DNA from: Pelomonas aquatica
GTDB lineage: Bacteria > Pseudomonadota > Gammaproteobacteria > Burkholderiales > Burkholderiaceae_C
Length of the DNA: 64,000 bases
Direction of reading: 5' to 3'
NCBI RefSeq assembly: GCF_026712205.1
Contig: NZ_JAPPUW010000001.1
Span: 1-64,000, forward strand
This document shows, one piece after another, positions 1 to 64,000 of this stretch. The position numbers and the translations under genes are program-made. Under the pieces are notes generated by a model. It was not told the DNA's origin. It was given only the letters and a program-made list of their open reading frames with translations, and made no database searches. The stretch's first letter is position 1. Each line of letters opens with the position of its first letter.

Positions 1-226
1 CATACGGGCCTTCGCGAGGCCAGCGCCGCAGGCAGTCACCATGGGGGCACGGAAGTCAGTTCCTACCCTCGGTCCACCTCCTCGTCGATGTCAACAAGCA
101 GGAGGTTGCCCAATGAGCCTGGCCGGCGGCGGACGCCTCGATTGCGGCCCCGGGATGCCTTGCGGGCACCATGGGGAGGCCGTGAACAGGTTCTGCGCTC
201 TGATAATCCCTCTACGCTCCGCCGCC
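1..226. other. Upstream non-coding stretch
   Basis: No convincing gene, RNA or promoter seen. The in-frame extension of the diguanylate cyclase through 41-226 lacks protein-like character. Confidence 0.5.
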
Positions 227-1996
227 ATGCGCCTGACCCGCCTCTTCCTGCTCACCACCGGGCTGCTGCTCAGCCTGGTGACGGCGCTGTTGCTGCGCTC
301 CGTCTGGGCCGACTGGCGCCATGTCGACGCCGCCGAGCTCGGCCTGGCCGCCATGCAGCGCGCCTATCTGGACATGAAGGTCGCCGAGAAGGCCTCGGCC
401 GAGCGCGGCCCGGCCATCCCGGTGCTGAACGACACCGAGCCGCCCGACCCCGCCAAGCGGGCCCGCCTCGAGGACTTCCGCCGCAATTCGGATGCCGCCT
501 TCGACCAGGCCCTGGCCGCGCTGGCCGGCTCCACCGACCCGGCCTCGGTGTCGGCCCGCGCCCAGCTGGACCAGGCCCGCGCGGAGCTGGCGCGGGCGCG
601 CGTCGAGGTCGACCGCGTCGCCGCGCTGCCGCATGCCGAGCGCAGCGCGCCGGGCCAGCGCATCACCCGCGCGCCCATCGACCAGATGTTCGCCGTCATC
701 GACACGGTGCAGAGCGCCGTGACGACGCAGTCCGCCGCGGCCGAGGCGGTCTACCCCGAACTGGCCATGCCCCTGGTCGGCGCCCGCTACGCGGCCGAGC
801 TGCGCGAGTACGCCGGCCGGCTGGGCTCGCAGTTCACGACGCCGCTGGCCACCCAGCAGCCGCTGGGCCACGAGGACGAGCGCGAGATCGCCGTGCTGAC
901 CGGGCGCATCGAGCAGCTGCACAAGCTCATCAGCCTGCAGGCGCGCGTCAGCCGCGCCGGCGCGGCGCTGCAGGCCGCCATCGCCACGATGGACGCGCGC
1001 TACTTCGGCACCGACCTGCCCTTCGTGCGCGAGCTGACCGAGCGCGGCCTGAGCGGCCAGCCCTATGGCATGGACTCGGCGGCCTTCGTCGGCCGCTATG
1101 TGCCGCCGATGAAGACCATTGTCGAGCTGCGCGACACGCTGTTCGCCGCCGCGCGCGACGCCGCCACGGCCCGCGTCGCCCAGGCCCGCCGCGACATGGC
1201 CATCAACGCCGCGCTGGGCCTGACGGTGCTGTGCATCGAGCTGGCCGTCTTCCTGCTGATCCGCCACCGCGTGCTGCTGCCGCTGCTGCGCGGCACGCAG
1301 GCGATGAACACCATCATGGACGGCCGCGGCCTGCCCAGCGACCACCTGCCGCCGGCCACGCGCGGCGACGAGATCGGCGACATGCAGCGTGCCGTCGCCG
1401 CGCTACGCGACGCGACGCTGCGCCGCCGCACGCTGGAGGCCGAGCGCGAGCAGCTGATCGCCCAGCTGCGCGTGGCCAGCGACACCGATTTCCTGACCGG
1501 CCTGCCCAATCGCCGCGCCTTCGCCGAACAGGCCGCAAGGCTGCTCGCCCAGGGCCGCCGCCACGGCTGGCCGCTCGCCCTGCTGGTCTTCGACCTGGAT
1601 CACTTCAAGCGCATCAACGACCTGCACGGCCACCCCGCCGGAGACGCGGTGCTGCGCGCCGTCGCCGAACAGGCGCGCGGCCAGGTCCGCCAGGGCGAGC
1701 TGCTGGCCCGCCACGGCGGCGAGGAATTCATCATCCTGGCCGTCGACTGCGCCCCCGACGCGGCCGGCCAGTTGGCCGAACGCCTGCGCCGGACGCTGGC
1801 CGACGCCACCATCATGCTGCCCGGCGAGGCGAGTCTGCGGGTGACGGCCAGCTTCGGGCTGGCCTGCACCGAGGCGCGCGCGCTGGCCGACCTGGAAGAC
1901 CTCTACCGCGATGCCGATCGGGCGCTCTACCGCGCCAAGGCCGAGGGCCGCGACCGGGTCTGCCGCAGTGAGACCCTGTTCAAGGTCCTCTCATAG
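227..1996 (+). CDS. Membrane diguanylate cyclase (GGDEF) with HAMP-like linker
   Basis: Probable 589-residue inner-membrane diguanylate cyclase making c-di-GMP from GTP. There is an N-terminal membrane segment (about residues 4-24), a long periplasmic helical region, a second membrane segment (about 325-347), a HAMP-like linker and a C-terminal GGDEF domain (about 420-585). The active-site motif is GGEEF at residues 497-501. The inhibitory RxxD site reads RQGE, so product inhibition may be weakened. The ATG at 227 starts directly with a signal-anchor (MRLTRLFLL). The open frame reaches back to position 41, but that extra 62-residue stretch has no hydrophobic start or family character. No obvious ribosome binding site precedes 227. 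The periplasmic sensing ligand is unknown. Confidence 0.88.
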   Translation: MRLTRLFLLTTGLLLSLVTALLLRSVWADWRHVDAAELGLAAMQRAYLDMKVAEKASAERGPAIPVLNDTEPPDPAKRARLEDFRRNSDAAFDQALAALAGSTDPASVSARAQLDQARAELARARVEVDRVAALPHAERSAPGQRITRAPIDQMFAVIDTVQSAVTTQSAAAEAVYPELAMPLVGARYAAELREYAGRLGSQFTTPLATQQPLGHEDEREIAVLTGRIEQLHKLISLQARVSRAGAALQAAIATMDARYFGTDLPFVRELTERGLSGQPYGMDSAAFVGRYVPPMKTIVELRDTLFAAARDAATARVAQARRDMAINAALGLTVLCIELAVFLLIRHRVLLPLLRGTQAMNTIMDGRGLPSDHLPPATRGDEIGDMQRAVAALRDATLRRRTLEAEREQLIAQLRVASDTDFLTGLPNRRAFAEQAARLLAQGRRHGWPLALLVFDLDHFKRINDLHGHPAGDAVLRAVAEQARGQVRQGELLARHGGEEFIILAVDCAPDAAGQLAERLRRTLADATIMLPGEASLRVTASFGLACTEARALADLEDLYRDADRALYRAKAEGRDRVCRSETLFKVLS

Positions 1997-2091
1997 CGCC
2001 CGGCTCGACGCCGGCTGATGTCACAAGGCGCTGGCAGGATCGGGGAAAACGACGGCCCGGTCCCACGAGACCTGCACTTAGGCTCGATCCC

Positions 2092-3426
2092 ATGCGCCCC
2101 CTCCTGCTGCTCCTTGCCACCTTGCTGCTGGCCGGCTGCGCGTCCGCCCCCAAATTCACGGTGGACGACGGCCGCAAGGTCGACGAGCCGCTGCTGGCCG
2201 GCATGCGCGCCTACGGGGCCGGCGAGCGGCTGATCCGCCCGGCCATCGCGCGCAGCGCCGCACTGCAGGACAGGGACTGCGACAAGCAGTGGGAGCTGCC
2301 CTTCGCCGTGGCCACCAGCGCCGGCTGGAGCCCCGACGATCGCGTCGCCTGGGTGCGCGCGCTGCAGGTGGACGAGCGCCTGACCGTCATCGCCGTCACG
2401 CAGGATTCGCCGCTGCCCATGGGCACGCGCCTCAACCGCATCGGCGCCCAGGCCAGCGACGACGGCGAGCGCCTGCTCGAATGGCTGGCCGAGGCGCGCG
2501 ACGCGGGCCGGCCCTTCCACGTCGGCACGGCCGCGGGCCAGGATGCCCTCGTCGCGCCCTTCGAGGTCTGCCGCGGCTACACCCGCTTCGCGCCGCCCAA
2601 CACGCCGCAGCTGCAGGACTACCACTGGCTGCTGAGCCTGCACCCGCTGGCGTTGACCGAGGCCGAGCCCACGCCCGACGAGGCGCTGTGGCTGGTGCTG
2701 TGGACCCAGGGCCTGTCCGAAGAGGGCGGCGCCCGCATGAAGACCTACCACTACGCGATCAAGATCGCCGGCACGCTCTACAACCTCGCCACGCTGGCCT
2801 CCGGCGTGAAGGCCGCGGCCATGGCGGCCGACGCGGCCCTCAGCGCGGCCAAGAACGCCGCCGCCAACGTGGCCAGCGATATCCTCAGGCAGCAGCTCAT
2901 CGAGCAGGGCAAGGCGCTGGCCGCGCAGAGGATCCGCGACGGCCTCGCCGACGCCGCCCAGCAGATCAGCCGCCAGCAGGTGCTCAACCTGATGCAGGCC
3001 GCCGCCGCCAACCGCGGCTCGCTGGGCGGCATCTCGCGCATCGCCGCCACCGTCTTCGAGCGCGCCGACGCCTGGGCCTTCGCGCGCATGGCGGCCCTGG
3101 GCGCGCCGCCGCTGGCCGGCTTCACGCTGCACCAGAAGCTCGTCGAGCGCAGCCTCTACGCCAACGCCTTCCTGTTCGACGCCGACCGCCTGGCCGCGCT
3201 GAACAAGCTGGCCGCCGCGCGAGGCTTCGAGGCCGAGGTCACGGCCATCCTCGGCGGCTTCAGGGCCGACACGCTGCTGGCCGAGATCGGCGCGATGCCG
3301 CTGGCCTCGGTCCAGGCCCGCTTCTCCTTCGACAGCGCCGACGACCCCGGCGCCGGCCGCTTCTCGCGCGGCCTCGTCGACGCCATGCTCGAACTGCCCA
3401 CCGAATCGGCCCCCAGGAAGAAATGA
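2092..3426 (+). CDS. Hypothetical lipoprotein, coupled to a MORN protein
   Basis: Unrecognised 444-residue protein. The N-terminus is a lipoprotein signal peptide ending in the lipobox LLAGC, with the lipidated Cys at residue 16, so the product should sit in the periplasm anchored to a membrane. The middle (roughly residues 220-290) is an alanine-rich run that looks like long amphipathic helices; no catalytic motif is apparent. The stop overlaps the start of the following MORN-repeat gene by 4 bases (ATGA), so the two are translationally coupled and probably act together at the envelope. Function is not predictable from sequence alone. Confidence 0.8.
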   Translation: MRPLLLLLATLLLAGCASAPKFTVDDGRKVDEPLLAGMRAYGAGERLIRPAIARSAALQDRDCDKQWELPFAVATSAGWSPDDRVAWVRALQVDERLTVIAVTQDSPLPMGTRLNRIGAQASDDGERLLEWLAEARDAGRPFHVGTAAGQDALVAPFEVCRGYTRFAPPNTPQLQDYHWLLSLHPLALTEAEPTPDEALWLVLWTQGLSEEGGARMKTYHYAIKIAGTLYNLATLASGVKAAAMAADAALSAAKNAAANVASDILRQQLIEQGKALAAQRIRDGLADAAQQISRQQVLNLMQAAAANRGSLGGISRIAATVFERADAWAFARMAALGAPPLAGFTLHQKLVERSLYANAFLFDADRLAALNKLAAARGFEAEVTAILGGFRADTLLAEIGAMPLASVQARFSFDSADDPGAGRFSRGLVDAMLELPTESAPRKK

Positions 3427-5150
3427 AGCCGGCCCGCCTCGCCTTCGCCCTGCTGCTCGCCACCACGGCAGCCCCCGCCCAGACACCTCCGGCCGATGCC
3501 GCCAGCGCTCCCGAGGCCCCGGCCTCCGCCGCTTCCGGGGCCGAACCCCTGCCGGCGCCCAGCTGCGCCGTATTGACCAGCCGCGCGCTGTCGGCCGACC
3601 TCAAGGCCGCCACGGCCCAGTCGCAGAACCAGCCGCTGCAGGCCCAGGTCAAGCTCTACGACGAGGCCGTGGCCCAGTGGGGCTCGGCCATCACGACATG
3701 CGAGGGCCGTGCCCGCGAGCGCGCCGAGCGCAACCTCGCCGACAGCCAGAAGACCCGCGACGGGCTGGCCGAGAAGCTGCAGGCCGGCAGCCAATGCGAG
3801 AGCGCCCACCGCGACGCCTCGGCGCTGCAGGACCTGGCGCGCACCGCCTTCGGCGAACGCCGCTTCGCCGAAGCCGCCAGCCTCTACCGCAAGGCCGAGG
3901 GCATGTGGGACCTGGCCGTCGACCAGTGCAGCGGCAGCCAGCAGCAGACCGCCCAGCGGCGCCGCGAGCAGAGCGAGATCGACGGTTACAACGCCGAGTT
4001 CTGCGCCCCGCCCTTCGAGCGCGCCCGCGACTTCTCCACCAAGCTGCGCAACGGCGGCGCGGCCCTGCCGCTGGCCGAGCGCCAGACCCAGAGCCAGATC
4101 GGCGAGACCCTGTGGCGCGACACCGCCAGGCTCTGCAAGGGCAGCGCCCAGGAGCTGGCGATGAACAACGCGCAGGCCCTGGCCCGCGAGCGCGGCACGC
4201 CCTGGGTGTCCACGCCTCTGCCCGGCGCACCGCCGGCCATCGCCGTGGCCGCCGTGCCCAAGCCTGCCCCTGCCGCCGCAGCCCCCGCCACCGCCAGGCC
4301 GGCCACCGGCACGCCGGCGCCCGCGACAGCCGCCGCAGCCACCAACGCCGCCAAGGTGCCGCTGCGCCAGGCCGCCGCCGTGCCCATCGCCCCCTTGGCC
4401 ACCGCCCCGGCGCCCGAGGCCAAGCTCTTCGACAGGACGGCGGGTGACACCCACTACGTCGGCCAGTTCGTGCGCGAGGACGACGACACCGTCAGTGGCA
4501 CCGGCCGCGTCGAGTGGAAGAACGGCGACGCCTACGAAGGCGCACTGGTGCACAGCCGGCGCCAGGGCGCCGGCGAGATCCGCTGGGCCAGCGGCCAGCG
4601 CTACAAGGGCGACTGGGCGGGCGACCGCGCCACCGGCCGCGGCCTGATGGTGTTCGCCAACGGCAACCAGTTCGACGGCACGCTGGTGGACGGCCAGCCC
4701 GAGGGCGAGGGCAGGCTGACCTATGCGTCGGGCGACGTCTACACCGGCCAGATCCACCAGGGCCTGCCGCATGGCAAGGGCGTCTACGTCTGGACCAGCG
4801 GTCAGCGCTACGACGGCGAATGGGTCAACGACAAGCCCCAGGGCCGGGGCCGCATGCGCTTCACCAACGGCAACCAATACGAAGGCCAGCTCGCCGCCGG
4901 CCTGCCGCAGGGCCAGGGCCGCATGGTCTTCCCGAGCGGCGACGTCTACGAGGGCCAGTTCGAGGTCGGCAAGGCCCATGGCGAGGGCCAGTACGCCTGG
5001 AAGAGCGGCGAACGCTACGAGGGTGCCTGGGCGCGCGGCCTCAAGCACGGCCAGGGCATCTTCTACTGGCCGACCGGTGACCGCTGGGAAGGCGTCTTCA
5101 AGGACGACGAGCGCACCGACGACGGCTATATGGTCCGCAAGGGCAATTGA
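3423..5150 (+). CDS. Secreted MORN-repeat protein
   Basis: A 575-residue protein with an N-terminal signal peptide (MKPARLAFALLLATTAAPAQ), an alanine/proline-rich segment, a Cys-containing helical domain (about residues 40-260), an Ala/Pro linker (about 265-340) and nine consecutive 23-residue MORN repeats (about 355-560) of the form GxGxxxWxxGxxYxGxW. MORN repeats form extended beta-hairpin sheets used in protein or lipid binding. The repeats show a three-unit rhythm (GD-Y, GQRY, GNQ-Y/F), which suggests amplification of a 69-residue block. It overlaps the upstream lipoprotein gene by 4 bases. A structural or scaffold role at the envelope is likely; the partner is unknown. Confidence 0.85.
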   Translation: MKPARLAFALLLATTAAPAQTPPADAASAPEAPASAASGAEPLPAPSCAVLTSRALSADLKAATAQSQNQPLQAQVKLYDEAVAQWGSAITTCEGRARERAERNLADSQKTRDGLAEKLQAGSQCESAHRDASALQDLARTAFGERRFAEAASLYRKAEGMWDLAVDQCSGSQQQTAQRRREQSEIDGYNAEFCAPPFERARDFSTKLRNGGAALPLAERQTQSQIGETLWRDTARLCKGSAQELAMNNAQALARERGTPWVSTPLPGAPPAIAVAAVPKPAPAAAAPATARPATGTPAPATAAAATNAAKVPLRQAAAVPIAPLATAPAPEAKLFDRTAGDTHYVGQFVREDDDTVSGTGRVEWKNGDAYEGALVHSRRQGAGEIRWASGQRYKGDWAGDRATGRGLMVFANGNQFDGTLVDGQPEGEGRLTYASGDVYTGQIHQGLPHGKGVYVWTSGQRYDGEWVNDKPQGRGRMRFTNGNQYEGQLAAGLPQGQGRMVFPSGDVYEGQFEVGKAHGEGQYAWKSGERYEGAWARGLKHGQGIFYWPTGDRWEGVFKDDERTDDGYMVRKGN

Positions 5151-5231
5151 GAGGTTGAGAGTCTTGATGCAGGTCAGCCCGCCCCCGCGCTGCGGCGGTG
5201 TAACCTGTACGCATTCTCAGGAGTCTTCCCC

Positions 5232-5423
5232 ATGAAAACCTTGCTCACCGCCGCCGCCCTGGCCCTCGCCTTCGCCGCTCCCGCCGCCGAGGCCCGCGTC
5301 GCCCGCCACCACGCGGCCAGCCACGCCAGCAGCCCCGTCAAGGCCCAGGCCGGCGCGAAGAAGGCCGCCAAGGCCAAGCACAAGAAGCACGCCAGGAAGG
5401 GCGGCCGCAGGAAGGCCGGCTGA
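5232..5423 (+). CDS. Small lysine-rich secreted protein
   Basis: A 63-residue protein with a clear signal peptide (cleavage near AAEA, residue 22) followed by a very basic, alanine- and lysine-rich tail (many KK and KKA motifs, ending GGRRKAG). The ATG is preceded by an AGGAG ribosome binding site in a sensible position. Such short basic periplasmic peptides are common and mostly uncharacterised. Binding of an acidic polymer (LPS, nucleic acid, polyphosphate) is possible but unproven. The gene stands alone and converges on metW. Confidence 0.65.
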   Translation: MKTLLTAAALALAFAAPAAEARVARHHAASHASSPVKAQAGAKKAAKAKHKKHARKGGRRKAG

Positions 5424-5435
5424 TCCGGGCCGGCC
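5414..5435. terminator. GC-rich hairpin between convergent genes
   Basis: Seven-base inverted repeat (GGCCGGC / GCCGGCC) with an 8-base loop between the small secreted-protein gene and metW, which converge here. The stem overlaps the stop of the small gene. It could act as a two-way terminator, but there is no U-tract on either side. Confidence 0.4.
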
Positions 5436-5441
5436 CCGCCC

Positions 5442-6013
5442 CTATTCGCGCTCGAACCTGAACACCGCCACGCTGGCCATCAGATTGGGCAGCGCGCGCA
5501 CGACGCGGCCGCGCTGCAGGCCGAAGGCGTCCAGCACCTTGAGGCGGTTCTTGCGCGCCAGCACCTCGAAGTCGGCGAAGGTGCCGACGCGGATATTCGG
5601 CGTGTCGTACCACTCGTAGGGCAGGGCCCGCGTGACGGGCATGCGGCCGGTCAGCACCTGCAGCCGGTTGGGCCAGTGCGCGAAGTTGGGGAAGCTGACG
5701 ATGCCCGTCTTGCCCACGCGCGCCGTCTCCTTGAGCATCTGCTCGGCATTGCGCAGATGCTGCAGCGTCTCCAGCTGCAGCACGACGTCGAAGCTCTGGT
5801 CCTCGAAGATGGACAGGCCTTCCTCCAGGTTGCGCTGGATCACGCTGACGCCGCGCTTCACGCAGGCCAGCAGGTTGGCGTCGTCCAGCTCCACGCCGTA
5901 GCCCGTGCAGCCCTTGTGCCTGATGAGGTGCTCCAGCAGCTCGCCGCTGCCGCAGCCCAGGTCGAGCACGCGCGAGCCGGGCGGCACCAGGGCCGCGATG
6001 GCGGGATCGAAGC

Positions 6014-6017
<4 letters not shown>
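5442..6017 (-). CDS. metW: MetW methionine biosynthesis protein
   Basis: A 191-residue Rossmann-fold protein with the SAM-dependent methyltransferase motif [10 protein letters not shown] (about residues 17-26) and the MetW-typical stretches GVELDD and VSFPNFAHW. It overlaps the end of metX by 4 bases (ATGA), the usual metX-metW arrangement in beta-proteobacteria. In this family MetW is reported to be needed for activity of its partner MetX, so its role is probably as an activator of homoserine acylation. It should share control with metX by the riboswitch upstream of that gene. Confidence 0.93.
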
Positions 6018-7153
<1,136 letters not shown>

Positions 7154-7169
7154 GGCCCACTCCAAAAGC

Positions 7170-7204
7170 AAAAAAACCGGCGGCCACTGTTGCGGGACGC
7201 CGGC
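7170..7204 (-). terminator. Intrinsic terminator (attenuator) in the metX leader
   Basis: Read on the minus strand, a 6-bp GC stem (CCGGCG / CGCCGG) with a 15-base loop is followed at once by seven U residues. It lies between the SAM-II-like aptamer and the metX ribosome binding site. This is the layout expected of a riboswitch expression platform that ends transcription before metX when SAM is bound. Confidence 0.7.
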
Positions 7205-7211
7205 TGTGCTC

Positions 7212-7267
7212 GGAGTCCTGTTTAGCGGCATTTGTAGAGCGCCCGCAATCCGGAACAAATCGGCGCT
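7212..7267 (-). promoter_or_regulatory. SAM-II-type riboswitch upstream of metX
   Basis: The minus-strand leader carries the SAM-II (metA-motif) pattern in order: P1 5' strand AGCGCC, then CGAUUU, then AUUGC, then P1 3' strand GGCGCU, a 4-base spacer, AAAUG, two bases, GCUAAA, one base, AGG. Spacing from P1 through the 3' consensus matches the well-known environmental metX SAM-II RNA as I remember it, with the P1 bases changed on both sides so that pairing is kept. UCC in loop 1 can pair with GGA at the 3' end for the pseudoknot. It sits 60 bases before metX and is followed by an intrinsic terminator. A TAAACT sequence just upstream of P1 (within 7279-7287) could be the -10 element. Confidence 0.85.
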
Positions 7268-7339
7268 GTGAGGCGACAGTTTAGCGGAGGCCGCCGCGCA
7301 GCGGCTGAACGATGATGGCCGGGCTCGAGGAGGCTGCCG

Positions 7340-8281
7340 ATGAGAGTTGCGCTGTTGCTGATCCCCGCCCTGCTGGCCGGCTGCGGCGACAGGCCGCCCG
7401 ACGGCTGGACCGGCTATGCCGAGGCCGAGCTGGTCTATGTCGCGCCGCCCGTGGCCGGCCGGCTGAGCGACCTGGCCGTGCGCTCCGGCGAGGCCGTGGC
7501 CGCCGGCCAGGCGCTGTTCGCGCTGGACGCGACGCCCGAGCTCGCGGCCGATGCCGAGGCGCAGGCCCGCGCGCAGAGCGCCCAGGCCCAGGCACTGGAC
7601 GCCGACAAGGGCCGGCGCGCGCCCGAGCTGGCCGTCACGCAGGCGCAGCTGGACCAGGCCCGCGCCGCCGAACGCCTGGCCGCCGGCGACCTCGCCCGGC
7701 AGCAGCAGCTGCTGGCCCAGGGCTTCGTCGCCCGCGCCCGCGTGGACGACGCGGCGACGACGCTCGCGCAGGCCCGCGCCCGCGTCGCCGAGCTGGAGGC
7801 GGCGCTGCAGGTGGCCCGTCTGCCGGCCCGCGATGACGCACGCAGCGCCGCGCGTGCGCTGGCCGAGGCCGCGCAGAACAGCCGCGCGCAGACGGCCTGG
7901 CGCGTCGCGCAGAAGCGCCAGAGCGCGCCGGTGGCGGCCCGCGTGCAGGACGTCTTCATGCGCCCCGGCGAATGGGTGGCGGCCGGCCAGCCGGTGCTGG
8001 CCCTGCTGCCGCCGGCCAACCGCAAGGCGCGCTTCTATGTGCCGCAGTCGGCCGTCGGCGGCCTCAGGCTGGACGCGCGCGTGAGCCTGCATTGCGATGG
8101 CTGCGGCGCGGCCATTCCGGCACGCATCAGCTTCATCGCCAGCGGCCCCGAGTACACGCCGCCCGTCATCTACTCCAACCAGCAGCGCGACAAGCTGGTC
8201 TTCCTCGTCGAGGCGCGGCCGCTGAAGGTCGAGGACGCGGAGCGGTTGCATCCGGGCCAGCCACTGGACGTGACGCGATGA
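7340..8281 (+). CDS. HlyD-family membrane-fusion lipoprotein
   Basis: A 313-residue periplasmic adaptor (YbhG/HlyD type) of an ABC exporter. It starts with a lipoprotein signal (LLAGC, Cys15), then a biotinyl-lipoyl half ([20 protein letters not shown]), a long alanine-rich coiled-coil hairpin (about residues 70-190), the second lipoyl half ([18 protein letters not shown]) and a beta-barrel tail. Its stop overlaps the ATPase gene by 4 bases. It should link the inner-membrane transporter to an outer-membrane channel, which is not encoded nearby. Substrate unknown. Confidence 0.88.
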
Positions 8282-9024
8282 CCGAGCTGACGATCGACGT
8301 CAGGGGACTGACCAAGGCCTATGGCGGCCGCAGGGTCGTCGATGCCGTCGACATGCAGGTCGCCACCGGCCGCATCGTCGGCTTCCTCGGGCCCAACGGC
8401 AGCGGCAAGACGACCTCGCTGCGCATGCTCTGCGGCCTGCTGACGCCCGACGCCGGCGAGGGCCGCGTGCTGGGGCTGGACTTCCGCCGCGAGGCCGCGG
8501 CGGTCAAGCGCCAGGTCGGCTATATGACGCAGAAGTTCGGCCTCTACGAAGACCTGTCGATCCGCGAGAACCTGGACTTCATCGCGCGCCTGTTCTCGAT
8601 GCCCGACCGCCGCGCGGCCGTCGACGCCGCGCTGCAGCGCCTGGGCCTGGCCACGCGCCAGCAGCAGCTGGCCGGCGCGCTGTCCGGCGGCTGGAAGCAG
8701 CGCCTCGCGCTGGCGGCCTGCCTGCTGCACCGGCCGCGTCTGCTGCTGCTGGACGAGCCCACGGCCGGCGTCGACCCCAAGGCGCGGCGCGAGTTCTGGG
8801 ACCAGATCCACCGGCTCGCCGGCGAGGGCATCACCGTGCTCGTGTCCACGCACTACATGGACGAAGCCGAGCGCTGCCACGAGCTGGTCTACATCGCCTA
8901 CGGCCGCGTGCTGGCGCGCGGCACGGCCGCATCCATCGTCGCCGAAGCCGGCGCGCGCGACCTGGAGGACGCCTTCGTGCGCCTCGTCGGCCGGGCCAAC
9001 GACAACTTCGGGCAGGCCGGCTGA
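8278..9024 (+). CDS. ABC exporter ATP-binding protein
   Basis: A 248-residue ATPase of the CcmA/YbhF type. Walker [10 protein letters not shown] lies at about residues 38-46, the Q-loop in [12 protein letters not shown], the signature as [11 protein letters not shown], Walker [13 protein letters not shown] and the switch His in [10 protein letters not shown]. It is a single ATPase domain, unlike E. coli YbhF, which has two fused. It lies between the adaptor and permease genes with overlaps on both sides, so the three form one operon. Confidence 0.92.
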
Positions 9025-10151
9025 TGCAGTCGCTGGCCCGCAGCTTCGCCATCGCGCTGAAGGAGGTGCAGCAGATGCTGCGCGACCGGCTCACTTTCGC
9101 GATGGCCGTCGGCATCCCCATCATCCAGCTGGTGCTGTTCGGCTATGCGATCAACACCGACCCCAAGGGCCTGCCGACCGCCGTCGTCAGCCAGGACAGC
9201 AGCCCGATGGCGCGCAGCGTCGTCGCGGCGCTGCAGACCAGCGGCTATTTCCGCATCGTCGAGAGCGGCATCGCCGAGTCGCGCGGCGACGCGCTGCTGC
9301 AGAGCGGCGACATCCAGTTCCTCATCGTCGTGCCCGACGACTTCGGCGCCCGCATCGTGCGCGGCGAGCGGCCGGTGCTGCTGATCGCGGCCGACGCGAG
9401 CGACCCCTCGGCGTCGGGCAATGCCATCGCCGCGCTGAACCAACTCGGCCAGACCGCGCTGAACCGCGAGCTGCGCGGCATGCTCGCGCCGCTGGCGCCC
9501 CGGCCGCCGCCCTTCGACCTGCGCATCCAGCGCCGCTACAACCCCGAGGGCCTGACGCGCTACAACATCGTGCCCGGCCTGATCGGCACCATCCTGACGA
9601 TGACCATGGTCATGCTGACCTCGCTGGCCATGACCCGCGAGCGCGAGCGCGGCACGATGGAGAACCTGCTCGCGACGCCGGTGCGGCCCTTCGAGGTCAT
9701 GGTCGGCAAGATCCTGCCCTATGTCGTGCTCGGCTATGTGCAGCTGGGCGTCATCCTCGGCGCGGCCTTCCTGCTCTTCCAGGTGCACATGGTGGGCAGC
9801 GCGGCGCTGCTGCTGGCGATGATCGGCGTCTTCGTGCTGGCCAACCTCGGCGTCGGCTTCACGTTCTCGACCATCGCGCAGAACCAGCTCCAGGCCCTGC
9901 AGCTGACCTTCTTCTTTTTCCTGCCGTCCATGCTGCTGTCGGGCTTCATGTTCCCCTTCCGCGGCATGCCGGCCTGGGCGCAGACGCTGGGCGAGGCGCT
10001 GCCGCTGACCCATTTCCTGCGCATCGTGCGCGGCGTCATGCTCAAGGGCGCGGGCGCGGCCGAGCTGCTGCCGGAGCTGTGGCCCATGCTGACCTTCCTG
10101 GCCGTGGCCGGCGGCGTGGCGCTGCTGCGCTACCGCCGCACCCTCGACTGA
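9024..10151 (+). CDS. ABC-2 type permease
   Basis: A 375-residue permease of the YhhJ/YbhS class: one N-terminal membrane helix (about residues 25-45), a large periplasmic domain, then five or so helices. The ABC-2 motif region (YNIVPGLIGTILTMTM, followed by MTRERERGTMENLLATPV) is intact. The start codon overlaps the stop of the ATPase gene (TGATG). Only one permease is present, so the transporter is probably a homodimer, while many relatives carry two different permeases. Likely exports drugs or lipid-like compounds, but the substrate is not predictable. Confidence 0.9.
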   Translation: MQSLARSFAIALKEVQQMLRDRLTFAMAVGIPIIQLVLFGYAINTDPKGLPTAVVSQDSSPMARSVVAALQTSGYFRIVESGIAESRGDALLQSGDIQFLIVVPDDFGARIVRGERPVLLIAADASDPSASGNAIAALNQLGQTALNRELRGMLAPLAPRPPPFDLRIQRRYNPEGLTRYNIVPGLIGTILTMTMVMLTSLAMTRERERGTMENLLATPVRPFEVMVGKILPYVVLGYVQLGVILGAAFLLFQVHMVGSAALLLAMIGVFVLANLGVGFTFSTIAQNQLQALQLTFFFFLPSMLLSGFMFPFRGMPAWAQTLGEALPLTHFLRIVRGVMLKGAGAAELLPELWPMLTFLAVAGGVALLRYRRTLD

Positions 10152-10244
10152 ACGACAAGCCTTGGCCATTTTTTCCCTGTCAGCCCCGTGTTGGCATGAC
10201 GCCACCGTCGAGCGGGCAGAATCGCAGCAGCCGTCCCGCCCATC

Positions 10245-10718
10245 ATGCGACCGATCCCCACCCCGCCCCTGCAACGACGCGTCCATCCCAGCTTCGGCCG
10301 CGTCAGCGTCGGCGTGCAGGGCCGCGTGATGATGTCCATCGCCGAAGGCCCCTTCGATGCCGGGCTGATGGCCGCCGTGAAGCGCGCGATCGCGCTGGCC
10401 GGCAAGCGCCTGCCGGCCGACCGCCGCTTCGGCGACCTGCTCGAGATCCGCGGCAGCCTGGAGATGAACGCCGACGCGCTGGCCGAACTGCGCGCCAGCA
10501 TCCACAGCTTCTCGGACCGCGGCGTCGTCGCGATCTCCACGGTCTTCCTGGTGCGCCCGGGCATCCCCGGCATCGAGAGGCTGCCGGCGCTGATGGACAT
10601 CTGGCGCTCCAGCCGCCCGGTGCGCCGCGCCGACGACTTCGACGCGGCATGGGCCCTGGTCAATGCCGACCTGGCCGCCGCCGGCCTGCCGACGCAGGCC
10701 CCGCCGCCGCGGCCCTGA
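10245..10718 (+). CDS. Hypothetical protein
   Basis: A 157-residue protein with no family I recognise. It is acidic/basic mixed, has no signal peptide or membrane segment, and contains the pattern RFGDLLEIRGSLEMNADALAEL followed by RGVVAISTVFLV, reminiscent of small STAS-like alpha/beta folds (weak inference). A proline-rich tail closes the chain. No ribosome binding site is clear for the ATG at 10245; an internal ATG pair near 10329 is an alternative start. It stands between the ABC operon and the convergent amidase gene. Confidence 0.5.
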   Translation: MRPIPTPPLQRRVHPSFGRVSVGVQGRVMMSIAEGPFDAGLMAAVKRAIALAGKRLPADRRFGDLLEIRGSLEMNADALAELRASIHSFSDRGVVAISTVFLVRPGIPGIERLPALMDIWRSSRPVRRADDFDAAWALVNADLAAAGLPTQAPPPRP

Positions 10719-12092
10719 TCAGACCGGCCAGCGCCGCTGCGCAGGGCGCAGCCGCTCCCAGGCCGCGCCCAGCGCCAGCACGCCGGCATCGTCGAAGCGG
10801 CGGCCGACGATCTGCAGGCCGATGGGCAAACCCGCGTCCGTGTAGCCCGCATTGATGGCCAGCGCCGGCTGCTCGCTCATATTGGCGGGCAGCGTGAACG
10901 CGATGTGCTCGAAGGGCCGGGCCGGGTCGTGCAGCGGGCTGGCGAGGTGGGCCGGGTAGGCGGGCATGGGGCTGACGGGCGACAGCACGAAGTCGAAGGG
11001 TTCGCAGGCGGTGTTGGCCGCCTCGCGCAGCGCCTGCATCTGGCTGTAGCCGCGGAACACCGTGCCGCCGTCGTAGCCGGCCGCGGGCGCCACCCAGTCG
11101 CGGATATAGGCCAGCACCTTGTCGCGCCGCCCGGGCTGCAGGGCCGAGATGTCCAGCCAGGAGCGCATGCGCCAGAAGCGGTCGATGCCGTCGGCCATCT
11201 CGGGCGTCGTGAAGGCGGCCAGCGGCTCGACGCCGGCGCCGGCCTGCTCGAAGGCCCGGGCCGCGCCCACGATGGCGGCTTCGACCTCGGGCCGCACGGC
11301 CTCGCCCCAGCCTGCGTCCAGCAGCAGGCCGATGCGCAGGCCACGCAGTTCCAGCGGCCTGGGCAGCACGGCGCCCGGCGGCAGCTGCGTCGGGTCGCGC
11401 GCATCGGGCCGGGCCAGCGCGGCCAGCATCAGCGCGGCGTCCTCGACGGAGCGCGCCAGCGGCCCGGCGACGCGGCCGGCATAGCCGGGCTTGATGGGCA
11501 CGCGGCCGTGGCTGGGCTTGAGGCCGACGAGACCGCACCAGCCGGCCGGCAGGCGGATGGAGCCGCCGATGTCGGTGCCCAGGTGCAGCGGGCCGTAGCC
11601 GGCCGCCGCCGCCGCGGCCGCGCCGGCGCTGGAGCCGCCCGGCGTCATGCGCAGGTCCCAGGGGTTGCGCGCCGGCTCGGCATGGAGGCTGGACAGGCCC
11701 GAGCTCAGCATGCCGTAGTCGGGCATGGTGGTGCGCGCCCAGGCGATGGCGCCGGCCTCGCGCAGCCGCGCGGCGGGCGGGGCCTCGAAATCGAAGCGGG
11801 CGTCGCCGGGCGTCGCGGCCGTGCCGGCACGATTCGCTGCGCCGGGCACGGCGATGTTTTCTTTCAAGGTGACGGGGATGCCGTCCAGCGCCAGCGCGCT
11901 GCCGGCCCGCCAGCGGGCCTCGCTGGCGCGGGCCGCGGCCAGCGCCGCGTCGGCATCGACGGCGCACAGCGCATGCAGCTCGGCCTCGCGGCGCCCGGCC
12001 TGGGCCAGCACGGCCTGCATCAGGTCGACCGGCGACAGCTCGCGCGAGCGATAGGCCGCCAGCAGCGCCGCCGCGCCGAGGCCGGCGATCAC
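10719..12092 (-). CDS. Amidase-signature family hydrolase
   Basis: A 457-residue amidase-signature enzyme. The Ser-Ser-Lys triad is visible: Lys in GIPVTLKENIAV, the cis-Ser in the Gly/Ser-rich block (MTPGGSSAGAAAA) and the nucleophile Ser in TDIGGSIRLPA. Start chosen as GTG at 12092, overlapping the stop of the peroxiredoxin gene (GTGA); no ATG fits and the family N-terminus (AAYRSRELSPVDL) follows at once. The natural amide is unknown; such enzymes range from aliphatic amidases to indoleacetamide hydrolases. Translational coupling to a secreted peroxiredoxin is odd and may only reflect compact packing. Confidence 0.88.
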   Translation of the reverse strand: MIAGLGAAALLAAYRSRELSPVDLMQAVLAQAGRREAELHALCAVDADAALAAARASEARWRAGSALALDGIPVTLKENIAVPGAANRAGTAATPGDARFDFEAPPAARLREAGAIAWARTTMPDYGMLSSGLSSLHAEPARNPWDLRMTPGGSSAGAAAAAAAGYGPLHLGTDIGGSIRLPAGWCGLVGLKPSHGRVPIKPGYAGRVAGPLARSVEDAALMLAALARPDARDPTQLPPGAVLPRPLELRGLRIGLLLDAGWGEAVRPEVEAAIVGAARAFEQAGAGVEPLAAFTTPEMADGIDRFWRMRSWLDISALQPGRRDKVLAYIRDWVAPAAGYDGGTVFRGYSQMQALREAANTACEPFDFVLSPVSPMPAYPAHLASPLHDPARPFEHIAFTLPANMSEQPALAINAGYTDAGLPIGLQIVGRRFDDAGVLALGAAWERLRPAQRRWPV

Positions 12093-12625
12093 TTCTTCAG
12101 CTGCTGAACGGCCTTCAGCATCGCGTCGATATGGCCTTCGGGGCTCATGCTGGCGTGGACGGCGGCGATCTTGCCGTCGCTGCCGATCAGATAGGACACG
12201 CGGTCGGCCATGCCCGGCAGCAGCTTGAGCGCCGCGTCGTAGTCCTTCATGACCTTGGCACCGGCGTCGGCCGCGACGGCGAACTTGTTGCGGCAGGCCT
12301 CGACGCTGAATTTCTTCAGCGTGTCGATGTCGTCGTTGGACATGCCGATGACGGTGGCGCCCAGGGCCTTGAACCTGTCGCTCGCCTCGGCGAACTGGTG
12401 GGCCTCGACGGTGCAGCCGCTCGTGAAGGCCTTGGGATAGAAGTACAGCACCACGGGGCCGTTCTTCAGCGCATCGGCGAGATGGAACCTGAAGGCCTGG
12501 CCGCCGACGGCGGCATCGGCGCTGAAGTCGGGGGCCGGCGCGCCGATGCCGAGGGCGGCGTGGGCGGCGGGGATGAGCAGCGCGGCGAGCAGGGCCGCGA
12601 GCGGGGCCTTCAGGTGTCGGGACAT
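12089..12625 (-). CDS. Secreted peroxiredoxin (AhpC/TSA, Bcp-like)
   Basis: A 178-residue thioredoxin-fold peroxidase with an N-terminal signal peptide (cleavage after AHA, about residue 24), so it should act in the periplasm. The peroxidatic Cys is in FTSGCTVEAHQF. The close resolving Cys of E. coli Bcp is absent, but a Cys in VEACRNKF about 50 residues later could resolve the disulfide. Start placed at 12625 because a GAGG ribosome binding site precedes it; a longer frame runs to 12673. It lies 68 bases after bufC on the same strand, so co-transcription with the copper-related bufferin genes is possible, and oxidative protection would fit. Confidence 0.88.
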   Translation of the reverse strand: MSRHLKAPLAALLAALLIPAAHAALGIGAPAPDFSADAAVGGQAFRFHLADALKNGPVVLYFYPKAFTSGCTVEAHQFAEASDRFKALGATVIGMSNDDIDTLKKFSVEACRNKFAVAADAGAKVMKDYDAALKLLPGMADRVSYLIGSDGKIAAVHASMSPEGHIDAMLKAVQQLKK

Positions 12626-12693
12626 GGTGGACCTCGGTGGTGGTGGCGTGGCCGCAGGATAGCCAAGCCGCAATGGCCGGGCGGGCCAACGGG

Positions 12694-13473
12694 TCAGGGC
12701 CGGCGCAGCAGCCCGTCGGCCAGCCAGCGCTGCAGCGCGCCGACGACGGCGGGCGCCGCGGCATCGGCATCGCCGAGCTCGTCGGCGGCGCGCTCGCAGA
12801 GCAGCGCGAAGGTCTGGCCCGCGGCGACGGCGTCGAGCAGCCTGGCCTCCAGCGGCTCCAGCGAGCGCCAGCGCGTCTCCTGGCCCTGGCGCCAGGCCAG
12901 CAGCTCATGCGCATGGGGCACGGGCTCGGGCAGCTCGGGCGGGTCGGCGCCGGACTCCGGCTCCCACTCGCGCAGCGCCCGCCAGGCAGGCTCGATGGCA
13001 TGGGCCAGGGCCACGCGCTGCACGCTGGCCTGCAGATGCAGCACCAGGCCGGCCCAGTCGTCGGGGCCCAGCGCGACCAGCGCTGCGGCATCGGGCGGCG
13101 CCGCGTCGGCGGCGTCGAAGGCGGTGCGCAGCGCCCAGTCCATGCGGGCGATGTCGACGAGGCCCGCGTGCGGCACGAGGCCCTCGCCGGCCTCGGCCAT
13201 GAAGCCGGCCAGCTCGTGGCCGAACCAGCGGATGGACGGGTGCCGGCTCGGCCGCGCCGCGACATAGGCCTGAGCCAGCGCGTCGAAGCCCGCGTCGCCC
13301 AGCGCGCGCGACAGCACCGTGTAGTTGTCGGCCAGCGCCGCGGCCAGCCGGACGCGGTAGGCATGGCGGTAGACCTCCAGGCCGGTGGCGCAGTCGCCCG
13401 CCAGCAGGCCGGCCGCATCGGCGCCGTCGCGGATGGCGGCGGCGAGCCGGCGCTGTTGCGTGACGAGGCTCAT
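12694..13473 (-). CDS. bufC: BufC/HvfC-type DUF2063 partner protein
   Basis: A 259-residue DUF2063 protein. The N-terminal half has the family hallmarks ([21 protein letters not shown] and the [17 protein letters not shown] block); the C-terminal half resembles the smaller second domain. These proteins partner DUF692 (MNIO) enzymes and are thought to bind the precursor peptide. The start overlaps the stop of bufB by 4 bases (ATGA), so the two are coupled. The family is often called DNA-binding in databases, which is probably misleading in this context. Confidence 0.88.
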
Positions 13474-14306
13474 CGCAGGGCCTCCGCGGCCTGCGCTGCC
13501 ACATGGCGCGCGACGCCGAGCTCGGCCAGCAGCTCGGGCAGCGGCGGGATGTGGTCGTCGCGCTCGATCATCGTCGGCACCGCGCCGAAGCGCTTCACGG
13601 CGTACTGGTAGAGCCGCCAGACTTCGTCGCGCACCGGGTGGTCGTGGGTGTCGATGACGATGTCGCCGCGGTCCTCGTGGCCGGCGAGGTGGATCTGGCG
13701 CACCGGCTCGACGGGGATGCCGTCAAGGTAGGCCATGGGGTCGAAGCCGTGGTTGCGGCCGGAGACGTAGACGTTGTTGACGTCCAGCAGCATCTTCGCG
13801 CCGGTCTGTTGCAGCAGTTGCGCGATGAAGTCCCACTCGGTCATCTCGTCGGCCGCGAAGCGCACATAGCTGGACACGTTCTCCAGCACCAGCGGCCGGC
13901 CGAGGATGTCCTGCACCTGGGCGATGCGGCCGCCGACATGGTCGAGCGCGGCACGCGTCAGCGGCACCGGCAGCAGGTCGTGCAGCTGGCTGTGTGCGTC
14001 GGCGCTCCAGCACAGGTGGTCGGAAACCCAGCCGGGCTCCAGCCGGTCGGCCAGTGCCCTGAGCTCGCGCAGATGGCCGAGGTCCAGCGGCGCCGGCCCG
14101 GCGACGGACAGCGACACGCCGTGCATGACGAGCGGGTAGTCCGCGCGGATGCGTTCCAGATGCGCCAGCGGCGGCCCGCCCGGCACCATGTAGTTCTCGG
14201 AAATGATCTCCAGCCAGTCGGGCCGCACGGCCGCATCGACGCCGGCCTCGAAGGCCGCGTAATGCTCGACGCGCAAGCCGAGGCCAAAGCCTTGGATATG
14301 GGTCAT
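13470..14306 (-). CDS. bufB: BufB/HvfB-type DUF692 multinuclear iron oxidase
   Basis: A 278-residue DUF692 (MNIO) enzyme with a TIM-barrel fold. Metal-ligand blocks seen in the family are present: [51 protein letters not shown] and DTHDHPV. Members of this family oxidise Cys residues of bufferin precursors to copper-binding heterocycles. Start taken at the ATG at 14306 ([12 protein letters not shown]), the conserved family N-terminus; the frame continues to 14399 without family character. It is separated from the precursor gene by 197 bases filled with inverted repeats. Confidence 0.92.
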
Positions 14307-14353
14307 ATCGACAAAAGAAGTTGACGCGAGGCCGAAGGCTCCCGCGCCATCAA

Positions 14354-14452
14354 GCAGCAGCCGTGGAACTGGCTTTGCCAGGCCACTGGCTGCTGCCAAG
14401 GCCAGAGGCCTTGGCCTTCGCCAGGCACAAACAGTCCTCAGGACTGTTTGTG
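14354..14452. repeat. Array of three hairpins between bufA and bufB
   Basis: Three inverted repeats lie end to end. At 14354-14396 a near-continuous stem (GCAGCAGCC plus GTGG, then CTGGC, closing on a TTT loop). At 14396-14414 CCAAGGCC / GGCCTTGG around a 3-base loop. At 14426-14452 a perfect 13-bp inverted repeat (CACAAACAGTCCT) around a single base. None has a U-tract. On the minus-strand transcript they fall between the precursor gene and the enzyme genes, where they could protect bufA mRNA or limit read-through. Confidence 0.8.
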
Positions 14453-14460
14453 TCCGGGCT

Positions 14461-14500
14461 CAGCCCCCTTGAGGGCGAGGCGCTCAAGCGCCTCGGGGGT
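14461..14500. repeat. Palindromic repeat just after bufA (CCCCC/GGGGG family)
   Basis: Contains CAGCCCCC, an 8-bp stem CGAGGCGC / GCGCCTCG with TCAA loop, then GGGGGT. The order (C-run, G-rich, short GC hairpin, G-run) matches two other repeats in this window, at 15902-15940 and 40008-40050. It begins 4 bases past the bufA stop codon and may also stabilise the bufA message. Confidence 0.6.
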
Positions 14501-14503
14501 AGG

Positions 14504-14761
14504 TTACTTCTCCACCTTGCCACCACCCTTGGTGCACTCTTCGGCGGACTTCTTGCTGACCCAGCCCTGGCCCTTGCAGCTGTTGTGGCCCTTGCACTCG
14601 TTCTTCGCGGTCTTGCACTCGGAGGTGCCCTTGCAGCTGTTGACGCCGGAACACTTGACCATGCCGTCGGCCGCGACGGCGGCCGTCGGGAAGGCGGTGG
14701 TCGCGAACAGGGCGGCGGCCGCAGCGGCAATGCCCAGGCCGGTCTTGAGGGATGCGTTCAT
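14504..14761 (-). CDS. bufA: Bufferin-type Cys-rich precursor peptide
   Basis: An 85-residue secreted peptide. The signal peptide runs to about residue 30 (cleavage after AVA). The mature part is Lys/Gly-rich with six Cys at residues 37, 43, 49, 56, 62 and 76 in a repeating KC-x-GxNSCKG / ECKTA pattern. Together with the adjacent DUF692 and DUF2063 genes this identifies a bufferin precursor, a ribosomally made peptide whose Cys are converted into copper-chelating groups and which helps periplasmic copper tolerance. The NSCKG pattern looks closer to the bufA2 type than the shorter bufA1 type (from memory). A GGAG site precedes the ATG. Confidence 0.88.
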   Translation of the reverse strand: MNASLKTGLGIAAAAAALFATTAFPTAAVAADGMVKCSGVNSCKGTSECKTAKNECKGHNSCKGQGWVSKKSAEECTKGGGKVEK

Positions 14762-14980
14762 TTGGAGTCTCCAGAAAAGAGAAGTGGTTGAGATCGGGTA
14801 TCACCACAGGTCGATCCGGTCGGTCCCGCATCGACTTGCCAGCTTGTGTCGAGCGACTCGGCGAGTCCTTACAGCCAGCCGGCAGATTCTGATGACCTGT
14901 CCTTATGACTGCAATGGCGCGTGGCATTCGTCATGGGCCGGGGGCGAGCTAGAGTCCGCTGGCCAAGCCACCCCCTTCCC

Positions 14981-15862
14981 ATGCTGAACACCGAGACCCC
15001 GAGCACCCGGCACCCCGACCTGGACAGCTACGCCACGCCGGCGCTGCTGGATGCATTCATCGACGACCAGGCCGCCGCCGTCGCCGCCGTGAAGGCCGCC
15101 GCCCCGCAACTGGCCGCGGCCGTGGACGCGGCCCTGCCGCGCATCCGCGCCGGCGGCCGGCTGCTCTATGCCGGCGCCGGCACGTCCGGCCGGCTGGGCG
15201 TGCTCGACAGCGTGGAGCTCTACCCCACCTTCTCGTGGCCGCGCGAGCGGGCCGTCGCCGTCATCGCCGGCGGCGCGGGCGCGATGTTCGTCGCCGTCGA
15301 GGGCGCCGAGGACGACCGCGCCCGGGGCGCCGCCGACCTCGCCGCGCTGCGGCCCGGCCCCGACGACGTCGCGCTGCTGCTGGCCGCCTCCGGCGCCACG
15401 CCCTATGTGCTGGGCGCCATCGAGGCCGCGCGCGCGGCCGGCGCGCTGACCATAGGCTTCGCCAACAACCCCGGCGCGCCGGTCACGGCCCAGGCCGACA
15501 TCGGCATCACGCTGGACACCGGCCCCGAGGTCATCTCCGGCAGCACGCGGCTCAAGGCCGGCACGTCGCAGAAGATCGCGCTGAACACGTTCTCGTCGGC
15601 GCTGATGGTGAAGCTCCACAAGGTCTACGGCAACCTGATGGTGGACCTGAAGGCCACCAACGCCAAGCTCGTGCGGCGCGCACTCGCGCTGACGGTACGC
15701 GCCTCGGGCGCGAGCGAGGCCGATGCGCAGGCGGCGCTGGCGCAGTGCGACCACCATGTGAAGACGGCCCTGGTCATGCTCAAGCGCGGCGTCGGCGCGG
15801 CCGAGGCGCGCGCGCTGCTCGATGCGGCCGACGGCAGCGTGAGCAAAGCGCTCGCGGCATGA
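14981..15862 (+). CDS. murQ: N-acetylmuramic acid 6-phosphate etherase
   Basis: A 293-residue SIS-domain lyase that splits MurNAc-6-phosphate into GlcNAc-6-phosphate and lactate during cell-wall recycling. Family motifs: RHPDLDSYATPALLDAF at the N-terminus, LLYAGAGTSGRLGVLDSVELYPTF, and the catalytic-region VISGSTRLKAGTSQKIALN with a C-terminal UBA-like tail. Start taken at 14981, which gives the usual MurQ N-terminus; the frame reaches 14921. It overlaps the downstream ampG-like gene by 4 bases. Confidence 0.93.
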   Translation: MLNTETPSTRHPDLDSYATPALLDAFIDDQAAAVAAVKAAAPQLAAAVDAALPRIRAGGRLLYAGAGTSGRLGVLDSVELYPTFSWPRERAVAVIAGGAGAMFVAVEGAEDDRARGAADLAALRPGPDDVALLLAASGATPYVLGAIEAARAAGALTIGFANNPGAPVTAQADIGITLDTGPEVISGSTRLKAGTSQKIALNTFSSALMVKLHKVYGNLMVDLKATNAKLVRRALALTVRASGASEADAQAALAQCDHHVKTALVMLKRGVGAAEARALLDAADGSVSKALAA

Positions 15863-17211
15863 CCGAGGCCGCGGCGCCGGGCCGCCCCAAGCAAGGCCGC
15901 ATCCCCCCGGGGGATCGCCCGCCGTACCCGGCGGGCGAGGGGCCGGCATCCCCTTGGGCCTGGGTGCCCAGCCTGTACTTCGCGCAGGGCATCCCGTACG
16001 TCGTCGTCATGACGCTGTCGGTGGTGCTCTACAAGAACCTCGGCATCTCCAACACCGACATCGCCCTCTACACGAGCTGGCTCTACCTGCCCTGGGTGCT
16101 GAAACCGCTGTGGTCGCCGCTGGCCGAGCTGTTCGGCACCCAGCGGCGCTGGGTGACCGTGCTGCAGTTCTTCATCGGCGCCGCGCTGGCCGGCGTGGCG
16201 CTGACCCTGCCGATGGAGCGCGCCTTCCAGCTGTCGCTGGCCGTGTTCTGGCTGATGGCCTTCGCGTCGGCCTCGCACGACATCGCGGCCGACGGCTACT
16301 ACATGCTGGCCCTGCCCCGGCACAGCCAGGCCGCCTTCGTCGGCGTGCGCTCCACCTTCTACCGGCTGGCCAATATCGGCGGCCAGGGCGGCCTCGTCTA
16401 CCTCGCGGGCGAGCTGACCGAGCGCAGCGGCAGCGCGGCCGCCGCGTGGACGGCCGTGTTCTGGCTGCTGGGCGCGCTGTTCGTCGCGCTGGCCGGCTGG
16501 CATGCCTTCGTGCTGCCGCGCCCCGCGGCCGACATCAGGGGCCCGGGTCGCAAAGCCGCACGCGGGCTGGCCCGCGAGTTCCTCGCCGTGTTCGCGAGCT
16601 TCTTCCGCAAGCCCGGCATCGTCGTCACGCTGGGCTTTCTGCTGCTCTACCGCTTCCCGGAGGCGCAGCTGCTCAAGCTGGCCTCGCCCTTCCTGCTCGA
16701 CCCCGCGGACAAGGGCGGCCTGGGCCTGTCGACCAAGGCGGTGGGCATCGCTTACGGCACGGTCGGCCTGACGGCGCTGACGTTGGGCGGCCTGGCCGGC
16801 GGCTGGGTCATCGCGCGTTTCGGGCTGAAGCGCGCGCTGTGGCCGCTGGTGCTGGCCATGCACCTGCCCAACCTGGCCTTCCTCGCGCTGGCGCTGGCGC
16901 AGCCCGGCAGCCTGTGGGTCGTCAGCGGCGCGCTGGCCGTGGAGCAGTTCGGCTACGGCCTCGGGTTCACGGCCTATCTGATGTACATGATCCTGGTCGC
17001 CGAGGGCCCGCACAAGACGGCGCACTACGCGCTGTGCACCGGCTTCATGGCGCTGGGCATGATGATCCCCGGCATGTGGAGCGGCTGGCTGCAGGACCAC
17101 ATCGGCTATGTGCCCTTCTTCGGCTGGGTGCTGCTGGCCACGCTGCCCAGCTTCATGATGACCGCCCTGATCCGCATCCCCGAAGGCTTCGGCAGCAAGG
17201 AGTCCGCATGA
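15859..17211 (+). CDS. ampG: AmpG-type muropeptide permease (MFS)
   Basis: A 450-residue MFS transporter of the AmpG family with about 12 membrane helices. Typical AmpG stretches: LYFAQGIPYVVVMTLSVVLYKNLG, LYTSWLYLPWVLKPLWSP, SHDIAADGYYML and FRKPGIVVTLGFLLLYRFPEAQLLKL. It should import GlcNAc-anhydroMurNAc muropeptides for recycling, fitting murQ upstream and the DigH-like gene downstream (4-base overlaps on both sides). The first 33 or so residues are polar and proline-rich and are encoded by a palindromic DNA repeat, so they are probably a recent addition to the family N-terminus. Confidence 0.9.
   Translation: MTEAAAPGRPKQGRIPPGDRPPYPAGEGPASPWAWVPSLYFAQGIPYVVVMTLSVVLYKNLGISNTDIALYTSWLYLPWVLKPLWSPLAELFGTQRRWVTVLQFFIGAALAGVALTLPMERAFQLSLAVFWLMAFASASHDIAADGYYMLALPRHSQAAFVGVRSTFYRLANIGGQGGLVYLAGELTERSGSAAAAWTAVFWLLGALFVALAGWHAFVLPRPAADIRGPGRKAARGLAREFLAVFASFFRKPGIVVTLGFLLLYRFPEAQLLKLASPFLLDPADKGGLGLSTKAVGIAYGTVGLTALTLGGLAGGWVIARFGLKRALWPLVLAMHLPNLAFLALALAQPGSLWVVSGALAVEQFGYGLGFTAYLMYMILVAEGPHKTAHYALCTGFMALGMMIPGMWSGWLQDHIGYVPFFGWVLLATLPSFMMTALIRIPEGFGSKESA
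15902..15940. repeat. Palindromic repeat inside the 5' end of ampG
   Basis: ATCCCCCCGGGGGAT palindrome followed by a 7-bp stem GCCCGCC / GGCGGGC with loop GTACCC and then GAGGGGC. The same arrangement, including the GTACCC loop, occurs at 40008-40050 inside the M13 peptidase gene, and a relative lies at 14461-14500. Here it encodes residues about 15-28 of AmpG. Confidence 0.7.
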
Positions 17212-18449
17212 AGCGCCGCGACCTCCTCGGCCTCGCGACGGCACCGCTGCTGGCGGCCTGCGGCACGCCGCCGTCAACGCAACCCACGCCGCCCCCCGAG
17301 GCCGCGCCGGCGCCGGCCGCTTCCGCGCCGCTGCCCGCGCCGCCGCCGCGCGAATGGCGGGCCGCCTGGGTCGCCACGGTCGCCAACATCGACTGGCCCA
17401 GCCGCCGCGGCCTGGGCGCCGAGGCCCAGCAGGCCGAGATCCGCGGCCTCTGCGACGCGGCCGCGCGCACCGGCCTGAACGCGCTGATCCTGCAGGTGCG
17501 CGCCAGCGCCGACGCGCTCTACGAGTCGACGCTGGAGCCCTGGAGCGAGGTCCTCACCGGCACCCAGGGCAGGCACCCCGGCTACGACCCGCTGGCCGTG
17601 TGGCTGGACGAGGCCCGCGCGCGCGGCCTGGAGCTGCACGCCTGGTTCAACCCCTACCGCGCGCGGCACAGCACGGCCAGGTCGGCGCCGGCCGACAGCC
17701 ACCTGAGCCGCAGCCACCCCGGCTGGGTGAGGCGTTATGGCGACCAGCTCTGGGTCGACCCCGGCGAGCCCGCCGCCGCCGAACACACGCTGGCCGTGGT
17801 GCGCGACGTGCTGTCGCGCTATGCGCTGGACGGCGTGCACATCGACGACTACTTCTACCCCTACCCGGTGCAGGACGCGGCCAAGGCCGACCTCGACTTC
17901 CCCGACGAGCCGAGCTGGCAGGCCCATGTCGCCGGCGGCGGCGCCCTCGACCGGGCCGACTGGCGGCGCGACAACGTCAACCGCCTCGTGCAGCGGCTCT
18001 ACGCCCTCGTGCACGAGGTGCGCCCCGGCGCGCGGCTCGGCATCAGCCCCTTCGGCCTGCCGCGGCCCGATGCGCGCCCGCCCGGCATCAGCGGCTTCAG
18101 CCAGTTCGACAAGCTCTTTGCCGACGTCGAGCTGTGGCTGCGCGAGGGCTGGCTGGACTATCTCGCGCCCCAGCTCTACTGGCCGCGCGCTCAAGTTCCC
18201 CAGGCCTTCGAGACGCTCTTGCAGGCCTGGCGCGCGCTGAACCCGCTGGGCCGGCCCATCCATCCGGGCCTGTTCACGAGCCGCATCGACGCGACGCCGC
18301 AGAGCTGGCAGCCCGAAGAGATCCTCGGCCAGATCGACAGCATCCGGCGCCTGTCGCCCGGCAGCGGCCACATCCACTTCAGCATGGCCGCGCTGGCGCA
18401 GAACCGCCGCGGCATCGCCGATGCGCTGCGCCGCGGCCCCTATGCCTGA
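17208..18449 (+). CDS. DigH/YddW-like peptidoglycan glycosyl hydrolase lipoprotein
   Basis: A 413-residue protein with a lipoprotein signal (lipobox LLAAC, Cys18), a proline/alanine linker and a GHL10 (DUF187) hydrolase domain: REWRAAWVATVANIDWP, LNALILQVRASADALY, LHAWFNPYRARH, DGVHIDDYFYPYP, LGISPFG and YLAPQLYW. E. coli YddW (DigH) of this family cleaves peptide-free glycan strands of peptidoglycan. Position as third gene of an overlapping murQ-ampG operon supports the same role here: an envelope enzyme feeding the recycling route. Its last 10 bases overlap the convergent DeoR-type gene. Confidence 0.88.
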   Translation: MKRRDLLGLATAPLLAACGTPPSTQPTPPPEAAPAPAASAPLPAPPPREWRAAWVATVANIDWPSRRGLGAEAQQAEIRGLCDAAARTGLNALILQVRASADALYESTLEPWSEVLTGTQGRHPGYDPLAVWLDEARARGLELHAWFNPYRARHSTARSAPADSHLSRSHPGWVRRYGDQLWVDPGEPAAAEHTLAVVRDVLSRYALDGVHIDDYFYPYPVQDAAKADLDFPDEPSWQAHVAGGGALDRADWRRDNVNRLVQRLYALVHEVRPGARLGISPFGLPRPDARPPGISGFSQFDKLFADVELWLREGWLDYLAPQLYWPRAQVPQAFETLLQAWRALNPLGRPIHPGLFTSRIDATPQSWQPEEILGQIDSIRRLSPGSGHIHFSMAALAQNRRGIADALRRGPYA

Positions 18450-19228
18450 GCGGCCCCAGGCCCCAGAACGCGCTTGACGCCCGCGACCGCGAACGCGGCG
18501 AGCAGCCCGGCGTCCGCGCCGCCGTCGGTCACGAGCACGTCCACGTCGGCGGCCGGGCAGATCTGGATGCGGCTGGCCTGGCCGAGCTTGCTGGAGTCCG
18601 CCAGCACGACGCGCTTGTTCGCGCGGCCCAGCATCGCGCGCGCCACGGTGGCCTCGTTCCACAGATAGTCCATCGCGCCGTTGACCGCGTCGAAGCCGAC
18701 CGGCGACACCAGCGCCCAGTCGACCTGCAGCCGGCCGATCTCGGCCACCGTCTGCTCGCCATAGGTGGCGGGCACGTCGGTCTCGATGCGCCCGCCCAGC
18801 AGCCTGACCTCGCAGTCCGGCCGACGGGCCAGCACCATGGCCGCCTCCAGCGAGTTGGTGACGACGGTCAGGCCCTCGCGCCGGGCCAGTTCCTCGGCCA
18901 GGGCCAGCGTGGTCGAACCCGCGTCCAGGAAGCAGGCCTGGCCAGGCTGGACCAGCGCGGCGGCCAGCCGGGCGATCTCGCGCTTCTGCGGCTGCTGCAG
19001 GCCGGTGCGCTCCAGATAGGCCGGCTCGGGCGGCACGGCCGGCGCGACGGCCGGCGGCACCGCGCCGCCGTGCACGCGCGCCAGCTGGCCCGAGCGCTCC
19101 AGCTCGATCAGGTCGCGCCGCACGGTCTCCTTGGACACGCTCAGGGCCTCGGCGAAGTGTTCGGTGGTCAGACGGTGATGGGTCTGGAGCAGGTCCAGGA
19201 TGCGGCGGTGTCGTTCAGCAACCCACAT
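18440..19228 (-). CDS. DeoR-family transcriptional regulator (GlpR-like)
   Basis: A 262-residue repressor: winged HTH at the N-terminus (RILDLLQTHHRLTTEHFAEALSVS then KETVRRDLIELE) and a C-terminal DeoRC sugar-phosphate sensor (DAGSTTLALAEEL, VVTNSL, LLGGRI, DYLWNEATV). Start taken at the ATG at 19228 (MWVAERHRRIL), which places the HTH at the usual distance; the frame reaches 19381. It is divergent from the TonB-receptor operon and probably controls it, with a phosphorylated sugar or glycerol phosphate as the likely inducer (inference from the family and from the GlpQ-like gene nearby). Confidence 0.9.
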   Translation of the reverse strand: MWVAERHRRILDLLQTHHRLTTEHFAEALSVSKETVRRDLIELERSGQLARVHGGAVPPAVAPAVPPEPAYLERTGLQQPQKREIARLAAALVQPGQACFLDAGSTTLALAEELARREGLTVVTNSLEAAMVLARRPDCEVRLLGGRIETDVPATYGEQTVAEIGRLQVDWALVSPVGFDAVNGAMDYLWNEATVARAMLGRANKRVVLADSSKLGQASRIQICPAADVDVLVTDGGADAGLLAAFAVAGVKRVLGPGAAQA

Positions 19229-19337
19229 GAGCGGCAGGAAAGGCGGACAGGAAAAGTGGCGGGGCCGAGTAGGCCAGGGCCGTATGGCTTTTGTGTGAAT
19301 ACGAGGTTGGATGTGGAAATCCGTGGATATCCAGTCA

Positions 19338-19377
19338 CAGCCACCGATTTGTCGCAGAACTGTCGTGGATTTTTGTG
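19338..19377 (+). promoter_or_regulatory. Pho-box-like direct repeats upstream of the TonB-receptor operon
   Basis: Seven-base units repeat every 11 bases, the spacing of PhoB boxes: CAGCCAC (19338), TTGTCGC (19349), CTGTCGT (19360) and a weak TTTTGTG (19371), with 4-base spacers CGAT, AGAA and GGAT. The E. coli unit is CTGTCAT, so the two middle units match at 5 and 6 of 7 positions. It lies about 95-125 bases before the ATG of the TonB receptor. PhoB control fits the phosphoesterase content of the operon. Confidence 0.65.
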
Positions 19378-19461
19378 ACATTGCAGCCCGTCACACCACC
19401 GACCCCGGGTCTTCCCGAGGCCGCCACCCTCAGCCTCCACACGCGCAACGCGCCCCACATC

Positions 19462-21729
19462 ATGCGATCTGCAGTTCATGCCCTCACCCCCCTGGCCGCC
19501 CTGCTGGGCCTGGCCTTCACAGCCCTGCCGGCCCTGGCCCAGAGCAGCGAGACCACCGAGCTCGAACGCGTCACCGTCACGCTCGGCCGCGGCCAGATCC
19601 GCTCCGTGCAGGGCCTGACCAAGGCCGACTTCGAGGCCGCCGCCGCGGCCGGCCAGAGCCCGCTGGCCACCGTGTCGCGCCTGCCCGGCGTCAACTTCCA
19701 GTCGGCCGACCCGCTGGGCAACTACGAGTGGTCCACCCGCTTCACGGTGCGCGCCTTCTCGCAGAACCAGCTCGGCTTCACGCTGGATGGCGTGCCCCTG
19801 GGCGACATGAGCTACGGCAACCTGAACGGCCTGCACATCAGCCGCGCCATCTCCAGCGAGAACGTCGCCCGCGCCGACCTGTCGCAGGGCACCGGCTCGC
19901 TGGACACGCCCTCGTCCAGCAACCTCGGCGGCACGCTGCAGTTCTATTCCTCCGACCCGGCCAAGGCCTTCGGCCTGCAGGTTTCGCAGACGCTGGGCAG
20001 CAACAGCAACCGCCGCACTTTCGTGCGCCTGGACAGCGGCCAGTCGGCCCTGGGCGGCATCTACGCCAGCTACACCCACCAGCAGGCCGACAAGTGGCGC
20101 GGCCACGGCCAGCAGCGCCAGGACCAGTTCAACTTGAAGTACGTGAAGGACTTCGGCGAGACCCGCCTGTCGGCCTTCGTCAACACGTCCAACCGCCGCG
20201 AGATCGACTACCAGGACATGTCGCTGGAGATGGTCAACCGCCTCGGCTACAACTGGGACAACTATTACCCCGACTTCAACGCCGCCGTCCAGTCGGCCAA
20301 GGGCATCTGGACCCAGGGCGAAACCAGCGTGGACGACGCCTACTACGCCGGCTCGGGCCTGCGCAAGGACACGCTGGCCGGCGTGACGCTGGACGCCAGG
20401 CTGGCCGACGGCCTGCGCCTGAAGACCACCGTCTACAACCACCACAACGACGGCCGCGGCCTCTGGTTCACCCCCTACACCTCCTCGATGGACGGCCCGC
20501 CCGACGCGAGCGGCAACCCCACCAAGGGCACCCCCGTCGCGCTGCGCACGACCGAATACGCCATCCGCCGCGGCGGCCTGACCGCGACGCTGGACTACGA
20601 GATCGGCGCCCACCAGCTGCGCGCCTCGCTCTGGCACGAGGACAACGACTTCAACCAGGCCCGCCGCTTCTACAACGCCAGCCCGAACGCCATCCCCAGC
20701 CCCTACGACTTCCCGAGCAACCCCTTCCTGACGCAGTGGCAGTACGCCTTCAACACGAAGACCGACCAGTTCTCGCTGTCAGACACCATCGCGCTGGCCA
20801 AGGACCTGACGCTGGGCGCCGGCTTCAAGTCGCTGCGCGCCAAGATCGACGGCAACCTGCTGGTGGGCAGCAACAAGCCGAACGGCTCCATCACGGCCAG
20901 CAAGGGCTTCCTGCCCCAGGTCGGCCTGAACTACCAGCTCAGCCGCACGGACGAACTCTTCACCAGCATCTCGCGCAATATGCGCGCCTACCAGGGCGCC
21001 GGCACCGGCACGACGCCCTTCGCGACGACGCAGGCGGGCTTCGACGCGATCAAGGGCTCGCTGCACCCCGAGACCTCGGACAACTTCGAGGCCGGCTGGC
21101 GCACCAGCAGCAAGCTGTATGAGGCGGCCGTCACCGCCTATGTCGTCAACTTCAAGGACCGCCTGCTCGGCGTGACCCAGGGCTCGGGCATCCAGGGCAA
21201 CCCGACGGTGCTGAGCAACGTCGGCGGCGTGCGCACCAAGGGCCTGGAAGTCGCGCTGTCGCTGCGCCTGATGCCCGGCCTGAGCTGGTACAACAGCCTG
21301 AGCCTGAGCAACTCGACCTACCAGGACAACGTCACCAGCAAGGACGCCAGCAACAACACCGTCACGGTCGCCACCGCCGGCAAGCACGTCGTCGACGCGC
21401 CCGACCAGATGGTCAAGAGCATCCTCAGCTACGACGACGGCCAGTGGTTCGGCAACTTCGGTGCCGACTACATGTCCAAGCGCTACTACAGCTACCTGAA
21501 CGACGCCGCGGTGTCGGGCCGCACGCTGTTCAACCTGAGCGGCGGCCTGCGCACCAAGTCGCTGGGCTTCCTGGCCGAGGGCAGCGTGCAGGTCGGCGTG
21601 ACCAACCTGACCGACCGCAAATACATCTCGACGGTGGGCAGCAATGGCTTCGGCAACAGCGGCGACAGCCAGACGCTGCTGCAGGGCGCGCCGCGCCAGT
21701 TCTTCGTGACCCTGACCGGCAAGCTCTGA
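19462..21729 (+). CDS. TonB-dependent outer-membrane receptor
   Basis: A 755-residue receptor with a signal peptide (cleavage after ALA, near residue 28), a plug domain (about 50-170; LATVSRLPGVNFQSADPLG, DGVPLGDMSYGN, LGGTLQFYS) and a 22-strand type barrel ending in GAPRQFFVTLTGKL. The last residue is Leu rather than the usual Phe. It opens an overlapping operon with PhoD-like, binding-protein and ABC genes, so it probably takes up a phosphorylated organic compound across the outer membrane. The ATG at 19462 begins the signal peptide; longer frames lack one. Confidence 0.9.
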   Translation: MRSAVHALTPLAALLGLAFTALPALAQSSETTELERVTVTLGRGQIRSVQGLTKADFEAAAAAGQSPLATVSRLPGVNFQSADPLGNYEWSTRFTVRAFSQNQLGFTLDGVPLGDMSYGNLNGLHISRAISSENVARADLSQGTGSLDTPSSSNLGGTLQFYSSDPAKAFGLQVSQTLGSNSNRRTFVRLDSGQSALGGIYASYTHQQADKWRGHGQQRQDQFNLKYVKDFGETRLSAFVNTSNRREIDYQDMSLEMVNRLGYNWDNYYPDFNAAVQSAKGIWTQGETSVDDAYYAGSGLRKDTLAGVTLDARLADGLRLKTTVYNHHNDGRGLWFTPYTSSMDGPPDASGNPTKGTPVALRTTEYAIRRGGLTATLDYEIGAHQLRASLWHEDNDFNQARRFYNASPNAIPSPYDFPSNPFLTQWQYAFNTKTDQFSLSDTIALAKDLTLGAGFKSLRAKIDGNLLVGSNKPNGSITASKGFLPQVGLNYQLSRTDELFTSISRNMRAYQGAGTGTTPFATTQAGFDAIKGSLHPETSDNFEAGWRTSSKLYEAAVTAYVVNFKDRLLGVTQGSGIQGNPTVLSNVGGVRTKGLEVALSLRLMPGLSWYNSLSLSNSTYQDNVTSKDASNNTVTVATAGKHVVDAPDQMVKSILSYDDGQWFGNFGADYMSKRYYSYLNDAAVSGRTLFNLSGGLRTKSLGFLAEGSVQVGVTNLTDRKYISTVGSNGFGNSGDSQTLLQGAPRQFFVTLTGKL

Positions 21730-22862
21730 TGGGCACGTCGCTCGACCGGCGCCAGCTGATGCTGGCCGCCGGGCTGGCGGCGGTGGGCGTGAGCGCGCAG
21801 GCGGGCTCGCGCCCGCTGGCGCTCGCGGCGCCCACCGACCCACACCAGCTCCAGCAACTGCGAATTGCCTTCGGCTCCTGCGCCAAGCAGTCCAGGCCGC
21901 AGCCCATCTGGGCCGCGGTGCGGGCCGCGCGGCCGGAGCTGTTCCTGTTCCTCGGCGACAACCTGTACGCCGACGCGCAGGACGCCGACACGCTGCGCCA
22001 GCGCTATGCCGAGTTCCGCCGCGTCGAGGCGCTGCAGTCCTTCCGCCGCGACGTGCCGCATCTCGCGATCTGGGACGACCACGACTTCGGCGACGACGAT
22101 GTCGGCGGCGACTACCCGCTGAAGGCCCTGTCGCAGCAGCTCTTCTGCGACGAATGGGGCGAGCCCGCCGACTCGCCGCGCCGCACGCGCCCGGGCATCT
22201 ACGAGGCCTACCGCATCGAACGCGGCGGCCGCACGGTGCAGGTGCTGATGCTGGACCTGCGCTTCAACCGCACGCCCCTCGTCGCCGACCCCGCGCTGAA
22301 GCAGGGTTATGCAGCCATGTACGCGAAGGCCAAGCTCGGCGGCGGCGCGATGAAGGGCTGGTACACGCCCAACCTCGACCCGGCCGCCACGCTGCTGGGC
22401 GAGCCGCAATGGGCCTGGCTGGCCGAGCGCCTGGCCGAGCCGGCCGACGTGCGCCTGCTGTGCTCCAGCGTGCAGCTGGCCGCCGAGGGCACGGGCTGGG
22501 AGGGCTGGAGCAACTTCCCGCTGGAACGCCAGCGCCTGGTGGACCTGATCCGCGAGAAGCGGGCCGAAGGCGTCGTCGTCATCAGCGGCGACATGCACTA
22601 CGCCGACCTGTCGCGCTGGGACACGCCCGCCTGCTACCCGCTGTGGGACCTGACCTCCAGCGGCCTGACCGAGGTCTGGGACATCCCGACGCCCAATGCG
22701 CGCCGCGTCTCCGAGGTCTATGCTGGCGTCAACTTCGGCCTCGTCGACCTGGACTTCTCCAGGCCGGTGCCCGAGCTGACCCTGGCCATCCGCGACGTGA
22801 AGGGCGACACCCGCCTGCAGCAGCGCCTGAGCCTCGACCAACTCCGCTTCACCAAGGCATGA
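21729..22862 (+). CDS. PhoD-like metallophosphatase, Tat-type export signal
   Basis: A 377-residue metallophosphatase. The N-terminus carries a twin-Arg pattern (DRRQLMLAAG). Metal-binding blocks are visible: RIAFGSCAKQ, LFLFLGDNLYAD, AIWDDHDFGDDD and VVVISGDMHYADLS. PhoD enzymes are periplasmic phosphomono/diesterases induced by phosphate starvation. The start overlaps the receptor stop (TGATG) and the end overlaps the binding-protein gene. Its likely role is to trim a phosphoester in the periplasm before import. Confidence 0.88.
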   Translation: MGTSLDRRQLMLAAGLAAVGVSAQAGSRPLALAAPTDPHQLQQLRIAFGSCAKQSRPQPIWAAVRAARPELFLFLGDNLYADAQDADTLRQRYAEFRRVEALQSFRRDVPHLAIWDDHDFGDDDVGGDYPLKALSQQLFCDEWGEPADSPRRTRPGIYEAYRIERGGRTVQVLMLDLRFNRTPLVADPALKQGYAAMYAKAKLGGGAMKGWYTPNLDPAATLLGEPQWAWLAERLAEPADVRLLCSSVQLAAEGTGWEGWSNFPLERQRLVDLIREKRAEGVVVISGDMHYADLSRWDTPACYPLWDLTSSGLTEVWDIPTPNARRVSEVYAGVNFGLVDLDFSRPVPELTLAIRDVKGDTRLQQRLSLDQLRFTKA

Positions 22863-23920
22863 GCACCACACTCACCCGCCGCGACCTCCTCGCCGGCCTG
22901 GCCGGCGCCACCGCTTCGGGCCTCGCGCCGCGGGCGCTGGCCCAACCCACCGCGCTCGAAAAGGCCGCCCGCGCCGAAGGCCGCATCGCCAGCGTCGGCA
23001 TGCCCGACGACTGGGCCAACTGGCGCGCCACCTGGGCCGATCTGCAGCGCCTCTACGGCCTCGCCCATGTCGACACCGACATGAGCAGCGCCGAGGAGAT
23101 CGCCAAGATCGAGGCCGAGCGCGCCAACGCCAGCATCGACATCGGCGACGTCGGCTTCGAGTTCGGCGCCATCGCCAAGGCCCGCGGCATCACGCGCGCC
23201 TACAAGCCGACGACCTGGAGCCAGATCCCCGACTGGGCCAAGGATCCCGATGGCCACTGGGCGCTGGCCTACACCGGCACCATCGCCTTCGCCGTCAACA
23301 AGCGCCTGCTGAAGGACGTGCCGCGCAGCTGGAAGGCGCTGTTCGCGGCCCAGCCGCGCGTGCTGATCGGCGCCGTCGGCCGCGCGGCCCAGGCCAACGC
23401 GACCGTGCTGGCCGCGGCCCATGCGCTGGGCGGCGACGAGACCCGGCTGCAGCCCGCGCTGCAGGCCTTCGCCCGGCTCGCCAAGGCCCGCAGGCTCATC
23501 AGCACCGACCCCTCGCCCGCGCTGATGGAACGCGCCGAGGCCGAGGTCTTCCTGATGTGGGATTTCAATGCACTGAGCTACCGCGACAAGCTGCCCAACG
23601 CGGCCGACTACGAGCTGCTGATCCCCAGCGACGGCAGCATCACCAGCGGCTACACGACGCTGCTGAACAGCTATTCCAAGCGCCCCAACGCCGGCAACCT
23701 GGCGCGCGAATACATCTTCAGCGACGCCGGCCAGCTCAACCTCGCGCGCGGCAACGCCCGCCCCATCCGCGTGGACCACATGGCCCTGCCCGAGGACGTG
23801 AAGAAGAAGCTGCTGCCGGCCGCCCAGTACGCCGCCGCGCGCCCGCTCAAGCCGCAGGTCTGGACCGAGGAAGTGAAGAAGCTACCCAGGGCATGGCAGC
23901 GAGAGGTGCTGGGCGCATGA
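22859..23920 (+). CDS. ABC transporter substrate-binding protein
   Basis: A 353-residue periplasmic binding protein with a twin-Arg-like signal (LTRRDLLAGLAG). The fold is the iron/thiamine/2-aminoethylphosphonate class of binding proteins: EGRIASVGMPDDWANW, then INIGD-like SIDIGDVGFEFG, YTGTIAFAVNKRLL and the C-terminal YIFSDAGQLNLARGNARPI. Substrate-binding residues cannot be assigned to a ligand by eye. It overlaps both neighbours by 4 bases. Context suggests a phosphodiester or phosphonate ligand. Confidence 0.85.
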   Translation: MSTTLTRRDLLAGLAGATASGLAPRALAQPTALEKAARAEGRIASVGMPDDWANWRATWADLQRLYGLAHVDTDMSSAEEIAKIEAERANASIDIGDVGFEFGAIAKARGITRAYKPTTWSQIPDWAKDPDGHWALAYTGTIAFAVNKRLLKDVPRSWKALFAAQPRVLIGAVGRAAQANATVLAAAHALGGDETRLQPALQAFARLAKARRLISTDPSPALMERAEAEVFLMWDFNALSYRDKLPNAADYELLIPSDGSITSGYTTLLNSYSKRPNAGNLAREYIFSDAGQLNLARGNARPIRVDHMALPEDVKKKLLPAAQYAAARPLKPQVWTEEVKKLPRAWQREVLGA

Positions 23921-24693
23921 ACAAGCTCGTCCTGCTGCTCGTCGACGGCCTGCGCGCCGACACCGCGCGCGACTACCTCGGCTACGTCCAGGCCCTGAAC
24001 GAGGCCGGCCGCGCGCACTGGAGCAACCTGCGCTGCGAGCTGCCCAGCCTGTCGCGCCCGCTCTACGCCACCGTGCTGAACGGCCGCACGCCGCTGGACC
24101 ACGGCATCCTCGGCAACGTCCAGGCCGGCCAGCGCTGCGGCAGCACCGTCTTCGACGACCTCGCCGCCGCCGGCCGCAGCTCGGCCGTGGCGGCCTACCA
24201 CTGGGTGTTCGAACTGCTGACCGGCGCCGTCTTCGACCCGCTGGCCCACCGCGAGACCGCCCTGCCCCAGCTCGGCATCGAGGCCGCGCGCTGGTACTGG
24301 GAGGACGACTATCCCGACTCCCACCTGCTGGCCGACGCCGAGGCCCTGCGCCTGGCGCACGCGCCCGACTTCCTGTTCGTGCACCCGATGGGGCTGGACC
24401 TGGCCGGCCACCGCCACGGCGGCGAGTCCACCGGCTACAGCTTCGCCGCCCGCAAGCTGGACATGGTGCTGGCCCAGGCCCTGCCGCGCTGGCATGCCGC
24501 CGGCTACGACCTGCTGCTGACCAGCGACCACGGCATGCACGCCGACCACTGGCACGGCGGCCCGCTGCCGGTGGAGCGCGACGTGCCGCTGGTCTGGCTG
24601 CCGCACCAGGGCGGCGCCGAAGCCCCCGCCGGCTGGCCGGCGACTCAGACCGGCATCCGCGGCTTCGTCGCCCAGCGTCTCGGATGCGCCTGA
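23917..24693 (+). CDS. Cytosolic alkaline-phosphatase-superfamily phosphodiesterase
   Basis: A 258-residue member of the type I phosphodiesterase/nucleotide pyrophosphatase superfamily. Metal-binding features: LLLVDGLRAD at the N-terminus, the nucleophile-type region SLSRPLYATVLNGRTPLDHGI, HPMGLDLAGHRHGG and LLTSDHGMHADHWHGG near the C-terminus. There is no signal peptide, so it works in the cytoplasm, presumably on the compound brought in by the ABC transporter encoded around it. Phosphonoacetate hydrolase belongs to the same superfamily, so a phosphonate substrate is an alternative. Overlaps with neighbours: 4 and 10 bases. Confidence 0.85.
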   Translation: MNKLVLLLVDGLRADTARDYLGYVQALNEAGRAHWSNLRCELPSLSRPLYATVLNGRTPLDHGILGNVQAGQRCGSTVFDDLAAAGRSSAVAAYHWVFELLTGAVFDPLAHRETALPQLGIEAARWYWEDDYPDSHLLADAEALRLAHAPDFLFVHPMGLDLAGHRHGGESTGYSFAARKLDMVLAQALPRWHAAGYDLLLTSDHGMHADHWHGGPLPVERDVPLVWLPHQGGAEAPAGWPATQTGIRGFVAQRLGCA

Positions 24694-25523
24694 CCCCGGC
24701 CCGCGCCTGGCTCACCGCCGGGCCCATGCTGCTGCTGATGGTGGCGGCCCTGCTGCTGCCCTTCGGCTGGCGCAGCGCGGACCTGCTGCGCGCCTGCCTG
24801 GGCGGCGGCGAGTGCGCGCTGCACGAGCTGTGGGCCGACCGCTTCTACATCGACGCCATCGCGCGCACCGTGGGGCTGTCGGCCGCCTCCACCGCGCTGG
24901 GCCTGGTGCTGGGCCTGGGCGCGGCCCTGCACCTCGTCGCCCACCCGCGCTGGGAGAAGCCGGTCGCCGTGCTGGCCGGCCTGGGCGCCAACTTCGCCGG
25001 CGTGCCGCTGGCGCTGGCGCTGACGCTGCTGCTGGGCAGCCAGGGCGTGCTGACGACGCTGGCGCAAAAGAGCCTCAGCCTGGCCGGCCTGCTGCAGGGC
25101 TGGGACCTGAACAGCGACGCCGGCCTGCTGCTGGCCTTCACCGCATTCCAGGTGCCGCTGGCCGTCGTGCTGTTGATGGCGCCGGTGCGCCTGCTCGACC
25201 CGGCGCTCGCCGAGGCCGCCGCGACGCTGGGCGCGCGCCCCGCCACGTTCTGGCGCCGCGTGGGCCTGCCGCTGCTGGCGCCCAGCCTGATCGAGACGGC
25301 CAGCCTGCTGTTCGCCAACGCGGCGGCGGCCTACGCAACGCCGTTCGCGCTGGCCGGCACCGCCAGCCCGGTGCTGGCCGTGCGCATCGCGGCGGCCGTC
25401 AGCGGCGACATCTTTTCGCAGCCGGAGCTGGCCACGGCGCTGTCCCTCGTGATGGCGGTGCTGCTGCTCGCCGTCATCGTCGGCGGCCGGCTGTGGTCAG
25501 CGCGATTGAGGCGTTCGGCATGA
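24684..25523 (+). CDS. ABC transporter permease 1
   Basis: A 279-residue permease with about six helices and the binding-protein-dependent transport (EAA) loop LLDPALAEAAATLGARPATFWRRVGLPLL near residues 170-200. It overlaps the phosphodiesterase gene by 10 bases and the next permease by 4. It forms the membrane channel as a heterodimer with permease 2, energised by the downstream ATPase. Confidence 0.9.
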   Translation: MRLTPARAWLTAGPMLLLMVAALLLPFGWRSADLLRACLGGGECALHELWADRFYIDAIARTVGLSAASTALGLVLGLGAALHLVAHPRWEKPVAVLAGLGANFAGVPLALALTLLLGSQGVLTTLAQKSLSLAGLLQGWDLNSDAGLLLAFTAFQVPLAVVLLMAPVRLLDPALAEAAATLGARPATFWRRVGLPLLAPSLIETASLLFANAAAAYATPFALAGTASPVLAVRIAAAVSGDIFSQPELATALSLVMAVLLLAVIVGGRLWSARLRRSA

Positions 25524-26332
25524 AGACGCCGAAGTCAGCCAACCGCCCCTGGCGCCTGCCCGCCTTCGCCTTCTGGGCCGCGGCCCTGCTCGTGCTGCTG
25601 CCGCCGCTGGCCGTGCTGGCCTACGCCTTGAGCGAGCGCTGGGACCAGGGCCTGCTGCCGCAGGGCGCCACGCTGCACTGGCTGGCCGGCCTCGCGGCCG
25701 ACGAACGCGTGCGCACGGCGGCCTGGAACTCGGTCTGGGTCTCTGGCGCCGCCGCGGCGCTGGCCGTCGTGCTCGGCGGCGCGGCCAGCCTGGCCGGCCA
25801 TCTCGCGTCGCCGCGCCTCAAGGCCCTGCTGGATGCGCTGGCCCTGCTGCCCTATGCCATCCCGCCGGTTGTCGTCGCCATCGGCGCGCTGGACCTTTTC
25901 GTCGGCCGCTGGGGCGATGTGCTGGACCTGCGGGCCGTCTACGTCGGCCTGCTGGCCGCGCTGCTGTTCCCGCTGGTGCACCAGACGCTGTCGGCCGCGC
26001 TGCAGCAGCTGGACGCCCAGCCGCTGATCGACGCCGGCCGCACGCTGGGCGCGTCCGACGGCCTGCTGCTGCGCCGCGTGCTGCTGCCGCTGCTGCTGCC
26101 GGCCTTCGCCGCGGCCGGCCTGCTGGCCTGGACGACGGCGGCCATGGAGTTCGCCATCGCCAACCTGCTGCTGGCCGGCTCGCTGGAGCTGCTGCAGCCC
26201 CTCGTCAACGGCCTGCGCGGCGCCAACGGCCATCTCGCGGCGGCGCTGATCGTCGTCAGCCTCGTCATCGTCACCCTGCTCGGCACCCTCGTGCATCTGC
26301 TCACCTCATGGCGAACCCCAGCGCGCTCCTGA
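25520..26332 (+). CDS. ABC transporter permease 2
   Basis: A 270-residue permease, six predicted helices, with the EAA-type loop [25 protein letters not shown]. The start at 25520 overlaps permease 1 by 4 bases and the end overlaps the ATPase gene by 25 bases, unusual even for this tightly packed operon. Pairs with permease 1 in an importer of the Fe/thiamine/phosphonate class. Confidence 0.9.
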
Positions 26333-27321
26333 TCCACCAGGCCGGCCTGGCCCTCGGCGGCCGCGCCATCCTGCAAGGCATCAACCTCGACCTGCCCCCC
26401 GGCCAGGTGCTGGCCCTGCTGGGCGGCTCGGGCTGCGGCAAGACCACGCTGCTGCGCGCCATCGCCGGCCTGCAGCCGCTGGACAGCGGCAGCGTGCAGC
26501 TCGACGGCCGCGACGTGTCGGCCTTGCCCACGGCCGAGCGCGGCATCGGCGTCGTGTTCCAGCACTACGCCCTCTTCCCCAACCTCAGCGTGCGGGACAA
26601 CATCGGCTTCGGCCTGCAGGCGCGCGGCGAAGCCGCGGCGGCGCAGCAGGCCCGCGTCGCCGAGCTGCTGGCCCTCGTCGGCCTCGCCGAGCACGCCGCC
26701 AAGCGCCCGGCCCAGCTCTCCGGCGGCCAGCGCCAGCGCGTGGCCCTGGCGCGCGCGCTCGCGCCGCACCCGTCGCTGCTGCTGCTGGACGAACCCTTCT
26801 CGGCGCTGGACGAATCCTTCCGCGTGCCGCTGCGGCGCTCCTTCCGCCAGCTGCAGCGCGAGCTGGGCCAGAGCTGCGTGCTCGTCACGCACGACCGCGA
26901 CGAGGCCTTCGAGCTGGCCGACCAGGTGGCCGTGATGTTCGACGGCCGCATCGAGCAATGCAGCCCGCCGGCCGAGCTGTGGCAGCGCCCGCGCACGCGC
27001 CGCGTGGCCGACTTCCTCGGCGCCTTCAACCGGCTGGATGCGCGCAGCGCGCCCGAACCCTGGCGGCGCGACGGCGGCTGCTGGATCGCGCCGCTGGCCG
27101 CGCTGCAGATCAGCTCACCCGACACGCCGGCCGAGGCCTGGCGCTTCGCCGCCCGCGTGCTGGCCGCCCACCCCGGGCGCCAGCACACCAGCGTCGAGCT
27201 GCAGGCCTGGGGCGAGCAAGCGCTGACGCTGAACCTGGTGCCCGACGCGCCCGCGCCGGCTCCCGGCATGCTGCTGGACCTGGCCCTGCCGGCCACGGCC
27301 CTGCAGTGGCTGGCGGACTGA
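26308..27321 (+). CDS. ABC importer ATP-binding protein
   Basis: A 337-residue ATPase of the PotA/FbpC/PhnT type. Walker [11 protein letters not shown] (about residue 36), Q-loop [14 protein letters not shown], signature [15 protein letters not shown], Walker [13 protein letters not shown] and switch [15 protein letters not shown]-terminal extension of about 110 residues forms a TOBE-like regulatory domain. It is the last gene of the overlapping run that begins at the TonB receptor; the GlpQ-like gene follows after 56 bases. Confidence 0.92.
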
Positions 27322-27377
27322 CATCGATCCATCACGAAACGGGCCTAGCGTCGGCAGGCTGTTTCTCTGGAGCTTTC

Positions 27378-28598
27378 ATGCACCGTCTCTTCGCCGCCCT
27401 CTGCCTCTCGCTGCCGTTGTCCGCGGCGCAGGCCGCCCTGCCCGTGCAACTCGGCCCGCGCCCCTTCTTCCTCGTCGAGGACATGGCCGACGGGCCGCTG
27501 AAGCAGAAGCTGCAGGCCTGCGCCGCCACGCGCACCGAGTACAAGCCCACGCTGTTCTCCATCGGCCACCGCGGTGCGGCGCTGCAGTTCCCCGAGCACA
27601 GCAAGGAGAGCTATGAGGCCGCCGCGCGCATGGGTGCCGGCATCGTCGAGTGCGACGTGACCTTCACCAAGGACAAGGAGCTGGTCTGCCGCCACGCGCA
27701 GAACGACCTGCACACGACGACCAACATCCTCGCCACGCCGCTGGCGGCCAAGTGCATCAAGCCCTTCACGGCCGCCGAGTTCGACGCCGAGGGCAAGCTC
27801 GTCAAGCCCGCCGCGGCCGAATGCCGAACCAGCGAGCTGACGGTGGCCGAGTTCAAGAGCCTGAAGGCCAAGATGGACGCCTTCAACCCGCGCGCCCGCA
27901 CCGTGGCCGAGTACATGGCCGCCACGCCCGCCTGGCGCACCGACCTCTACGCCGGCCCCGGCACGCTGATGACGCTGGACGAGGCCATCGCCCTCTACAA
28001 AAAGCTGGGCGTGAAGATGACGCCCGAGCTGAAGGCGCCCAGCGTGGCCATGCCCTTCGACGGCTTCAGCCAGGCCGACTACGCGCAGAAGATGATCGAC
28101 GCGCACAAGGCCGCCGGCGTGCCGCCGGGCGACGTCTACGCGCAGACCTTCTTCAAGGCCGACGTCCTCTACTGGGTGGCTCACGAGCCCGAGTTCGCGA
28201 AGCAGGCCGTCTTCCTCGATGCCGCCGAGAAGCCGGCCGACCTGCCGACGGCCGAGCAGCTCAAGCAGTACCGCGCCGAGGGCGTGCGCATCGTCGCGCC
28301 GCCGCTGTTTGCGCTGCTGGCGCTGGACGCGAACGGCCAGCTCGTGCCCTCGGACTATGCGCGCAACGCCAAGGCCGCGGGGCTGGACATCATTTCGTGG
28401 TCGCTGGAGCGCTCGGGGCCGCTGGTGGGCCCGGGCAACAAAGGCTTCTACTACCAAGGCGTCGGCCACACGCTGACGCGCGATGGCGACCTCTACCGCG
28501 TGCTGGACGTGCTGGGCCGCGACATCGGCATCCGCGGCCTGTTCTCGGACTGGCCGGCCACGGTCAGCTTCTATGCGAACTGCATGGGCTTGAAGTAG
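27378..28598 (+). CDS. Glycerophosphodiester phosphodiesterase (GlpQ-like), secreted
   Basis: A 406-residue exported enzyme: signal peptide (cleavage after AQA, about residue 19) and a GDPD TIM-barrel with catalytic blocks [19 protein letters not shown] (His and Glu) and [23 protein letters not shown] (Glu, Asp, second His). It releases glycerol-3-phosphate from glycerophosphodiesters. It follows the ABC genes by 56 bases with its own GGAG site and is probably in the same regulon. Its product would suit a GlpR-like DeoR regulator as inducer (inference). Confidence 0.92.
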
Positions 28599-28617
28599 GC
28601 CGCGGCCCGAGGCCGGC

Positions 28618-29190
28618 TCAGCGCCCCGTGCGCCACGGCAGCATGGCCGCCAGCACGCCGTCCCGGCGCGCGAAGTGGTGGTAGAGCGCGCCGGCCGCAT
28701 GCAGGCCGGCCAGCCACATCAGCGCGTCGCCGAGCCAGCCGTGCACATCGCCCCAGTCCGCCGCCTCGCCCAGCGGCGAGCCCGCGATCCAGGGCAGCTG
28801 CTCCACCCGCACGCCGCCCAGCAGGGTCAGCGGGTGGCTCTCGCTGCCCAGGGCCAGCAGGGCCGTCAGCGGCAGGGCCAGCAGCAGCGCCCACAGCGCG
28901 CCATGCACCAGCAGGGCCAACACCCGCATCCCCGCCGGCATGTCGAAATGCGGCTTGCCCGGGCGCAGCGCCACCCACAGCAGGCGCAGCAGCGTCAGCG
29001 CGAACACCAGCAGGCCCAGGGACTCGTGCCAGACGATGTCCAGCCGCGTGCCGGGGTCGACGCCCTCGTGCATCAGCCGCCCGAAGCCGTCCGGACCCAG
29101 CATGAAGGCGGCCGTCGCGGCAATCGCCGTCAGCCAGTGGAGGGCGCGGCTGATGGGGTCGTAGCGGAGGGAGGACGTCGGTTGGGCCAT
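28618..29190 (-). CDS. Cytochrome b561
   Basis: A 190-residue di-haem membrane cytochrome of the YceJ/CybB type with four helices. Haem-ligand His candidates: SRALHWLTA, IVWHESLGL, DVHGWLGDALMWLAGLHAAGALYHHF. Start taken at 29190 (MAQPTSSLRYDPISRALHW), the family N-terminus. It passes electrons between quinol and periplasmic acceptors, or superoxide to quinone. It converges on the GlpQ-like gene and is divergent from the Anbu gene. Confidence 0.9.
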   Translation of the reverse strand: MAQPTSSLRYDPISRALHWLTAIAATAAFMLGPDGFGRLMHEGVDPGTRLDIVWHESLGLLVFALTLLRLLWVALRPGKPHFDMPAGMRVLALLVHGALWALLLALPLTALLALGSESHPLTLLGGVRVEQLPWIAGSPLGEAADWGDVHGWLGDALMWLAGLHAAGALYHHFARRDGVLAAMLPWRTGR

Positions 29191-29311
29191 GGCGCGGGCA
29201 TGAGTTTGAGGCGATTGTGGCGGCTGCCCGGCGCACCGCCATCGGGGCGGGCCTGGGCGGCCCGGGCGCCGGTCACGATAATCGTTGCAGCATGTCAGCC
29301 TCGACCTCCCC

Positions 29312-30055
29312 ATGACCTATTGCGTCGCGATGCGCCTGCGCTCGGGCCTGCTGTTCGCCTCCGACACCCGCACCAATGCGGGCGTCGACCACATCGCGAG
29401 CTTTCGCAAGATGTACCAGTTCCAGATCCCGCACCAGCGCGAGATCGTCGTCCTGGCGGCCGGCAACCTGGCGACGACGCAGTCCGTGCTGTCGCTGCTG
29501 AATGCGCGCCTGAGCGGCGACGGCGAGCATCTGCTCAACGTGCCCAGCCTCTACGACGGCGCCGTGCTGCTGGGCCGCACGCTGAAGGAGGTCGTCGCGC
29601 GCGACGCCGGCGGCGGCATGCAGGGCCAGGGCGTGGACTTCGGCGCCAACTTCCTGCTCGGCGGCCAGATCAAGGGCGAGGGCCCGCGGCTCTTCCACGT
29701 CTACCCGCAGGGCAATTTCATCGAGGCCACCGAGGACACGCCCTATTTCCAGATCGGCGAGAGCAAGTACGGCAAGCCCATCATCGACCGCGTCATCAGC
29801 TACGAGACGACGCCGCTGGACGAGGCGGCCAAGTGCACGCTGGTGAGCTTCGACTCGACCATCCGCTCCAACCTGTCGGTGGGCCTGCCCATCGACATGC
29901 TGATGCTGCGCGCCAACCGGTTCGAGCAGGCCATGAAGCCGCCGCACCGCATCGGCCGCGACGACCCCTATTTCCTGTCGCTGCGCGACGGCTGGAGCAA
30001 GGGGCTGCGCGAGGTCTTCGACGAGCTGCCCAACGAACCCTGGTTCGACAGCTGA
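29312..30055 (+). CDS. Anbu-type proteasome-related peptidase
   Basis: A 247-residue Ntn-hydrolase related to HslV and 20S beta subunits. It starts MTYCVAMRLRSGLLFASDTRTNAGVD: the Thr at residue 2 becomes the N-terminal nucleophile after Met removal, and SDTRTNAG and KMYQF are Anbu hallmarks. The glycine-rich AAGNLATTQSVL block is present. Anbu genes usually sit with a transglutaminase-like gene, an alpha-E (DUF403) gene and an ATP-grasp gene; none is here. The start is set at 29312 because the extra nine upstream residues would bury the nucleophile. Confidence 0.88.
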   Translation: MTYCVAMRLRSGLLFASDTRTNAGVDHIASFRKMYQFQIPHQREIVVLAAGNLATTQSVLSLLNARLSGDGEHLLNVPSLYDGAVLLGRTLKEVVARDAGGGMQGQGVDFGANFLLGGQIKGEGPRLFHVYPQGNFIEATEDTPYFQIGESKYGKPIIDRVISYETTPLDEAAKCTLVSFDSTIRSNLSVGLPIDMLMLRANRFEQAMKPPHRIGRDDPYFLSLRDGWSKGLREVFDELPNEPWFDS

Positions 30056-30057
30056 CC

Positions 30058-30822
30058 ATGCCCTGGCGCCACCTCCTGACCGCCTGCGCCCTCGGGGCGG
30101 CGCTGTCCTGCGCGGCCCAGGACATCACGGTGCTGCGCACGGTGGCCCAGTCCGGCAACCTGCCCAAGTTCAACGTCGGCGACGCCCACAGGCCGGGCTT
30201 CTGCGTGGAGATGCTGCACGCCATCGAGGCCACCGACAGCGCGCTGCGCTTCGAGGGCCTGGAGCAGGCCCTGCCCCTCAAGCGCATCGCGGGCCTGCTG
30301 GAAAGCGGGCGGGTCGATGTCTTCTGCGGCCTGGCGCGCACGCCGGCCCGCGAGGCGAAGATCAGCTTCCTGCCGCACATCGTCTATGTCACCCGGCACA
30401 AGCTGGCCGTGCGGGCCGACGACCCCTTGCGCATCCACAAGCTGGAAGACCTGCGCCGGCTGTCGCCCGACGAGCCGGTCATGGTCAACCGCAGCAGTGC
30501 CTATGAGCAGATCCTGCTGGATGTCGGCCGCATCCCGCTCGACGCCAGCCTGTCCGACCCGATCACCAGCCTTCGCAAGCTGGTCAACCACCGCGGCCGG
30601 GCCTACTACTTCAGCGACATGGAGCTGAACTACTACATCCAGCGCGACCAGCTCCAGGACAAGGTCAGGCTGCTGCCCCAGGTCTTCCACGAGGACCGCC
30701 CGCTGTTCGCCTACCGCCAGGACCTGCCGCAAGCCGCCGTCGAGCGGCTGCGCGGCGCCCTCGACAGGCTGCAGGCGGACGGCAGCCTCCACCGCATCGC
30801 CGCCCGCTACGGCGCGCGCTGA
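30058..30822 (+). CDS. Periplasmic solute-binding-like protein (SBP_bac_3 type)
   Basis: A 254-residue protein with a signal peptide (cleavage after CAA, about residue 20) and a family 3 solute-binding fold: FCVEMLHAIEA, GRVDVFCGLARTPAREAKISFLPHIVY, and a C-terminal LRGALDRLQADGSLHRIAARYG. No transporter genes are nearby, so it may be a stand-alone sensor or orphan binding protein of the amino-acid class. It begins 2 bases after the Anbu stop, so the two are probably one transcript. Confidence 0.8.
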   Translation: MPWRHLLTACALGAALSCAAQDITVLRTVAQSGNLPKFNVGDAHRPGFCVEMLHAIEATDSALRFEGLEQALPLKRIAGLLESGRVDVFCGLARTPAREAKISFLPHIVYVTRHKLAVRADDPLRIHKLEDLRRLSPDEPVMVNRSSAYEQILLDVGRIPLDASLSDPITSLRKLVNHRGRAYYFSDMELNYYIQRDQLQDKVRLLPQVFHEDRPLFAYRQDLPQAAVERLRGALDRLQADGSLHRIAARYGAR

Positions 30823-30843
30823 GCCGGCCGGCTCTACGGGTTT

Positions 30844-30928
30844 GCAATCAAAGCGATAACAAGGCGCGAAGCCGCAGACAGTGCTCTGGCACGGCAAGGC
30901 GAAGCAACGCGGTTAGCGCTTTGATTGC
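30844..30928 (+). repeat. Structured repeat, copy 3 (variable stems, conserved internal loop)
   Basis: Outer stem: 30844-30855 (GCAATCAAAGCG) pairs perfectly with 30917-30928, plus 4 more pairs after one mismatch. Then the conserved strand CAAGGCGCGA, an inner hairpin (GCCG-CAGA / TCTG-GCA-CGGC, 30871-30895), and the conserved strand GCGAAGCAACGCGG. The same two conserved strands occur in the pair at 32585-32786 with entirely different stem sequences. Located between convergent genes. Confidence 0.8.
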
Positions 30929-30937
30929 GAAGCCGTA

Positions 30938-31810
30938 TCACACCGGCCCGAGCACCCGCATCGAGTAGTCCACCGCGCGCACGTCCTTGGTCAGCCGGCC
31001 GACGGAGATGCGGTCCACGCCGGTCGCGGCGATCCAGCGCAGCTGCTCCAGCGCGACGCCGCCCGACACCTCCAGCAATGCCCGAGCCGAATACGCGGCG
31101 TTCACCGCCACGGCCTCGCGCATCATGGCCTCGCTGAAGTTGTCCAGCAGCACGCTGACCGCGCCGGCGGCGAGCGCCTCGTGCAGTTGGGCGATGGTCT
31201 CGACCTCGATCTGGATATCCACGCCCGCGTTCAGCGCCCGGGCCGCGCGCAGCGCCTGGCCCACGCCGCCGGCCGCGGCGATGTGGTTTTCCTTGATGAG
31301 GATGCCGTCATAGAGCGCCAGCCGCTGGTTCTGCCCGCCGCCCACGCGCACCGCGTACTTCTGCGCCAGGCGCAGGCCGGGGAGGGTCTTGCGCGTGTCG
31401 AGGATGGCGCAGCCTTTCGGGTTCGGGCTCGCGCCGGCCACTGCGTCGACGTGGGCGCGCGTGAGCGTCGCCGTGCCGGACAGCAGCTGCAGGAAGTTCA
31501 GCGCCGGCCGCTCGGCGCTCAGCAGCGCGCGGCCGTCGGCCTCGATGCGGCAGACGATGCCGTCGGCCGCCATCGCGGCGCCTTCGTCGTAGAGCCAGTC
31601 GATGCGGCTCGTCGCGTCCAGCGCGGCGAACACGCCGTCGAACCAGTCGCGCCCGCACAGCACGGCCTGCTCGCGCACCCGCACCTGGGCGGCCACGCGC
31701 CGGCCCGCGGGCACGAGCTGTGCGGTCCAGTCGCAGCCGCCGATGTCCTCGGCCAGGGCCTCGCGGATGTTGCGGGCGCGGGCCTGCGCCAGGCTTTCCT
31801 GCGCGACCAT
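30938..31810 (-). CDS. nadC: Nicotinate-nucleotide pyrophosphorylase (carboxylating)
   Basis: A 290-residue quinolinate phosphoribosyltransferase making nicotinate mononucleotide in NAD synthesis. Family blocks: ALAEDIGGCDWTA, LNFLQLLSGTATLTRAHVDAV, ILDTRKTLPGLRLAQKYAVRVGG, GILIKENHI, IEVETIAQLHEAL, LLDNFS and LEVSGGV. The start codon overlaps the stop of the FAH-family gene by one base (TGATG), so the two are co-translated, though no shared pathway is obvious. Confidence 0.95.
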   Translation of the reverse strand: MVAQESLAQARARNIREALAEDIGGCDWTAQLVPAGRRVAAQVRVREQAVLCGRDWFDGVFAALDATSRIDWLYDEGAAMAADGIVCRIEADGRALLSAERPALNFLQLLSGTATLTRAHVDAVAGASPNPKGCAILDTRKTLPGLRLAQKYAVRVGGGQNQRLALYDGILIKENHIAAAGGVGQALRAARALNAGVDIQIEVETIAQLHEALAAGAVSVLLDNFSEAMMREAVAVNAAYSARALLEVSGGVALEQLRWIAATGVDRISVGRLTKDVRAVDYSMRVLGPV

Positions 31811-32508
31811 CACTCGGGCTCCCCCACGGTCAGCGTGATCTCGCCCAGGCCCTCGATGCGGCCCGTCACCACGTCGCCCGGCACGACGGCGCCCACGCCG
31901 GCCGGCGTGCCCGTGTAGATCAGGTCGCCCGGGTGCAGGCGGTAGAGGTGGGACAGGTTGGACACGATCTCGGCCTGGTGCCAGATCATGTCGGCCAGGT
32001 CGCCGTGCTGCTTCTGCACGCCGTTCACGGCCAGCGTGATCGCGCCCTTGTCGAGGCGGCCGATGTCGGACACGCGCACGATCTCGCCGAGGATGGCCGA
32101 CTGGTCGAAGCCCTTGGCCGTGTCCCAGGGCCGGCCGGCGGCCTTGGCCTCGGCCTGCAGGTCGCGGCGCGTCATGTCCAGGCCCGCGGCATAGCCCCAG
32201 ATCGCGGCCACCGCGGCCTCGGGCGTGAGCTTGAACACCGGTGCGCCGATGGCCAGCACCAGCTCCATCTCGTAGTGGTAGTTGCGGGTCTCGGTCGGGT
32301 AGGGCACGGTGCTGCCCGAGGGCGTCATCGCGGTCGCCGGTTTCGTGAAGTAAAACGGCGGCTCGCGCGTCGGGTCTGAGCCCATCTCGCGGGCATGATC
32401 GGCATAGTTGCGGCCGACGCAGAAGATGCGGCGGACCGCGTAGCGGGCGCCCGTGCCGCGCACGGCGGCGCTGGGAATCTCGGCCGGAGGAAAGACGAAA
32501 TTGCTCAT
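31810..32508 (-). CDS. FAH-family acylpyruvate hydrolase
   Basis: A 232-residue fumarylacetoacetate-hydrolase-fold protein (fumarylpyruvate/acylpyruvate hydrolase class). Metal-binding motifs: FCVGRNYADHAREMG, then YHYEMELVLAIG (the ExE metal site), YAAGLDMTRRDLQ, KGFDQSAILG and DLIYTGTPAGVG. Start taken at 32508 (MSNFVFPPAE), the family N-terminus; the open frame further upstream runs through repeats. Substrate could be an acylpyruvate, oxaloacetate (decarboxylation) or fumarylpyruvate. Its upstream region is occupied by the inverted-repeat complex at 32554-32817. Confidence 0.9.
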   Translation of the reverse strand: MSNFVFPPAEIPSAAVRGTGARYAVRRIFCVGRNYADHAREMGSDPTREPPFYFTKPATAMTPSGSTVPYPTETRNYHYEMELVLAIGAPVFKLTPEAAVAAIWGYAAGLDMTRRDLQAEAKAAGRPWDTAKGFDQSAILGEIVRVSDIGRLDKGAITLAVNGVQKQHGDLADMIWHQAEIVSNLSHLYRLHPGDLIYTGTPAGVGAVVPGDVVTGRIEGLGEITLTVGEPE

Positions 32509-32553
32509 GGCATGGCATCGACGATGGGGGATCAGCGTGCAGCATACTGGGCG

Positions 32554-32817
32554 AGGAGTCTGTGTGACTGAGCGTGGCGCCCGCGCCGGGGCGATTTGCG
32601 GGGCCAGGCAAGGCGCCGGCGAGGCGTGGGTCGGGACCCACAACGAGCCGGCAACGCCGCATGGCCCCGCAAATCGCCCCGGCCCTTCGGGTTGGGCCTG
32701 GCTGGGGCGCATGCCGCGTTGCTCGTCGTTGCGGGCACGAGCCCGCGGCCTCCTCGCGCCTTGCCTGCGCCCCAGCCAGGCCCAACGCGGGCACCACGCT
32801 CAGTCACACAGACTCCT
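32554..32817. repeat. Nested inverted-repeat complex with two structured-repeat copies
   Basis: An outer 32-bp inverted repeat (32554-32585 and 32786-32817, one mismatch) encloses two palindromic elements. Copy 1 (32585-32683, read +) has a perfect 22-bp outer stem and inner hairpin GTGGGT / ACCCAC. Copy 2 (32691-32786, read -) has a perfect 21-bp outer stem of unrelated sequence and inner hairpin GCGGGC / GCCCGC. Both share the conserved strands CAAGGCGC and GCAACGCNGCATG between the stems. The region lies between the divergent FAH and rlpA genes and runs into the rlpA frame. Confidence 0.85.
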
Positions 32818-33685
32818 GCTGCTGCTCACGCTGGCGCTCCTGACCGGCTGCGCGACACGCCCGGTCGCGCCCACCGCTCCCGCCGGCCGTGACGGCGGGC
32901 CGGCCAGCCCGCCGGCCGAGCTGCACAAGGTGCCCGACGCCGAGCCGCGCGTCGAGCCCATCCGCAACGGCGGCCCGAACAAGCCCTACGAGGTGGCCGG
33001 CGAGCGCTACGAGCCCATCACGACGGACGCGCCCTATGCCGAGCGCGGCCTGGCCTCCTGGTACGGCAACAAGTTCCACGGCCGGCCGACGTCCAGCGGC
33101 GAGGTCTACAACATGTATGCGATGACGGCGGCGCATGCGACGCTGCCCATCCCGAGCTATGCGCGCGTGCGCAACCCGGCCAACGGCCGCGAGGTCATCG
33201 TCCGCATCAACGACCGCGGCCCCTTCCACAAGGGCCGCATCATCGACCTGAGCTACACGGCCGCGCTCAAGCTCGGCCTGCTGCACGGCGTGGCGCCGGT
33301 GGAGGTCAGGCGCCTCACCTATGCCGAGATCCGCGCCGGCGCCTGGCAGAAGCCCGCCAACGAGCCACCGCCCGTCTTCGTGCCCGATGCGCCGCCCGGC
33401 TCGCCGCAGCGCGAGACGACGGCCACCGCGACCGCCGCCACGACGGGATCGGGCTACTGGCTGCAGTTCGGCGCCTTCGGCAGGCTCGACGCCGCCGAGG
33501 CGCTGCGCGAGCGCGTCGCCCAGGCCGACCTCGGCCTGCTGCCGCTGCTGACCATCGTGCGCGAGGCCGGCCTGAACCGGCTGCGCGCCGGCCCCTTCCC
33601 GAACGCCGACGAGGCGCGTGCCCAGGCCGACAAGTTGCGCACCGAGAACGGGCTGGAGTCCAGCCTCGTCGAGCCGCGCCGGTGA
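32711..33685 (+). CDS. rlpA: RlpA-type septal lipoprotein (DPBB plus SPOR)
   Basis: RlpA family: a hydrophobic lipoprotein signal (LLLLLTLALLTGC), a double-psi beta-barrel (GLASWYGNKFHGRPTSSGEVYNMYAMTAAH region to INDRGPFHKGRIIDLS) and a C-terminal SPOR domain (YWLQFGAFGRLDAAEAL), which binds denuded glycan at the septum. The start is uncertain. The only ATG near enough, at 32711, lies inside the repeat complex and would put about 35 odd residues before the signal peptide; no ATG or GTG lies closer. In Pseudomonas aeruginosa RlpA the GE-x-x-D motif Asp is catalytic; here that position reads Asn (GEVYN). Confidence 0.85.
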   Translation: MPRCSSLRARARGLLAPCLRPSQAQRGHHAQSHRLLLLLTLALLTGCATRPVAPTAPAGRDGGPASPPAELHKVPDAEPRVEPIRNGGPNKPYEVAGERYEPITTDAPYAERGLASWYGNKFHGRPTSSGEVYNMYAMTAAHATLPIPSYARVRNPANGREVIVRINDRGPFHKGRIIDLSYTAALKLGLLHGVAPVEVRRLTYAEIRAGAWQKPANEPPPVFVPDAPPGSPQRETTATATAATTGSGYWLQFGAFGRLDAAEALRERVAQADLGLLPLLTIVREAGLNRLRAGPFPNADEARAQADKLRTENGLESSLVEPRR

Positions 33686-33757
33686 TCAATACCCGGGCCG
33701 GCCGGGCCGGCGCCGAGCCGTTGTCGGAGAAGATGTGCGGCTCAGCCACCGCAGCGC

Positions 33758-34954
33758 ATGGAATTCCTCGACGTCCCGACCGTCCTCCAGGTCAGCGCCC
33801 TCTTCAACCTGATGGCGGCCCTGGCCTGGCTGCTGCTCGCCCAGCTGTTCCGCATGGCGCCGCGCGCCAGCCGGCTGATGGCGGCGATGCATCTGGTGCG
33901 CATCGCGTCGCAGGGCTGCGGCGACTGCATGGCCGGCTGGCCCGCGCTTGCGCAACGCGCCGTCCCCGAGTTCGGCCTGCTGGCCTGCGCGGTGCTGCTG
34001 CTGCTGGCGCTGCGGCGCATGCTGCGCAGCCGCCGGCGCCCGCACGACGTCGCCTGGCTGGGCGGCCTGGGCGCGCTGGCGATTGCGGCCGGCCTGGCCA
34101 GCGGCGACGGCCTGGCGCCGCAGCTCGCCGGCACGGCCAGTGCGACGCTGCTGGCGGCCCTGGCCGTGCGCGAGGTCGGGCGCGGCGCCGGCGCGCGCCT
34201 GTCGCCCGTCGCCGCCGCGCTCGCGACCCTGCCCTTCGCCGCGCTGGCCGGCCTGGGCCTGGCCCATGCCGCCGAGCTGCTGCTCGTGCCCGGCTGGAGC
34301 GGCCGCGTCCCCGGCGGCGCGCCGCCCTCGCCGGCGCGCGCCGTGCTCTGGTTCGTCATCACGGCCAGCATCACGCTCAGCCTCATCGCGCTGATGATCT
34401 GGCGCCTCGTCACCCGCATCCAGCACCTCACCTATCGCGACCCGCTCACCGGCGCGCTGAACCGCCGCGCCTTCGAGCAGGCGCTGGCCGAGGCCCAGGC
34501 CCAGCTGCAGCGCGGCCACGGCTTCGCGGTCGCGATGATCGACATCGACCACTTCAAGCGCATCAACGACGAGCACGGCCACCCGGCCGGTGACGCCGCG
34601 CTGCGGCACTGCCTGCGCATCTGGCAGGCCGGCCTGCGCGAGGTGGACTGCCTCGGGCGCATCGGCGGCGAGGAGTTCTGCGCGCTGCTGCCGCTCGCCG
34701 ACCCGGCCGACCTGAACAGCGCTGCCGCCGTGGTCGAGCGTCTGCGCGCCAGCCTCGCCGCCCAGCCACTGCAATGGAAGGACATGGAGCTGCAACTGAC
34801 CGCCAGCTTCGGCGTGGCCCTGCCCGCCACCGACGACCCGGCCGGCGACGTGGCCCTGGCGCGCGCGGACGCCGAGCTCTACCGCGCCAAGGCCGAGGGC
34901 CGCAACCGCGTCTGCGTCGCGCAGCCGCTGTTGTCGGAAGCGGCGCCGACATGA
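33758..34954 (+). CDS. Membrane diguanylate cyclase 2
   Basis: A 398-residue protein with about six or seven N-terminal membrane helices (to residue 220) and a C-terminal GGDEF domain. The active site is GGEEF at about residue 303 and the inhibitory site is intact (REVD, five residues before it). It should make c-di-GMP from two GTP. It overlaps the next diguanylate cyclase gene by 4 bases (ATGA), and the two share layout and C-terminal sequence, pointing to a tandem duplication with strong divergence of the membrane part. Confidence 0.9.
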   Translation: MEFLDVPTVLQVSALFNLMAALAWLLLAQLFRMAPRASRLMAAMHLVRIASQGCGDCMAGWPALAQRAVPEFGLLACAVLLLLALRRMLRSRRRPHDVAWLGGLGALAIAAGLASGDGLAPQLAGTASATLLAALAVREVGRGAGARLSPVAAALATLPFAALAGLGLAHAAELLLVPGWSGRVPGGAPPSPARAVLWFVITASITLSLIALMIWRLVTRIQHLTYRDPLTGALNRRAFEQALAEAQAQLQRGHGFAVAMIDIDHFKRINDEHGHPAGDAALRHCLRIWQAGLREVDCLGRIGGEEFCALLPLADPADLNSAAAVVERLRASLAAQPLQWKDMELQLTASFGVALPATDDPAGDVALARADAELYRAKAEGRNRVCVAQPLLSEAAPT

Positions 34955-36114
34955 TCGTCACCCAGGCACAGACCCTGACCCTGCTGGCCGCCCTCATCCT
35001 GGTGTCCGGCGCGGCCGCCCTGGTCTGGACCTCGCTGGCCTTCACCGCGCGCATCGCGCCGCGGGCCTCGCTGACGGTGGCCAGCGCCAACGCCGCCACC
35101 GCGCTGGCGCTGGCGCTGCATGCGCTGCGCGGCACGCTGCCCGACGCCCTCGCCTACTGGCCCGGCGACGTGCTGGCCGTGGCCGCCTTCGCTCTGCTCG
35201 GCGCGGCCGTGCCCGCCGTCACGATGCGCCGGCTGATCTGGAAGCCGGGCGCCGCCGTCGTCGCGGCCTGCGCGCTGACGCTGGCGGCCCTGCCCTACGA
35301 CGGCGACCTGCGCTGGCAGGCCCGCCTCGTCAACGCGGCCGGCGCCGGCCTCGCGCTGACGGCCGGCCTCGCCGCCTGGCGCAGCCTGGGCCGCTGGGCC
35401 AGCGGCCGGCGCACGCCCGCGCCGCTGGCCCTGCCCCTGCTGCTGATCGCGGCGCTGATGGCCGCACGCTGCGCCGAGAGCTTCGTCCACCCGGGCGCCG
35501 CGCCCGACCTGCGCCTGCCCACCGGGTTCAACCTCGGCTTCCTGTGGGCCAGCCTGGTGCTGGTGCTGCTGCAGAACGCGACGCTGGCCTTCCTCGTGCT
35601 GATGCGCCTGATCCTGCGCATCGAGCACCTGCTCGACCGCGATCCGCTGACCGACACGCTGAACCGCCGCGCCTTCGACCAGTCCCTGGCCCTGGCCCAT
35701 GCGCGCTTCGGGCGCGGTCGCGGCTACGCCCTCGTCATGATCGACATGGACCGCTTCAAGCAGCTCAACGACACGCTGGGCCACGCGGCCGGCGACGCCG
35801 CGCTGCGCCAGATGGTGAAGGAGCTGCAGCCCTGCCTGCGCGAGGTGGACCGCTTCGGGCGCCTGGGCGGCGAGGAGTTCTGCGTGCTGCTGCCCGACAC
35901 CGGCCTCGCCGGCGCGGCACTGGTGGCCGAGCGCATGCGCTGCCTGATCGACGCGACACCGCTGCGCTGGCTGGAACAGGACTGGCCGCTCAGCGCCAGC
36001 TTCGGCATCGCCGAGGCCAGGCCGGGCGACAGCGGCCCCGACGCCGTGCTGGCGCGCGCCGACGCGGCGCTCTACCGGGCCAAGCATCAGGGGCGCAATG
36101 TGGTTCAGGGGTGA
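34951..36114 (+). CDS. Membrane diguanylate cyclase 3
   Basis: A 387-residue paralogue of the preceding gene: about six membrane helices (to residue 215) then a GGDEF domain with GGEEF at about residue 306 and intact inhibitory site REVD. Catalytic-fold landmarks DPLTDTLNRRAFDQ and MIDMDRFKQLND are present. The membrane domain has no known sensor name; a seven-helix-like MASE-type input is possible. Translationally coupled to the upstream copy, so both enzymes are made together. Confidence 0.9.
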   Translation: MIVTQAQTLTLLAALILVSGAAALVWTSLAFTARIAPRASLTVASANAATALALALHALRGTLPDALAYWPGDVLAVAAFALLGAAVPAVTMRRLIWKPGAAVVAACALTLAALPYDGDLRWQARLVNAAGAGLALTAGLAAWRSLGRWASGRRTPAPLALPLLLIAALMAARCAESFVHPGAAPDLRLPTGFNLGFLWASLVLVLLQNATLAFLVLMRLILRIEHLLDRDPLTDTLNRRAFDQSLALAHARFGRGRGYALVMIDMDRFKQLNDTLGHAAGDAALRQMVKELQPCLREVDRFGRLGGEEFCVLLPDTGLAGAALVAERMRCLIDATPLRWLEQDWPLSASFGIAEARPGDSGPDAVLARADAALYRAKHQGRNVVQG

Positions 36115-36244
36115 GGGGAGGCGGCTGCCCGTGCTGGCTGTGCAGCCAGCGGCAGTGGTTGCTTTTCATGGCCTGCGGCAGGCGCGGTGCTTTGTTTGGA
36201 AGACGGAGGCGGTGGCGGTTGTTGGCCGAGGGCCGCCGAAGGGC

Positions 36245-36661
36245 CTATGCGCGCTCCCCGAGCCAAACCTTCCGCAGCCAACTTGCCAGGTCTGGCCATG
36301 TCTCTTGCGAGTAGCCGTTGTGCGTCCAAAACCTGACGACCCCGGCCGGGTCCAAGCAGTAAAAATCCGCGTTGTCCTCGCAGATTGGCAACCACTCTCT
36401 CGGAACACCGAGTGCACGAGCGCTTGCGACAACTCCTGGCAGGTAGGTGTGGGAACCGGGCTCACAGACTGTCGCAGGCTCCAAGGTGCCGAGGGTTATG
36501 TCGCTGGCCTCAAGCAGGAATCGCCGATAGTCATCAGGGAATGACATGCCGACTTGCCGCTCAGAGGCGGCAACCTCCGTGGGCGTCGGCAGGCGGAGCG
36601 GGAGAGGCATGAGCTCATTTTGCGCACGCAGCTCGGCCAGTACGGCACTGAGGATGGTCAT
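36245..36661 (-). CDS. SMI1/KNR4 (SUKH) family protein
   Basis: A 138-residue SUKH-fold protein (SFPDDYRRFLLEASD, LPICEDNADFYCLDPAGVVRFWTHNG). SUKH proteins often act as immunity proteins against contact-dependent or polymorphic toxins. No toxin gene is adjacent, so it may be an orphan immunity gene. The ATG at 36661 has a GGAG site 5 bases upstream and is preferred over a GTG six bases earlier. GC content looks lower than the neighbouring core genes, in keeping with an accessory origin. Confidence 0.75.
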   Translation of the reverse strand: MTILSAVLAELRAQNELMPLPLRLPTPTEVAASERQVGMSFPDDYRRFLLEASDITLGTLEPATVCEPGSHTYLPGVVASARALGVPREWLPICEDNADFYCLDPAGVVRFWTHNGYSQETWPDLASWLRKVWLGERA

Positions 36662-36777
36662 TTGCACTCCGCTAGGTTTCCCAAATCAGCGCGCCCGAAC
36701 CTGTCGTTTGTCGAGGGCCGCTCCTGGCCGCCACAAGCCATTCATTCAAGAAGCGCAAATCGGCCGACTCGCGACGC

Positions 36778-37083
36778 TCATGCCGCGAGCTTCAACGGCC
36801 TGATTTCCTTGGCGATGGCCTTGCCCGCAGCGCTCTCTGCAATACGAAGGTCATACGCGGTCTGCAGGTTCAGCCAGCCTTGTGCCTCGCTGCCGAAATA
36901 TCGCTCCAGCCGCAAGGCGGTATCCGCAGTCACGCCGCGCTCACCCTTGGTGATTTCGCTGAGGCGCGAATAGGGCACATGCAGGGCCAGGGCAACCGCG
37001 CGAACACTGACGCCCATGGGCTTGATGTAGTCCTCCAGCAGAACTTCGCCCGGGTGGACAGGACGCATGCCGTTCTTGAACAT
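36778..37083 (-). CDS. higA: HigA-type antitoxin
   Basis: A 101-residue XRE-type antitoxin of the HigA/VapI family: RPVHPGEVLLEDYIKPMGVS followed by an HTH (VRAVALALHVPYSRLSEITKGERGVTADTALRLERYFG). Start taken at 37083, where GGAG lies 7 bases upstream; an ATG at 37095 is possible. It lies 42 bases after the toxin gene, in the toxin-first order typical of higBA. It should neutralise HigB and repress the operon through the palindrome at 37404-37424. Confidence 0.9.
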   Translation of the reverse strand: MFKNGMRPVHPGEVLLEDYIKPMGVSVRAVALALHVPYSRLSEITKGERGVTADTALRLERYFGSEAQGWLNLQTAYDLRIAESAAGKAIAKEIRPLKLAA

Positions 37084-37125
37084 GATGCACTCCATTGCAA
37101 TTCAGGATGTCTAGGGCGGGTCGCG

Positions 37126-37395
37126 TCAGTGCGGGTCTTCGATGATCACGTCGAAGGGGCCGCTGCTGCCCCACTTGAACGTCAACCGCCACTGGTCATT
37201 GATTCGCACATGCCAAGCGCCGTGATATTCCTTCAGGTCGTTGCCAGGCGGCGCCTTCATGAAATTCAGTGCCGGCGCCGCGTCGAGCTGGGCCAGCTTG
37301 CGCTCAGCCGCAGTTTTGATGTTTGCAAAGCGACGGCTCTTCCCGGTCGTGAACAAGGCCTCCGTGTCGGGGCACGCAAAGGACTGGATCGCCAT
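37126..37395 (-). CDS. higB: HigB-type RelE-superfamily toxin
   Basis: An 89-residue RelE/HigB-like ribosome-dependent mRNA endonuclease. Landmarks: SFACPDTEALFTTGKSRRFA, KAAERKLAQLDAA-like helix, NDLKEYHGAWHVRINDQWRLTFKW and the acidic end VIIEDPH. First gene of a two-gene toxin-antitoxin operon. The ATG at 37395 sits 8 bases from the operator palindrome and has no visible ribosome binding site, so it may be poorly translated or read from a near-leaderless message. Confidence 0.9.
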   Translation of the reverse strand: MAIQSFACPDTEALFTTGKSRRFANIKTAAERKLAQLDAAPALNFMKAPPGNDLKEYHGAWHVRINDQWRLTFKWGSSGPFDVIIEDPH

Positions 37396-37403
37396 GGCGG
37401 GAG

Positions 37404-37424
37404 GTTATCCGTTAACCGGATAAC
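37404..37424. promoter_or_regulatory. higBA operator palindrome
   Basis: Perfect 8-bp inverted repeat GTTATCCG / CGGATAAC with a 5-base spacer (TTAAC), directly upstream of higB. It is the expected position for HigA autorepression and probably overlaps the promoter. Confidence 0.75.
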
Positions 37425-37522
37425 GGTCAATCTTGTCGATGCTCGCGCCTGGACGAGGCGGGCCTCGACCGGGCCAACCACCGGGCGCAATTTGGTTCCG
37501 GGGTGAGGCCGCACAGCTGGTA

Positions 37523-38542
37523 TCAGCGCCGGAAATAGGCGTCCACGCCAATCAGCGTCTCGGCCAGGATCTGGCTCCAATAGTGGAAGCTGTGACCGCC
37601 CGCGTCCTCGCGGTAGTCGGGCGCCTGGCCCCGCTCGCGTAGCGCGGCGACGAGAGCGCGGTTCGTCGGGAGCAGTTCGTCCCCGCGGCCGCAGCGCATC
37701 ACCAGCTCGACCGGCAAGCCGGCGCGGCGCAGTTGCTCGACCAGCTCGGGCGGGTAGTAGCCGCTCAGCGCATAGGCCAGGCCCCAGCGCTGCGGTGCCG
37801 CCAGCGGCAGCCGGACGGCTCCGGTGCCGCCCATCGACATGCCCGCGATGGCCGATTGCGCCCGCGTCGGCGCCAGGCCGTAGCGGGCTTTCAGCCACGC
37901 CGGCAGCTCGTCGACGATGAAGCGCTCGGCCGGACCCTCGTAGCGCCGGCCGTTGCTGCTCGGCATGACGATGACCAGGGGCCGGATGCTGCCGGCCGCG
38001 ATCAGCCGGTCGGCATAACGCTCGATATGACCGGTACGCCACCACTGGTCGGCATCCATGCCGCCGCCGTGCAGCAGGGTCAGCACCGGCAGCGGCTGGC
38101 CGCGCTCGAAGCCCGGTGGCAGATAGACGTTGACCTTGACCGTCTCGCCAAAGGCCGCCGACGGCACCTGCCAGGCCTCGACGCGCCCGCCACCGGCAGC
38201 CAGCGGCGTCCACGCCCCCTCGCCGACGAAGAGGAAGGAATGCTGGCCGCCCCGGCCGTCTGCATCATGGTCGGACGTGGCCGAGTCGGGCACCCAGCGG
38301 CCGTCGACGACGAACTTGTAGAGCCACTGGCCCGGCGCCAGGTCCAGGCGCGTCCGCCAGACGCCGTCGGCGCCACGCGCCATCGCCTGCTTGTGCGCAT
38401 CCCAGTCCGTCATTTCGCCTGCCAGGTCGACCCGGCGGGCCTCAGGCGCCGCAAGGGCGATGGTGACGGGGTCGGCCCGCAAGCCCGTTGCGCAGCATAG
38501 GGCGAGGCAGGCGGTCAGGCGGGAAATCAGCGGGCGTTTCAT
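37523..38542 (-). CDS. Secreted esterase with N-terminal CBM48-like domain
   Basis: A 339-residue exported protein: signal peptide (cleavage after LRA, about residue 23), an immunoglobulin-like glycogen-binding (CBM48/AMPK) domain (about 25-115; DLAGEMTDWDAHKQAM, GQWLYKFVVDGRWVPD) and an esterase-D/Fes-like hydrolase domain. Catalytic Ser lies in the GMSMGG elbow and His in GGHSFHYW. Resembles bacterial feruloyl/acetyl-xylan or enterochelin esterases. The ligand is unknown; periplasmic or secreted action on plant-derived or siderophore esters is possible. Confidence 0.87.
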   Translation of the reverse strand: MKRPLISRLTACLALCCATGLRADPVTIALAAPEARRVDLAGEMTDWDAHKQAMARGADGVWRTRLDLAPGQWLYKFVVDGRWVPDSATSDHDADGRGGQHSFLFVGEGAWTPLAAGGGRVEAWQVPSAAFGETVKVNVYLPPGFERGQPLPVLTLLHGGGMDADQWWRTGHIERYADRLIAAGSIRPLVIVMPSSNGRRYEGPAERFIVDELPAWLKARYGLAPTRAQSAIAGMSMGGTGAVRLPLAAPQRWGLAYALSGYYPPELVEQLRRAGLPVELVMRCGRGDELLPTNRALVAALRERGQAPDYREDAGGHSFHYWSQILAETLIGVDAYFRR

Positions 38543-38591
38543 GGGGCGTGCAGCAGGTCGGATCGGGCAGGATCCTTGAGATCAACGGCGT

Positions 38592-39023
38592 TCAAGACGG
38601 CGCTTGATCGCGAAAAGGATTCAACAGCTTGACACCGCTGGCTCGGAAATGCCGCACGTTTCTCGTGACCACCGTCAAGTCGTGCACCAGCGCGATGGCC
38701 GCGATCTGCTTGTCGAGTTCGTGCTCTGGATGCGGCACGCGCAAACGGCCCCACACCTGGGCAGCGTCCGCGTCGAAGGCAAGGATCAGATCCGCGTAGT
38801 CGTGGAGGACGGTGTGCATCCAATGCTCCAGCAACCCCGCTTGCGGCTCATCGCCGCGATGGCGGATCAGCTCGATGCCTCTACGCAGTTCGCCAATGGT
38901 GACGACCGACAGGTACAGCGCCTCATCCCGAGCTGCCGCCGCGCGCAAGAACGCCAGGACGCCTGGATCGGCGCGCTCGCGCTTGCGCGCCTCGCTGATC
39001 ACGTTCGTGTCAATCAAATACAT
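38592..39023 (-). CDS. vapC: VapC/FitB-type PIN-domain toxin
   Basis: A 143-residue PIN ribonuclease. Metal-binding acidic residues are visible: Asp in MYLIDTNVISE, Glu in VVTIGELRRGIE, Asp in DKQIAAIALVHDL and the C-terminal TRNVRHF. It overlaps its antitoxin gene by 14 bases. Should be a Mg-dependent RNase that blocks growth when free. Confidence 0.9.
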   Translation of the reverse strand: MYLIDTNVISEARKRERADPGVLAFLRAAAARDEALYLSVVTIGELRRGIELIRHRGDEPQAGLLEHWMHTVLHDYADLILAFDADAAQVWGRLRVPHPEHELDKQIAAIALVHDLTVVTRNVRHFRASGVKLLNPFRDQAPS

Positions 39024-39246
39024 CCGGGGCTTCCGCAGCGCTGTCGACGCGCTCGAAATCGCTGTCTTCACCGACGTCGGGAATCGCCGCCAGCACCGCG
39101 GCAAGGGATCGTTTCCGAGGCCGTCGCAGTGCCGCCGCCAGGATCTCGCGATGCTCCGCCTCCGCACTGCGGCCATGCGCGACCGCACGCTCCTTGAGCG
39201 CCGTGACCAGCGCTTCGTCGATTCCTCGCACCAACAGGTTTGCCAT
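39010..39246 (-). CDS. vapB: VapB/FitA-type ribbon-helix-helix antitoxin
   Basis: A 78-residue antitoxin: N-terminal ribbon-helix-helix (MANLLVRGIDEALVTALKERAVAHGRSAEAEHREILAAAL) and an acidic C-terminal tail that binds the toxin. Start set at 39246, preceded by a GGAGG site 9 bases upstream; the frame continues to 39288 through the operator palindrome. Autorepression through 39262-39282 is likely. Confidence 0.9.
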   Translation of the reverse strand: MANLLVRGIDEALVTALKERAVAHGRSAEAEHREILAAALRRPRKRSLAAVLAAIPDVGEDSDFERVDSAAEAPDVFD

Positions 39247-39261
39247 ATCTGCCAGCCTCCA

Positions 39262-39282
39262 ATTGCTATCAATGATAGCAAT
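39262..39282. promoter_or_regulatory. vapBC operator palindrome
   Basis: Perfect 10-bp inverted repeat ATTGCTATCA / TGATAGCAAT around one base, 16 bases before the vapB ATG. AT-rich in a GC-rich region; the natural binding site for the ribbon-helix-helix antitoxin. Confidence 0.78.
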
Positions 39283-39338
39283 CTGCAAGTGCGCGTGGTG
39301 ATCGACGGCATGGGCCGATCAGCACACGCCAGGCCACC

Positions 39339-39725
39339 TCACCCCACCTCGTGGCACACCGCCTCGATGTTGTTGCCATCCGGATCGAGCACGAATGCGC
39401 CGTAGTAGCTGGGGTGGTAGTTGGGCCTCAAGCCCGGCGGGCCGTTGTCCGTGCCGCCGGCCGCGAGGGCGGCCTTGTGGAAGCCGTCCACCGCCGCGCG
39501 CGTGGGCACGCGGAAGGCGATGTGGACCGGCGGCTGGATGGGCCGGCCCTGGCGTATCCACAGATCAGACCCATCGGCATGGCAGAAGCCCGCGCTGGGC
39601 GACTGGCCCGCGGCGGCGGCGGGCAGTTCCACCAGGCGCGAATGGCCGGTCGGCGCGAGTGCGGCCAGGTAGAAGGCCTTGCTCTTCGCGTAGTCGCCGA
39701 CGGTGAGGCTCAGGTGGTCGATCAT
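39339..39725 (-). CDS. VOC (glyoxalase-fold) protein
   Basis: A 128-residue VOC protein: MIDHLSLTVGDYAKSKAFYLAAL at the N-terminus, VHIAFRVPTRAAVDGFHKAALAAGG in the middle and VLDPDGNNIEAVCHE at the end, giving the usual His/Glu metal ligands. Substrate unknown; such small proteins include lactoylglutathione lyase-like and dioxygenase-like members. It lies 20 bases after the M13 peptidase gene on the same strand. Confidence 0.85.
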   Translation of the reverse strand: MIDHLSLTVGDYAKSKAFYLAALAPTGHSRLVELPAAAAGQSPSAGFCHADGSDLWIRQGRPIQPPVHIAFRVPTRAAVDGFHKAALAAGGTDNGPPGLRPNYHPSYYGAFVLDPDGNNIEAVCHEVG

Positions 39726-39745
39726 CTTGCCTCCGAAGGGTCAAC

Positions 39746-41884
39746 TCACCACACCTTGCAGCGCTCCGCCGCCGGCTTCACGAGCTTGGCGCCGGGCTTG
39801 CAGGCGAAGGCCTTCTCGAATTCCGGCATGTTGACGACGACGCCGTTGATGCGCCACCTGGCCGGCGAGTGCGGGTCGATCCTGGCGTGCACGCGCAGCG
39901 CCTCGGGGCGGGCGTCGGCGCAGTCCCACTGCGCGAAGCCGACGAAGAAGCGCTGCTCGGGCGTCATGCCGTCGCGAAGAGCCGTCGATGGGCCGCCCCG
40001 AGCCGGCTCAGCCCCCGTGGGGGGCAGCGGCGTACCCGCCGCGTGGGGGTCCGAGCCCTCCAGCGTCTTGCCGGTCATGTGCATCTTCCAGGCTTCCCAG
40101 GCGAGGATGAGGCCGCCCAGGTCGGCGAGGTCTTCGCCCAGCGTCAGCCTGGAGTTGATCCTGATGTCGTCGACGACGGTGTAGCCGGCGTACTGGTCGG
40201 CCACGCAGGCCGCGCGGCGCTCGAACTCCTTGCCGTCCTTCGGTGTCCACCAGTTCTTCAGGTTGCCCTGGGCGTCGAACTGGCGGCCCTCGTCATCAAA
40301 GCCGTGGGTCAGCTCGTGGCCGATGGTGCCGCCGGTGTTGCCGTAGTTGGGCGCCTCGTCCAGGCGCGCGTCGTACAGCGGCGCCTGCAGCACGCCGGCC
40401 GGGAAGTTGATGTCGTTCATCTGCGCGTCGTAGTAGGCGTTCACCGTCTGCGGCGTCATGCCCCACTCGCCGCGGTCGACGGGCTGGCCGATCTTGGCCA
40501 GGCGGCGCCGGGCCTCGAACGCATTGCCGGCCACGACGTTGCCGAGGAAGTCGCCACGCTGCACGGCCAGCGCCGAATAGTCGCGCCAGCGCTCGGGGTA
40601 GCCCACCTTGTTGACGATGGCCTTGAGCTTCTGCTGGGCGCGCGCCTGGGTCTCGACGCTCATCCAGGCCAGGCTGGCGATGCTGCGCGACATGGCGGCC
40701 TCGATCTCGTCGGTCATCTGCACGGTGGCGGCCTTGAGCTCGGGCGTGAAGTTGCGCGCGACGAACTCCTGGCCCAGGGCCTCGCCCATCTGCAGGTCGA
40801 CGAGCTGCACGCAGCGCTTCCAGCGCGGCTTGATCTGCGGCTGGCCGGTCAGCGTGTGGCCGTAGAAGTCGAAGTTGGCCTGCACGAAGCCGCTGTCCAG
40901 TGCGTTGCTAAGGCTGCTGGCCAACTGCCAGCGCAGATAGGTCTTCAGGTCGGCCAGGCCCATGCCCTTCAGGCGCGCGGCGAAGGCCTTGAAGAAGGCC
41001 GGCTCGGTGACGTTGTAGCGCACCTGGCCGGCCGGCGTGCCCAGAGCGGCCTGGAAGGCGGCCCAGTCGAAGCCGGGCGTCAGGGCCTGCAGGCCGCGCG
41101 CATCGACGACGTGGAAGGTCTTGTAGGGGTCGCGCTTGTCGACCTTGCTCAGCGACGCCCTGGCCAGCACGGTCTCGGTGGCCAGCACGCTGCGCGCGGC
41201 GGCCTTGGCGGCGGCGGGTGCGTCGCCGAGCAGCTCGAAAGTGCGGGCCATATGGGCCTCGTAGGCGCTGCGGATCTTCAGCGTCTTGTCATCGCGCTTC
41301 AGGTAGTAGTCACGGTCGGGCAGGCCCAGGCCGCCTGCGCTGGCGAAGGCGATCTGGCGCGTCGCGTCGGCAAAGTCCTGGCCGGCGCTGAAGCCGAAGA
41401 AGAGGCGGTCATTGCCGGCGGCGAGCTGCAGCCCGGCCAGCAGGGCCGGCAGCGCCTGCTTGTCCTGCAGCGCCGCGATGCGGTCCAGCGTCGGCTGCAG
41501 CGGCCTCAGGCCGGCAGCCTGCACGGCGCCCTCGTCCATGCAGGCGGCGAAGTAGTCGCCCAGCTTGGCCTGGGTCGGGCTGCGCCCGGTGGCGGGGTCG
41601 CCGAGCTTGTTCAGCACGCCCCAGAGGTAGCGCTGGTTCTCGTTGGCCATCTTGGCGTAGACCGACCAGCGCGACTGGTCCGCCGGGATGGGGTTGTGCC
41701 GGCTCCAGGCGCCGCAGGCATAGCGGTAGAGGTCTTCGCAGGGGTCGGCACTGCGGTCCATGGCCGTCACGTCCAGGCTGGGCGTGTAGGGCAGCGCGTC
41801 CAGCGGGCCCTCCGCGGCGGCCGGGTCGGCGGCATGGGCATGGAGCGCAGCGGCCAGCAGGGCCGGCAAGAGCAGTCGTTTCAT
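39746..41884 (-). CDS. M13-family (neprilysin-like) zinc metallopeptidase
   Basis: A 712-residue exported peptidase: signal peptide (cleavage after AHA, about residue 18), M13 N-terminal domain (YRYACGAWSRHNPIPADQSRW) and catalytic domain with HELTH zinc motif near residue 520 (IGHELTHGFDDEG), the third-ligand block GEDLADLGG and the C-terminal MPEFEKAFACKPG...CKVW. Degrades or processes periplasmic peptides. Between the conserved segments MTGKTLEG and MTPEQRFF there is an insertion of about 28 proline/alanine-rich residues encoded by a palindromic DNA repeat; the frame stays open. Confidence 0.92.
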   Translation of the reverse strand: MKRLLLPALLAAALHAHAADPAAAEGPLDALPYTPSLDVTAMDRSADPCEDLYRYACGAWSRHNPIPADQSRWSVYAKMANENQRYLWGVLNKLGDPATGRSPTQAKLGDYFAACMDEGAVQAAGLRPLQPTLDRIAALQDKQALPALLAGLQLAAGNDRLFFGFSAGQDFADATRQIAFASAGGLGLPDRDYYLKRDDKTLKIRSAYEAHMARTFELLGDAPAAAKAAARSVLATETVLARASLSKVDKRDPYKTFHVVDARGLQALTPGFDWAAFQAALGTPAGQVRYNVTEPAFFKAFAARLKGMGLADLKTYLRWQLASSLSNALDSGFVQANFDFYGHTLTGQPQIKPRWKRCVQLVDLQMGEALGQEFVARNFTPELKAATVQMTDEIEAAMSRSIASLAWMSVETQARAQQKLKAIVNKVGYPERWRDYSALAVQRGDFLGNVVAGNAFEARRRLAKIGQPVDRGEWGMTPQTVNAYYDAQMNDINFPAGVLQAPLYDARLDEAPNYGNTGGTIGHELTHGFDDEGRQFDAQGNLKNWWTPKDGKEFERRAACVADQYAGYTVVDDIRINSRLTLGEDLADLGGLILAWEAWKMHMTGKTLEGSDPHAAGTPLPPTGAEPARGGPSTALRDGMTPEQRFFVGFAQWDCADARPEALRVHARIDPHSPARWRINGVVVNMPEFEKAFACKPGAKLVKPAAERCKVW
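40008..40050. repeat. Palindromic repeat inside the M13 peptidase gene
   Basis: TCAGCCCCCGTGGGGGG, then a stem GCGGC / GCCGC around loop GTACCC, then GTGGGGGT. Same order and same loop as the repeat at 15902-15940 and the same flanks as 14461-14500. It codes for part of a 28-residue insertion before the MTPEQRFF motif. Confidence 0.75.
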
Positions 41885-41990
41885 CGCGGGCGGGAGAGAT
41901 TTGAAGTGGCGCGATTGTGGGTGCTGCGCGCGCCCCGGCCATTGGGCATGCCCGCGGTCGGGGGATGTGGCGCGCCAGCCCTCGGGCGGC

Positions 41991-42401
41991 TCAGCGCGCC
42001 TGCTGGATGCGCACCATATTGCCGGCCGGGTCGCGCACGCCGCAGTCGCGCACGCCATAGGGCTGGTCGGTCGGCTCCTGCACGATGTCGGCGTCGGCCG
42101 CCTGCAGCTTCTGGAAGGTGGCGTCCAGGTCACGGGTGGCGAGCAGCACCATCGCGAAGCTGCCCTTGGCCATCATCTCGGCGATGGTGCGCTTCTCGGC
42201 GTCGGTGACGCCGGGCGTGGCCTGCGGCGGGTAGAGCACGATGGACGTGCCGGGCTGGCCTTGGGGGCCGACGGTGATCCAGCGCAGGCCGTTGTAGCCC
42301 ACGTCGTTGCGCACCTCGAAGCCCAGCGCGTCGCGGTAGAAGGCCAGCGAGGCCTCGGGGTCGCTCTGCGGCAGGAAGCTCGAGTGGATGGTGATGTCCA
42401 T
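41991..42401 (-). CDS. VOC (glyoxalase-fold) protein 2
   Basis: A 136-residue VOC protein with SSFLPQSDPEASLAFYRDALGFEVRNDVGYNGLRWITVG, then FQKLQAADADIVQEPTDQPYGVRDCGVRDPAGNMVRIQ. Similar small proteins are annotated as glyoxalase or fosfomycin/bleomycin-resistance relatives, but no resistance can be claimed. It is followed upstream (85 bases) by an AraC-type regulator on the same strand, a common pairing that suggests that regulator controls it. Confidence 0.85.
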   Translation of the reverse strand: MDITIHSSFLPQSDPEASLAFYRDALGFEVRNDVGYNGLRWITVGPQGQPGTSIVLYPPQATPGVTDAEKRTIAEMMAKGSFAMVLLATRDLDATFQKLQAADADIVQEPTDQPYGVRDCGVRDPAGNMVRIQQAR

Positions 42402-42486
42402 GGTTGCTGTTTCCTTGGGAGGAGCACGGGAAAGCCGTCGGAGCCAGTCTAGGTTTGGCGCCGTTACGGCGCTTCTCGATTCCTGA

Positions 42487-42900
42487 TCAGTTGCGGACGG
42501 GCCGCGTCACCTGCCTGGACACGCAGGACGGCATGCCCTCGGTGGCGCCCGCCGCGTCGCGCCGGTAGACGCTGGGCGGCACGCCCACCAGCGCGGTGAA
42601 GCGGGCGCTGAAGCTGCCCAGCGACGCGCAGCCCACCTCGAGGCAGACCTCGGTGACGCTGAGGTCGCCGCGGCGCAGCAGCGCCATCGCGCGCTCGATG
42701 CGCCGCGTCATCAGATAGGCGTAGACCGATTCGCCATAGGCCGCGCGGAACTGGCGGCTCAGGTGGCCGGCCGACATGCCGATGCCGCAGGCCAGCGCCT
42801 CCACGTCCAGCGGGCGGGCGTAGTCGCGGTCGATGCGGTCGCGCACGCGGCGCAGGCGGGCGAGGTCGCGCAGCTGGGTGTCGACGGCTGGAGCGGGCAT
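42487..42900 (-). CDS. Short AraC-family regulator
   Basis: A 137-residue protein that is almost only the AraC DNA-binding domain: two HTH motifs, [25 protein letters not shown] and [25 protein letters not shown], followed by a Cys-containing tail. No ligand domain, so it resembles SoxS/MarA-length regulators and may be controlled by its own abundance. It is on the same strand as the VOC gene and divergent from the erythromycin-esterase-family gene, either of which could be its target. Confidence 0.88.
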
Positions 42901-42971
42901 GGGCGCGAGGATATGCCGGCCCTGATACCAGTTGGCAATCGCTATCCTGCCGCCTCCCGATGGAGGTGGCG

Positions 42972-44177
42972 ATGAACAGCAAGTGGATGGTGCTGGCCGT
43001 GCTGACGCTGAGTCTGGCCGGTGCCCGGGCGGCGCCCGACGACGCGGCGATGGACTGGGTGCGCGCCCAGATGAAGCCGATGACGGCGGCCACGCCGGAC
43101 GCGCTCGGCGATGCGCAGCTGCAGGCCTTCGGCGACGCGGTCGGCGAGGCCCGCGTCGTGGCCCTGGGCGAACAGACCCACGGCGGCCGCCAGGAGTTCG
43201 AGCTCAAGACCCGGCTGCTGCGCTATCTGCACGAACGCAAGGGTTTCGACCTGCTGCTGCTGGAGAGCGGCGTGTTCGACGTCGCGCTGCTGCAGCAGGC
43301 CATGCGGCGCGGCGACAAGCTCGACGCGCTGGCGCCGGGCAATGTCTTCTATATGTACGCCAACAGCGACGCCGGCCGCGGCCTGCTGCGCTATCTGGAC
43401 GAACAGCAGGCGGGCCCGCGGCCGCTACTGCTGGCGGGCATCGACAGCCAGCTCAGCGGTGCGCTCAGCCGCAGCGAACTGCTGCCGCGGCTGCGCGCCC
43501 GCCTGCCGGGCGACGGCGCCGGCTGGCCGCTGTTCGAGCGCCTGGCCGGCCGGCTGATGCAGCTGGACCGCTCTCCACCGCCCGCGGCCGAGCAGCGGGC
43601 CTTCGACGCGCTGGCCGGCCGGCTGCACGCCACGCTGTGCGCCGTCGGCGGCGACGCGCTGCTGTGCCGCAGCCTGGCCGGCCTGCAGACCCAGGCCGCC
43701 AGCCTCTGGCGCGGCGACTACCAGCGCGACCATGCGATGGCCGACAACGTCCTGTGGCAGCTGCGCGACCTCTACCCCGGCAGCAAGGCGGTGATCTGGG
43801 CCCATATCGGCCATCTGGCCCGCGGCATGAGGATCGACGCCCGGCATCGCTACGCCGGCGACATCCTGGGCGAGAAGCTGGGCCGCGGCTACTTCGTGCT
43901 GAACCTGACCGCGCTGCGGGGCAGCTTCGTGGACTACGCGTCGGGCGAGGTGCAGGCCATCCCGCCGGCCCTGCCGCGCAGCGTCGAAGCGGCCCTCGCG
44001 AACGACCCGGCCGGCTTCGCCTTCCTGCACGCACCGCAGCGGCTCGCGGCCAGCCTGGCGGCGCGCGGCATGGACTTCGGCTACGCCCTGCCCGCGGACG
44101 CGGGCACAGGCCTGGGCGCGCAGTGGGACGGCCTGTTCTACATCCGCGACATGGCGCCGGTGAAGATGCAGCGTTGA
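42972..44177 (+). CDS. Erythromycin-esterase-family protein, secreted
   Basis: A 401-residue exported member of the PF05139 family (EreA/SucB-like fold). Family catalytic blocks: [25 protein letters not shown] near residue 60, [12 protein letters not shown], and [15 protein letters not shown]. Signal peptide ends near ARA (about residue 20). The ATG at 42972 has GGAGG six bases upstream and is preferred over one at 42960. Most chromosomal members are not proven macrolide esterases, so resistance should not be assumed. Confidence 0.82.
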
Positions 44178-44180
44178 GCT

Positions 44181-44672
44181 TCAGCGCTTGGCGTCGGCAG
44201 CCGGGCAGGCCCTGGCCGCGGCCAGGCCTTTCAGATAGCCGCGCCGCACGCCGCCGGCCACGATGGCCGCGCTGACATGGCGGGCATAGCGCTCCGCGCC
44301 GCTGAGCTTGCGCACCCAGCCGCGGAAGGGGATGACGCCCTCGGCCGTGCGCTGCAGCGCGCCGGTGGCGGCATCCTCGCCACGGTCCAGCAGGCCGGGG
44401 TTGGCGCCACTGACGGGTGCGTCGATGTCGGGGCCGAGGACTTCGTCCAGCGCATGGATGCCCGCCGCCAGGCCCGCGCAGCTGGCGTCGGCCGGCGGCG
44501 CATAGGGCGCCGCGGCGGCGGCCTTGAGCACGTCGGGGATGTCGGCGCGCACGACGTTGAGGTCGCTCAGCGGCGTCGTGGCCGCGGCCGCGACCTTGTC
44601 CTGGCTGGAACTGGCGCAGGCGCTCAGCACGAGGGCGGCGGCGACGGCGAGGGGGAATGGGTGTAGGCGCAT
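44181..44672 (-). CDS. Hypothetical lipoprotein
   Basis: A 163-residue lipoprotein (lipobox LSAC, Cys about residue 19) with two further Cys (DASCAGLAAGIHALDEVLGPD and ARACPAADAKR) that could form a disulfide. The sequence LVDLNVVRADIPDVLKAAAAAPY-like start and KLSGAERYARHVSAAIVAGGVRRGYLKGL are reminiscent of conserved lipoproteins of unknown function. It ends 3 bases from the convergent esterase-family gene. Confidence 0.7.
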   Translation of the reverse strand: MRLHPFPLAVAAALVLSACASSSQDKVAAAATTPLSDLNVVRADIPDVLKAAAAAPYAPPADASCAGLAAGIHALDEVLGPDIDAPVSGANPGLLDRGEDAATGALQRTAEGVIPFRGWVRKLSGAERYARHVSAAIVAGGVRRGYLKGLAAARACPAADAKR

Positions 44673-44754
44673 GGCCCGCGGATCATCTCAGGCTCTCGCC
44701 GGGAAGGACGCGCGACGCGACGGGCGAGGTGCTTTTTCACCCGCCCCATCGCAT

Positions 44755-45786
44755 TCAGCTACTCGCGCGCACGACGAGCTCGAAGCCGAGGTCGAGCTGC
44801 TGCGCCGCCGGCGCCTCGCCGCGCAGGCGCGCCAGCAGCAGCTCCGCCGCGCGCAGGCCGACCTCGGCGCGTGGCGTGCGCACCGTCGTCAGCGGCGGCG
44901 CCGTGTAGGCGCTCTCGGGCAGGTCGTTGAAGCCGGCGATGGCGATGCCGCCCGGCACGGCGAGCCCCAAGCGCGCGGCCGCCAGCAGCGCGCCGTGGGC
45001 CAGGTCGTCGTTGTTGAAGAAGATCGCATCGACGGCCGGCCGCAGCGCGCTGATCTGCTCGAACATGCGCACGCCCAGGGCCACCGACGACGGCGCCGGG
45101 TCGCGCCACTCCAGCCGCTCGTCGTGGCAGCCGGCCTCGACGAGGACGCGGCGCCAGCCCTCCAGGCGCTGCAGCGTGCGCGGGTCGAGCTGGGCGGCGG
45201 CGAAGGCGATGCGGCGATGGCCGCGCGCCAGCAGATGCCGCGTCATCGCGGCGGCGGCGTCGAGCTGCGAGAAGCCGACGCTGCAGAGCCGGGGCTCGGG
45301 CGTCGTCTCCATCATGTAGACGCAGGGCAGATCCTGCTCGGCCAGCATGCGGCGCGTTGCGGCGGTCTGCGCGAGGCCGCACAGCAGCAGGCCGGCCGGC
45401 CGGTGCAGCAGATGCTCCCGCACCAGCTGCTCCTCCTCGGCCGGGTCGTAGTGCGTGACGCCGATCAGCGTCTGGAAGCCCGCGCCGCGCAGTGCCTGCT
45501 GGGCGGACTCCAGCAGCTCGACGAACAGCCGGTTGGTCAGCGACGGGATCAGCACGGCGACGTGGCTGCTGCGCCGCGACGCGAGCGCGCGCGCGGCGGG
45601 GTCGGGCACATAACCGATCTTCTGCGCGGCTTCCTGCACGCGGCGGACCAGTTCGGCGTCCACGCGGCGTTCGCCACGCAGCGCGCGCGATGCGGTCATC
45701 GGGCTGACCTCGGCGACCCGGGCCACGTCGGCGAGCGTCGTGCGGCCCGTCGCGCGAGGGGAGCGGGGGGTTGCAGGCTTCTTCAT
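44755..45786 (-). CDS. gntR: LacI-family gluconate repressor
   Basis: A 343-residue LacI-type regulator: HTH TTLADVARVAEVSPMTASRALRG with hinge PDPAARALASRRSSHVAVLIPSLTN and a sugar-binding core (MTRHLLARGHRRIAFA, FFNNDDLAHGAL, IAGFNDLPES). Divergent from gntK, with two matching palindromes between them. GntR of E. coli is also a LacI-type repressor of gntK. Name given on context. Confidence 0.88.
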   Translation of the reverse strand: MKKPATPRSPRATGRTTLADVARVAEVSPMTASRALRGERRVDAELVRRVQEAAQKIGYVPDPAARALASRRSSHVAVLIPSLTNRLFVELLESAQQALRGAGFQTLIGVTHYDPAEEEQLVREHLLHRPAGLLLCGLAQTAATRRMLAEQDLPCVYMMETTPEPRLCSVGFSQLDAAAAMTRHLLARGHRRIAFAAAQLDPRTLQRLEGWRRVLVEAGCHDERLEWRDPAPSSVALGVRMFEQISALRPAVDAIFFNNDDLAHGALLAAARLGLAVPGGIAIAGFNDLPESAYTAPPLTTVRTPRAEVGLRAAELLLARLRGEAPAAQQLDLGFELVVRASS

Positions 45787-45827
45787 CTAGGCAAAACCCC
45801 GAATGACGGGTGCTCGTCGTCCATTTA

Positions 45828-45841
45828 GGATAGCGCTATCC
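45828..45841. promoter_or_regulatory. Gluconate operator O1
   Basis: Perfect 14-bp palindrome GGATAGCGCTATCC with the central CG pair typical of LacI-family sites. It lies 41 bases from the regulator start and 86 bp (centre to centre) from O2, about eight helical turns, which would permit looping. Confidence 0.8.
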
Positions 45842-45861
45842 AGATTGGGTCATGAAAGTTG

Positions 45862-45890
45862 TTGCCATCTTATGCCGGCAATTTCAATAT
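45862..45890 (+). promoter_or_regulatory. Candidate gntK promoter
   Basis: TTGCCA and CAATAT separated by 17 bases, between the two operators. The -10 match is poor (3 of 6). A start near 45897 would place O2 at about +20. Confidence 0.4.
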
Positions 45891-45914
45891 GCGCCCCATT
45901 TTTCCAACGAATGA

Positions 45915-45926
45915 GGTAGCGCTACC
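45915..45926. promoter_or_regulatory. Gluconate operator O2
   Basis: Perfect 12-bp palindrome GGTAGCGCTACC, same core as O1, immediately followed by the AGGAGG ribosome binding site of gntK. Repressor bound here would block early transcription. Confidence 0.8.
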
Positions 45927-45937
45927 CAGGAGGCAAG

Positions 45938-46465
45938 ATGCTGTCAGACCATCCGGGCGCGGGCGCCCCGCCGCTGCGCCTCGTCGTCATGGGAGTGGCC
46001 GGCTGCGGTAAGTCGACGCTGGCCCAGGCCCTTGGCGCCGCGCTGCGGCTGCCGACCATCGAGGGCGACGACTTCCACCCGCCGCGCAACCGCGAACTGA
46101 TGCGCCAGGGCATCGCCCTCACCGACGCCGACCGCGCCGGCTGGCTGGCGGCCCTCGGTGCCGAACTGGCCCGCCACGCGAGCGGCGCCGTGCTCAGCTG
46201 CTCGGCGCTGAAGCGCGCCTACCGCGACCGGCTGCGCGACGCCGCACCGGGCCTGCGCTTCGCCTATCTGGCGCTGGACGAGGCCACCGCGCTGGCACGC
46301 GTGCAGTCCCGCGCCGGCACGCACTACTTCAACCCCGGCCTGGTGCGCAGCCAGTTCGAGACCCTGGAAGCCCCGGACGGCGAGCCCGGCGTGCTGAACC
46401 TGGACGCCACGCAGCCCGTGGCGGCCCTGCGCAACGCGGCGCTGAACTGGCTCGCGCGAGCCTAG
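45938..46465 (+). CDS. gntK: Gluconokinase
   Basis: A 175-residue P-loop kinase: Walker A GVAGCGKST at about residues 19-27, GDDFHPPRNRELMRQGIALTDADRAGW (substrate region), SCSALKRAYRDRLR and the adenine-side segment. It phosphorylates gluconate to 6-phosphogluconate for the Entner-Doudoroff or pentose phosphate route. An AGGAGG site sits six bases before the ATG, right after operator O2. The MFS transporter gene follows after 32 bases. Confidence 0.93.
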   Translation: MLSDHPGAGAPPLRLVVMGVAGCGKSTLAQALGAALRLPTIEGDDFHPPRNRELMRQGIALTDADRAGWLAALGAELARHASGAVLSCSALKRAYRDRLRDAAPGLRFAYLALDEATALARVQSRAGTHYFNPGLVRSQFETLEAPDGEPGVLNLDATQPVAALRNAALNWLARA

Positions 46466-46497
46466 CCCGCCTACCCATTCGAACAAGGAGACAAGCC

Positions 46498-47805
46498 ATG
46501 ACCTCGACCCCAGTTCCCCAAGTACCGCGCCTGCGCTGGCGCATCGCCGGCCTGATCGGCTCCGGCGTGCTGATCAACTATTTCGACCGCATCAGCATCT
46601 CCGTGGCCGGGCCGCAGCTGCAGCAGGCCTTCAACCTCAGCCCGACCGACCTGGGCCTGCTGTTCAGCGCCTTCTTCTGGAGCTATGCGCTGCTGCAGAT
46701 CCCGGCCGGCCTGATCCTGGACCGCTTCGGCGTGACCTGGATCGGCCGCTGGGGCGCCTTCCTGTGGGGCGTGGCTTCGCTGATCAGCGCCTGCGCGACC
46801 GGCTTCGCCGGCATCTTCGCGGCGCGCATGCTGCTGGGCATCGCCGAGGCGCCCAGCTTCCCGGCCAATGCCAAGGCCACCGGCTTCTGGTTCCCGCGCA
46901 CCGAGCGCGCGATGTCGACCGCGCTGTTCGACGCGGCGGCCAAGTTCTCCAACGTCATCGGCGTGCCGCTGATCGCGCTGGCCGTCGTGCACCTGGGCTG
47001 GCGCTGGGGCTTCGGCCTGGTGTCGGTGTTCAGCTTCGCCTACTTCGCGGCCTTCTACCTGATCTACCGCGACCCGAGCCAACACCCCAGGCTCAGCCGC
47101 GAGGAACACGCCTACATCACCGCCAACGGCGCCACGCCGGAGGGCCAGCTCTCGGCCAACCCGGCGGGCATGCTGGCCTATCTGCTGAAGAGCCGCAAGG
47201 TCTGGGGCCTGTCGCTGGGCTTCGCGGCCTATGGCTATTGCTTCTACCTGTTCCTGACCTGGCTGCCGGGCTACCTCGTGCAGACCATGCACATGAGCAT
47301 CCTGAAGTCGGCCGGCTTCGCGGCCATCCCGTGGATGTGCGCGACGCTGGCCGACCTGCTCGTCGGCGGCTGGCTGATCGACCACCTGATCGCCAAGGGC
47401 CACGACGAGACCCGGGTGCGCAAGACGGTGCTGCTGGCCGGCATGACGCTGGGCCTGGCCGTCTTCGGCGCGACGACGACGACCGACCCGGTCGTCGCCA
47501 TCGTCTGGATCTCGATCGCGCTGAGCGGCCTGGCCGCGGCAGCGCCGGTGGGCTGGTCGCTGCCGTCGCTGATCGCGCCCAAGGGCGGTGTCGGCACGGT
47601 CGGCGGCATCATGAACTTTGCGAACAACATGATGGGCGCCGTGGCCCCCATCGTGACCGGCGTCATCGTCGGCCAGACGCAGTCGTTCACGAACGCCTTC
47701 ATCGTGGCCGGCGTCGTGCTGCTGGCCGGCATGGCCGCCTTCGTCTTCCTGCTGGGGCGCATCGAGCCCCTGCCCGAGCCCGACCTCAGCGCAGGCCCGC
47801 GTTGA
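46498..47805 (+). CDS. MFS transporter of the anion:cation symporter (gluconate/hexuronate) type
   Basis: A 435-residue, 12-helix major facilitator of the ACS class (ExuT/GudP/DgoT relatives): INYFDRISISVAGP at helix 1, LDRFGVTWIGRWGAFLWG, RMLLGIAEAPSFPANAKATGFWFP and the mid loop YRDPSQHPRLSREEHAYI. In an operon with gluconokinase, so gluconate (or a related sugar acid) is the likely substrate, replacing the usual GntT/GntP permease. GGAG site upstream. Its last 20 bases overlap the convergent oxidoreductase gene. Confidence 0.88.
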   Translation: MTSTPVPQVPRLRWRIAGLIGSGVLINYFDRISISVAGPQLQQAFNLSPTDLGLLFSAFFWSYALLQIPAGLILDRFGVTWIGRWGAFLWGVASLISACATGFAGIFAARMLLGIAEAPSFPANAKATGFWFPRTERAMSTALFDAAAKFSNVIGVPLIALAVVHLGWRWGFGLVSVFSFAYFAAFYLIYRDPSQHPRLSREEHAYITANGATPEGQLSANPAGMLAYLLKSRKVWGLSLGFAAYGYCFYLFLTWLPGYLVQTMHMSILKSAGFAAIPWMCATLADLLVGGWLIDHLIAKGHDETRVRKTVLLAGMTLGLAVFGATTTTDPVVAIVWISIALSGLAAAAPVGWSLPSLIAPKGGVGTVGGIMNFANNMMGAVAPIVTGVIVGQTQSFTNAFIVAGVVLLAGMAAFVFLLGRIEPLPEPDLSAGPR

Positions 47806-48838
47806 TCTTCGCCAGCGCCGCGGCGCCGGGGCAGAGCTCTTGCTCGCCCTGGCCGTTCAGCGGGCGCGCGGCCGTGTGCTGGGCGGCATGCCAGTCGCGG
47901 GCCGCCGGGTCGACGTAGAGCAGGCCCGTCGCGATCTCGCCTTCCGCGGCGCGCCGCTGCATGGCGGCCATCGCGCCGAGACGGTCGGTCGGGTCGTGGT
48001 CGGGCGCGACCTTGCGCAGGCGCAGCGTCGTGCCGTCGGACTGGGGCAGGTCGATGACGTCGGGCGAATGCAGGGCGACCTGCTCGGGCGCGAGGTCGAT
48101 GAAGTCGATGCGGTTCAGCGCCTCGTTGTGCTCCCGGACATGGTCGTAGCTGCGCGTGGAGCCGGCGTGGTTGTTGAAGGCCACGCAGGGGCTGATGACG
48201 TCGATGAAGGCCGCGCCGCCATGGCGGATGGCGGCCTCGATCAGCGGCACCAGTTGGGCCTTGTCGCCGGAGAAGCTGCGTGCGACGAAGCTGGCGCCGA
48301 GCTGCAGGGCCAGGGCCGCGAGGTCGATGGCGGCGTCGTTGTTGGTGGCGCCTTTCTTGGCGACCGACCCCTTGTCGGCCGTGGCGCTGAACTGGCCCTT
48401 GGTCAGGCCGTAGACGCCGTTGTTCTCGACGATGTAGACCATGCGCACGCCGCGCCGCATCGCATGCGCGAACTGGCCCAGGCCGATGGAGGCCGAGTCG
48501 CCGTCGCCCGAGACGCCGAGGTAGAGCAGCTCGCGGTTGGCGAGGTAGGCGCCGGTCAGCACGCTGGGCATGCGGCCGTGCACGGTGTTGAAGCCGTGGC
48601 TGGCGCCGAGGAAGTAGTCGGGCGTCTTGCTGGAGCAGCCGATGCCGCTGAGCTTGGCCACGCGGTGCGGCTCGATGTCGAGCTGCCAGCAGGCCTGCAC
48701 GATGGCGCCGGAGACGGAGTCGTGGCCGCAGCCGGCGCACAGCGTCGAGACCTTGCCCTCGTAGTCGCGGCGCGTGTAGCCGACCTTGTTCTTCGTCAGG
48801 CTGGGGTGGTGCAGCCTGGGCTTGGCGAGATAGGTCAT
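47786..48838 (-). CDS. korB: 2-oxoacid:ferredoxin oxidoreductase, beta subunit
   Basis: A 350-residue TPP-binding beta subunit: STLCAGCGHDSVSGAIVQACW, KLSGIGCSSKTPDYFLG, VHGRMPSVLTGAYLANREL, and the TPP/Mg motif GDGDSASIGLGQFAHAMRRGV...VENNGVYGLTKGQ. Binds thiamine diphosphate and supports the 2-oxoacid decarboxylation step together with the gamma-alpha subunit, whose gene overlaps it by 4 bases. 2-Oxoglutarate is the most likely substrate, by similarity of the arrangement to KorABC of Azoarcus/Thauera. Confidence 0.9.
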   Translation of the reverse strand: MTYLAKPRLHHPSLTKNKVGYTRRDYEGKVSTLCAGCGHDSVSGAIVQACWQLDIEPHRVAKLSGIGCSSKTPDYFLGASHGFNTVHGRMPSVLTGAYLANRELLYLGVSGDGDSASIGLGQFAHAMRRGVRMVYIVENNGVYGLTKGQFSATADKGSVAKKGATNNDAAIDLAALALQLGASFVARSFSGDKAQLVPLIEAAIRHGGAAFIDVISPCVAFNNHAGSTRSYDHVREHNEALNRIDFIDLAPEQVALHSPDVIDLPQSDGTTLRLRKVAPDHDPTDRLGAMAAMQRRAAEGEIATGLLYVDPAARDWHAAQHTAARPLNGQGEQELCPGAAALAKINAGLR

Positions 48839-50670
48839 GCGGCGCTCCTGGGTGTCGTGGCCAGTGCGTGCACATGGCGCGTGATCGCATCGGTGATGAA
48901 GCGGGCCGTGATGGGCGTGCCGTCGAAATGCAGCACCGGCGTGAGCCGCGCGGGCGCGATCTCCAGCTCGTTGACCAGCAGGCGGCGCATCTGGGCGTCG
49001 CGGTTCTGCTCGACGACGAAGACCGTGTCGTGGGCGGCGATGAATTCCGCGACGGCGGGTGGAAAGGGGTAGGCGCGCAGCCGCATCGCGTCGATGTGGA
49101 TGCCGGCGTCGGCCAGGCTCGCCAGCGCCTCGTCCATGGCCGGCGACGTGGAGCCGAAGTAGAGGACGGCGACGCGGGTCTTCTGCGCGGCGGCGCGCAC
49201 CAGGGGTTGGGGCGCGAGCAGGGCCGCGGTGGCGAATTTGCGCTTCAGCCGCTCGACGTTGCGGACGTAGTCGTCGCCGCGCTCGGAGTAGCTGGCCTGC
49301 TCGTTGCGCGTCGTGCCGCGCGTGAAATAGGCTCCCTTGCTCGGGTGGGTGCCGGGCAGCGTGCGCCACGGGATGCCGTCGCCGTCCACGTCCTTGTAGC
49401 GGGCGAACTCCTGGCCGGCCTCCAGCTGCTCGGCCGTCATGAGCTTGCCGCGGTCGTAGCGGCGCGCGTCGTCCCATTCCAGCGGCCGGCACAGGCGCTG
49501 GTTCATGCCGATGTCGAGGTCGCTCATCAGCAAGACGGGCGTCTGCAGCCGTTCGGCCAGGTCCAGCGCCGCGGCCGCGAACTCGAAGCATTCGCGCGGG
49601 TCTTCGGGCAGCAGCAGCACCTGCTGGGTATCGCCGTGGGACGCATAGGCGCTGGAGAGCAGGTCGGCCTGCTGGGTGCGCGTGGGCATGCCGGTGCTGG
49701 GGCCGCCGCGCTGCACGTCGACGACGACGAAGGGGATCTCGGCGAAATAGGCCAGGCCCAGGAGCTCGGTCATCAGCGACACGCCCGGGCCGGACGTGGC
49801 CGTGAAGGCGCGCGCGCCGTTCCAGCCCGCGCCGGTGATGATGCCGATGGACGCGATCTCGTCCTCGGCCTGCACGATGGCGTAGCGCTTCTCGCCGGTG
49901 GCGGCGTCCACGCGGAACTTGCCCGCGTATTTCTCGAAGGCCTCGGCCACCGACGACGACGGCGTGATCGGGTACCAGGCGCAGACGGTCGCGCCACCGT
50001 AAACGCAGCCCAGGGCCGTCGCGGCATTGCCTTCGAGGAAGATCTTGTCGCCCACCGCGTCGGCGCGCTTCACCCTGAGGCCGAAGGGCTGCACGGAGAG
50101 ATGGTCGCGCGCGAACTCGCGGCCCGCGTGCAGCGCGCGCACATTGGAGTCCAGCAGCCTCTCCTTGCCGCGGTACTGCTCGGCGAACAGCTTCTCGATG
50201 GCCGCGGCCTCGATGCCCATCAGCTCGCTGAGCGCCCCCAGCACGAGGATGTTCTTGAACAGCGTGCGTTCGCGCGGCACGTCGTAGGTCGCGTTGCAGA
50301 TGGCCGTGGCCGGCATGCCGATGACGTGGACGTCGGGCCTGAACGAACTCGGCGGCATCGGCTTCGTCGAGTCGTAGAACAGATAGCCGCCGGGCTGGAT
50401 CTCCGCCAGGTCCTGGTCCCAGGTCTGCGGGTTCATCGCCACCATCAGGTCCACGCCGCCGCGCCGGCCCAGCCAGCCGGCTTCGCAGACGCGCACCTCG
50501 TACCAGGTCGGCAGGCCCTGGATATTGCTCGGGAAGATGTTGCGCGGGCTGACCGGCACGCCCATGCGCAGGATGGCGCGCGCGAACAGCTCGTTGGCGG
50601 ACGCCGAGCCCGAGCCGTTCACGTTGGCGAACTTGACGACGAAGTCGTTGGTGGCTTCGATGCGGCTCAT
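48835..50670 (-). CDS. korA: 2-oxoacid:ferredoxin oxidoreductase, fused gamma-alpha subunit
   Basis: A 611-residue fusion: gamma domain first (VKFANVNGSGSASANELFARAILRMGVPVSP, GVDLMVAMNPQTWDQDL), then alpha domain I and II (GNAATALGCVYGGATVCAWYPITPSSSVAEAFE, TATSGPGVSLMTELLGLAYFAEIPFVVVDVQRGGPSTGMPTRTQQADL). This is the KGOR gamma-alpha layout. Overlaps both neighbours by 4 bases (ATGA). Together with KorB it oxidatively decarboxylates a 2-oxoacid to acyl-CoA with low-potential electron release. Confidence 0.92.
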   Translation of the reverse strand: MSRIEATNDFVVKFANVNGSGSASANELFARAILRMGVPVSPRNIFPSNIQGLPTWYEVRVCEAGWLGRRGGVDLMVAMNPQTWDQDLAEIQPGGYLFYDSTKPMPPSSFRPDVHVIGMPATAICNATYDVPRERTLFKNILVLGALSELMGIEAAAIEKLFAEQYRGKERLLDSNVRALHAGREFARDHLSVQPFGLRVKRADAVGDKIFLEGNAATALGCVYGGATVCAWYPITPSSSVAEAFEKYAGKFRVDAATGEKRYAIVQAEDEIASIGIITGAGWNGARAFTATSGPGVSLMTELLGLAYFAEIPFVVVDVQRGGPSTGMPTRTQQADLLSSAYASHGDTQQVLLLPEDPRECFEFAAAALDLAERLQTPVLLMSDLDIGMNQRLCRPLEWDDARRYDRGKLMTAEQLEAGQEFARYKDVDGDGIPWRTLPGTHPSKGAYFTRGTTRNEQASYSERGDDYVRNVERLKRKFATAALLAPQPLVRAAAQKTRVAVLYFGSTSPAMDEALASLADAGIHIDAMRLRAYPFPPAVAEFIAAHDTVFVVEQNRDAQMRRLLVNELEIAPARLTPVLHFDGTPITARFITDAITRHVHALATTPRSAA

Positions 50671-52445
50671 GCAGCCTCCTTGCGCGTCGCGTGGTCGCGG
50701 CAGGCCGCGCCGGCCTTGGCCGTCACAAGCAGGAACTTCTGCATATCCCACGCGCCCGTCGGGCAGCGCTCGGCGCACAGGCCGCAGTGCAGGCAGACGT
50801 CCTCGTCCTTGGCCATCACACGGCCGGTCTTCAGCCCGCCCTCGACGTAGATGTCCTGCATCAGGTTGAGCGCCGGCGCCCTGAGCCGGCCGCGCAGGTC
50901 GTCGCCGTCCTCGGTGAACGTGATGCAGTCCATCGGGCAGATGTCCACGCAGGCGTCGCACTCGATGCAGAGCTTGGGCGCGAACACGGTCTGCACGTCG
51001 CAGTTCAGGCAGCGCCGGGCTTCCTTGAGCGCGGCCTTGGCATCGAAGCCCAGTTCCACCTCGACCTTGATGCTGGCCAGCGCCTTCTCGGCCGCGGCCC
51101 AGGGCACCTTGCCGCGCAGGTCCAGGCTCACCGCGTTGTCGTAGCTCCACTCGTGGATGCCCATCTTCTGCGACACAAGGTTGACGTGGGGCGCCGGGCG
51201 CCGGCGCAGGTCCTCGCCGTGCAGCAGCCGGTCGATGCTGACGGCGGCCTCGTGCCCGTGGGCCACGGCGGTGATGATGTTCTTGGGCCCGAAGGCCGCG
51301 TCGCCGCCGAAGAACACCTGCGGCAGCGAGGACTGGAAGCTCTGCTTGTCCAGCACCGGCAGGCCATGCTCGTCGAAGGCGATGCCGGCATCGCGCTCGA
51401 TCCACGGGAAGGCGTTCTCCTGGCCGACGGCGATCAGCACCTCGTCGCAGGGGATGACGACTTCCTCGCCCGTCTGCGCCTTGCGAAAGCGCATGCCGGT
51501 CAACCGGCCGTCCGCATGCTCGAAGGCCAGCGGCACATGGAAGTCCAGGATGGGAATGCCCTCGTGCTCGGCGTCCTCCTTCTCCCACGGCGAGGCCTTC
51601 ATCTGCGCATAGCCGCTGCGCACGGCGACCGTGACGCTCTCGGCGCCTAACCGCCTCGCCGAGCGGCAGCAGTCCATCGCCGTGTTGCCGCCGCCGAGCA
51701 CGATGACGCGCGGCTGCACGGCCGTGACATGGCCGAAGCTGACGCTGGAGAGCCAGTCGATGCCGATGTGGACCTGGGGCCGCGTCTCGTCCCGCCCCGG
51801 CAGCGCCAGGTCGCGCCCGCGCGGCGCACCGCAGCCGACGAAGACGGCGTCATAACCCTCGGCCAGCAGCGCCTTCATCGAATCGACGCGCTGGCCGGCC
51901 CGCCACTCCACGCCCAGGCCGAGGATGTAGCCGCACTCCTCGTCGATGACCCGCTCCGGCAGCCGGAAGCGCGGGATCTGCGTGCGGATGAAGCCGCCCG
52001 GCTTGGCCTCGCCATCGAACACCGTGACGGCATAACCCTCCAGCGCCAGGTCGCGCGCCACCGCCAGCGAGGCCGGCCCCGCGCCGACGCAGGCCACGCG
52101 CCGGCCGTTGCGCGCCGCCGGTTTGGGCAGCATCGCGCGGAACTCGTCCGTCTTGCTGTCCGCGGCCACGCGCTTCAGGCGGCAGATGGCCACCGGCTCG
52201 GGCTTGGCCGCCTGCTTCTCTTCCACGCGGCCACGCCGGCAGGCCGGCTCGCAGGGCCGGTCGCAGGTGCGCCCGAGCACGCCGGGGAAGACATTGCTGA
52301 CCCAGTTGACCCAGTAGGCCTCGTCGTGCCGGCCCTGGGCGATGAGCCGGATGTATTCGGGCACCGGCGTGTGCGCCGGGCAGGCCCATTGGCAATCGAC
52401 GACCTTGTGGAAATAGGCCGGGTCCGAGATGTCGGTCCGCTGCAC
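50667..52445 (-). CDS. GltD-like FAD/NAD(P) and 4Fe-4S electron-transfer subunit
   Basis: A 592-residue flavoprotein. The N-terminal Cys-rich Fe-S helix region (DCQWACPAHTPVPEYI, LGRTCDRPCEPACRRG) resembles GltD. Two Rossmann motifs follow: CVGAGPASLAVARDL (FAD) and IVLGGGNTAMDCCRSARRLG (NADPH side), then ATP-GG motif GGDAAFGPKNIITAVAHG. Two ferredoxin clusters close the chain: CIECDACVDICPMDC and CLHCGLCAERCPTGA. It should pass electrons between the KorAB pair and NAD(P). The GTG at 52445 has a GGAGG site 7 bases upstream and is preferred over the ATG at 52475. Confidence 0.88.
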   Translation of the reverse strand: MQRTDISDPAYFHKVVDCQWACPAHTPVPEYIRLIAQGRHDEAYWVNWVSNVFPGVLGRTCDRPCEPACRRGRVEEKQAAKPEPVAICRLKRVAADSKTDEFRAMLPKPAARNGRRVACVGAGPASLAVARDLALEGYAVTVFDGEAKPGGFIRTQIPRFRLPERVIDEECGYILGLGVEWRAGQRVDSMKALLAEGYDAVFVGCGAPRGRDLALPGRDETRPQVHIGIDWLSSVSFGHVTAVQPRVIVLGGGNTAMDCCRSARRLGAESVTVAVRSGYAQMKASPWEKEDAEHEGIPILDFHVPLAFEHADGRLTGMRFRKAQTGEEVVIPCDEVLIAVGQENAFPWIERDAGIAFDEHGLPVLDKQSFQSSLPQVFFGGDAAFGPKNIITAVAHGHEAAVSIDRLLHGEDLRRRPAPHVNLVSQKMGIHEWSYDNAVSLDLRGKVPWAAAEKALASIKVEVELGFDAKAALKEARRCLNCDVQTVFAPKLCIECDACVDICPMDCITFTEDGDDLRGRLRAPALNLMQDIYVEGGLKTGRVMAKDEDVCLHCGLCAERCPTGAWDMQKFLLVTAKAGAACRDHATRKEAA

Positions 52446-52571
52446 GGTGTCTCCTCCGTCGTGCGCCGGGCGCATGGCCGGGCTGCTGTCGGGCCAGTCT
52501 AGGCCGACCGCCCCTCGCCCGGCTCTGTGGAAACCCTCTGCGGGCCGCAGGGCTTTGTCTACACTGCCCCG

Positions 52572-53558
52572 ATGTCTTCCGTTTCCTTAGCCGCCGGGCG
52601 CGCGATCGCGATGGGCCGAGCGGCCCTCGAGGTCGAGGCCCGTGCACTGACCGAACTGGCGCCGCGCCTGGGCGAGGCCTTTGCCGGCGCCATCCAGACC
52701 ATGCTCGCCTGCCGCGGCCGCGTGGCCGTCATGGGCATGGGCAAGAGCGGCCATGTCGGCCGCAAGATCGCCGCGACGCTGGCCTCCACCGGCACGCCGG
52801 CCCTGTTCGTCCACCCCGCCGAGGCGGCCCACGGCGACCTCGGCATGGTCACGCTGGGCGACGTCGTGCTGGCCCTGTCCAATTCCGGCGAGAGCGACGA
52901 GCTCAACGCCATCCTGCCCGTGCTCAAGCGCCTGGGCGTGCCCGTCATCGCGATGACCGGCCGGGCCGAATCCAGCCTGGCGGCCCATGCCGATGTGGTG
53001 CTGGACAGCGCCGTCGCCGAGGAGGCCTGCCCGCTGCAGCTCGCGCCCACGGCCAGCACGACGGCCCAGATGGCCCTGGGCGACGCGCTGGCCGTGGCCC
53101 TGCTCGACGCGCGCGGCTTCAAGGCCGAGGACTTCGCCCGCTCCCACCCCGGCGGCGCGCTGGGCCGCAAGCTGCTGACCCATGTGCGCGACCTGATGCG
53201 CTCCGGCGACGCCCTGCCCCGCGTGGCGGCCGGCACGCCCTTCACCGCGCTGATGCGCGAGATGAGCGCCAAGGCCCTCGGCATGGCCGTGATCGTCGAT
53301 GACGACGATCACGTCCATGGAATTTTCACGGACGGCGACCTGCGCCGCCTCGTCGAACAGGGCCGCGACCTGCGCGGGCTGACGGCCGCCGAGGTGGCCC
53401 ACCCCAGGCCGCGCACCGTCGGTGCCGACGCGCTGGCCGTCGACGCCGCCGACCTGATGGAATCGGCCCGCATCACCGTCGTCCTCGTCGTCGATGCCGA
53501 TCAGCGCCTGCTGGGCGCCATCAGCATCAACGACCTGATGCGCGCGAAGGTGATCTAG
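52572..53558 (+). CDS. kdsD: D-arabinose-5-phosphate isomerase (SIS plus two CBS)
   Basis: A 328-residue isomerase converting ribulose-5-phosphate to arabinose-5-phosphate, first step of KDO synthesis. SIS domain (VAVMGMGKSGHVGRKIAATLASTGTPALFVHPAEAAHGDLGM, ALSNSGESDE, PTASTTAQMALGDALAVAL, SHPGGALGRKLL) and two CBS domains with the GIFTDGDLRR signature. One base overlaps kdsC (TAGTG). Confidence 0.95.
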   Translation: MSSVSLAAGRAIAMGRAALEVEARALTELAPRLGEAFAGAIQTMLACRGRVAVMGMGKSGHVGRKIAATLASTGTPALFVHPAEAAHGDLGMVTLGDVVLALSNSGESDELNAILPVLKRLGVPVIAMTGRAESSLAAHADVVLDSAVAEEACPLQLAPTASTTAQMALGDALAVALLDARGFKAEDFARSHPGGALGRKLLTHVRDLMRSGDALPRVAAGTPFTALMREMSAKALGMAVIVDDDDHVHGIFTDGDLRRLVEQGRDLRGLTAAEVAHPRPRTVGADALAVDAADLMESARITVVLVVDADQRLLGAISINDLMRAKVI

Positions 53559-54136
53559 TGGCTGCGCTGCGATTCCCGCCCGAGTTGCTGGTCAAGGCCC
53601 AGGGCAGCGGCCTGGGCGTCAAGCTCGCCATCTTCGACGTCGACGGCGTACTGACCGACGGCCGCATCTACATCGGCGAGGCCGGCGAGAGCTTCAAGGC
53701 CTTCGCGACGCTGGACGGCCACGGCCTGAAGATGCTGCAGCAGGCCGGCATCACGCCCGTCGTCATCACCGGCCGCGACAGCCCGGCCGTGCGCCGCCGC
53801 GTGGCCGACCTGGGCCTGCCCCATGCCGTCTACGGCGTGAAGGACAAGCTCGCCGCCGCCACGCCGCTGCTGGCCCGGTTGGGCGCCAGTTGGGGCGAAG
53901 TGGCCGCGATGGGCGACGACTGGCCCGACCTGCCCCTGCTCAGCCGCGCCGGCTTCGCCTGCGCGCCGCCCGGGGCGCATGCCGAGGTGCTGGCCGCGGC
54001 CCACCACGTCACGCGCGCGCCGGCCGGTTTTGGTGCCGCGCGCGAGTGCTGCGACCTGCTGCTGATGGCCGGCGGCCACTACGAGCGCCTGCTACACGCC
54101 CACCACGACACGCTGGACGGCGGAGCACAGCCGTGA
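53558..54136 (+). CDS. kdsC: KDO-8-phosphate phosphatase
   Basis: A 192-residue HAD phosphatase. Motif I is FDVDGVLTDGRIYIG, motif II TGRDSPAVRRR, Lys in GVKDKL and motif IV AAMGDDWPDLPLLSRAG. Removes phosphate from KDO-8-phosphate. It starts with GTG, overlapping the kdsD stop by one base, and ends overlapping lptC by 4. Confidence 0.94.
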   Translation: MAALRFPPELLVKAQGSGLGVKLAIFDVDGVLTDGRIYIGEAGESFKAFATLDGHGLKMLQQAGITPVVITGRDSPAVRRRVADLGLPHAVYGVKDKLAAATPLLARLGASWGEVAAMGDDWPDLPLLSRAGFACAPPGAHAEVLAAAHHVTRAPAGFGAARECCDLLLMAGGHYERLLHAHHDTLDGGAQP

Positions 54137-54795
54137 GCGCAGCGACGACGCTGCCCCCCCCCGCGCCGCGCCGCCGCCAGGCCCAGCCCTGGCTGTGGCG
54201 GGCCCAGGGCCTGCTGTTCAACTACCTGCCGCTGCTGCTGATGGCCCTGCTGGCCGGCGGCACCTGGTGGCTGGTCAAGAACACGCCGCTGGTCGACGCG
54301 CCCGCCGAGCAGGCCGCGCCACGCCACGAGCCCGACTACCGCATGACCCGCTTCGAGGTCCAGCGCATCGCGTCCGACGGCCGGCTGCGCGTGCAGATCG
54401 CCGGCGCCGAGCTGCGCCACTACCCCGACACCGACACCGTCGAGATCGACCAGGCGCGCGTGCGTGCCATCGCGCCCGACGGCAGCCTGGCCATCGCCGA
54501 GGCCAGGCGCGCGATCAGCAACGGCGACGGCAGCGACATGCAGCTGATCGGCGACGTGCACCTGCGCCGCCTGCCGCCCGGCGCCGGCGAGGACGCGCCC
54601 GCCCAGCTCGACGTGCGCGGCGAGTTCCTGCAGGCGCTGGCCAACAGCGAAATCCTGCGCTCCCACCTGCCCGTCACCATCCGCCAGGGCGGCTCGACGC
54701 TGAACACGCGGAACTTCGAATACCGCCACCTGACCGGCCAGCTCGGCTTCAGCGGCAAGGCCCAGGGCCAGATCGAGAACCGGAGCGCACGATGA
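54133..54795 (+). CDS. lptC: LPS export protein LptC
   Basis: A 220-residue bitopic membrane protein: one helix (about residues 30-52; LFNYLPLLLMALLAGGTWWLVKN) and a periplasmic beta-jellyroll (DYRMTRFEVQRIASDGRLRVQIAGAELRHYPDTDTVEI). It passes LPS from LptBFG to LptA. It begins with GTG. In most relatives lptA and lptB follow directly; here an SDR gene follows, overlapping by 4 bases, so lptAB must lie elsewhere. Confidence 0.9.
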   Translation: MSAATTLPPPAPRRRQAQPWLWRAQGLLFNYLPLLLMALLAGGTWWLVKNTPLVDAPAEQAAPRHEPDYRMTRFEVQRIASDGRLRVQIAGAELRHYPDTDTVEIDQARVRAIAPDGSLAIAEARRAISNGDGSDMQLIGDVHLRRLPPGAGEDAPAQLDVRGEFLQALANSEILRSHLPVTIRQGGSTLNTRNFEYRHLTGQLGFSGKAQGQIENRSAR

Positions 54796-55565
54796 GCGAA
54801 CTCGTCTTCATCACCGGCGCGTCCAGCGGCATCGGCCAGGCGCTGGCGCTGCGCTACTACGAGGGCGGCGCCCGCCTCGCCCTCGTCGCGCGCCGCACCG
54901 CCGAGGTCGAACGCTGGGCCGCCGAGCACCGGCTCGACGCGGCCCGCTACAAGGTCTACGGCGCCGACGTGGCCGACCTCGACGCGATGGCCCGCACCGG
55001 CCGCGACTGCATCGCGGCCCTGGGCCTGCCCGACATCGTCATCGCCAACGCCGGCATCAGCGTCGGCATGGACACGGCGCATTTCGACGACCTCGACCTG
55101 ATGCGCCGCACCTTCGCGACCAACAACGTCGGCTTGGCCGCGACCTTCCATCCCTTCGTCGCGGCGATGAACGAGCGCGGCTCGGGCACGCTGGTCGGCA
55201 TCGCCAGCGTCTCTGCCATCCGCGGCCTGCCGGGCCACGGCGCCTACTGCGCGAGCAAGGCCGCCGTCGTCGCCTACTGCGAAAGCCTGCGCGGCGAATG
55301 CCGGCCCTTCGGCGTGCGCGTCGTCACGCTGCTGCCGGGCTATATCGACACGCCGCTGACGCGCCGCAACCGCTACGGCATGCCCTTCCTGATGCAGCCG
55401 GACGACTTCGCCGCCCAGGCCGTGCGCGCCATCCGCGCCCAGGCCAGCTACCGCGTCATCCCGTGGCAGATGGGCGTGCTGGCCAAGCTCCTGCGCCTGC
55501 TGCCCAATTGGCTTTACGACCGCGCGCTGGCCGGGCGGCCGCGCAAGCGCCGCCAGCACGAGTAG
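54792..55565 (+). CDS. Short-chain dehydrogenase/reductase
   Basis: A 257-residue SDR: cofactor motif TGASSGIGQ, NAG motif ANAGISVG, catalytic Ser in IASVSAIRG and YCASK. The C-terminal tail is basic with an amphipathic hydrophobic stretch (MGVLAKLLRLLPNWLYDRAL) that may bind membrane. Arg at the end of beta-2 (VARRTAEVER) suggests NADP(H). Coupled to lptC, so an envelope-lipid role is conceivable but unproven. Confidence 0.88.
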   Translation: MSELVFITGASSGIGQALALRYYEGGARLALVARRTAEVERWAAEHRLDAARYKVYGADVADLDAMARTGRDCIAALGLPDIVIANAGISVGMDTAHFDDLDLMRRTFATNNVGLAATFHPFVAAMNERGSGTLVGIASVSAIRGLPGHGAYCASKAAVVAYCESLRGECRPFGVRVVTLLPGYIDTPLTRRNRYGMPFLMQPDDFAAQAVRAIRAQASYRVIPWQMGVLAKLLRLLPNWLYDRALAGRPRKRRQHE

Positions 55566-55592
55566 TCGCGCGACAGCCCTCGGACATAGGGA

Positions 55593-55796
55593 GTGCACCG
55601 GGCTGCCGGCCGTGGTCTCGAGTCGAAGAGCAGCCTGAAGATGGACGGCGACAAGATCGTCGGCTTCGCCGGCAGCGGCACCGGCCGCTATGTGCTGGCC
55701 ACGGGCACCGCCGCGGCCTATCTGCACAAGGCCTTCAGCTACGCCGTCCACTCCACCGGCTTCAACCAGTTCGTCGTCGACGTGACGGTGCAGTGA
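55593..55796 (+). pseudogene. Possible remnant of a secreted protein gene
   Basis: A 67-residue frame whose last 50 residues (KMDGDKIVGFAGSGTGRYVLATGTAAAYLH, then KAFSYAVHSTGFNQFVVDVTVQ) look like real protein, while the first part looks random. Read as the C-terminal end of a gene whose 5' part is lost. A short intact gene is the alternative. The following stretch to 56030 holds no convincing gene. Confidence 0.35.
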
Positions 55797-56033
55797 CGGC
55801 GGGCGGGCGCCCGCGGTCGGGGCGTCCCGCTGGGCGCAAAGGCCCACGAGAAAGGCGGCACAAACGAAGAATCCGCCACGGCCTCCGCCGAGGGCTGGCG
55901 GCCTGTGCGCGTCCTCGAGATCCAGCGCGCCTACGGCAAGGACGCGCCGAGATCGAGGGCGTGCGGCTCAAGTCCGGGTCCAAACGCCCCAGTGGGGCCG
56001 CGCGAAGAGCGCCTCCCGGACCCACACAAAGCA
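55797..56033. other. Non-coding stretch between gene remnant and RRM terminator
   Basis: No gene supported. The short open frames here have random-looking composition. Together with the remnant at 55593-55796 it resembles a decaying locus. Confidence 0.45.
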
Positions 56034-56053
56034 AAGGCGCCCGAAGGCGCCTT
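56034..56053 (-). terminator. Intrinsic terminator of the RRM-protein gene
   Basis: 8-bp stem AAGGCGCC / GGCGCCTT with a TTCG tetraloop on the minus strand, 56 bases past the stop of the RRM gene, followed by TGCTTTG. A UUCG loop on a GC stem is very stable; the U-tract is short. Confidence 0.6.
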
Positions 56054-56108
56054 GCTGTGCTGGGAGCGTGCCTCGTGCCTTGCTTGACGCAGGGCGCGAG
56101 GCCGGGGA

Positions 56109-56624
56109 TCAGTAACCGCCGCCGCCGTAGCCGCCGCCACCCGAGCGGCCACCGCCGCCGTAGCCGCCGCCACCGCCGGAGCGGCCACCACCACCGTAGC
56201 CGCCACCGCCGCCGCCGTAGCCGCCGCCACCCGAGCGGCCGCCACCACCGTAGCCGCCACCGCCGCCGCCGTAGCCGCCGCCACCCGAACGGCCACCGCC
56301 GCCGTAGCCGCCGCCACCGCCGAAGCCGCCACCGCCCGAACGGCCGCCGCCGCCGCCGAAGCCGCCCGGACGCTCTTCACGCGGACGAGCCTCGTTGACG
56401 ACGATGGCGCGACCTTCCAGGGCCTGGCCGTTCATGCCGTTGATGGCGGCTTGCGCCTCGGCATCGGAGCCCATTTCGACGAAGCCGAAACCCTTGGAGC
56501 GACCGGTTTCACGGTCCATCATGACCTTTGCGGAGGTCACGGTGCCGAACTGACCGAACGCCTCTTGCAGCGATTCGTCACGCACGCTGTAGGCCAGATT
56601 GCCCACATAAAGCTTGTTTCCCAT
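56109..56624 (-). CDS. Glycine-rich RRM RNA-binding protein
   Basis: A 171-residue protein: one RNA recognition motif (RNP2 LYVGNLAY, RNP1 RSKGFGFVEM; residues 1-80) followed by a low-complexity tail of RSGGGGYGGGGG-type repeats (about 95-171). Such bacterial proteins are often cold-induced and bind single-stranded RNA; the tail may promote condensation. The tail is encoded by near-identical units of about 60 bases, prone to copy-number change. Confidence 0.93.
   Translation of the reverse strand: MGNKLYVGNLAYSVRDESLQEAFGQFGTVTSAKVMMDRETGRSKGFGFVEMGSDAEAQAAINGMNGQALEGRAIVVNEARPREERPGGFGGGGGRSGGGGFGGGGGYGGGGRSGGGGYGGGGGGYGGGGRSGGGGYGGGGGGYGGGGRSGGGGGYGGGGRSGGGGYGGGGY
56113..56345 (-). repeat. 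Tandem repeat encoding the Gly-rich tail
   Basis: Repeated units built from GCCGCC, GTAGCCGCC and GAGCGGCC (plus strand), giving near-identical blocks of about 57-60 bases. They code for the RSGGGGYGGGG tail of the RRM protein and are an in-frame microsatellite-like array. Confidence 0.75.
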
Positions 56625-56860
56625 GGGGAAGCCCTTCTCTCTTCTCTAAACCCAAAAAACCATGTGGAGCTTCAACCCATCGTGAACCATTCAAGCGAAG
56701 GTGCGGCGTCCAGACACAGGCAATTGATTATGGTGCGGGGTCAAGGAATGCGTAACGGCACTCCGGCAAGTGTTGTTTTTCCGAGCTAGCACAAACCCTC
56801 GCGCCACCGGGCGCTCAGGTTTCCGTCATCGATACCATCGCCGCCGCCCCCTCTCAAGCC

Positions 56861-57760
56861 ATGACGCCGCCCCTGCTTTCCGCCCTCGCCCGCGTGCTCG
56901 CCAGCATCGACGCCCCGCGCAATCTGCGCGCGCTCTACGGCCTGCTGACGGGCTTCTGCATGGCCGGCCTGCTGCTGGCCATGGCACGCTCGGCGCTGGG
57001 GCGCGACCAGGCCCTGCTCAGCGCGCTATGGCTTGGCCTGGGGCTGGCTGTCGCCTTTTTCAGCGTCAACGCCACCGGCCTGATGCTGATGGACCAGGCC
57101 CGCGGCCTGCCGGTGCGCGACCCCCAGGACGCCTTCGCCGCCGCGCTGCACTGCGCCCACCGCGTGCTGCTGGCCCTGCTGGCCTGCGTGGCGCTGGCCG
57201 CGCTGGCCCTGCTGCTGCTGGCGGCCCTGCTGTGGGCGACGCGCCTGCCCCTGCTCGGCCCGCCGCTGCTGGCCGTCGTGCTGCCGGCCGGCGTGCTGCT
57301 GCTGGGCGGCATCAGCTTCGTCCTCGTCGTACTCGTCGGCCCGCTGGCAGGGCCGGCCGTCTGGGCCGGCCGGCACAGCGGCGGCGTGCTGCGCTTTCTG
57401 CGCGAACGGCTGCGCCACGGCCTGCCCGAGACGGCGCTGCTGATGGCTGCCGTCTATCTGCTGGCCGCGCTGGCGACCGCGGCGGTCAGCTTCGTCGTCG
57501 TCAGCGGCAGCCAGCTGCTGGCCGGCCTGGCCATCCTGGGCGCCGGCGTCGAGCTGCCGGCCCGGCAGCTGCTGGCCGGCGTCGTGGGCCTGGGGCCACG
57601 CGGCCTGGGCGCCAGCGGCATACCGCTGCAGGGCGGCAACCTGGGCCTGGCCGCATTGATCGGTGGCGGCGTGGTGTTCGCGCTGGCCCTGGTGCTGCCG
57701 ACGCTGGTCTGGCTGCGCGGCTGCTGCGCGGTCTACCTGGCGCTGACCGAGAACGAATGA
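56861..57760 (+). CDS. Polytopic membrane protein
   Basis: A 299-residue membrane protein with about six hydrophobic segments (LYGLLTGFCMAGLLLAMA, LLLALLACVALAALALLLLAALLW, LLAVVLPAGVLLLGGISFVLVVLV and others). No signature identified; layout resembles DUF-type integral membrane proteins. It overlaps the BtuF-like gene by 4 bases, which hints at a shared function, but it lacks the motifs of a BtuC permease. Confidence 0.7.
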   Translation: MTPPLLSALARVLASIDAPRNLRALYGLLTGFCMAGLLLAMARSALGRDQALLSALWLGLGLAVAFFSVNATGLMLMDQARGLPVRDPQDAFAAALHCAHRVLLALLACVALAALALLLLAALLWATRLPLLGPPLLAVVLPAGVLLLGGISFVLVVLVGPLAGPAVWAGRHSGGVLRFLRERLRHGLPETALLMAAVYLLAALATAAVSFVVVSGSQLLAGLAILGAGVELPARQLLAGVVGLGPRGLGASGIPLQGGNLGLAALIGGGVVFALALVLPTLVWLRGCCAVYLALTENE

Positions 57761-58530
57761 CCTCCCCCCGCATCGCATCGCTGGTTCCCAGCGCCACCGA
57801 GACGCTGGTGGCGCTGGGCCTGGCGCCCTGCCTCGTCGCGCGCACCGGCTTCTGCATCCATCCGGCCGAGGCGGTCGCCGCGGTGCCCAAGGTGGGCGGC
57901 ACCAAGGACGTGAACCTGGCCAAGCTCCGGCGGCTGGCGCCGACCCATGTCGTCGTCAACGTGGACGAGAACCGCCGCGAGACGGCCGAGGCCCTGCGCG
58001 AGTTCGTGCCCGAGATCATCGTCACCCACCCGCGCCGGCCCGAGGACAACCTGGCCCTGTTCGAGCAGCTGCGCGCCGCCTTTGCCGGCCAGCCGGGCGT
58101 CGACGAGCGCGCCGCCGCGCTGTCGGCCGGGTTCTCCGCGGCCCTGGCGCGCTGCCGCGGCCGCGGCTGGCCGGGCGAGAACGTGCTCTACCTGATCTGG
58201 CGCGAGCCATGGATGACGGTGGCGCGCGACACCTATATCTCGACGCTGCTGGCCGAGGCCGGCTGGCGCAGCTGGCCCGACATGGCCGGCGGCGAGCACG
58301 GCGCCGGCCGCTACCCGGCGCTCGCCGGCGACGAAGCCTGGCTTCACGACATCGACCGGGTGCTGCTCAGCTCCGAGCCCTACCGCTTCGGCCCCGAGCA
58401 CCTGGCCGAGGCCCAGGCGCTGTGTCCGCGGGCCAGGGTGCAGCGGGTCGACGGCGAGCTGCTGAGCTGGTGGGGCGCGCGCGGCGCGGCGGGGCTGGAC
58501 TATCTGCGCGGCCTCGCCGCGGCGGGTTGA
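57757..58530 (+). CDS. Cobalamin/haem-type periplasmic-binding-fold protein (BtuF-like)
   Basis: A 257-residue BtuF-like helical-backbone binding protein: RIASLVPSATETLVALGLAPCLVARTGFC at the N-terminus, KVGGTKDVNLAKLRRLAPTHVVVNVDENRRE, and ENVLYLIWREPWMTVARDTYISTLLAEAGW. It has no signal peptide, so unlike BtuF it may stay in the cytoplasm; some cobalamin-related proteins of this sort are found without transporters. No cobalamin riboswitch was seen upstream. Confidence 0.8.
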   Translation: MTSPRIASLVPSATETLVALGLAPCLVARTGFCIHPAEAVAAVPKVGGTKDVNLAKLRRLAPTHVVVNVDENRRETAEALREFVPEIIVTHPRRPEDNLALFEQLRAAFAGQPGVDERAAALSAGFSAALARCRGRGWPGENVLYLIWREPWMTVARDTYISTLLAEAGWRSWPDMAGGEHGAGRYPALAGDEAWLHDIDRVLLSSEPYRFGPEHLAEAQALCPRARVQRVDGELLSWWGARGAAGLDYLRGLAAAG

Positions 58531-58570
58531 AACGCCCTGCGCGGCGCGGCCAGCCGCCACAATCTGCCGC

Positions 58571-59212
58571 ATGGACATCTACAAGCCCCTCGTCGCGCTG
58601 CTGGCCATCGTCAACCCGGTCGGCGTGGTGCCCTTCTTCATCCATTTCACGAGCAGCTTCACGCGCACGCAGCGGCGCAACACGATGATCGTCAGCGCCA
58701 GCACGGCGGGCATCGTCATCGCGATGAGCGCGCTGTTCGGCCTGAAGATCATCGAGTTCTTCGGCATTTCCCTCGCCAGCTTCCAGGTCGGCGGCGGCTG
58801 CCTGCTGCTGATCAGCTCGCTGCAGATGCTCAACGCCCAGCCGGCCGAGGCGCGCAAGGAGGACGTGTCCGAGGGTTCCAGCAAGGTCGACGCCGGCGCC
58901 AGCATCGCCGTCGTGCCGCTGGCCATCCCGCTGCTGACCGGCCCGGCCACGATCTCCACGATGGTCATCTACGCCGACAAGACCCGCCACTGGTGGGAGC
59001 TGGCCGTGCTGTGCGGCTACGGCGTCGTCGTCGCGGCGGTGACCTTGCTGACCTTCTCGGCCAGCAGCAAGATCGCCCGGGTGCTGGGCCGGACCGGCAT
59101 CAACATCATGACGCGGCTGATGGGCCTGATCCTCGCGGCGCTGGCCGTGGAGCTGCTGAGCGACGGCCTCATCAAGCTCTTCCCGGTGCTGGCCGTGCGC
59201 ACCGTGAGCTGA
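58571..59212 (+). CDS. MarC-family integral membrane protein
   Basis: A 213-residue, six-helix MarC/UPF0056 protein: LLAIVNPVGVVPFFIHFTSSFT at the start, GGCLLLISSLQML and AVVPLAIPLLTGPATISTMVIY, then GINIMTRLMGLILAALAVELLSDGL. The family's function is unknown despite the multiple-antibiotic-resistance name. Stands alone between the BtuF-like gene and the signalling operon. Confidence 0.9.
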   Translation: MDIYKPLVALLAIVNPVGVVPFFIHFTSSFTRTQRRNTMIVSASTAGIVIAMSALFGLKIIEFFGISLASFQVGGGCLLLISSLQMLNAQPAEARKEDVSEGSSKVDAGASIAVVPLAIPLLTGPATISTMVIYADKTRHWWELAVLCGYGVVVAAVTLLTFSASSKIARVLGRTGINIMTRLMGLILAALAVELLSDGLIKLFPVLAVRTVS

Positions 59213-59240
59213 CGGCAGCGCCGCCCTGTCGGACTCGCCG

Positions 59241-59281
59241 TTAGGCATCATGGTTGCCGCTTTTGCGGCCGACATGCCTAA
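59241..59281. other. Stem-loop before the signalling operon
   Basis: TTAGGCAT (59241-59248) pairs with ATGCCTAA (59274-59281), enclosing an inner hairpin GCCGC-TTTT-GCGGC (59256-59269). It lies between marC and the response-regulator gene, about 40 bases before the start. Could be the marC terminator or a leader element; there is no U-tract. Confidence 0.55.
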
Positions 59282-59322
59282 ACTTCGTTCTCAGTGGCAA
59301 TGTCATGCTCAGGGAGAGCGGG

Positions 59323-60639
59323 ATGAATACGACCGCATCTGATTCGCCCGTCGTGCTCTTCGTCGATGACGAGCCGTCCATCCTCAGCGCTCTGCGCCGG
59401 CTCTTCAGGCCCCAGGGGTACCGCGTGCTGCTGGCGGAGAGCGGCCCCATGGGCTTGGACCTGCTGGAGAGGGAGCCGGTCGACCTCGTGGTCTCGGACA
59501 TGCGCATGCCGGAGATGGACGGGGCCACCCTGCTGGAAAAGGTGCGCGAACGCTGGCCGACGGTGGGGCGCATCCTGCTGACCGGCTATGCCGACATCGG
59601 CTCCACCGTCGCGGCGATCAACCGCGGCCAGATCCACCGCTATGTCGCCAAGCCCTGGGACGACCGCGAGCTGGTGATGTGCGTGCAGGACGGCCTGGAG
59701 CGCCGCCGCCTGGAGCAGGAGAACCGAGCGCTGCTGCGCCTCACGCGCGAACAGAACGACGAGCTGCAGGCTCTCAACACCGACCTTGCCGCCCGCGTGA
59801 AGGCACGCACGGCCGAGCTCGAACAGGTCAATGCCATGCTCGAGACCTCGTTCGCGCAGGTGCAGGAGAACTTCCTGCTCTCGATCAACGTCTTCTCGGG
59901 CCTCGTCGAACTGCGCTCCAGCGGCCTGGCCGGCTATTCGCGTCAGGTGGCCGATCTGGCTCGGCGCACCGCCCGCCGCCTCAACGGCGGGGCGATGCTC
60001 GAGGAGGATGTCTACATCGCCGGGCTGTTGCACGAGATCGGCAAGATCGGTTTTCCGGACACGCTGCTGCGCAAGCCCCTGTCGGCCATGTCCAGCGACG
60101 AGCTGGCGCTGTATCGGCGCCATACCCTGAACGGCGAGGCGGCCTTGCTGCCCCTGGGCAGGCTCCAGCGCGTCGCCCGCTATGTTCGCTCGCATCACGA
60201 GCGCATCGATGGCAAGGGCTTCCCGGACGCCCTCAGCGGCGAAGGGGTGCTGCTGGGCGCGCAGATCCTCAGCGTCTCCAGCGACTTCTACGCCGCGCAA
60301 TCGGGGCGGCTGTCGCTCATGCGCTACTCCCCGGCCGAGGCGCAGGCCCTGATCCGCGGCGGTGCCGGAACGCGCTACGAGACCCATGTCGTCGAAGCCT
60401 TCGAGCTGGCATTGGGCGACGAGCCGACCGACAAGCCTGACGACCGCGAGATGCAGGCTTACGAGGTCGCCCCCGGCATGGTGCTGTCGAGGGATCTGCT
60501 GTCCCCGCAAGGCACCCTGCTGCTGGCCGCAGGCTTCGTTTTCGACGTCCGCGTCGTCAAGCAATTGCGCGAATTTGCCGGCCGTGAGGGCATGAAGCTC
60601 AAGATCTTCGTCAAGCTGCCGGAAGGAGGGCATCCATGA
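59323..60639 (+). CDS. Response regulator with HD-GYP-like output domain
   Basis: A 438-residue protein: receiver domain (phospho-Asp at about residue 59 in LVVSDMRMPEMDG, Lys in AKPWDD), a coiled-coil linker (about 125-185), then an HD-GYP-like domain. Two key motifs are altered: the HD pair reads HE (LLHEIGKIG, residues 237-238) and the GYP triad reads GFP (HHERIDGKGFP). c-di-GMP phosphodiesterase activity is therefore uncertain. Start at 59323 has GGAGA eight bases upstream. Overlaps the next regulator by 4 bases. Confidence 0.88.
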   Translation: MNTTASDSPVVLFVDDEPSILSALRRLFRPQGYRVLLAESGPMGLDLLEREPVDLVVSDMRMPEMDGATLLEKVRERWPTVGRILLTGYADIGSTVAAINRGQIHRYVAKPWDDRELVMCVQDGLERRRLEQENRALLRLTREQNDELQALNTDLAARVKARTAELEQVNAMLETSFAQVQENFLLSINVFSGLVELRSSGLAGYSRQVADLARRTARRLNGGAMLEEDVYIAGLLHEIGKIGFPDTLLRKPLSAMSSDELALYRRHTLNGEAALLPLGRLQRVARYVRSHHERIDGKGFPDALSGEGVLLGAQILSVSSDFYAAQSGRLSLMRYSPAEAQALIRGGAGTRYETHVVEAFELALGDEPTDKPDDREMQAYEVAPGMVLSRDLLSPQGTLLLAAGFVFDVRVVKQLREFAGREGMKLKIFVKLPEGGHP

Positions 60640-61199
60640 GCGAGCACATCCTGCTTGTCGACGACGAGCCCCACATCCTCACGGCCCTTCAGCGCCTGAT
60701 GCACAACGGACTCAAGGATGCCGGGGGCGGCCGCTACCAGGTGGAATGCTTCACCGACGCGACGTTGGCCCTGGCCCGGGCCAGGGAACGCGCCTTCGCC
60801 CTCGTCATCTCGGATCAGCGCATGCCCGGGATGACAGGCGTGCAGTTCCTGACGGCGCTGCGGCAGATCCAGCCCGATTGCGGCCGCATCGTGTTGTCGG
60901 GCTACGCGGACCTGAACGCGCTGATGGCCGCAATCAACGAGGCCGCCATCGACCGCTTCATCTCCAAGCCCTGGACCGACTTCGAGCTGCTCAGCGCGGT
61001 GCGCCAGGCGCTGCGCATCCGCGAGTTGTCCATGGAGAACCAGCGCTTGGCCGATCAGGTGCGCCAGCAGCACGGCGTGCTCAGCGCGCAGGAAGCCGAG
61101 ATGCGCCGCCTGGAGCGCATGGAGCCTGGAATCACCCACGTCCAATGGGGCAGCGATGGCTCCTTCATCCTCGAGGATCCAGGCGAGGCCAGGCGGTGA
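60636..61199 (+). CDS. Response regulator with short C-terminal helical tail
   Basis: A 187-residue protein: receiver domain (DDE pocket at LLVDDEPHILTAL, phospho-Asp about 60 in VISDQRMPGM, Lys in SKPWTD) and a C-terminal coiled-coil of 60 residues without a DNA-binding domain. It may relay phosphate or act by protein contact. It overlaps the HD-type regulator and the histidine kinase genes by 4 bases each. Confidence 0.9.
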   Translation: MSEHILLVDDEPHILTALQRLMHNGLKDAGGGRYQVECFTDATLALARARERAFALVISDQRMPGMTGVQFLTALRQIQPDCGRIVLSGYADLNALMAAINEAAIDRFISKPWTDFELLSAVRQALRIRELSMENQRLADQVRQQHGVLSAQEAEMRRLERMEPGITHVQWGSDGSFILEDPGEARR

Positions 61200-63289
61200 A
61201 CGCCGACCCGTTGAGCGGCGATTTCCGGCTCGCCCTGCAGGCGGTCACCACGCCGACGCTGGTGCATGGCGTCGACCAGATCCTGCTCGCGAACGCCGCG
61301 ATGCAGCGGCTGCTGGGCTATGCGGAGGACGAGCTGCGGCAGATGCCGCCGCACGGCTGGGCGGCGGCCGAGCACGCCGAGGAGCTTAGGCGCTATGGGG
61401 AGCGCTGCCTGAGCGAGGACGGCGAGTTGCCGGCGATCGAGATCGCGGCCAGCACGGGCAGCGGCGCCCGCCGGGTGCTGGAGGTCAAGGGCCAGCGGGT
61501 CGTGCTGGGCGACCAGGCCTGCGTGGTGCTGAGCGGGCAGGATCTCAGCGACATCCGCCACGTCCAAAACAGCCTGCTGGACATGGGCCGCGTGCTCACG
61601 CAAATTCTCGAGAACAGCCCCGTCGCCACCTTCGTCATCGACAAGGCACACCGGGTCACGCACTGGAATTCCGCCTGTGCCCAAACGACCGGCCGCGAGG
61701 CGGCCTATATGCTGGGCCGGGAAGACGCCTGGTGCGCCTTCTATCCCCGGGCCAGGCCGCTGTTGGCGGACCTGATCGTGGACGGGCTCGCGAAGCAGGA
61801 AGGCGAGCATTTGTACGGCGGGCGTTGCGACCCATCGCCCCACATCGCCAACGCCTATGAGGTGGAGAGTTTCTTTCCCGACTTCGGCGAGGGCGGGCGC
61901 TGGCTCTTCTTCACGGCCGCACCGATCATCGACTTGCAGGGGCAGATCATCGGAGCCATCGAGACCTTGCAGGACGTCACGCGCCGCCGTCAGGCCGAAG
62001 ACGAACTGCGCCGTCATCGCAGCGAGCTCGAGAACATGATCGCTGACCGAACGGCCGAATTGCTCAGCACCCACCACGAGCTCGAAGCCTTCCTGGAGAA
62101 CGCGTCCGTCGGCATCATCGCGACGGCCAACAACCGCGTGCAGCGGGGCAACAAGAAGTTCGCCGAGATGTTCGAGCTCGGCGACGTCCCGGCGCACGGC
62201 CTGGAAACGCGACGCCTGTTCAAGAGCGACGAGGACTTCATGGCTCTGGGGCGGATTGCCTACCCGGTGCTGTCCCAGGGCGACTCCCTGCTTCACGAGA
62301 TGGAGGTCTGCACGCTGGCGGGACATCGGCTGTGGGTGCAGATCATTGCCTATGTCGCCAGCCCTTCGGAGCCGACGGCGGGCACATGGTGGCTGTTGCA
62401 GGACCGCACCGAAGTGCGTCGGGTGCAACGCGAGCTTGAGCTGAACTACGAGCGCATCAAGCAGACCAATTCGCGGCTCGAGGAGGCGCAGAACCAGTTG
62501 CTGCAGTCCGAGAAGATGGCGTCCATCGGCCAACTCGCCGCCGGCGTCGCCCACGAGATCAACAACCCCATTGGGTTCGTCAGCTCCAACCTCGGGTCGC
62601 TGCGGGGCTATATCGAGCCCGTCTTCGGACTGCTGGCCCTCCTCACGCGCCTGCCGGCCGCCACGCTGCCCGCCGAACTGATCGCCGAGGTCAAGCGCGT
62701 CGACGACGCCGTCGACCTGGACTTCATTCAGCAGGACTTGCCGCAGTTGCTCAACGAGAGCGAGGACGGGTTGCTGCGAGTGAAGAAGATCGTCCAGGAC
62801 CTGAAGGACTTTTCGCGCGTCGACCACGCCGACTGGCAGGACGCCGACCTCAACGCCGGCCTGGACTCCACGCTCAACGTCGTCATGAACGAGGTCAAGT
62901 ACAAGGCCGAGGTGCGCAAGAACTATGGCGCGCTGCCACCGGTTCACTGCATCGCGGCCCAGCTGAACCAGGTCTTCATGAACCTCATCGTCAATGCGGC
63001 TCATGCCATCCCCGAACGTGGCACGATCACCCTGGCCAGCCGCGCGGAAAACGGCTGGGTCTGCATCGAGGTCGCCGACACCGGCACCGGCATGACCGAG
63101 GAGGTCAAGCGGCGCATCTTCGAGCCCTTCTTCACGACCAAGCCGGTCGGCAAGGGCACGGGACTGGGCCTGTCGCTCTCCTTCTCCATCGTGCAGAAGC
63201 ATCGCGGGCGTATCGAGGTGGACTCCCAGCCCGGCGCCGGCACGCGTTTTCGCGTTTGGATTCCTGTGCGGGCCACCCAGGCTGGCTGA
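61196..63289 (+). CDS. PAS-domain hybrid-free histidine kinase
   Basis: A 697-residue kinase with no membrane segment, so probably cytoplasmic. Three PAS-type domains (about 10-125, 130-280 and 300-430), a coiled coil, a phospho-acceptor His at about residue 453 (GVAHEINNPIGF) and an HATPase domain (NLIVNAAHAIPERG, VADTGTGMTEEV, FEPFFTTKPVGKGTGLGLSL). It starts with GTG overlapping the upstream regulator by 4 bases. Likely phosphorylates both regulators of the operon; the PAS signals are unknown. Confidence 0.93.
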   Translation: MNADPLSGDFRLALQAVTTPTLVHGVDQILLANAAMQRLLGYAEDELRQMPPHGWAAAEHAEELRRYGERCLSEDGELPAIEIAASTGSGARRVLEVKGQRVVLGDQACVVLSGQDLSDIRHVQNSLLDMGRVLTQILENSPVATFVIDKAHRVTHWNSACAQTTGREAAYMLGREDAWCAFYPRARPLLADLIVDGLAKQEGEHLYGGRCDPSPHIANAYEVESFFPDFGEGGRWLFFTAAPIIDLQGQIIGAIETLQDVTRRRQAEDELRRHRSELENMIADRTAELLSTHHELEAFLENASVGIIATANNRVQRGNKKFAEMFELGDVPAHGLETRRLFKSDEDFMALGRIAYPVLSQGDSLLHEMEVCTLAGHRLWVQIIAYVASPSEPTAGTWWLLQDRTEVRRVQRELELNYERIKQTNSRLEEAQNQLLQSEKMASIGQLAAGVAHEINNPIGFVSSNLGSLRGYIEPVFGLLALLTRLPAATLPAELIAEVKRVDDAVDLDFIQQDLPQLLNESEDGLLRVKKIVQDLKDFSRVDHADWQDADLNAGLDSTLNVVMNEVKYKAEVRKNYGALPPVHCIAAQLNQVFMNLIVNAAHAIPERGTITLASRAENGWVCIEVADTGTGMTEEVKRRIFEPFFTTKPVGKGTGLGLSLSFSIVQKHRGRIEVDSQPGAGTRFRVWIPVRATQAG

Positions 63290-63440
63290 TGCAGCCGGGC
63301 GCCGCCTGCCGACGCACAGGCGCGCGATCTCGACGTTATGGCGCGAATTCGCGGGCCCGTTCGACGAGCGCAGCGCCCGACCGGACCGGCCCGCCTCGGC
63401 CGCGCGGACTCCCGGGCCTGGCGGTGATTTACGCTAGGGC

Positions 63441-64000
63441 ATGTCCAAAGAAGGTTTCGACACCATCATCGTCGGCGCCGGCACGGCCGGCTGCCTGCTC
63501 GCGAACCGCCTCAGCGCCGACCGGAACAAACGCGTGCTCCTCATCGAGGCCGGCGGCAAGGACGACTACCACTGGATCCACATCCCGGTCGGCTACCTCC
63601 ACTGCATCGGCAACCCGCGCACGGACTGGTGCTTCAACACCGAGGCCGAGCCGGGCCTGAACGGCCGCAGCCTGCGCTACCCGCGCGGCAAGGTGCTGGG
63701 CGGCTGCTCCAGCATCAACGGCATGATCTATATGCGCGGCCAGAGCCGCGACTACGAGCACTGGGCCGAGCTGACCGGCGACGACACCTGGCGCTGGGAA
63801 CGCGTGCTGCGCGCCTTCCGCCGCCACGAAAATCACTGGCGGCTGGACGCCCCCGCCGCCGCGCCCCAGGGCTTTGCCGCCGTGCACGGGCACCGGGGCG
63901 AATGGCGCGTCGAGCAGCAGCGCCTGCGCTGGCCCATCCTCGACGCCTTCGCCGCCGCCGCACAGCAGGCCGGCATCCCGGCCACCAGCGACTTCAACGC
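63441..64000 (+). CDS. GMC-family oxidoreductase (partial, runs off the window)
   Basis: The first 186 residues of a choline/alcohol dehydrogenase-like flavoprotein: FAD motif TIIVGAGTAGCLLANRLS, then LLIEAGGKDDYHWIHIPVGYL and the GMC signature PRGKVLGGCSSINGMIYMRGQ. The C-terminal catalytic His pair lies beyond the end of the window. The ATG at 63441 gives the standard GMC N-terminus. Substrate cannot be told; choline, PEG or other alcohols are typical. Confidence 0.9.
   Translation, partial: MSKEGFDTIIVGAGTAGCLLANRLSADRNKRVLLIEAGGKDDYHWIHIPVGYLHCIGNPRTDWCFNTEAEPGLNGRSLRYPRGKVLGGCSSINGMIYMRGQSRDYEHWAELTGDDTWRWERVLRAFRRHENHWRLDAPAAAPQGFAAVHGHRGEWRVEQQRLRWPILDAFAAAAQQAGIPATSDFN

Follow-up and report, generated by a model that had tools for sequence, protein, structure and literature searches.

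Repeats of Pelomonas aquatica belong to a very numerous family of small, probably mobile DNA elements with the Correia core

Three structured repeats of Pelomonas aquatica belong to a very numerous family of small, probably mobile DNA elements, which have their core in common with the Correia elements of Neisseria. They lie in the window, the stretch of 64,000 nucleotides of contig NZ_JAPPUW010000001.1 analysed here, where a sequence-only reading had singled them out as three copies with two short strands in common, CAAGGCGC and GCAACGC. Our analysis confirms their number, order and orientation as well as the presence of both strands in each copy, and a scan for the two strands next to a complementary flank retrieved these three places as the sole matches in the window. 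The same reading knew of no described element with this pattern, a statement that no longer holds, as copy 1 bears the core of the Neisseria Correia element.

The copies in the window and in the genome

The limits of the copies differ from those originally drawn. Copy 1, previously placed at 30844-30928, extends from 30835 to 30937 (plus strand) as a single-arm element of a family termed F1; as determined by border alignment of 11 in-genome copies, it reads TACGGG...CCGTA and is flanked by CTC on the left and TCA on the right. Its core strands CAAGGCGC (30860-30867, plus) and GCAACGC (30904-30910, plus) are identified by sequence and by the genome pattern search, and the stop codon of a nadC-like gene (quinolinate phosphoribosyltransferase by Pfam; 30938-31813, minus strand) adjoins the element. 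Copies 2 and 3, formerly two separate units at 32585-32683 and 32691-32786, are contained in one two-arm composite of 264 bp at about 32554-32817, as delimited by its arms, its terminal repeats and an open frame with a net gain of 88 codons compared with the nearest relative. Terminal inverted repeats of 32 nt at 32554-32585 and 32786-32817 enclose arm A (copy 2; 32587-32681, plus strand; core strands at 32609-32616 and 32651-32657), the mini-hairpin CCCTTCGGG (32683-32691, read from the sequence) and arm B (copy 3; 32692-32785, minus strand; core inside 32716-32763). The pattern CCCnnnGGG recurs between the arms of other composites.

A covariance model, R1, was built from 41 sequences (40 non-Neisseria and one Correia copy) that included all three window copies. 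It scores copy 1 at 83.1 bits (30838-30934, plus strand), copy 3 at 72.0 bits and copy 2 at 65.1 bits, and the next match in the window at 21.6 bits; this weak match (8001-8066, plus strand; E 0.004) is probably due to chance, and a further one reaches 13.1 bits. Folding of each copy, on both strands, beats 200 dinucleotide shuffles (z -4.9 to -8.2). In copies 2 and 3, complementary stretches without interruption, 22 and 21 nt long, reproduce the outer stems described before, and so do the inner hairpins of 6 bp in these two copies. For copy 1, a claimed outer stem of 16 pairs corresponds to an uninterrupted run of 12 nt in the scan and to 21 of 24 paired positions in the common register, and its inner hairpin has four contiguous base pairs in place of eight. 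A known RNA family was rejected: no Rfam family matched the copies at the gathering threshold, beneath which six weak matches occur (best E 0.052). The sole gathering-level match in the window is a SAM_alpha riboswitch at 7201-7276 (minus strand, 41.3 bits). A gene for a proteasome-type peptidase (29315-30055, plus strand), which adjoins a solute-binding-protein gene, is likewise present in the window.

The genome holds far more than three copies, and the refuting condition set by the earlier reading, a genome-wide search that returns just these three, does not apply. R1 returned 95 matches, the weakest with an E-value of about 1e-6, from 150 scored of 14269 first-look candidates; E-values of this model are rough, given a shortened calibration. 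The spaced core CAAGGCGC-N(20-50)-GCAACGC occurs 63 times in the 5.12-Mb genome versus once for a reversed control pattern, and two of the 63 (L026 and L027) resemble chance matches in coding sequence. The elements are numerous and scattered over the genome. They have paired ends next to TNA or CTAG-like flanks, and close relatives lack them at the orthologous sites. Sharp family borders become visible upon alignment of in-genome copies. Family F1 (11 copies aligned) has the layout TNA | TACGGG...CCGTA | TNA at a length of about 103-105 nt, and its 3-nt flanks are the same on both sides in 12 of 17 distinct elements (TCA in seven, TGA in four, TTA in one); window copy 1, with CTC and TCA, is among the other five. 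According to rough frame calls, F1 sits mostly between convergent frames, and in 7 of 11 copies the right-hand minus-strand frame stops at the flanking TCA; orientation relative to transcription gives no information. Two further families have the layouts CTAG | AAACGGCAGTTG (about 260 bp) and TNA | GAACCTGTTCACGG (about 258 bp). Many elements have two arms in inverted orientation with a CCCnnnGGG mini-hairpin between them and terminal repeats of about 32 bp, and their overall length is nearly always about 265 bp; among fetched loci, a script recorded 49 rows of two-arm elements (one locus twice), with totals of 256-290 bp and terminal repeats of 25-40 nt. In seven two-arm loci CTAG is found at both outer ends; since it equals its reverse complement, it suits a palindromic target but could equally be an extended repeat. 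Like MITEs, the elements are short, have terminal inverted repeats and lack a reading frame of their own. At two places in genome G410 (C55:5118-5192 and C78:33636-33702), facing terminal repeats are separated by no more than about 67-75 bp, a spacing that would fit loss of the interior. Among plasmid records, the window composite has two matches and three other composites have one, none and none; one of these three has one match among phage records. The matches of copy 1 in the plasmid collection are two gonococcal chromosomes of about 2.17 Mb filed as plasmids (NZ_CP119140.1 and NZ_CP119142.1).

Window positions 30650-33050 were compared with 30 relatives. Eighteen same-genus genomes align to or near the left border of the composite, and none of the 18 fetched loci has a core match; in G655, the nearest relative, the aligned flanks are separated by about ten bases at the composite site. 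Copy 1 is also absent from the orthologous locus of G655, and as the DNA to the left of the F1 site aligns properly in this relative alone, the clean F1 comparison rests on it. An rlpA-like lipoprotein gene (32507-33685, plus strand; start codon inferred from relatives; DPBB_1 and SPOR domains by Pfam) carries the composite in its probable signal peptide without a shift of frame; a script recovered the frame and N-terminus of this gene in 10 of 11 relatives. The open frame comprises 413 codons compared with 325 in the nearest relative, so that the gene gains 88 codons, or 264 nt, from the composite with its frame unbroken. A 260-bp element together with 4 further bp would account for this net length; the flanks differ (CGAG versus CTGC), and therefore no target duplication is demonstrated at the window composite. 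The repeats had been taken for a selected RNA or DNA structure. The pairing data described below support this part of the proposal, whereas a plain structured RNA is at odds with dispersal, defined ends, target-like flanks and empty orthologous sites.

Pairing in the shared scaffold

The elements share one scaffold. An outer stem in fixed register leads to an asymmetric internal loop formed by CAAGGC and AACGCnn; further inward follow an inner stem, which also covaries, a small second loop and the hairpin at the apex. In the outer stem, base k on the left side, numbered from the core outward, pairs with base k+2 on the right. In 11 family representatives, 84% of the cells pair at this offset, compared with 40% between families and 32-42% at other offsets; because the instances were pre-selected by a pairing cut-off at offsets 1-3, the latter two values are the fair controls. 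Ten of the 11 representatives obey the rule. The exception, L067, is probably a chance match that passed the cut-off and was dropped before alignment A2. Fifteen of 106 instances under the cut-off had been removed from the family-representative set: nine were matches in coding sequence or by chance, two were second matches that overlapped another, and four looked like real elements with an insertion (L037), a deletion (L042) or a bulge (L084 and L089).

Alignment A2 comprises 41 elements with distinct stems, which had also passed the pairing cut-off beforehand. Its outer stem is 85.6% paired versus 44.3% in shuffled versions, cells with double changes number 402 versus 144, and covariation amounts to 0.976 versus 0.224 upon shuffling and at most 0.238 upon sliding. 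Two of five measures do not discriminate, namely the number of double-change pairs (22 versus 21.8) and of pair types (86 versus 79.8). In alignment A1 (19 rows, F1 and one Correia element), 15 of 25 outer pairs show double changes, with a covariation of 0.314 compared with 0.118 for shuffled and at most 0.091 for slid versions. What had been noticed in three copies, pairing maintained while nearly all stem bases are replaced and the letters of the internal loop stay fixed, is true over 41 distinct stems.

Since the hairpin is poorly aligned in A2, a MAFFT alignment, the inner stem was counted from anchors in the 92 of 96 cores that contain CAAGGCGC. Positions 1-6 after this strand are paired in 71, 67, 79, 55, 65 and 41 of the 92 cores, each exceeding all 500 shuffles, which positions 7 and 8 do not. 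Positions 1 and 2 change jointly, both being Watson-Crick pairs in 59 cores, neither in 21 and only one in 12, and 14 of the 92 carry a tandem G.A/A.G there. Such a mismatch pair is stable in folded single strands. On the core strand of 96 non-redundant elements, G.T mismatches outnumber A.C by 113 to 32, a ratio of 1.14 to 1 being expected from composition; to be counted, an instance needed at least 14 of 20 positions that were either paired or G.T/A.C. We give the excess less weight, as it is clustered (56 of the 113 fall at positions 6, 7 and 17), as the model used to fetch many of the loci favours G.U pairs, and as the in-genome pattern set of 27 non-redundant sequences yields 18 to 8 (sign test, p 0.18). 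T.G wobbles at stem positions 6, 7 and 17, outward from the core, recur across many families. The tandem G.A/A.G and, more weakly, the G.T excess point to folding of one particular strand.

Relation to Correia elements and occurrence in other genomes

A search with copy 1 retrieved two Neisseria gonorrhoeae records with at least 40 pieces each, the best place being 86% identical over the core and starting and ending with the Correia terminal pattern, as printed in PMC2911385. In one gonococcal chromosome, R1 matches 104 places at E-values up to 0.01, mostly about 98 or 148 nt in length. All eight places that were read are Correia elements by their ends: seven have the published start on both sides and one a one-letter variant. 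According to PMC2649163 and PMC5039591, a gonococcal genome has 123-131 Correia elements, which fall into two size classes, 104-108 bp and 153-157 bp, and the elements are unique to Neisseria. Neisseria Correia elements are shown to have the same core and register as the elements described here.

Correia elements (CREE, NEMIS) and the present elements are alike in their core letters, outer-stem register, dispersal in high copy number and paired ends, and the short Correia form of 104-108 bp is close to F1 with its 103-105 nt or so. The composites of 256-290 bp, in contrast, fit neither published Correia size class, and two-arm composites are not described for Correia elements in the literature covered. 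The terminal repeats are unrelated, TACGGGTTTGC or GAGTCTGTG... here versus TATAGTGGATTAA in Correia elements, and the Correia terminal repeat TATAG[CT]GGATTAA... is not present at the ends read of the families in this genome. The flanks, TNA for F1 and CTAG-like for composites, also differ from those of Correia elements. Copy 1 therefore matches a short Correia element in core, register and approximate length, but has other ends. In the open-licence literature we found no paper on Correia-like elements outside Neisseria, and among the listed open-licence papers that matched the core letters, none was on such elements by title.

R1 (E-values up to 0.001) matched 96 of 200 genomes and 66 of 109 genera in a sample of the order, including nine genomes that had supplied training sequences, 92 of 274 genomes and 79 of 222 genera in a sample of the class, and 56 of 200 genomes and 34 of 110 genera in a sample of the phylum. 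Thirty-six of the 56 genomes in the phylum sample are labelled as other classes, 28 of them in a single family. Copy numbers are lower bounds, since 15 or 20 candidates were scored per genome. Exact core strings with the stem in register are held by 83 of 114 loci fetched with R1; the other 31 all score at least 53 bits and therefore differ in core letters or register, one of them, L137, pairing at a different offset. The composite layout was seen by eye in loci of the class and phylum samples, and the exact F1 core is present in 10 stretches of named Hydrogenophaga, Paracidovorax and Variovorax genomes. The Correia-type core is not confined to Neisseria.

Candidate movers and competing explanations

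The flanks of the elements resemble the target sites of IS5-type insertion sequences (ISs). A script-based search for an IS5-type partner at three PF01609 loci, covering about 3.2-3.5 kb each, found none. Nor did the genome contain an autonomous element with F1 ends: apart from the known copies, the 27 matches with up to two mismatches were one pair spaced by about 100 bp (C34:32104-32206) and four weak ones that stand alone. For L110-type ends in genomes G395 and G410, inverted pairs were found just about 67-385 bp apart and no autonomous element was detected; many of the ends in G395 coincide with contig ends, so that a longer element may exist there. Two Y1 (HUH-type) transposase loci lack core-related ends, L071 having AAAATGGGGTCGGAG-type ends and L072 nothing of the kind. 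In L071 the transposase gene lies between the AAAATGGGGTCGGAG-type inverted repeats and resembles the tyrosine transposases flanked by terminal inverted repeats in PMC3733652.

The elements were compared with known systems. REP sequences and REPINs are also palindromic, dispersed and often arranged in inverted pairs, but they measure 20-40 bp and are tagged by GTAG/CGTC, as described in PMC3733652, whereas our elements span about 100-270 bp and keep their conserved letters in internal loops and not at one end. A REP/RAYT assignment was rejected, as no such tag is present at the ends read and the RAYT-like locus L071 has other ends. MITEs of IS5 type such as MITEPsy1, for which CTAG or YTAA is reported as target (PMC3189936), share short size, lack of an own frame and terminal repeats; a partner IS was not found here within limited searches, and the printed ends of MITEPsy1 and MITEPsy2 are unlike those of our elements.

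On the basis of these results, we consider it likely that the elements are non-autonomous and MITE-like and belong to a Correia-type superfamily with exchangeable ends and a conserved single-strand fold with its internal loops. Their ends and flanks suggest that DDE transposases of ISs would move the ends in trans, so that the ends could change freely while the interior is kept. Once single-stranded, the core-bearing strand would fold, and read-through RNA is the likeliest setting for this. Published work on Correia elements suggests, by analogy, that the folded core may be handled by a conserved host factor such as RNase III or a different stem-reading protein; the element would then be a tolerated module of RNA processing or stability, mostly at gene ends. 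We favour an RNA role because Correia transcripts are reported to be handled by RNase III (PMC10969869 and PMC2649163) and because the single-strand fold is seemingly kept. In the same papers, Neisseria Correia elements are described as carrying promoters and, in the long form, an IHF site. Against this explanation count the lack of a transposase with matching ends in our limited searches, the RNase III cleavage published for the terminal repeats and not for the core of Correia elements (PMC10969869), the five of 17 F1 elements, copy 1 included, without identical flanks, the unmatched flanks of the window composite, the two covariation measures that fail to discriminate and the pairing pre-selection of the A2 sequences. 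More tentatively, and with somewhat less than even confidence, we suggest that what is inherited in this superfamily, across the class and into parts of the phylum, is the fold and not the terminal sequence; the fold would move between sets of IS ends and have its loops read by a widely conserved host factor, with Correia elements as one branch.

Part of the covariation could arise by other routes. In copy 1 the outer stem, and in the composite the outermost one, coincide with terminal inverted repeats, in which a transposase that reads both ends could create covariation without any fold. Extended to all elements, this would mean that no fold is selected, that the transposase matches the terminal repeats, that internal arms are old ends trapped in younger elements and that hairpin-templated repair homogenises the arms. 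The non-significant G.T excess of the unbiased in-genome set would agree with such a scenario, as would the identity of the F1 outer stem and the composite outermost stem with terminal repeats. The internal arms, copies 2 and 3 in the window, are not explained by a transposase reading the ends; such arms keep register and spacing over many families, the inner stem covaries, and the tandem G.A/A.G replaces two pairs jointly, and repair would homogenise these as well. We regard this scenario as improbable. Unlikely, in our estimate, is a role of the fold in single-stranded DNA, exposed at replication or extruded as a cruciform, with the internal loops recognised by an enzyme specific for structure, either a transposase shared by the elements or a nuclease of the host. 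The stems would then need just to pair, and the varied ends would be incidental. The fixed register and near-constant scaffold size over many unrelated ends suit this mechanism, tandem G.A and G.T are as compatible with folded DNA as with RNA, and the partner IS was not found; however, the duplicated target-like flanks of F1 in 12 of 17 elements suggest double-strand cutting, and neither Y1 locus of the genome showed core-bearing ends.

The elements might also be known already under another name, as the Beta-proteobacterial repeat element (BRE) of Bordetella and Comamonadaceae. According to PMC3110155, BREs are numerous, about 90 bp long and partly found in the same host family, with one copy region transcribed (bprJ). 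In our searches, F1 cores occur in Hydrogenophaga, Paracidovorax and Variovorax. BRE units, however, form tandem arrays with no or few bases between them, according to the same paper, whereas the elements read here are not tandem. From this comparison of descriptions, we judge identity with BREs to be quite unlikely.

For decades, research on Correia elements has treated them as a speciality of Neisseria. If the core is shared by a large share of genomes in the order, the class and parts of the phylum, comparative tests of both the mover and the role of the core would become feasible, with many independent sets of ends at hand and in harmless environmental bacteria. A fold that is kept across freely changing stems would moreover give an unusually clear handle for identifying its reader protein.
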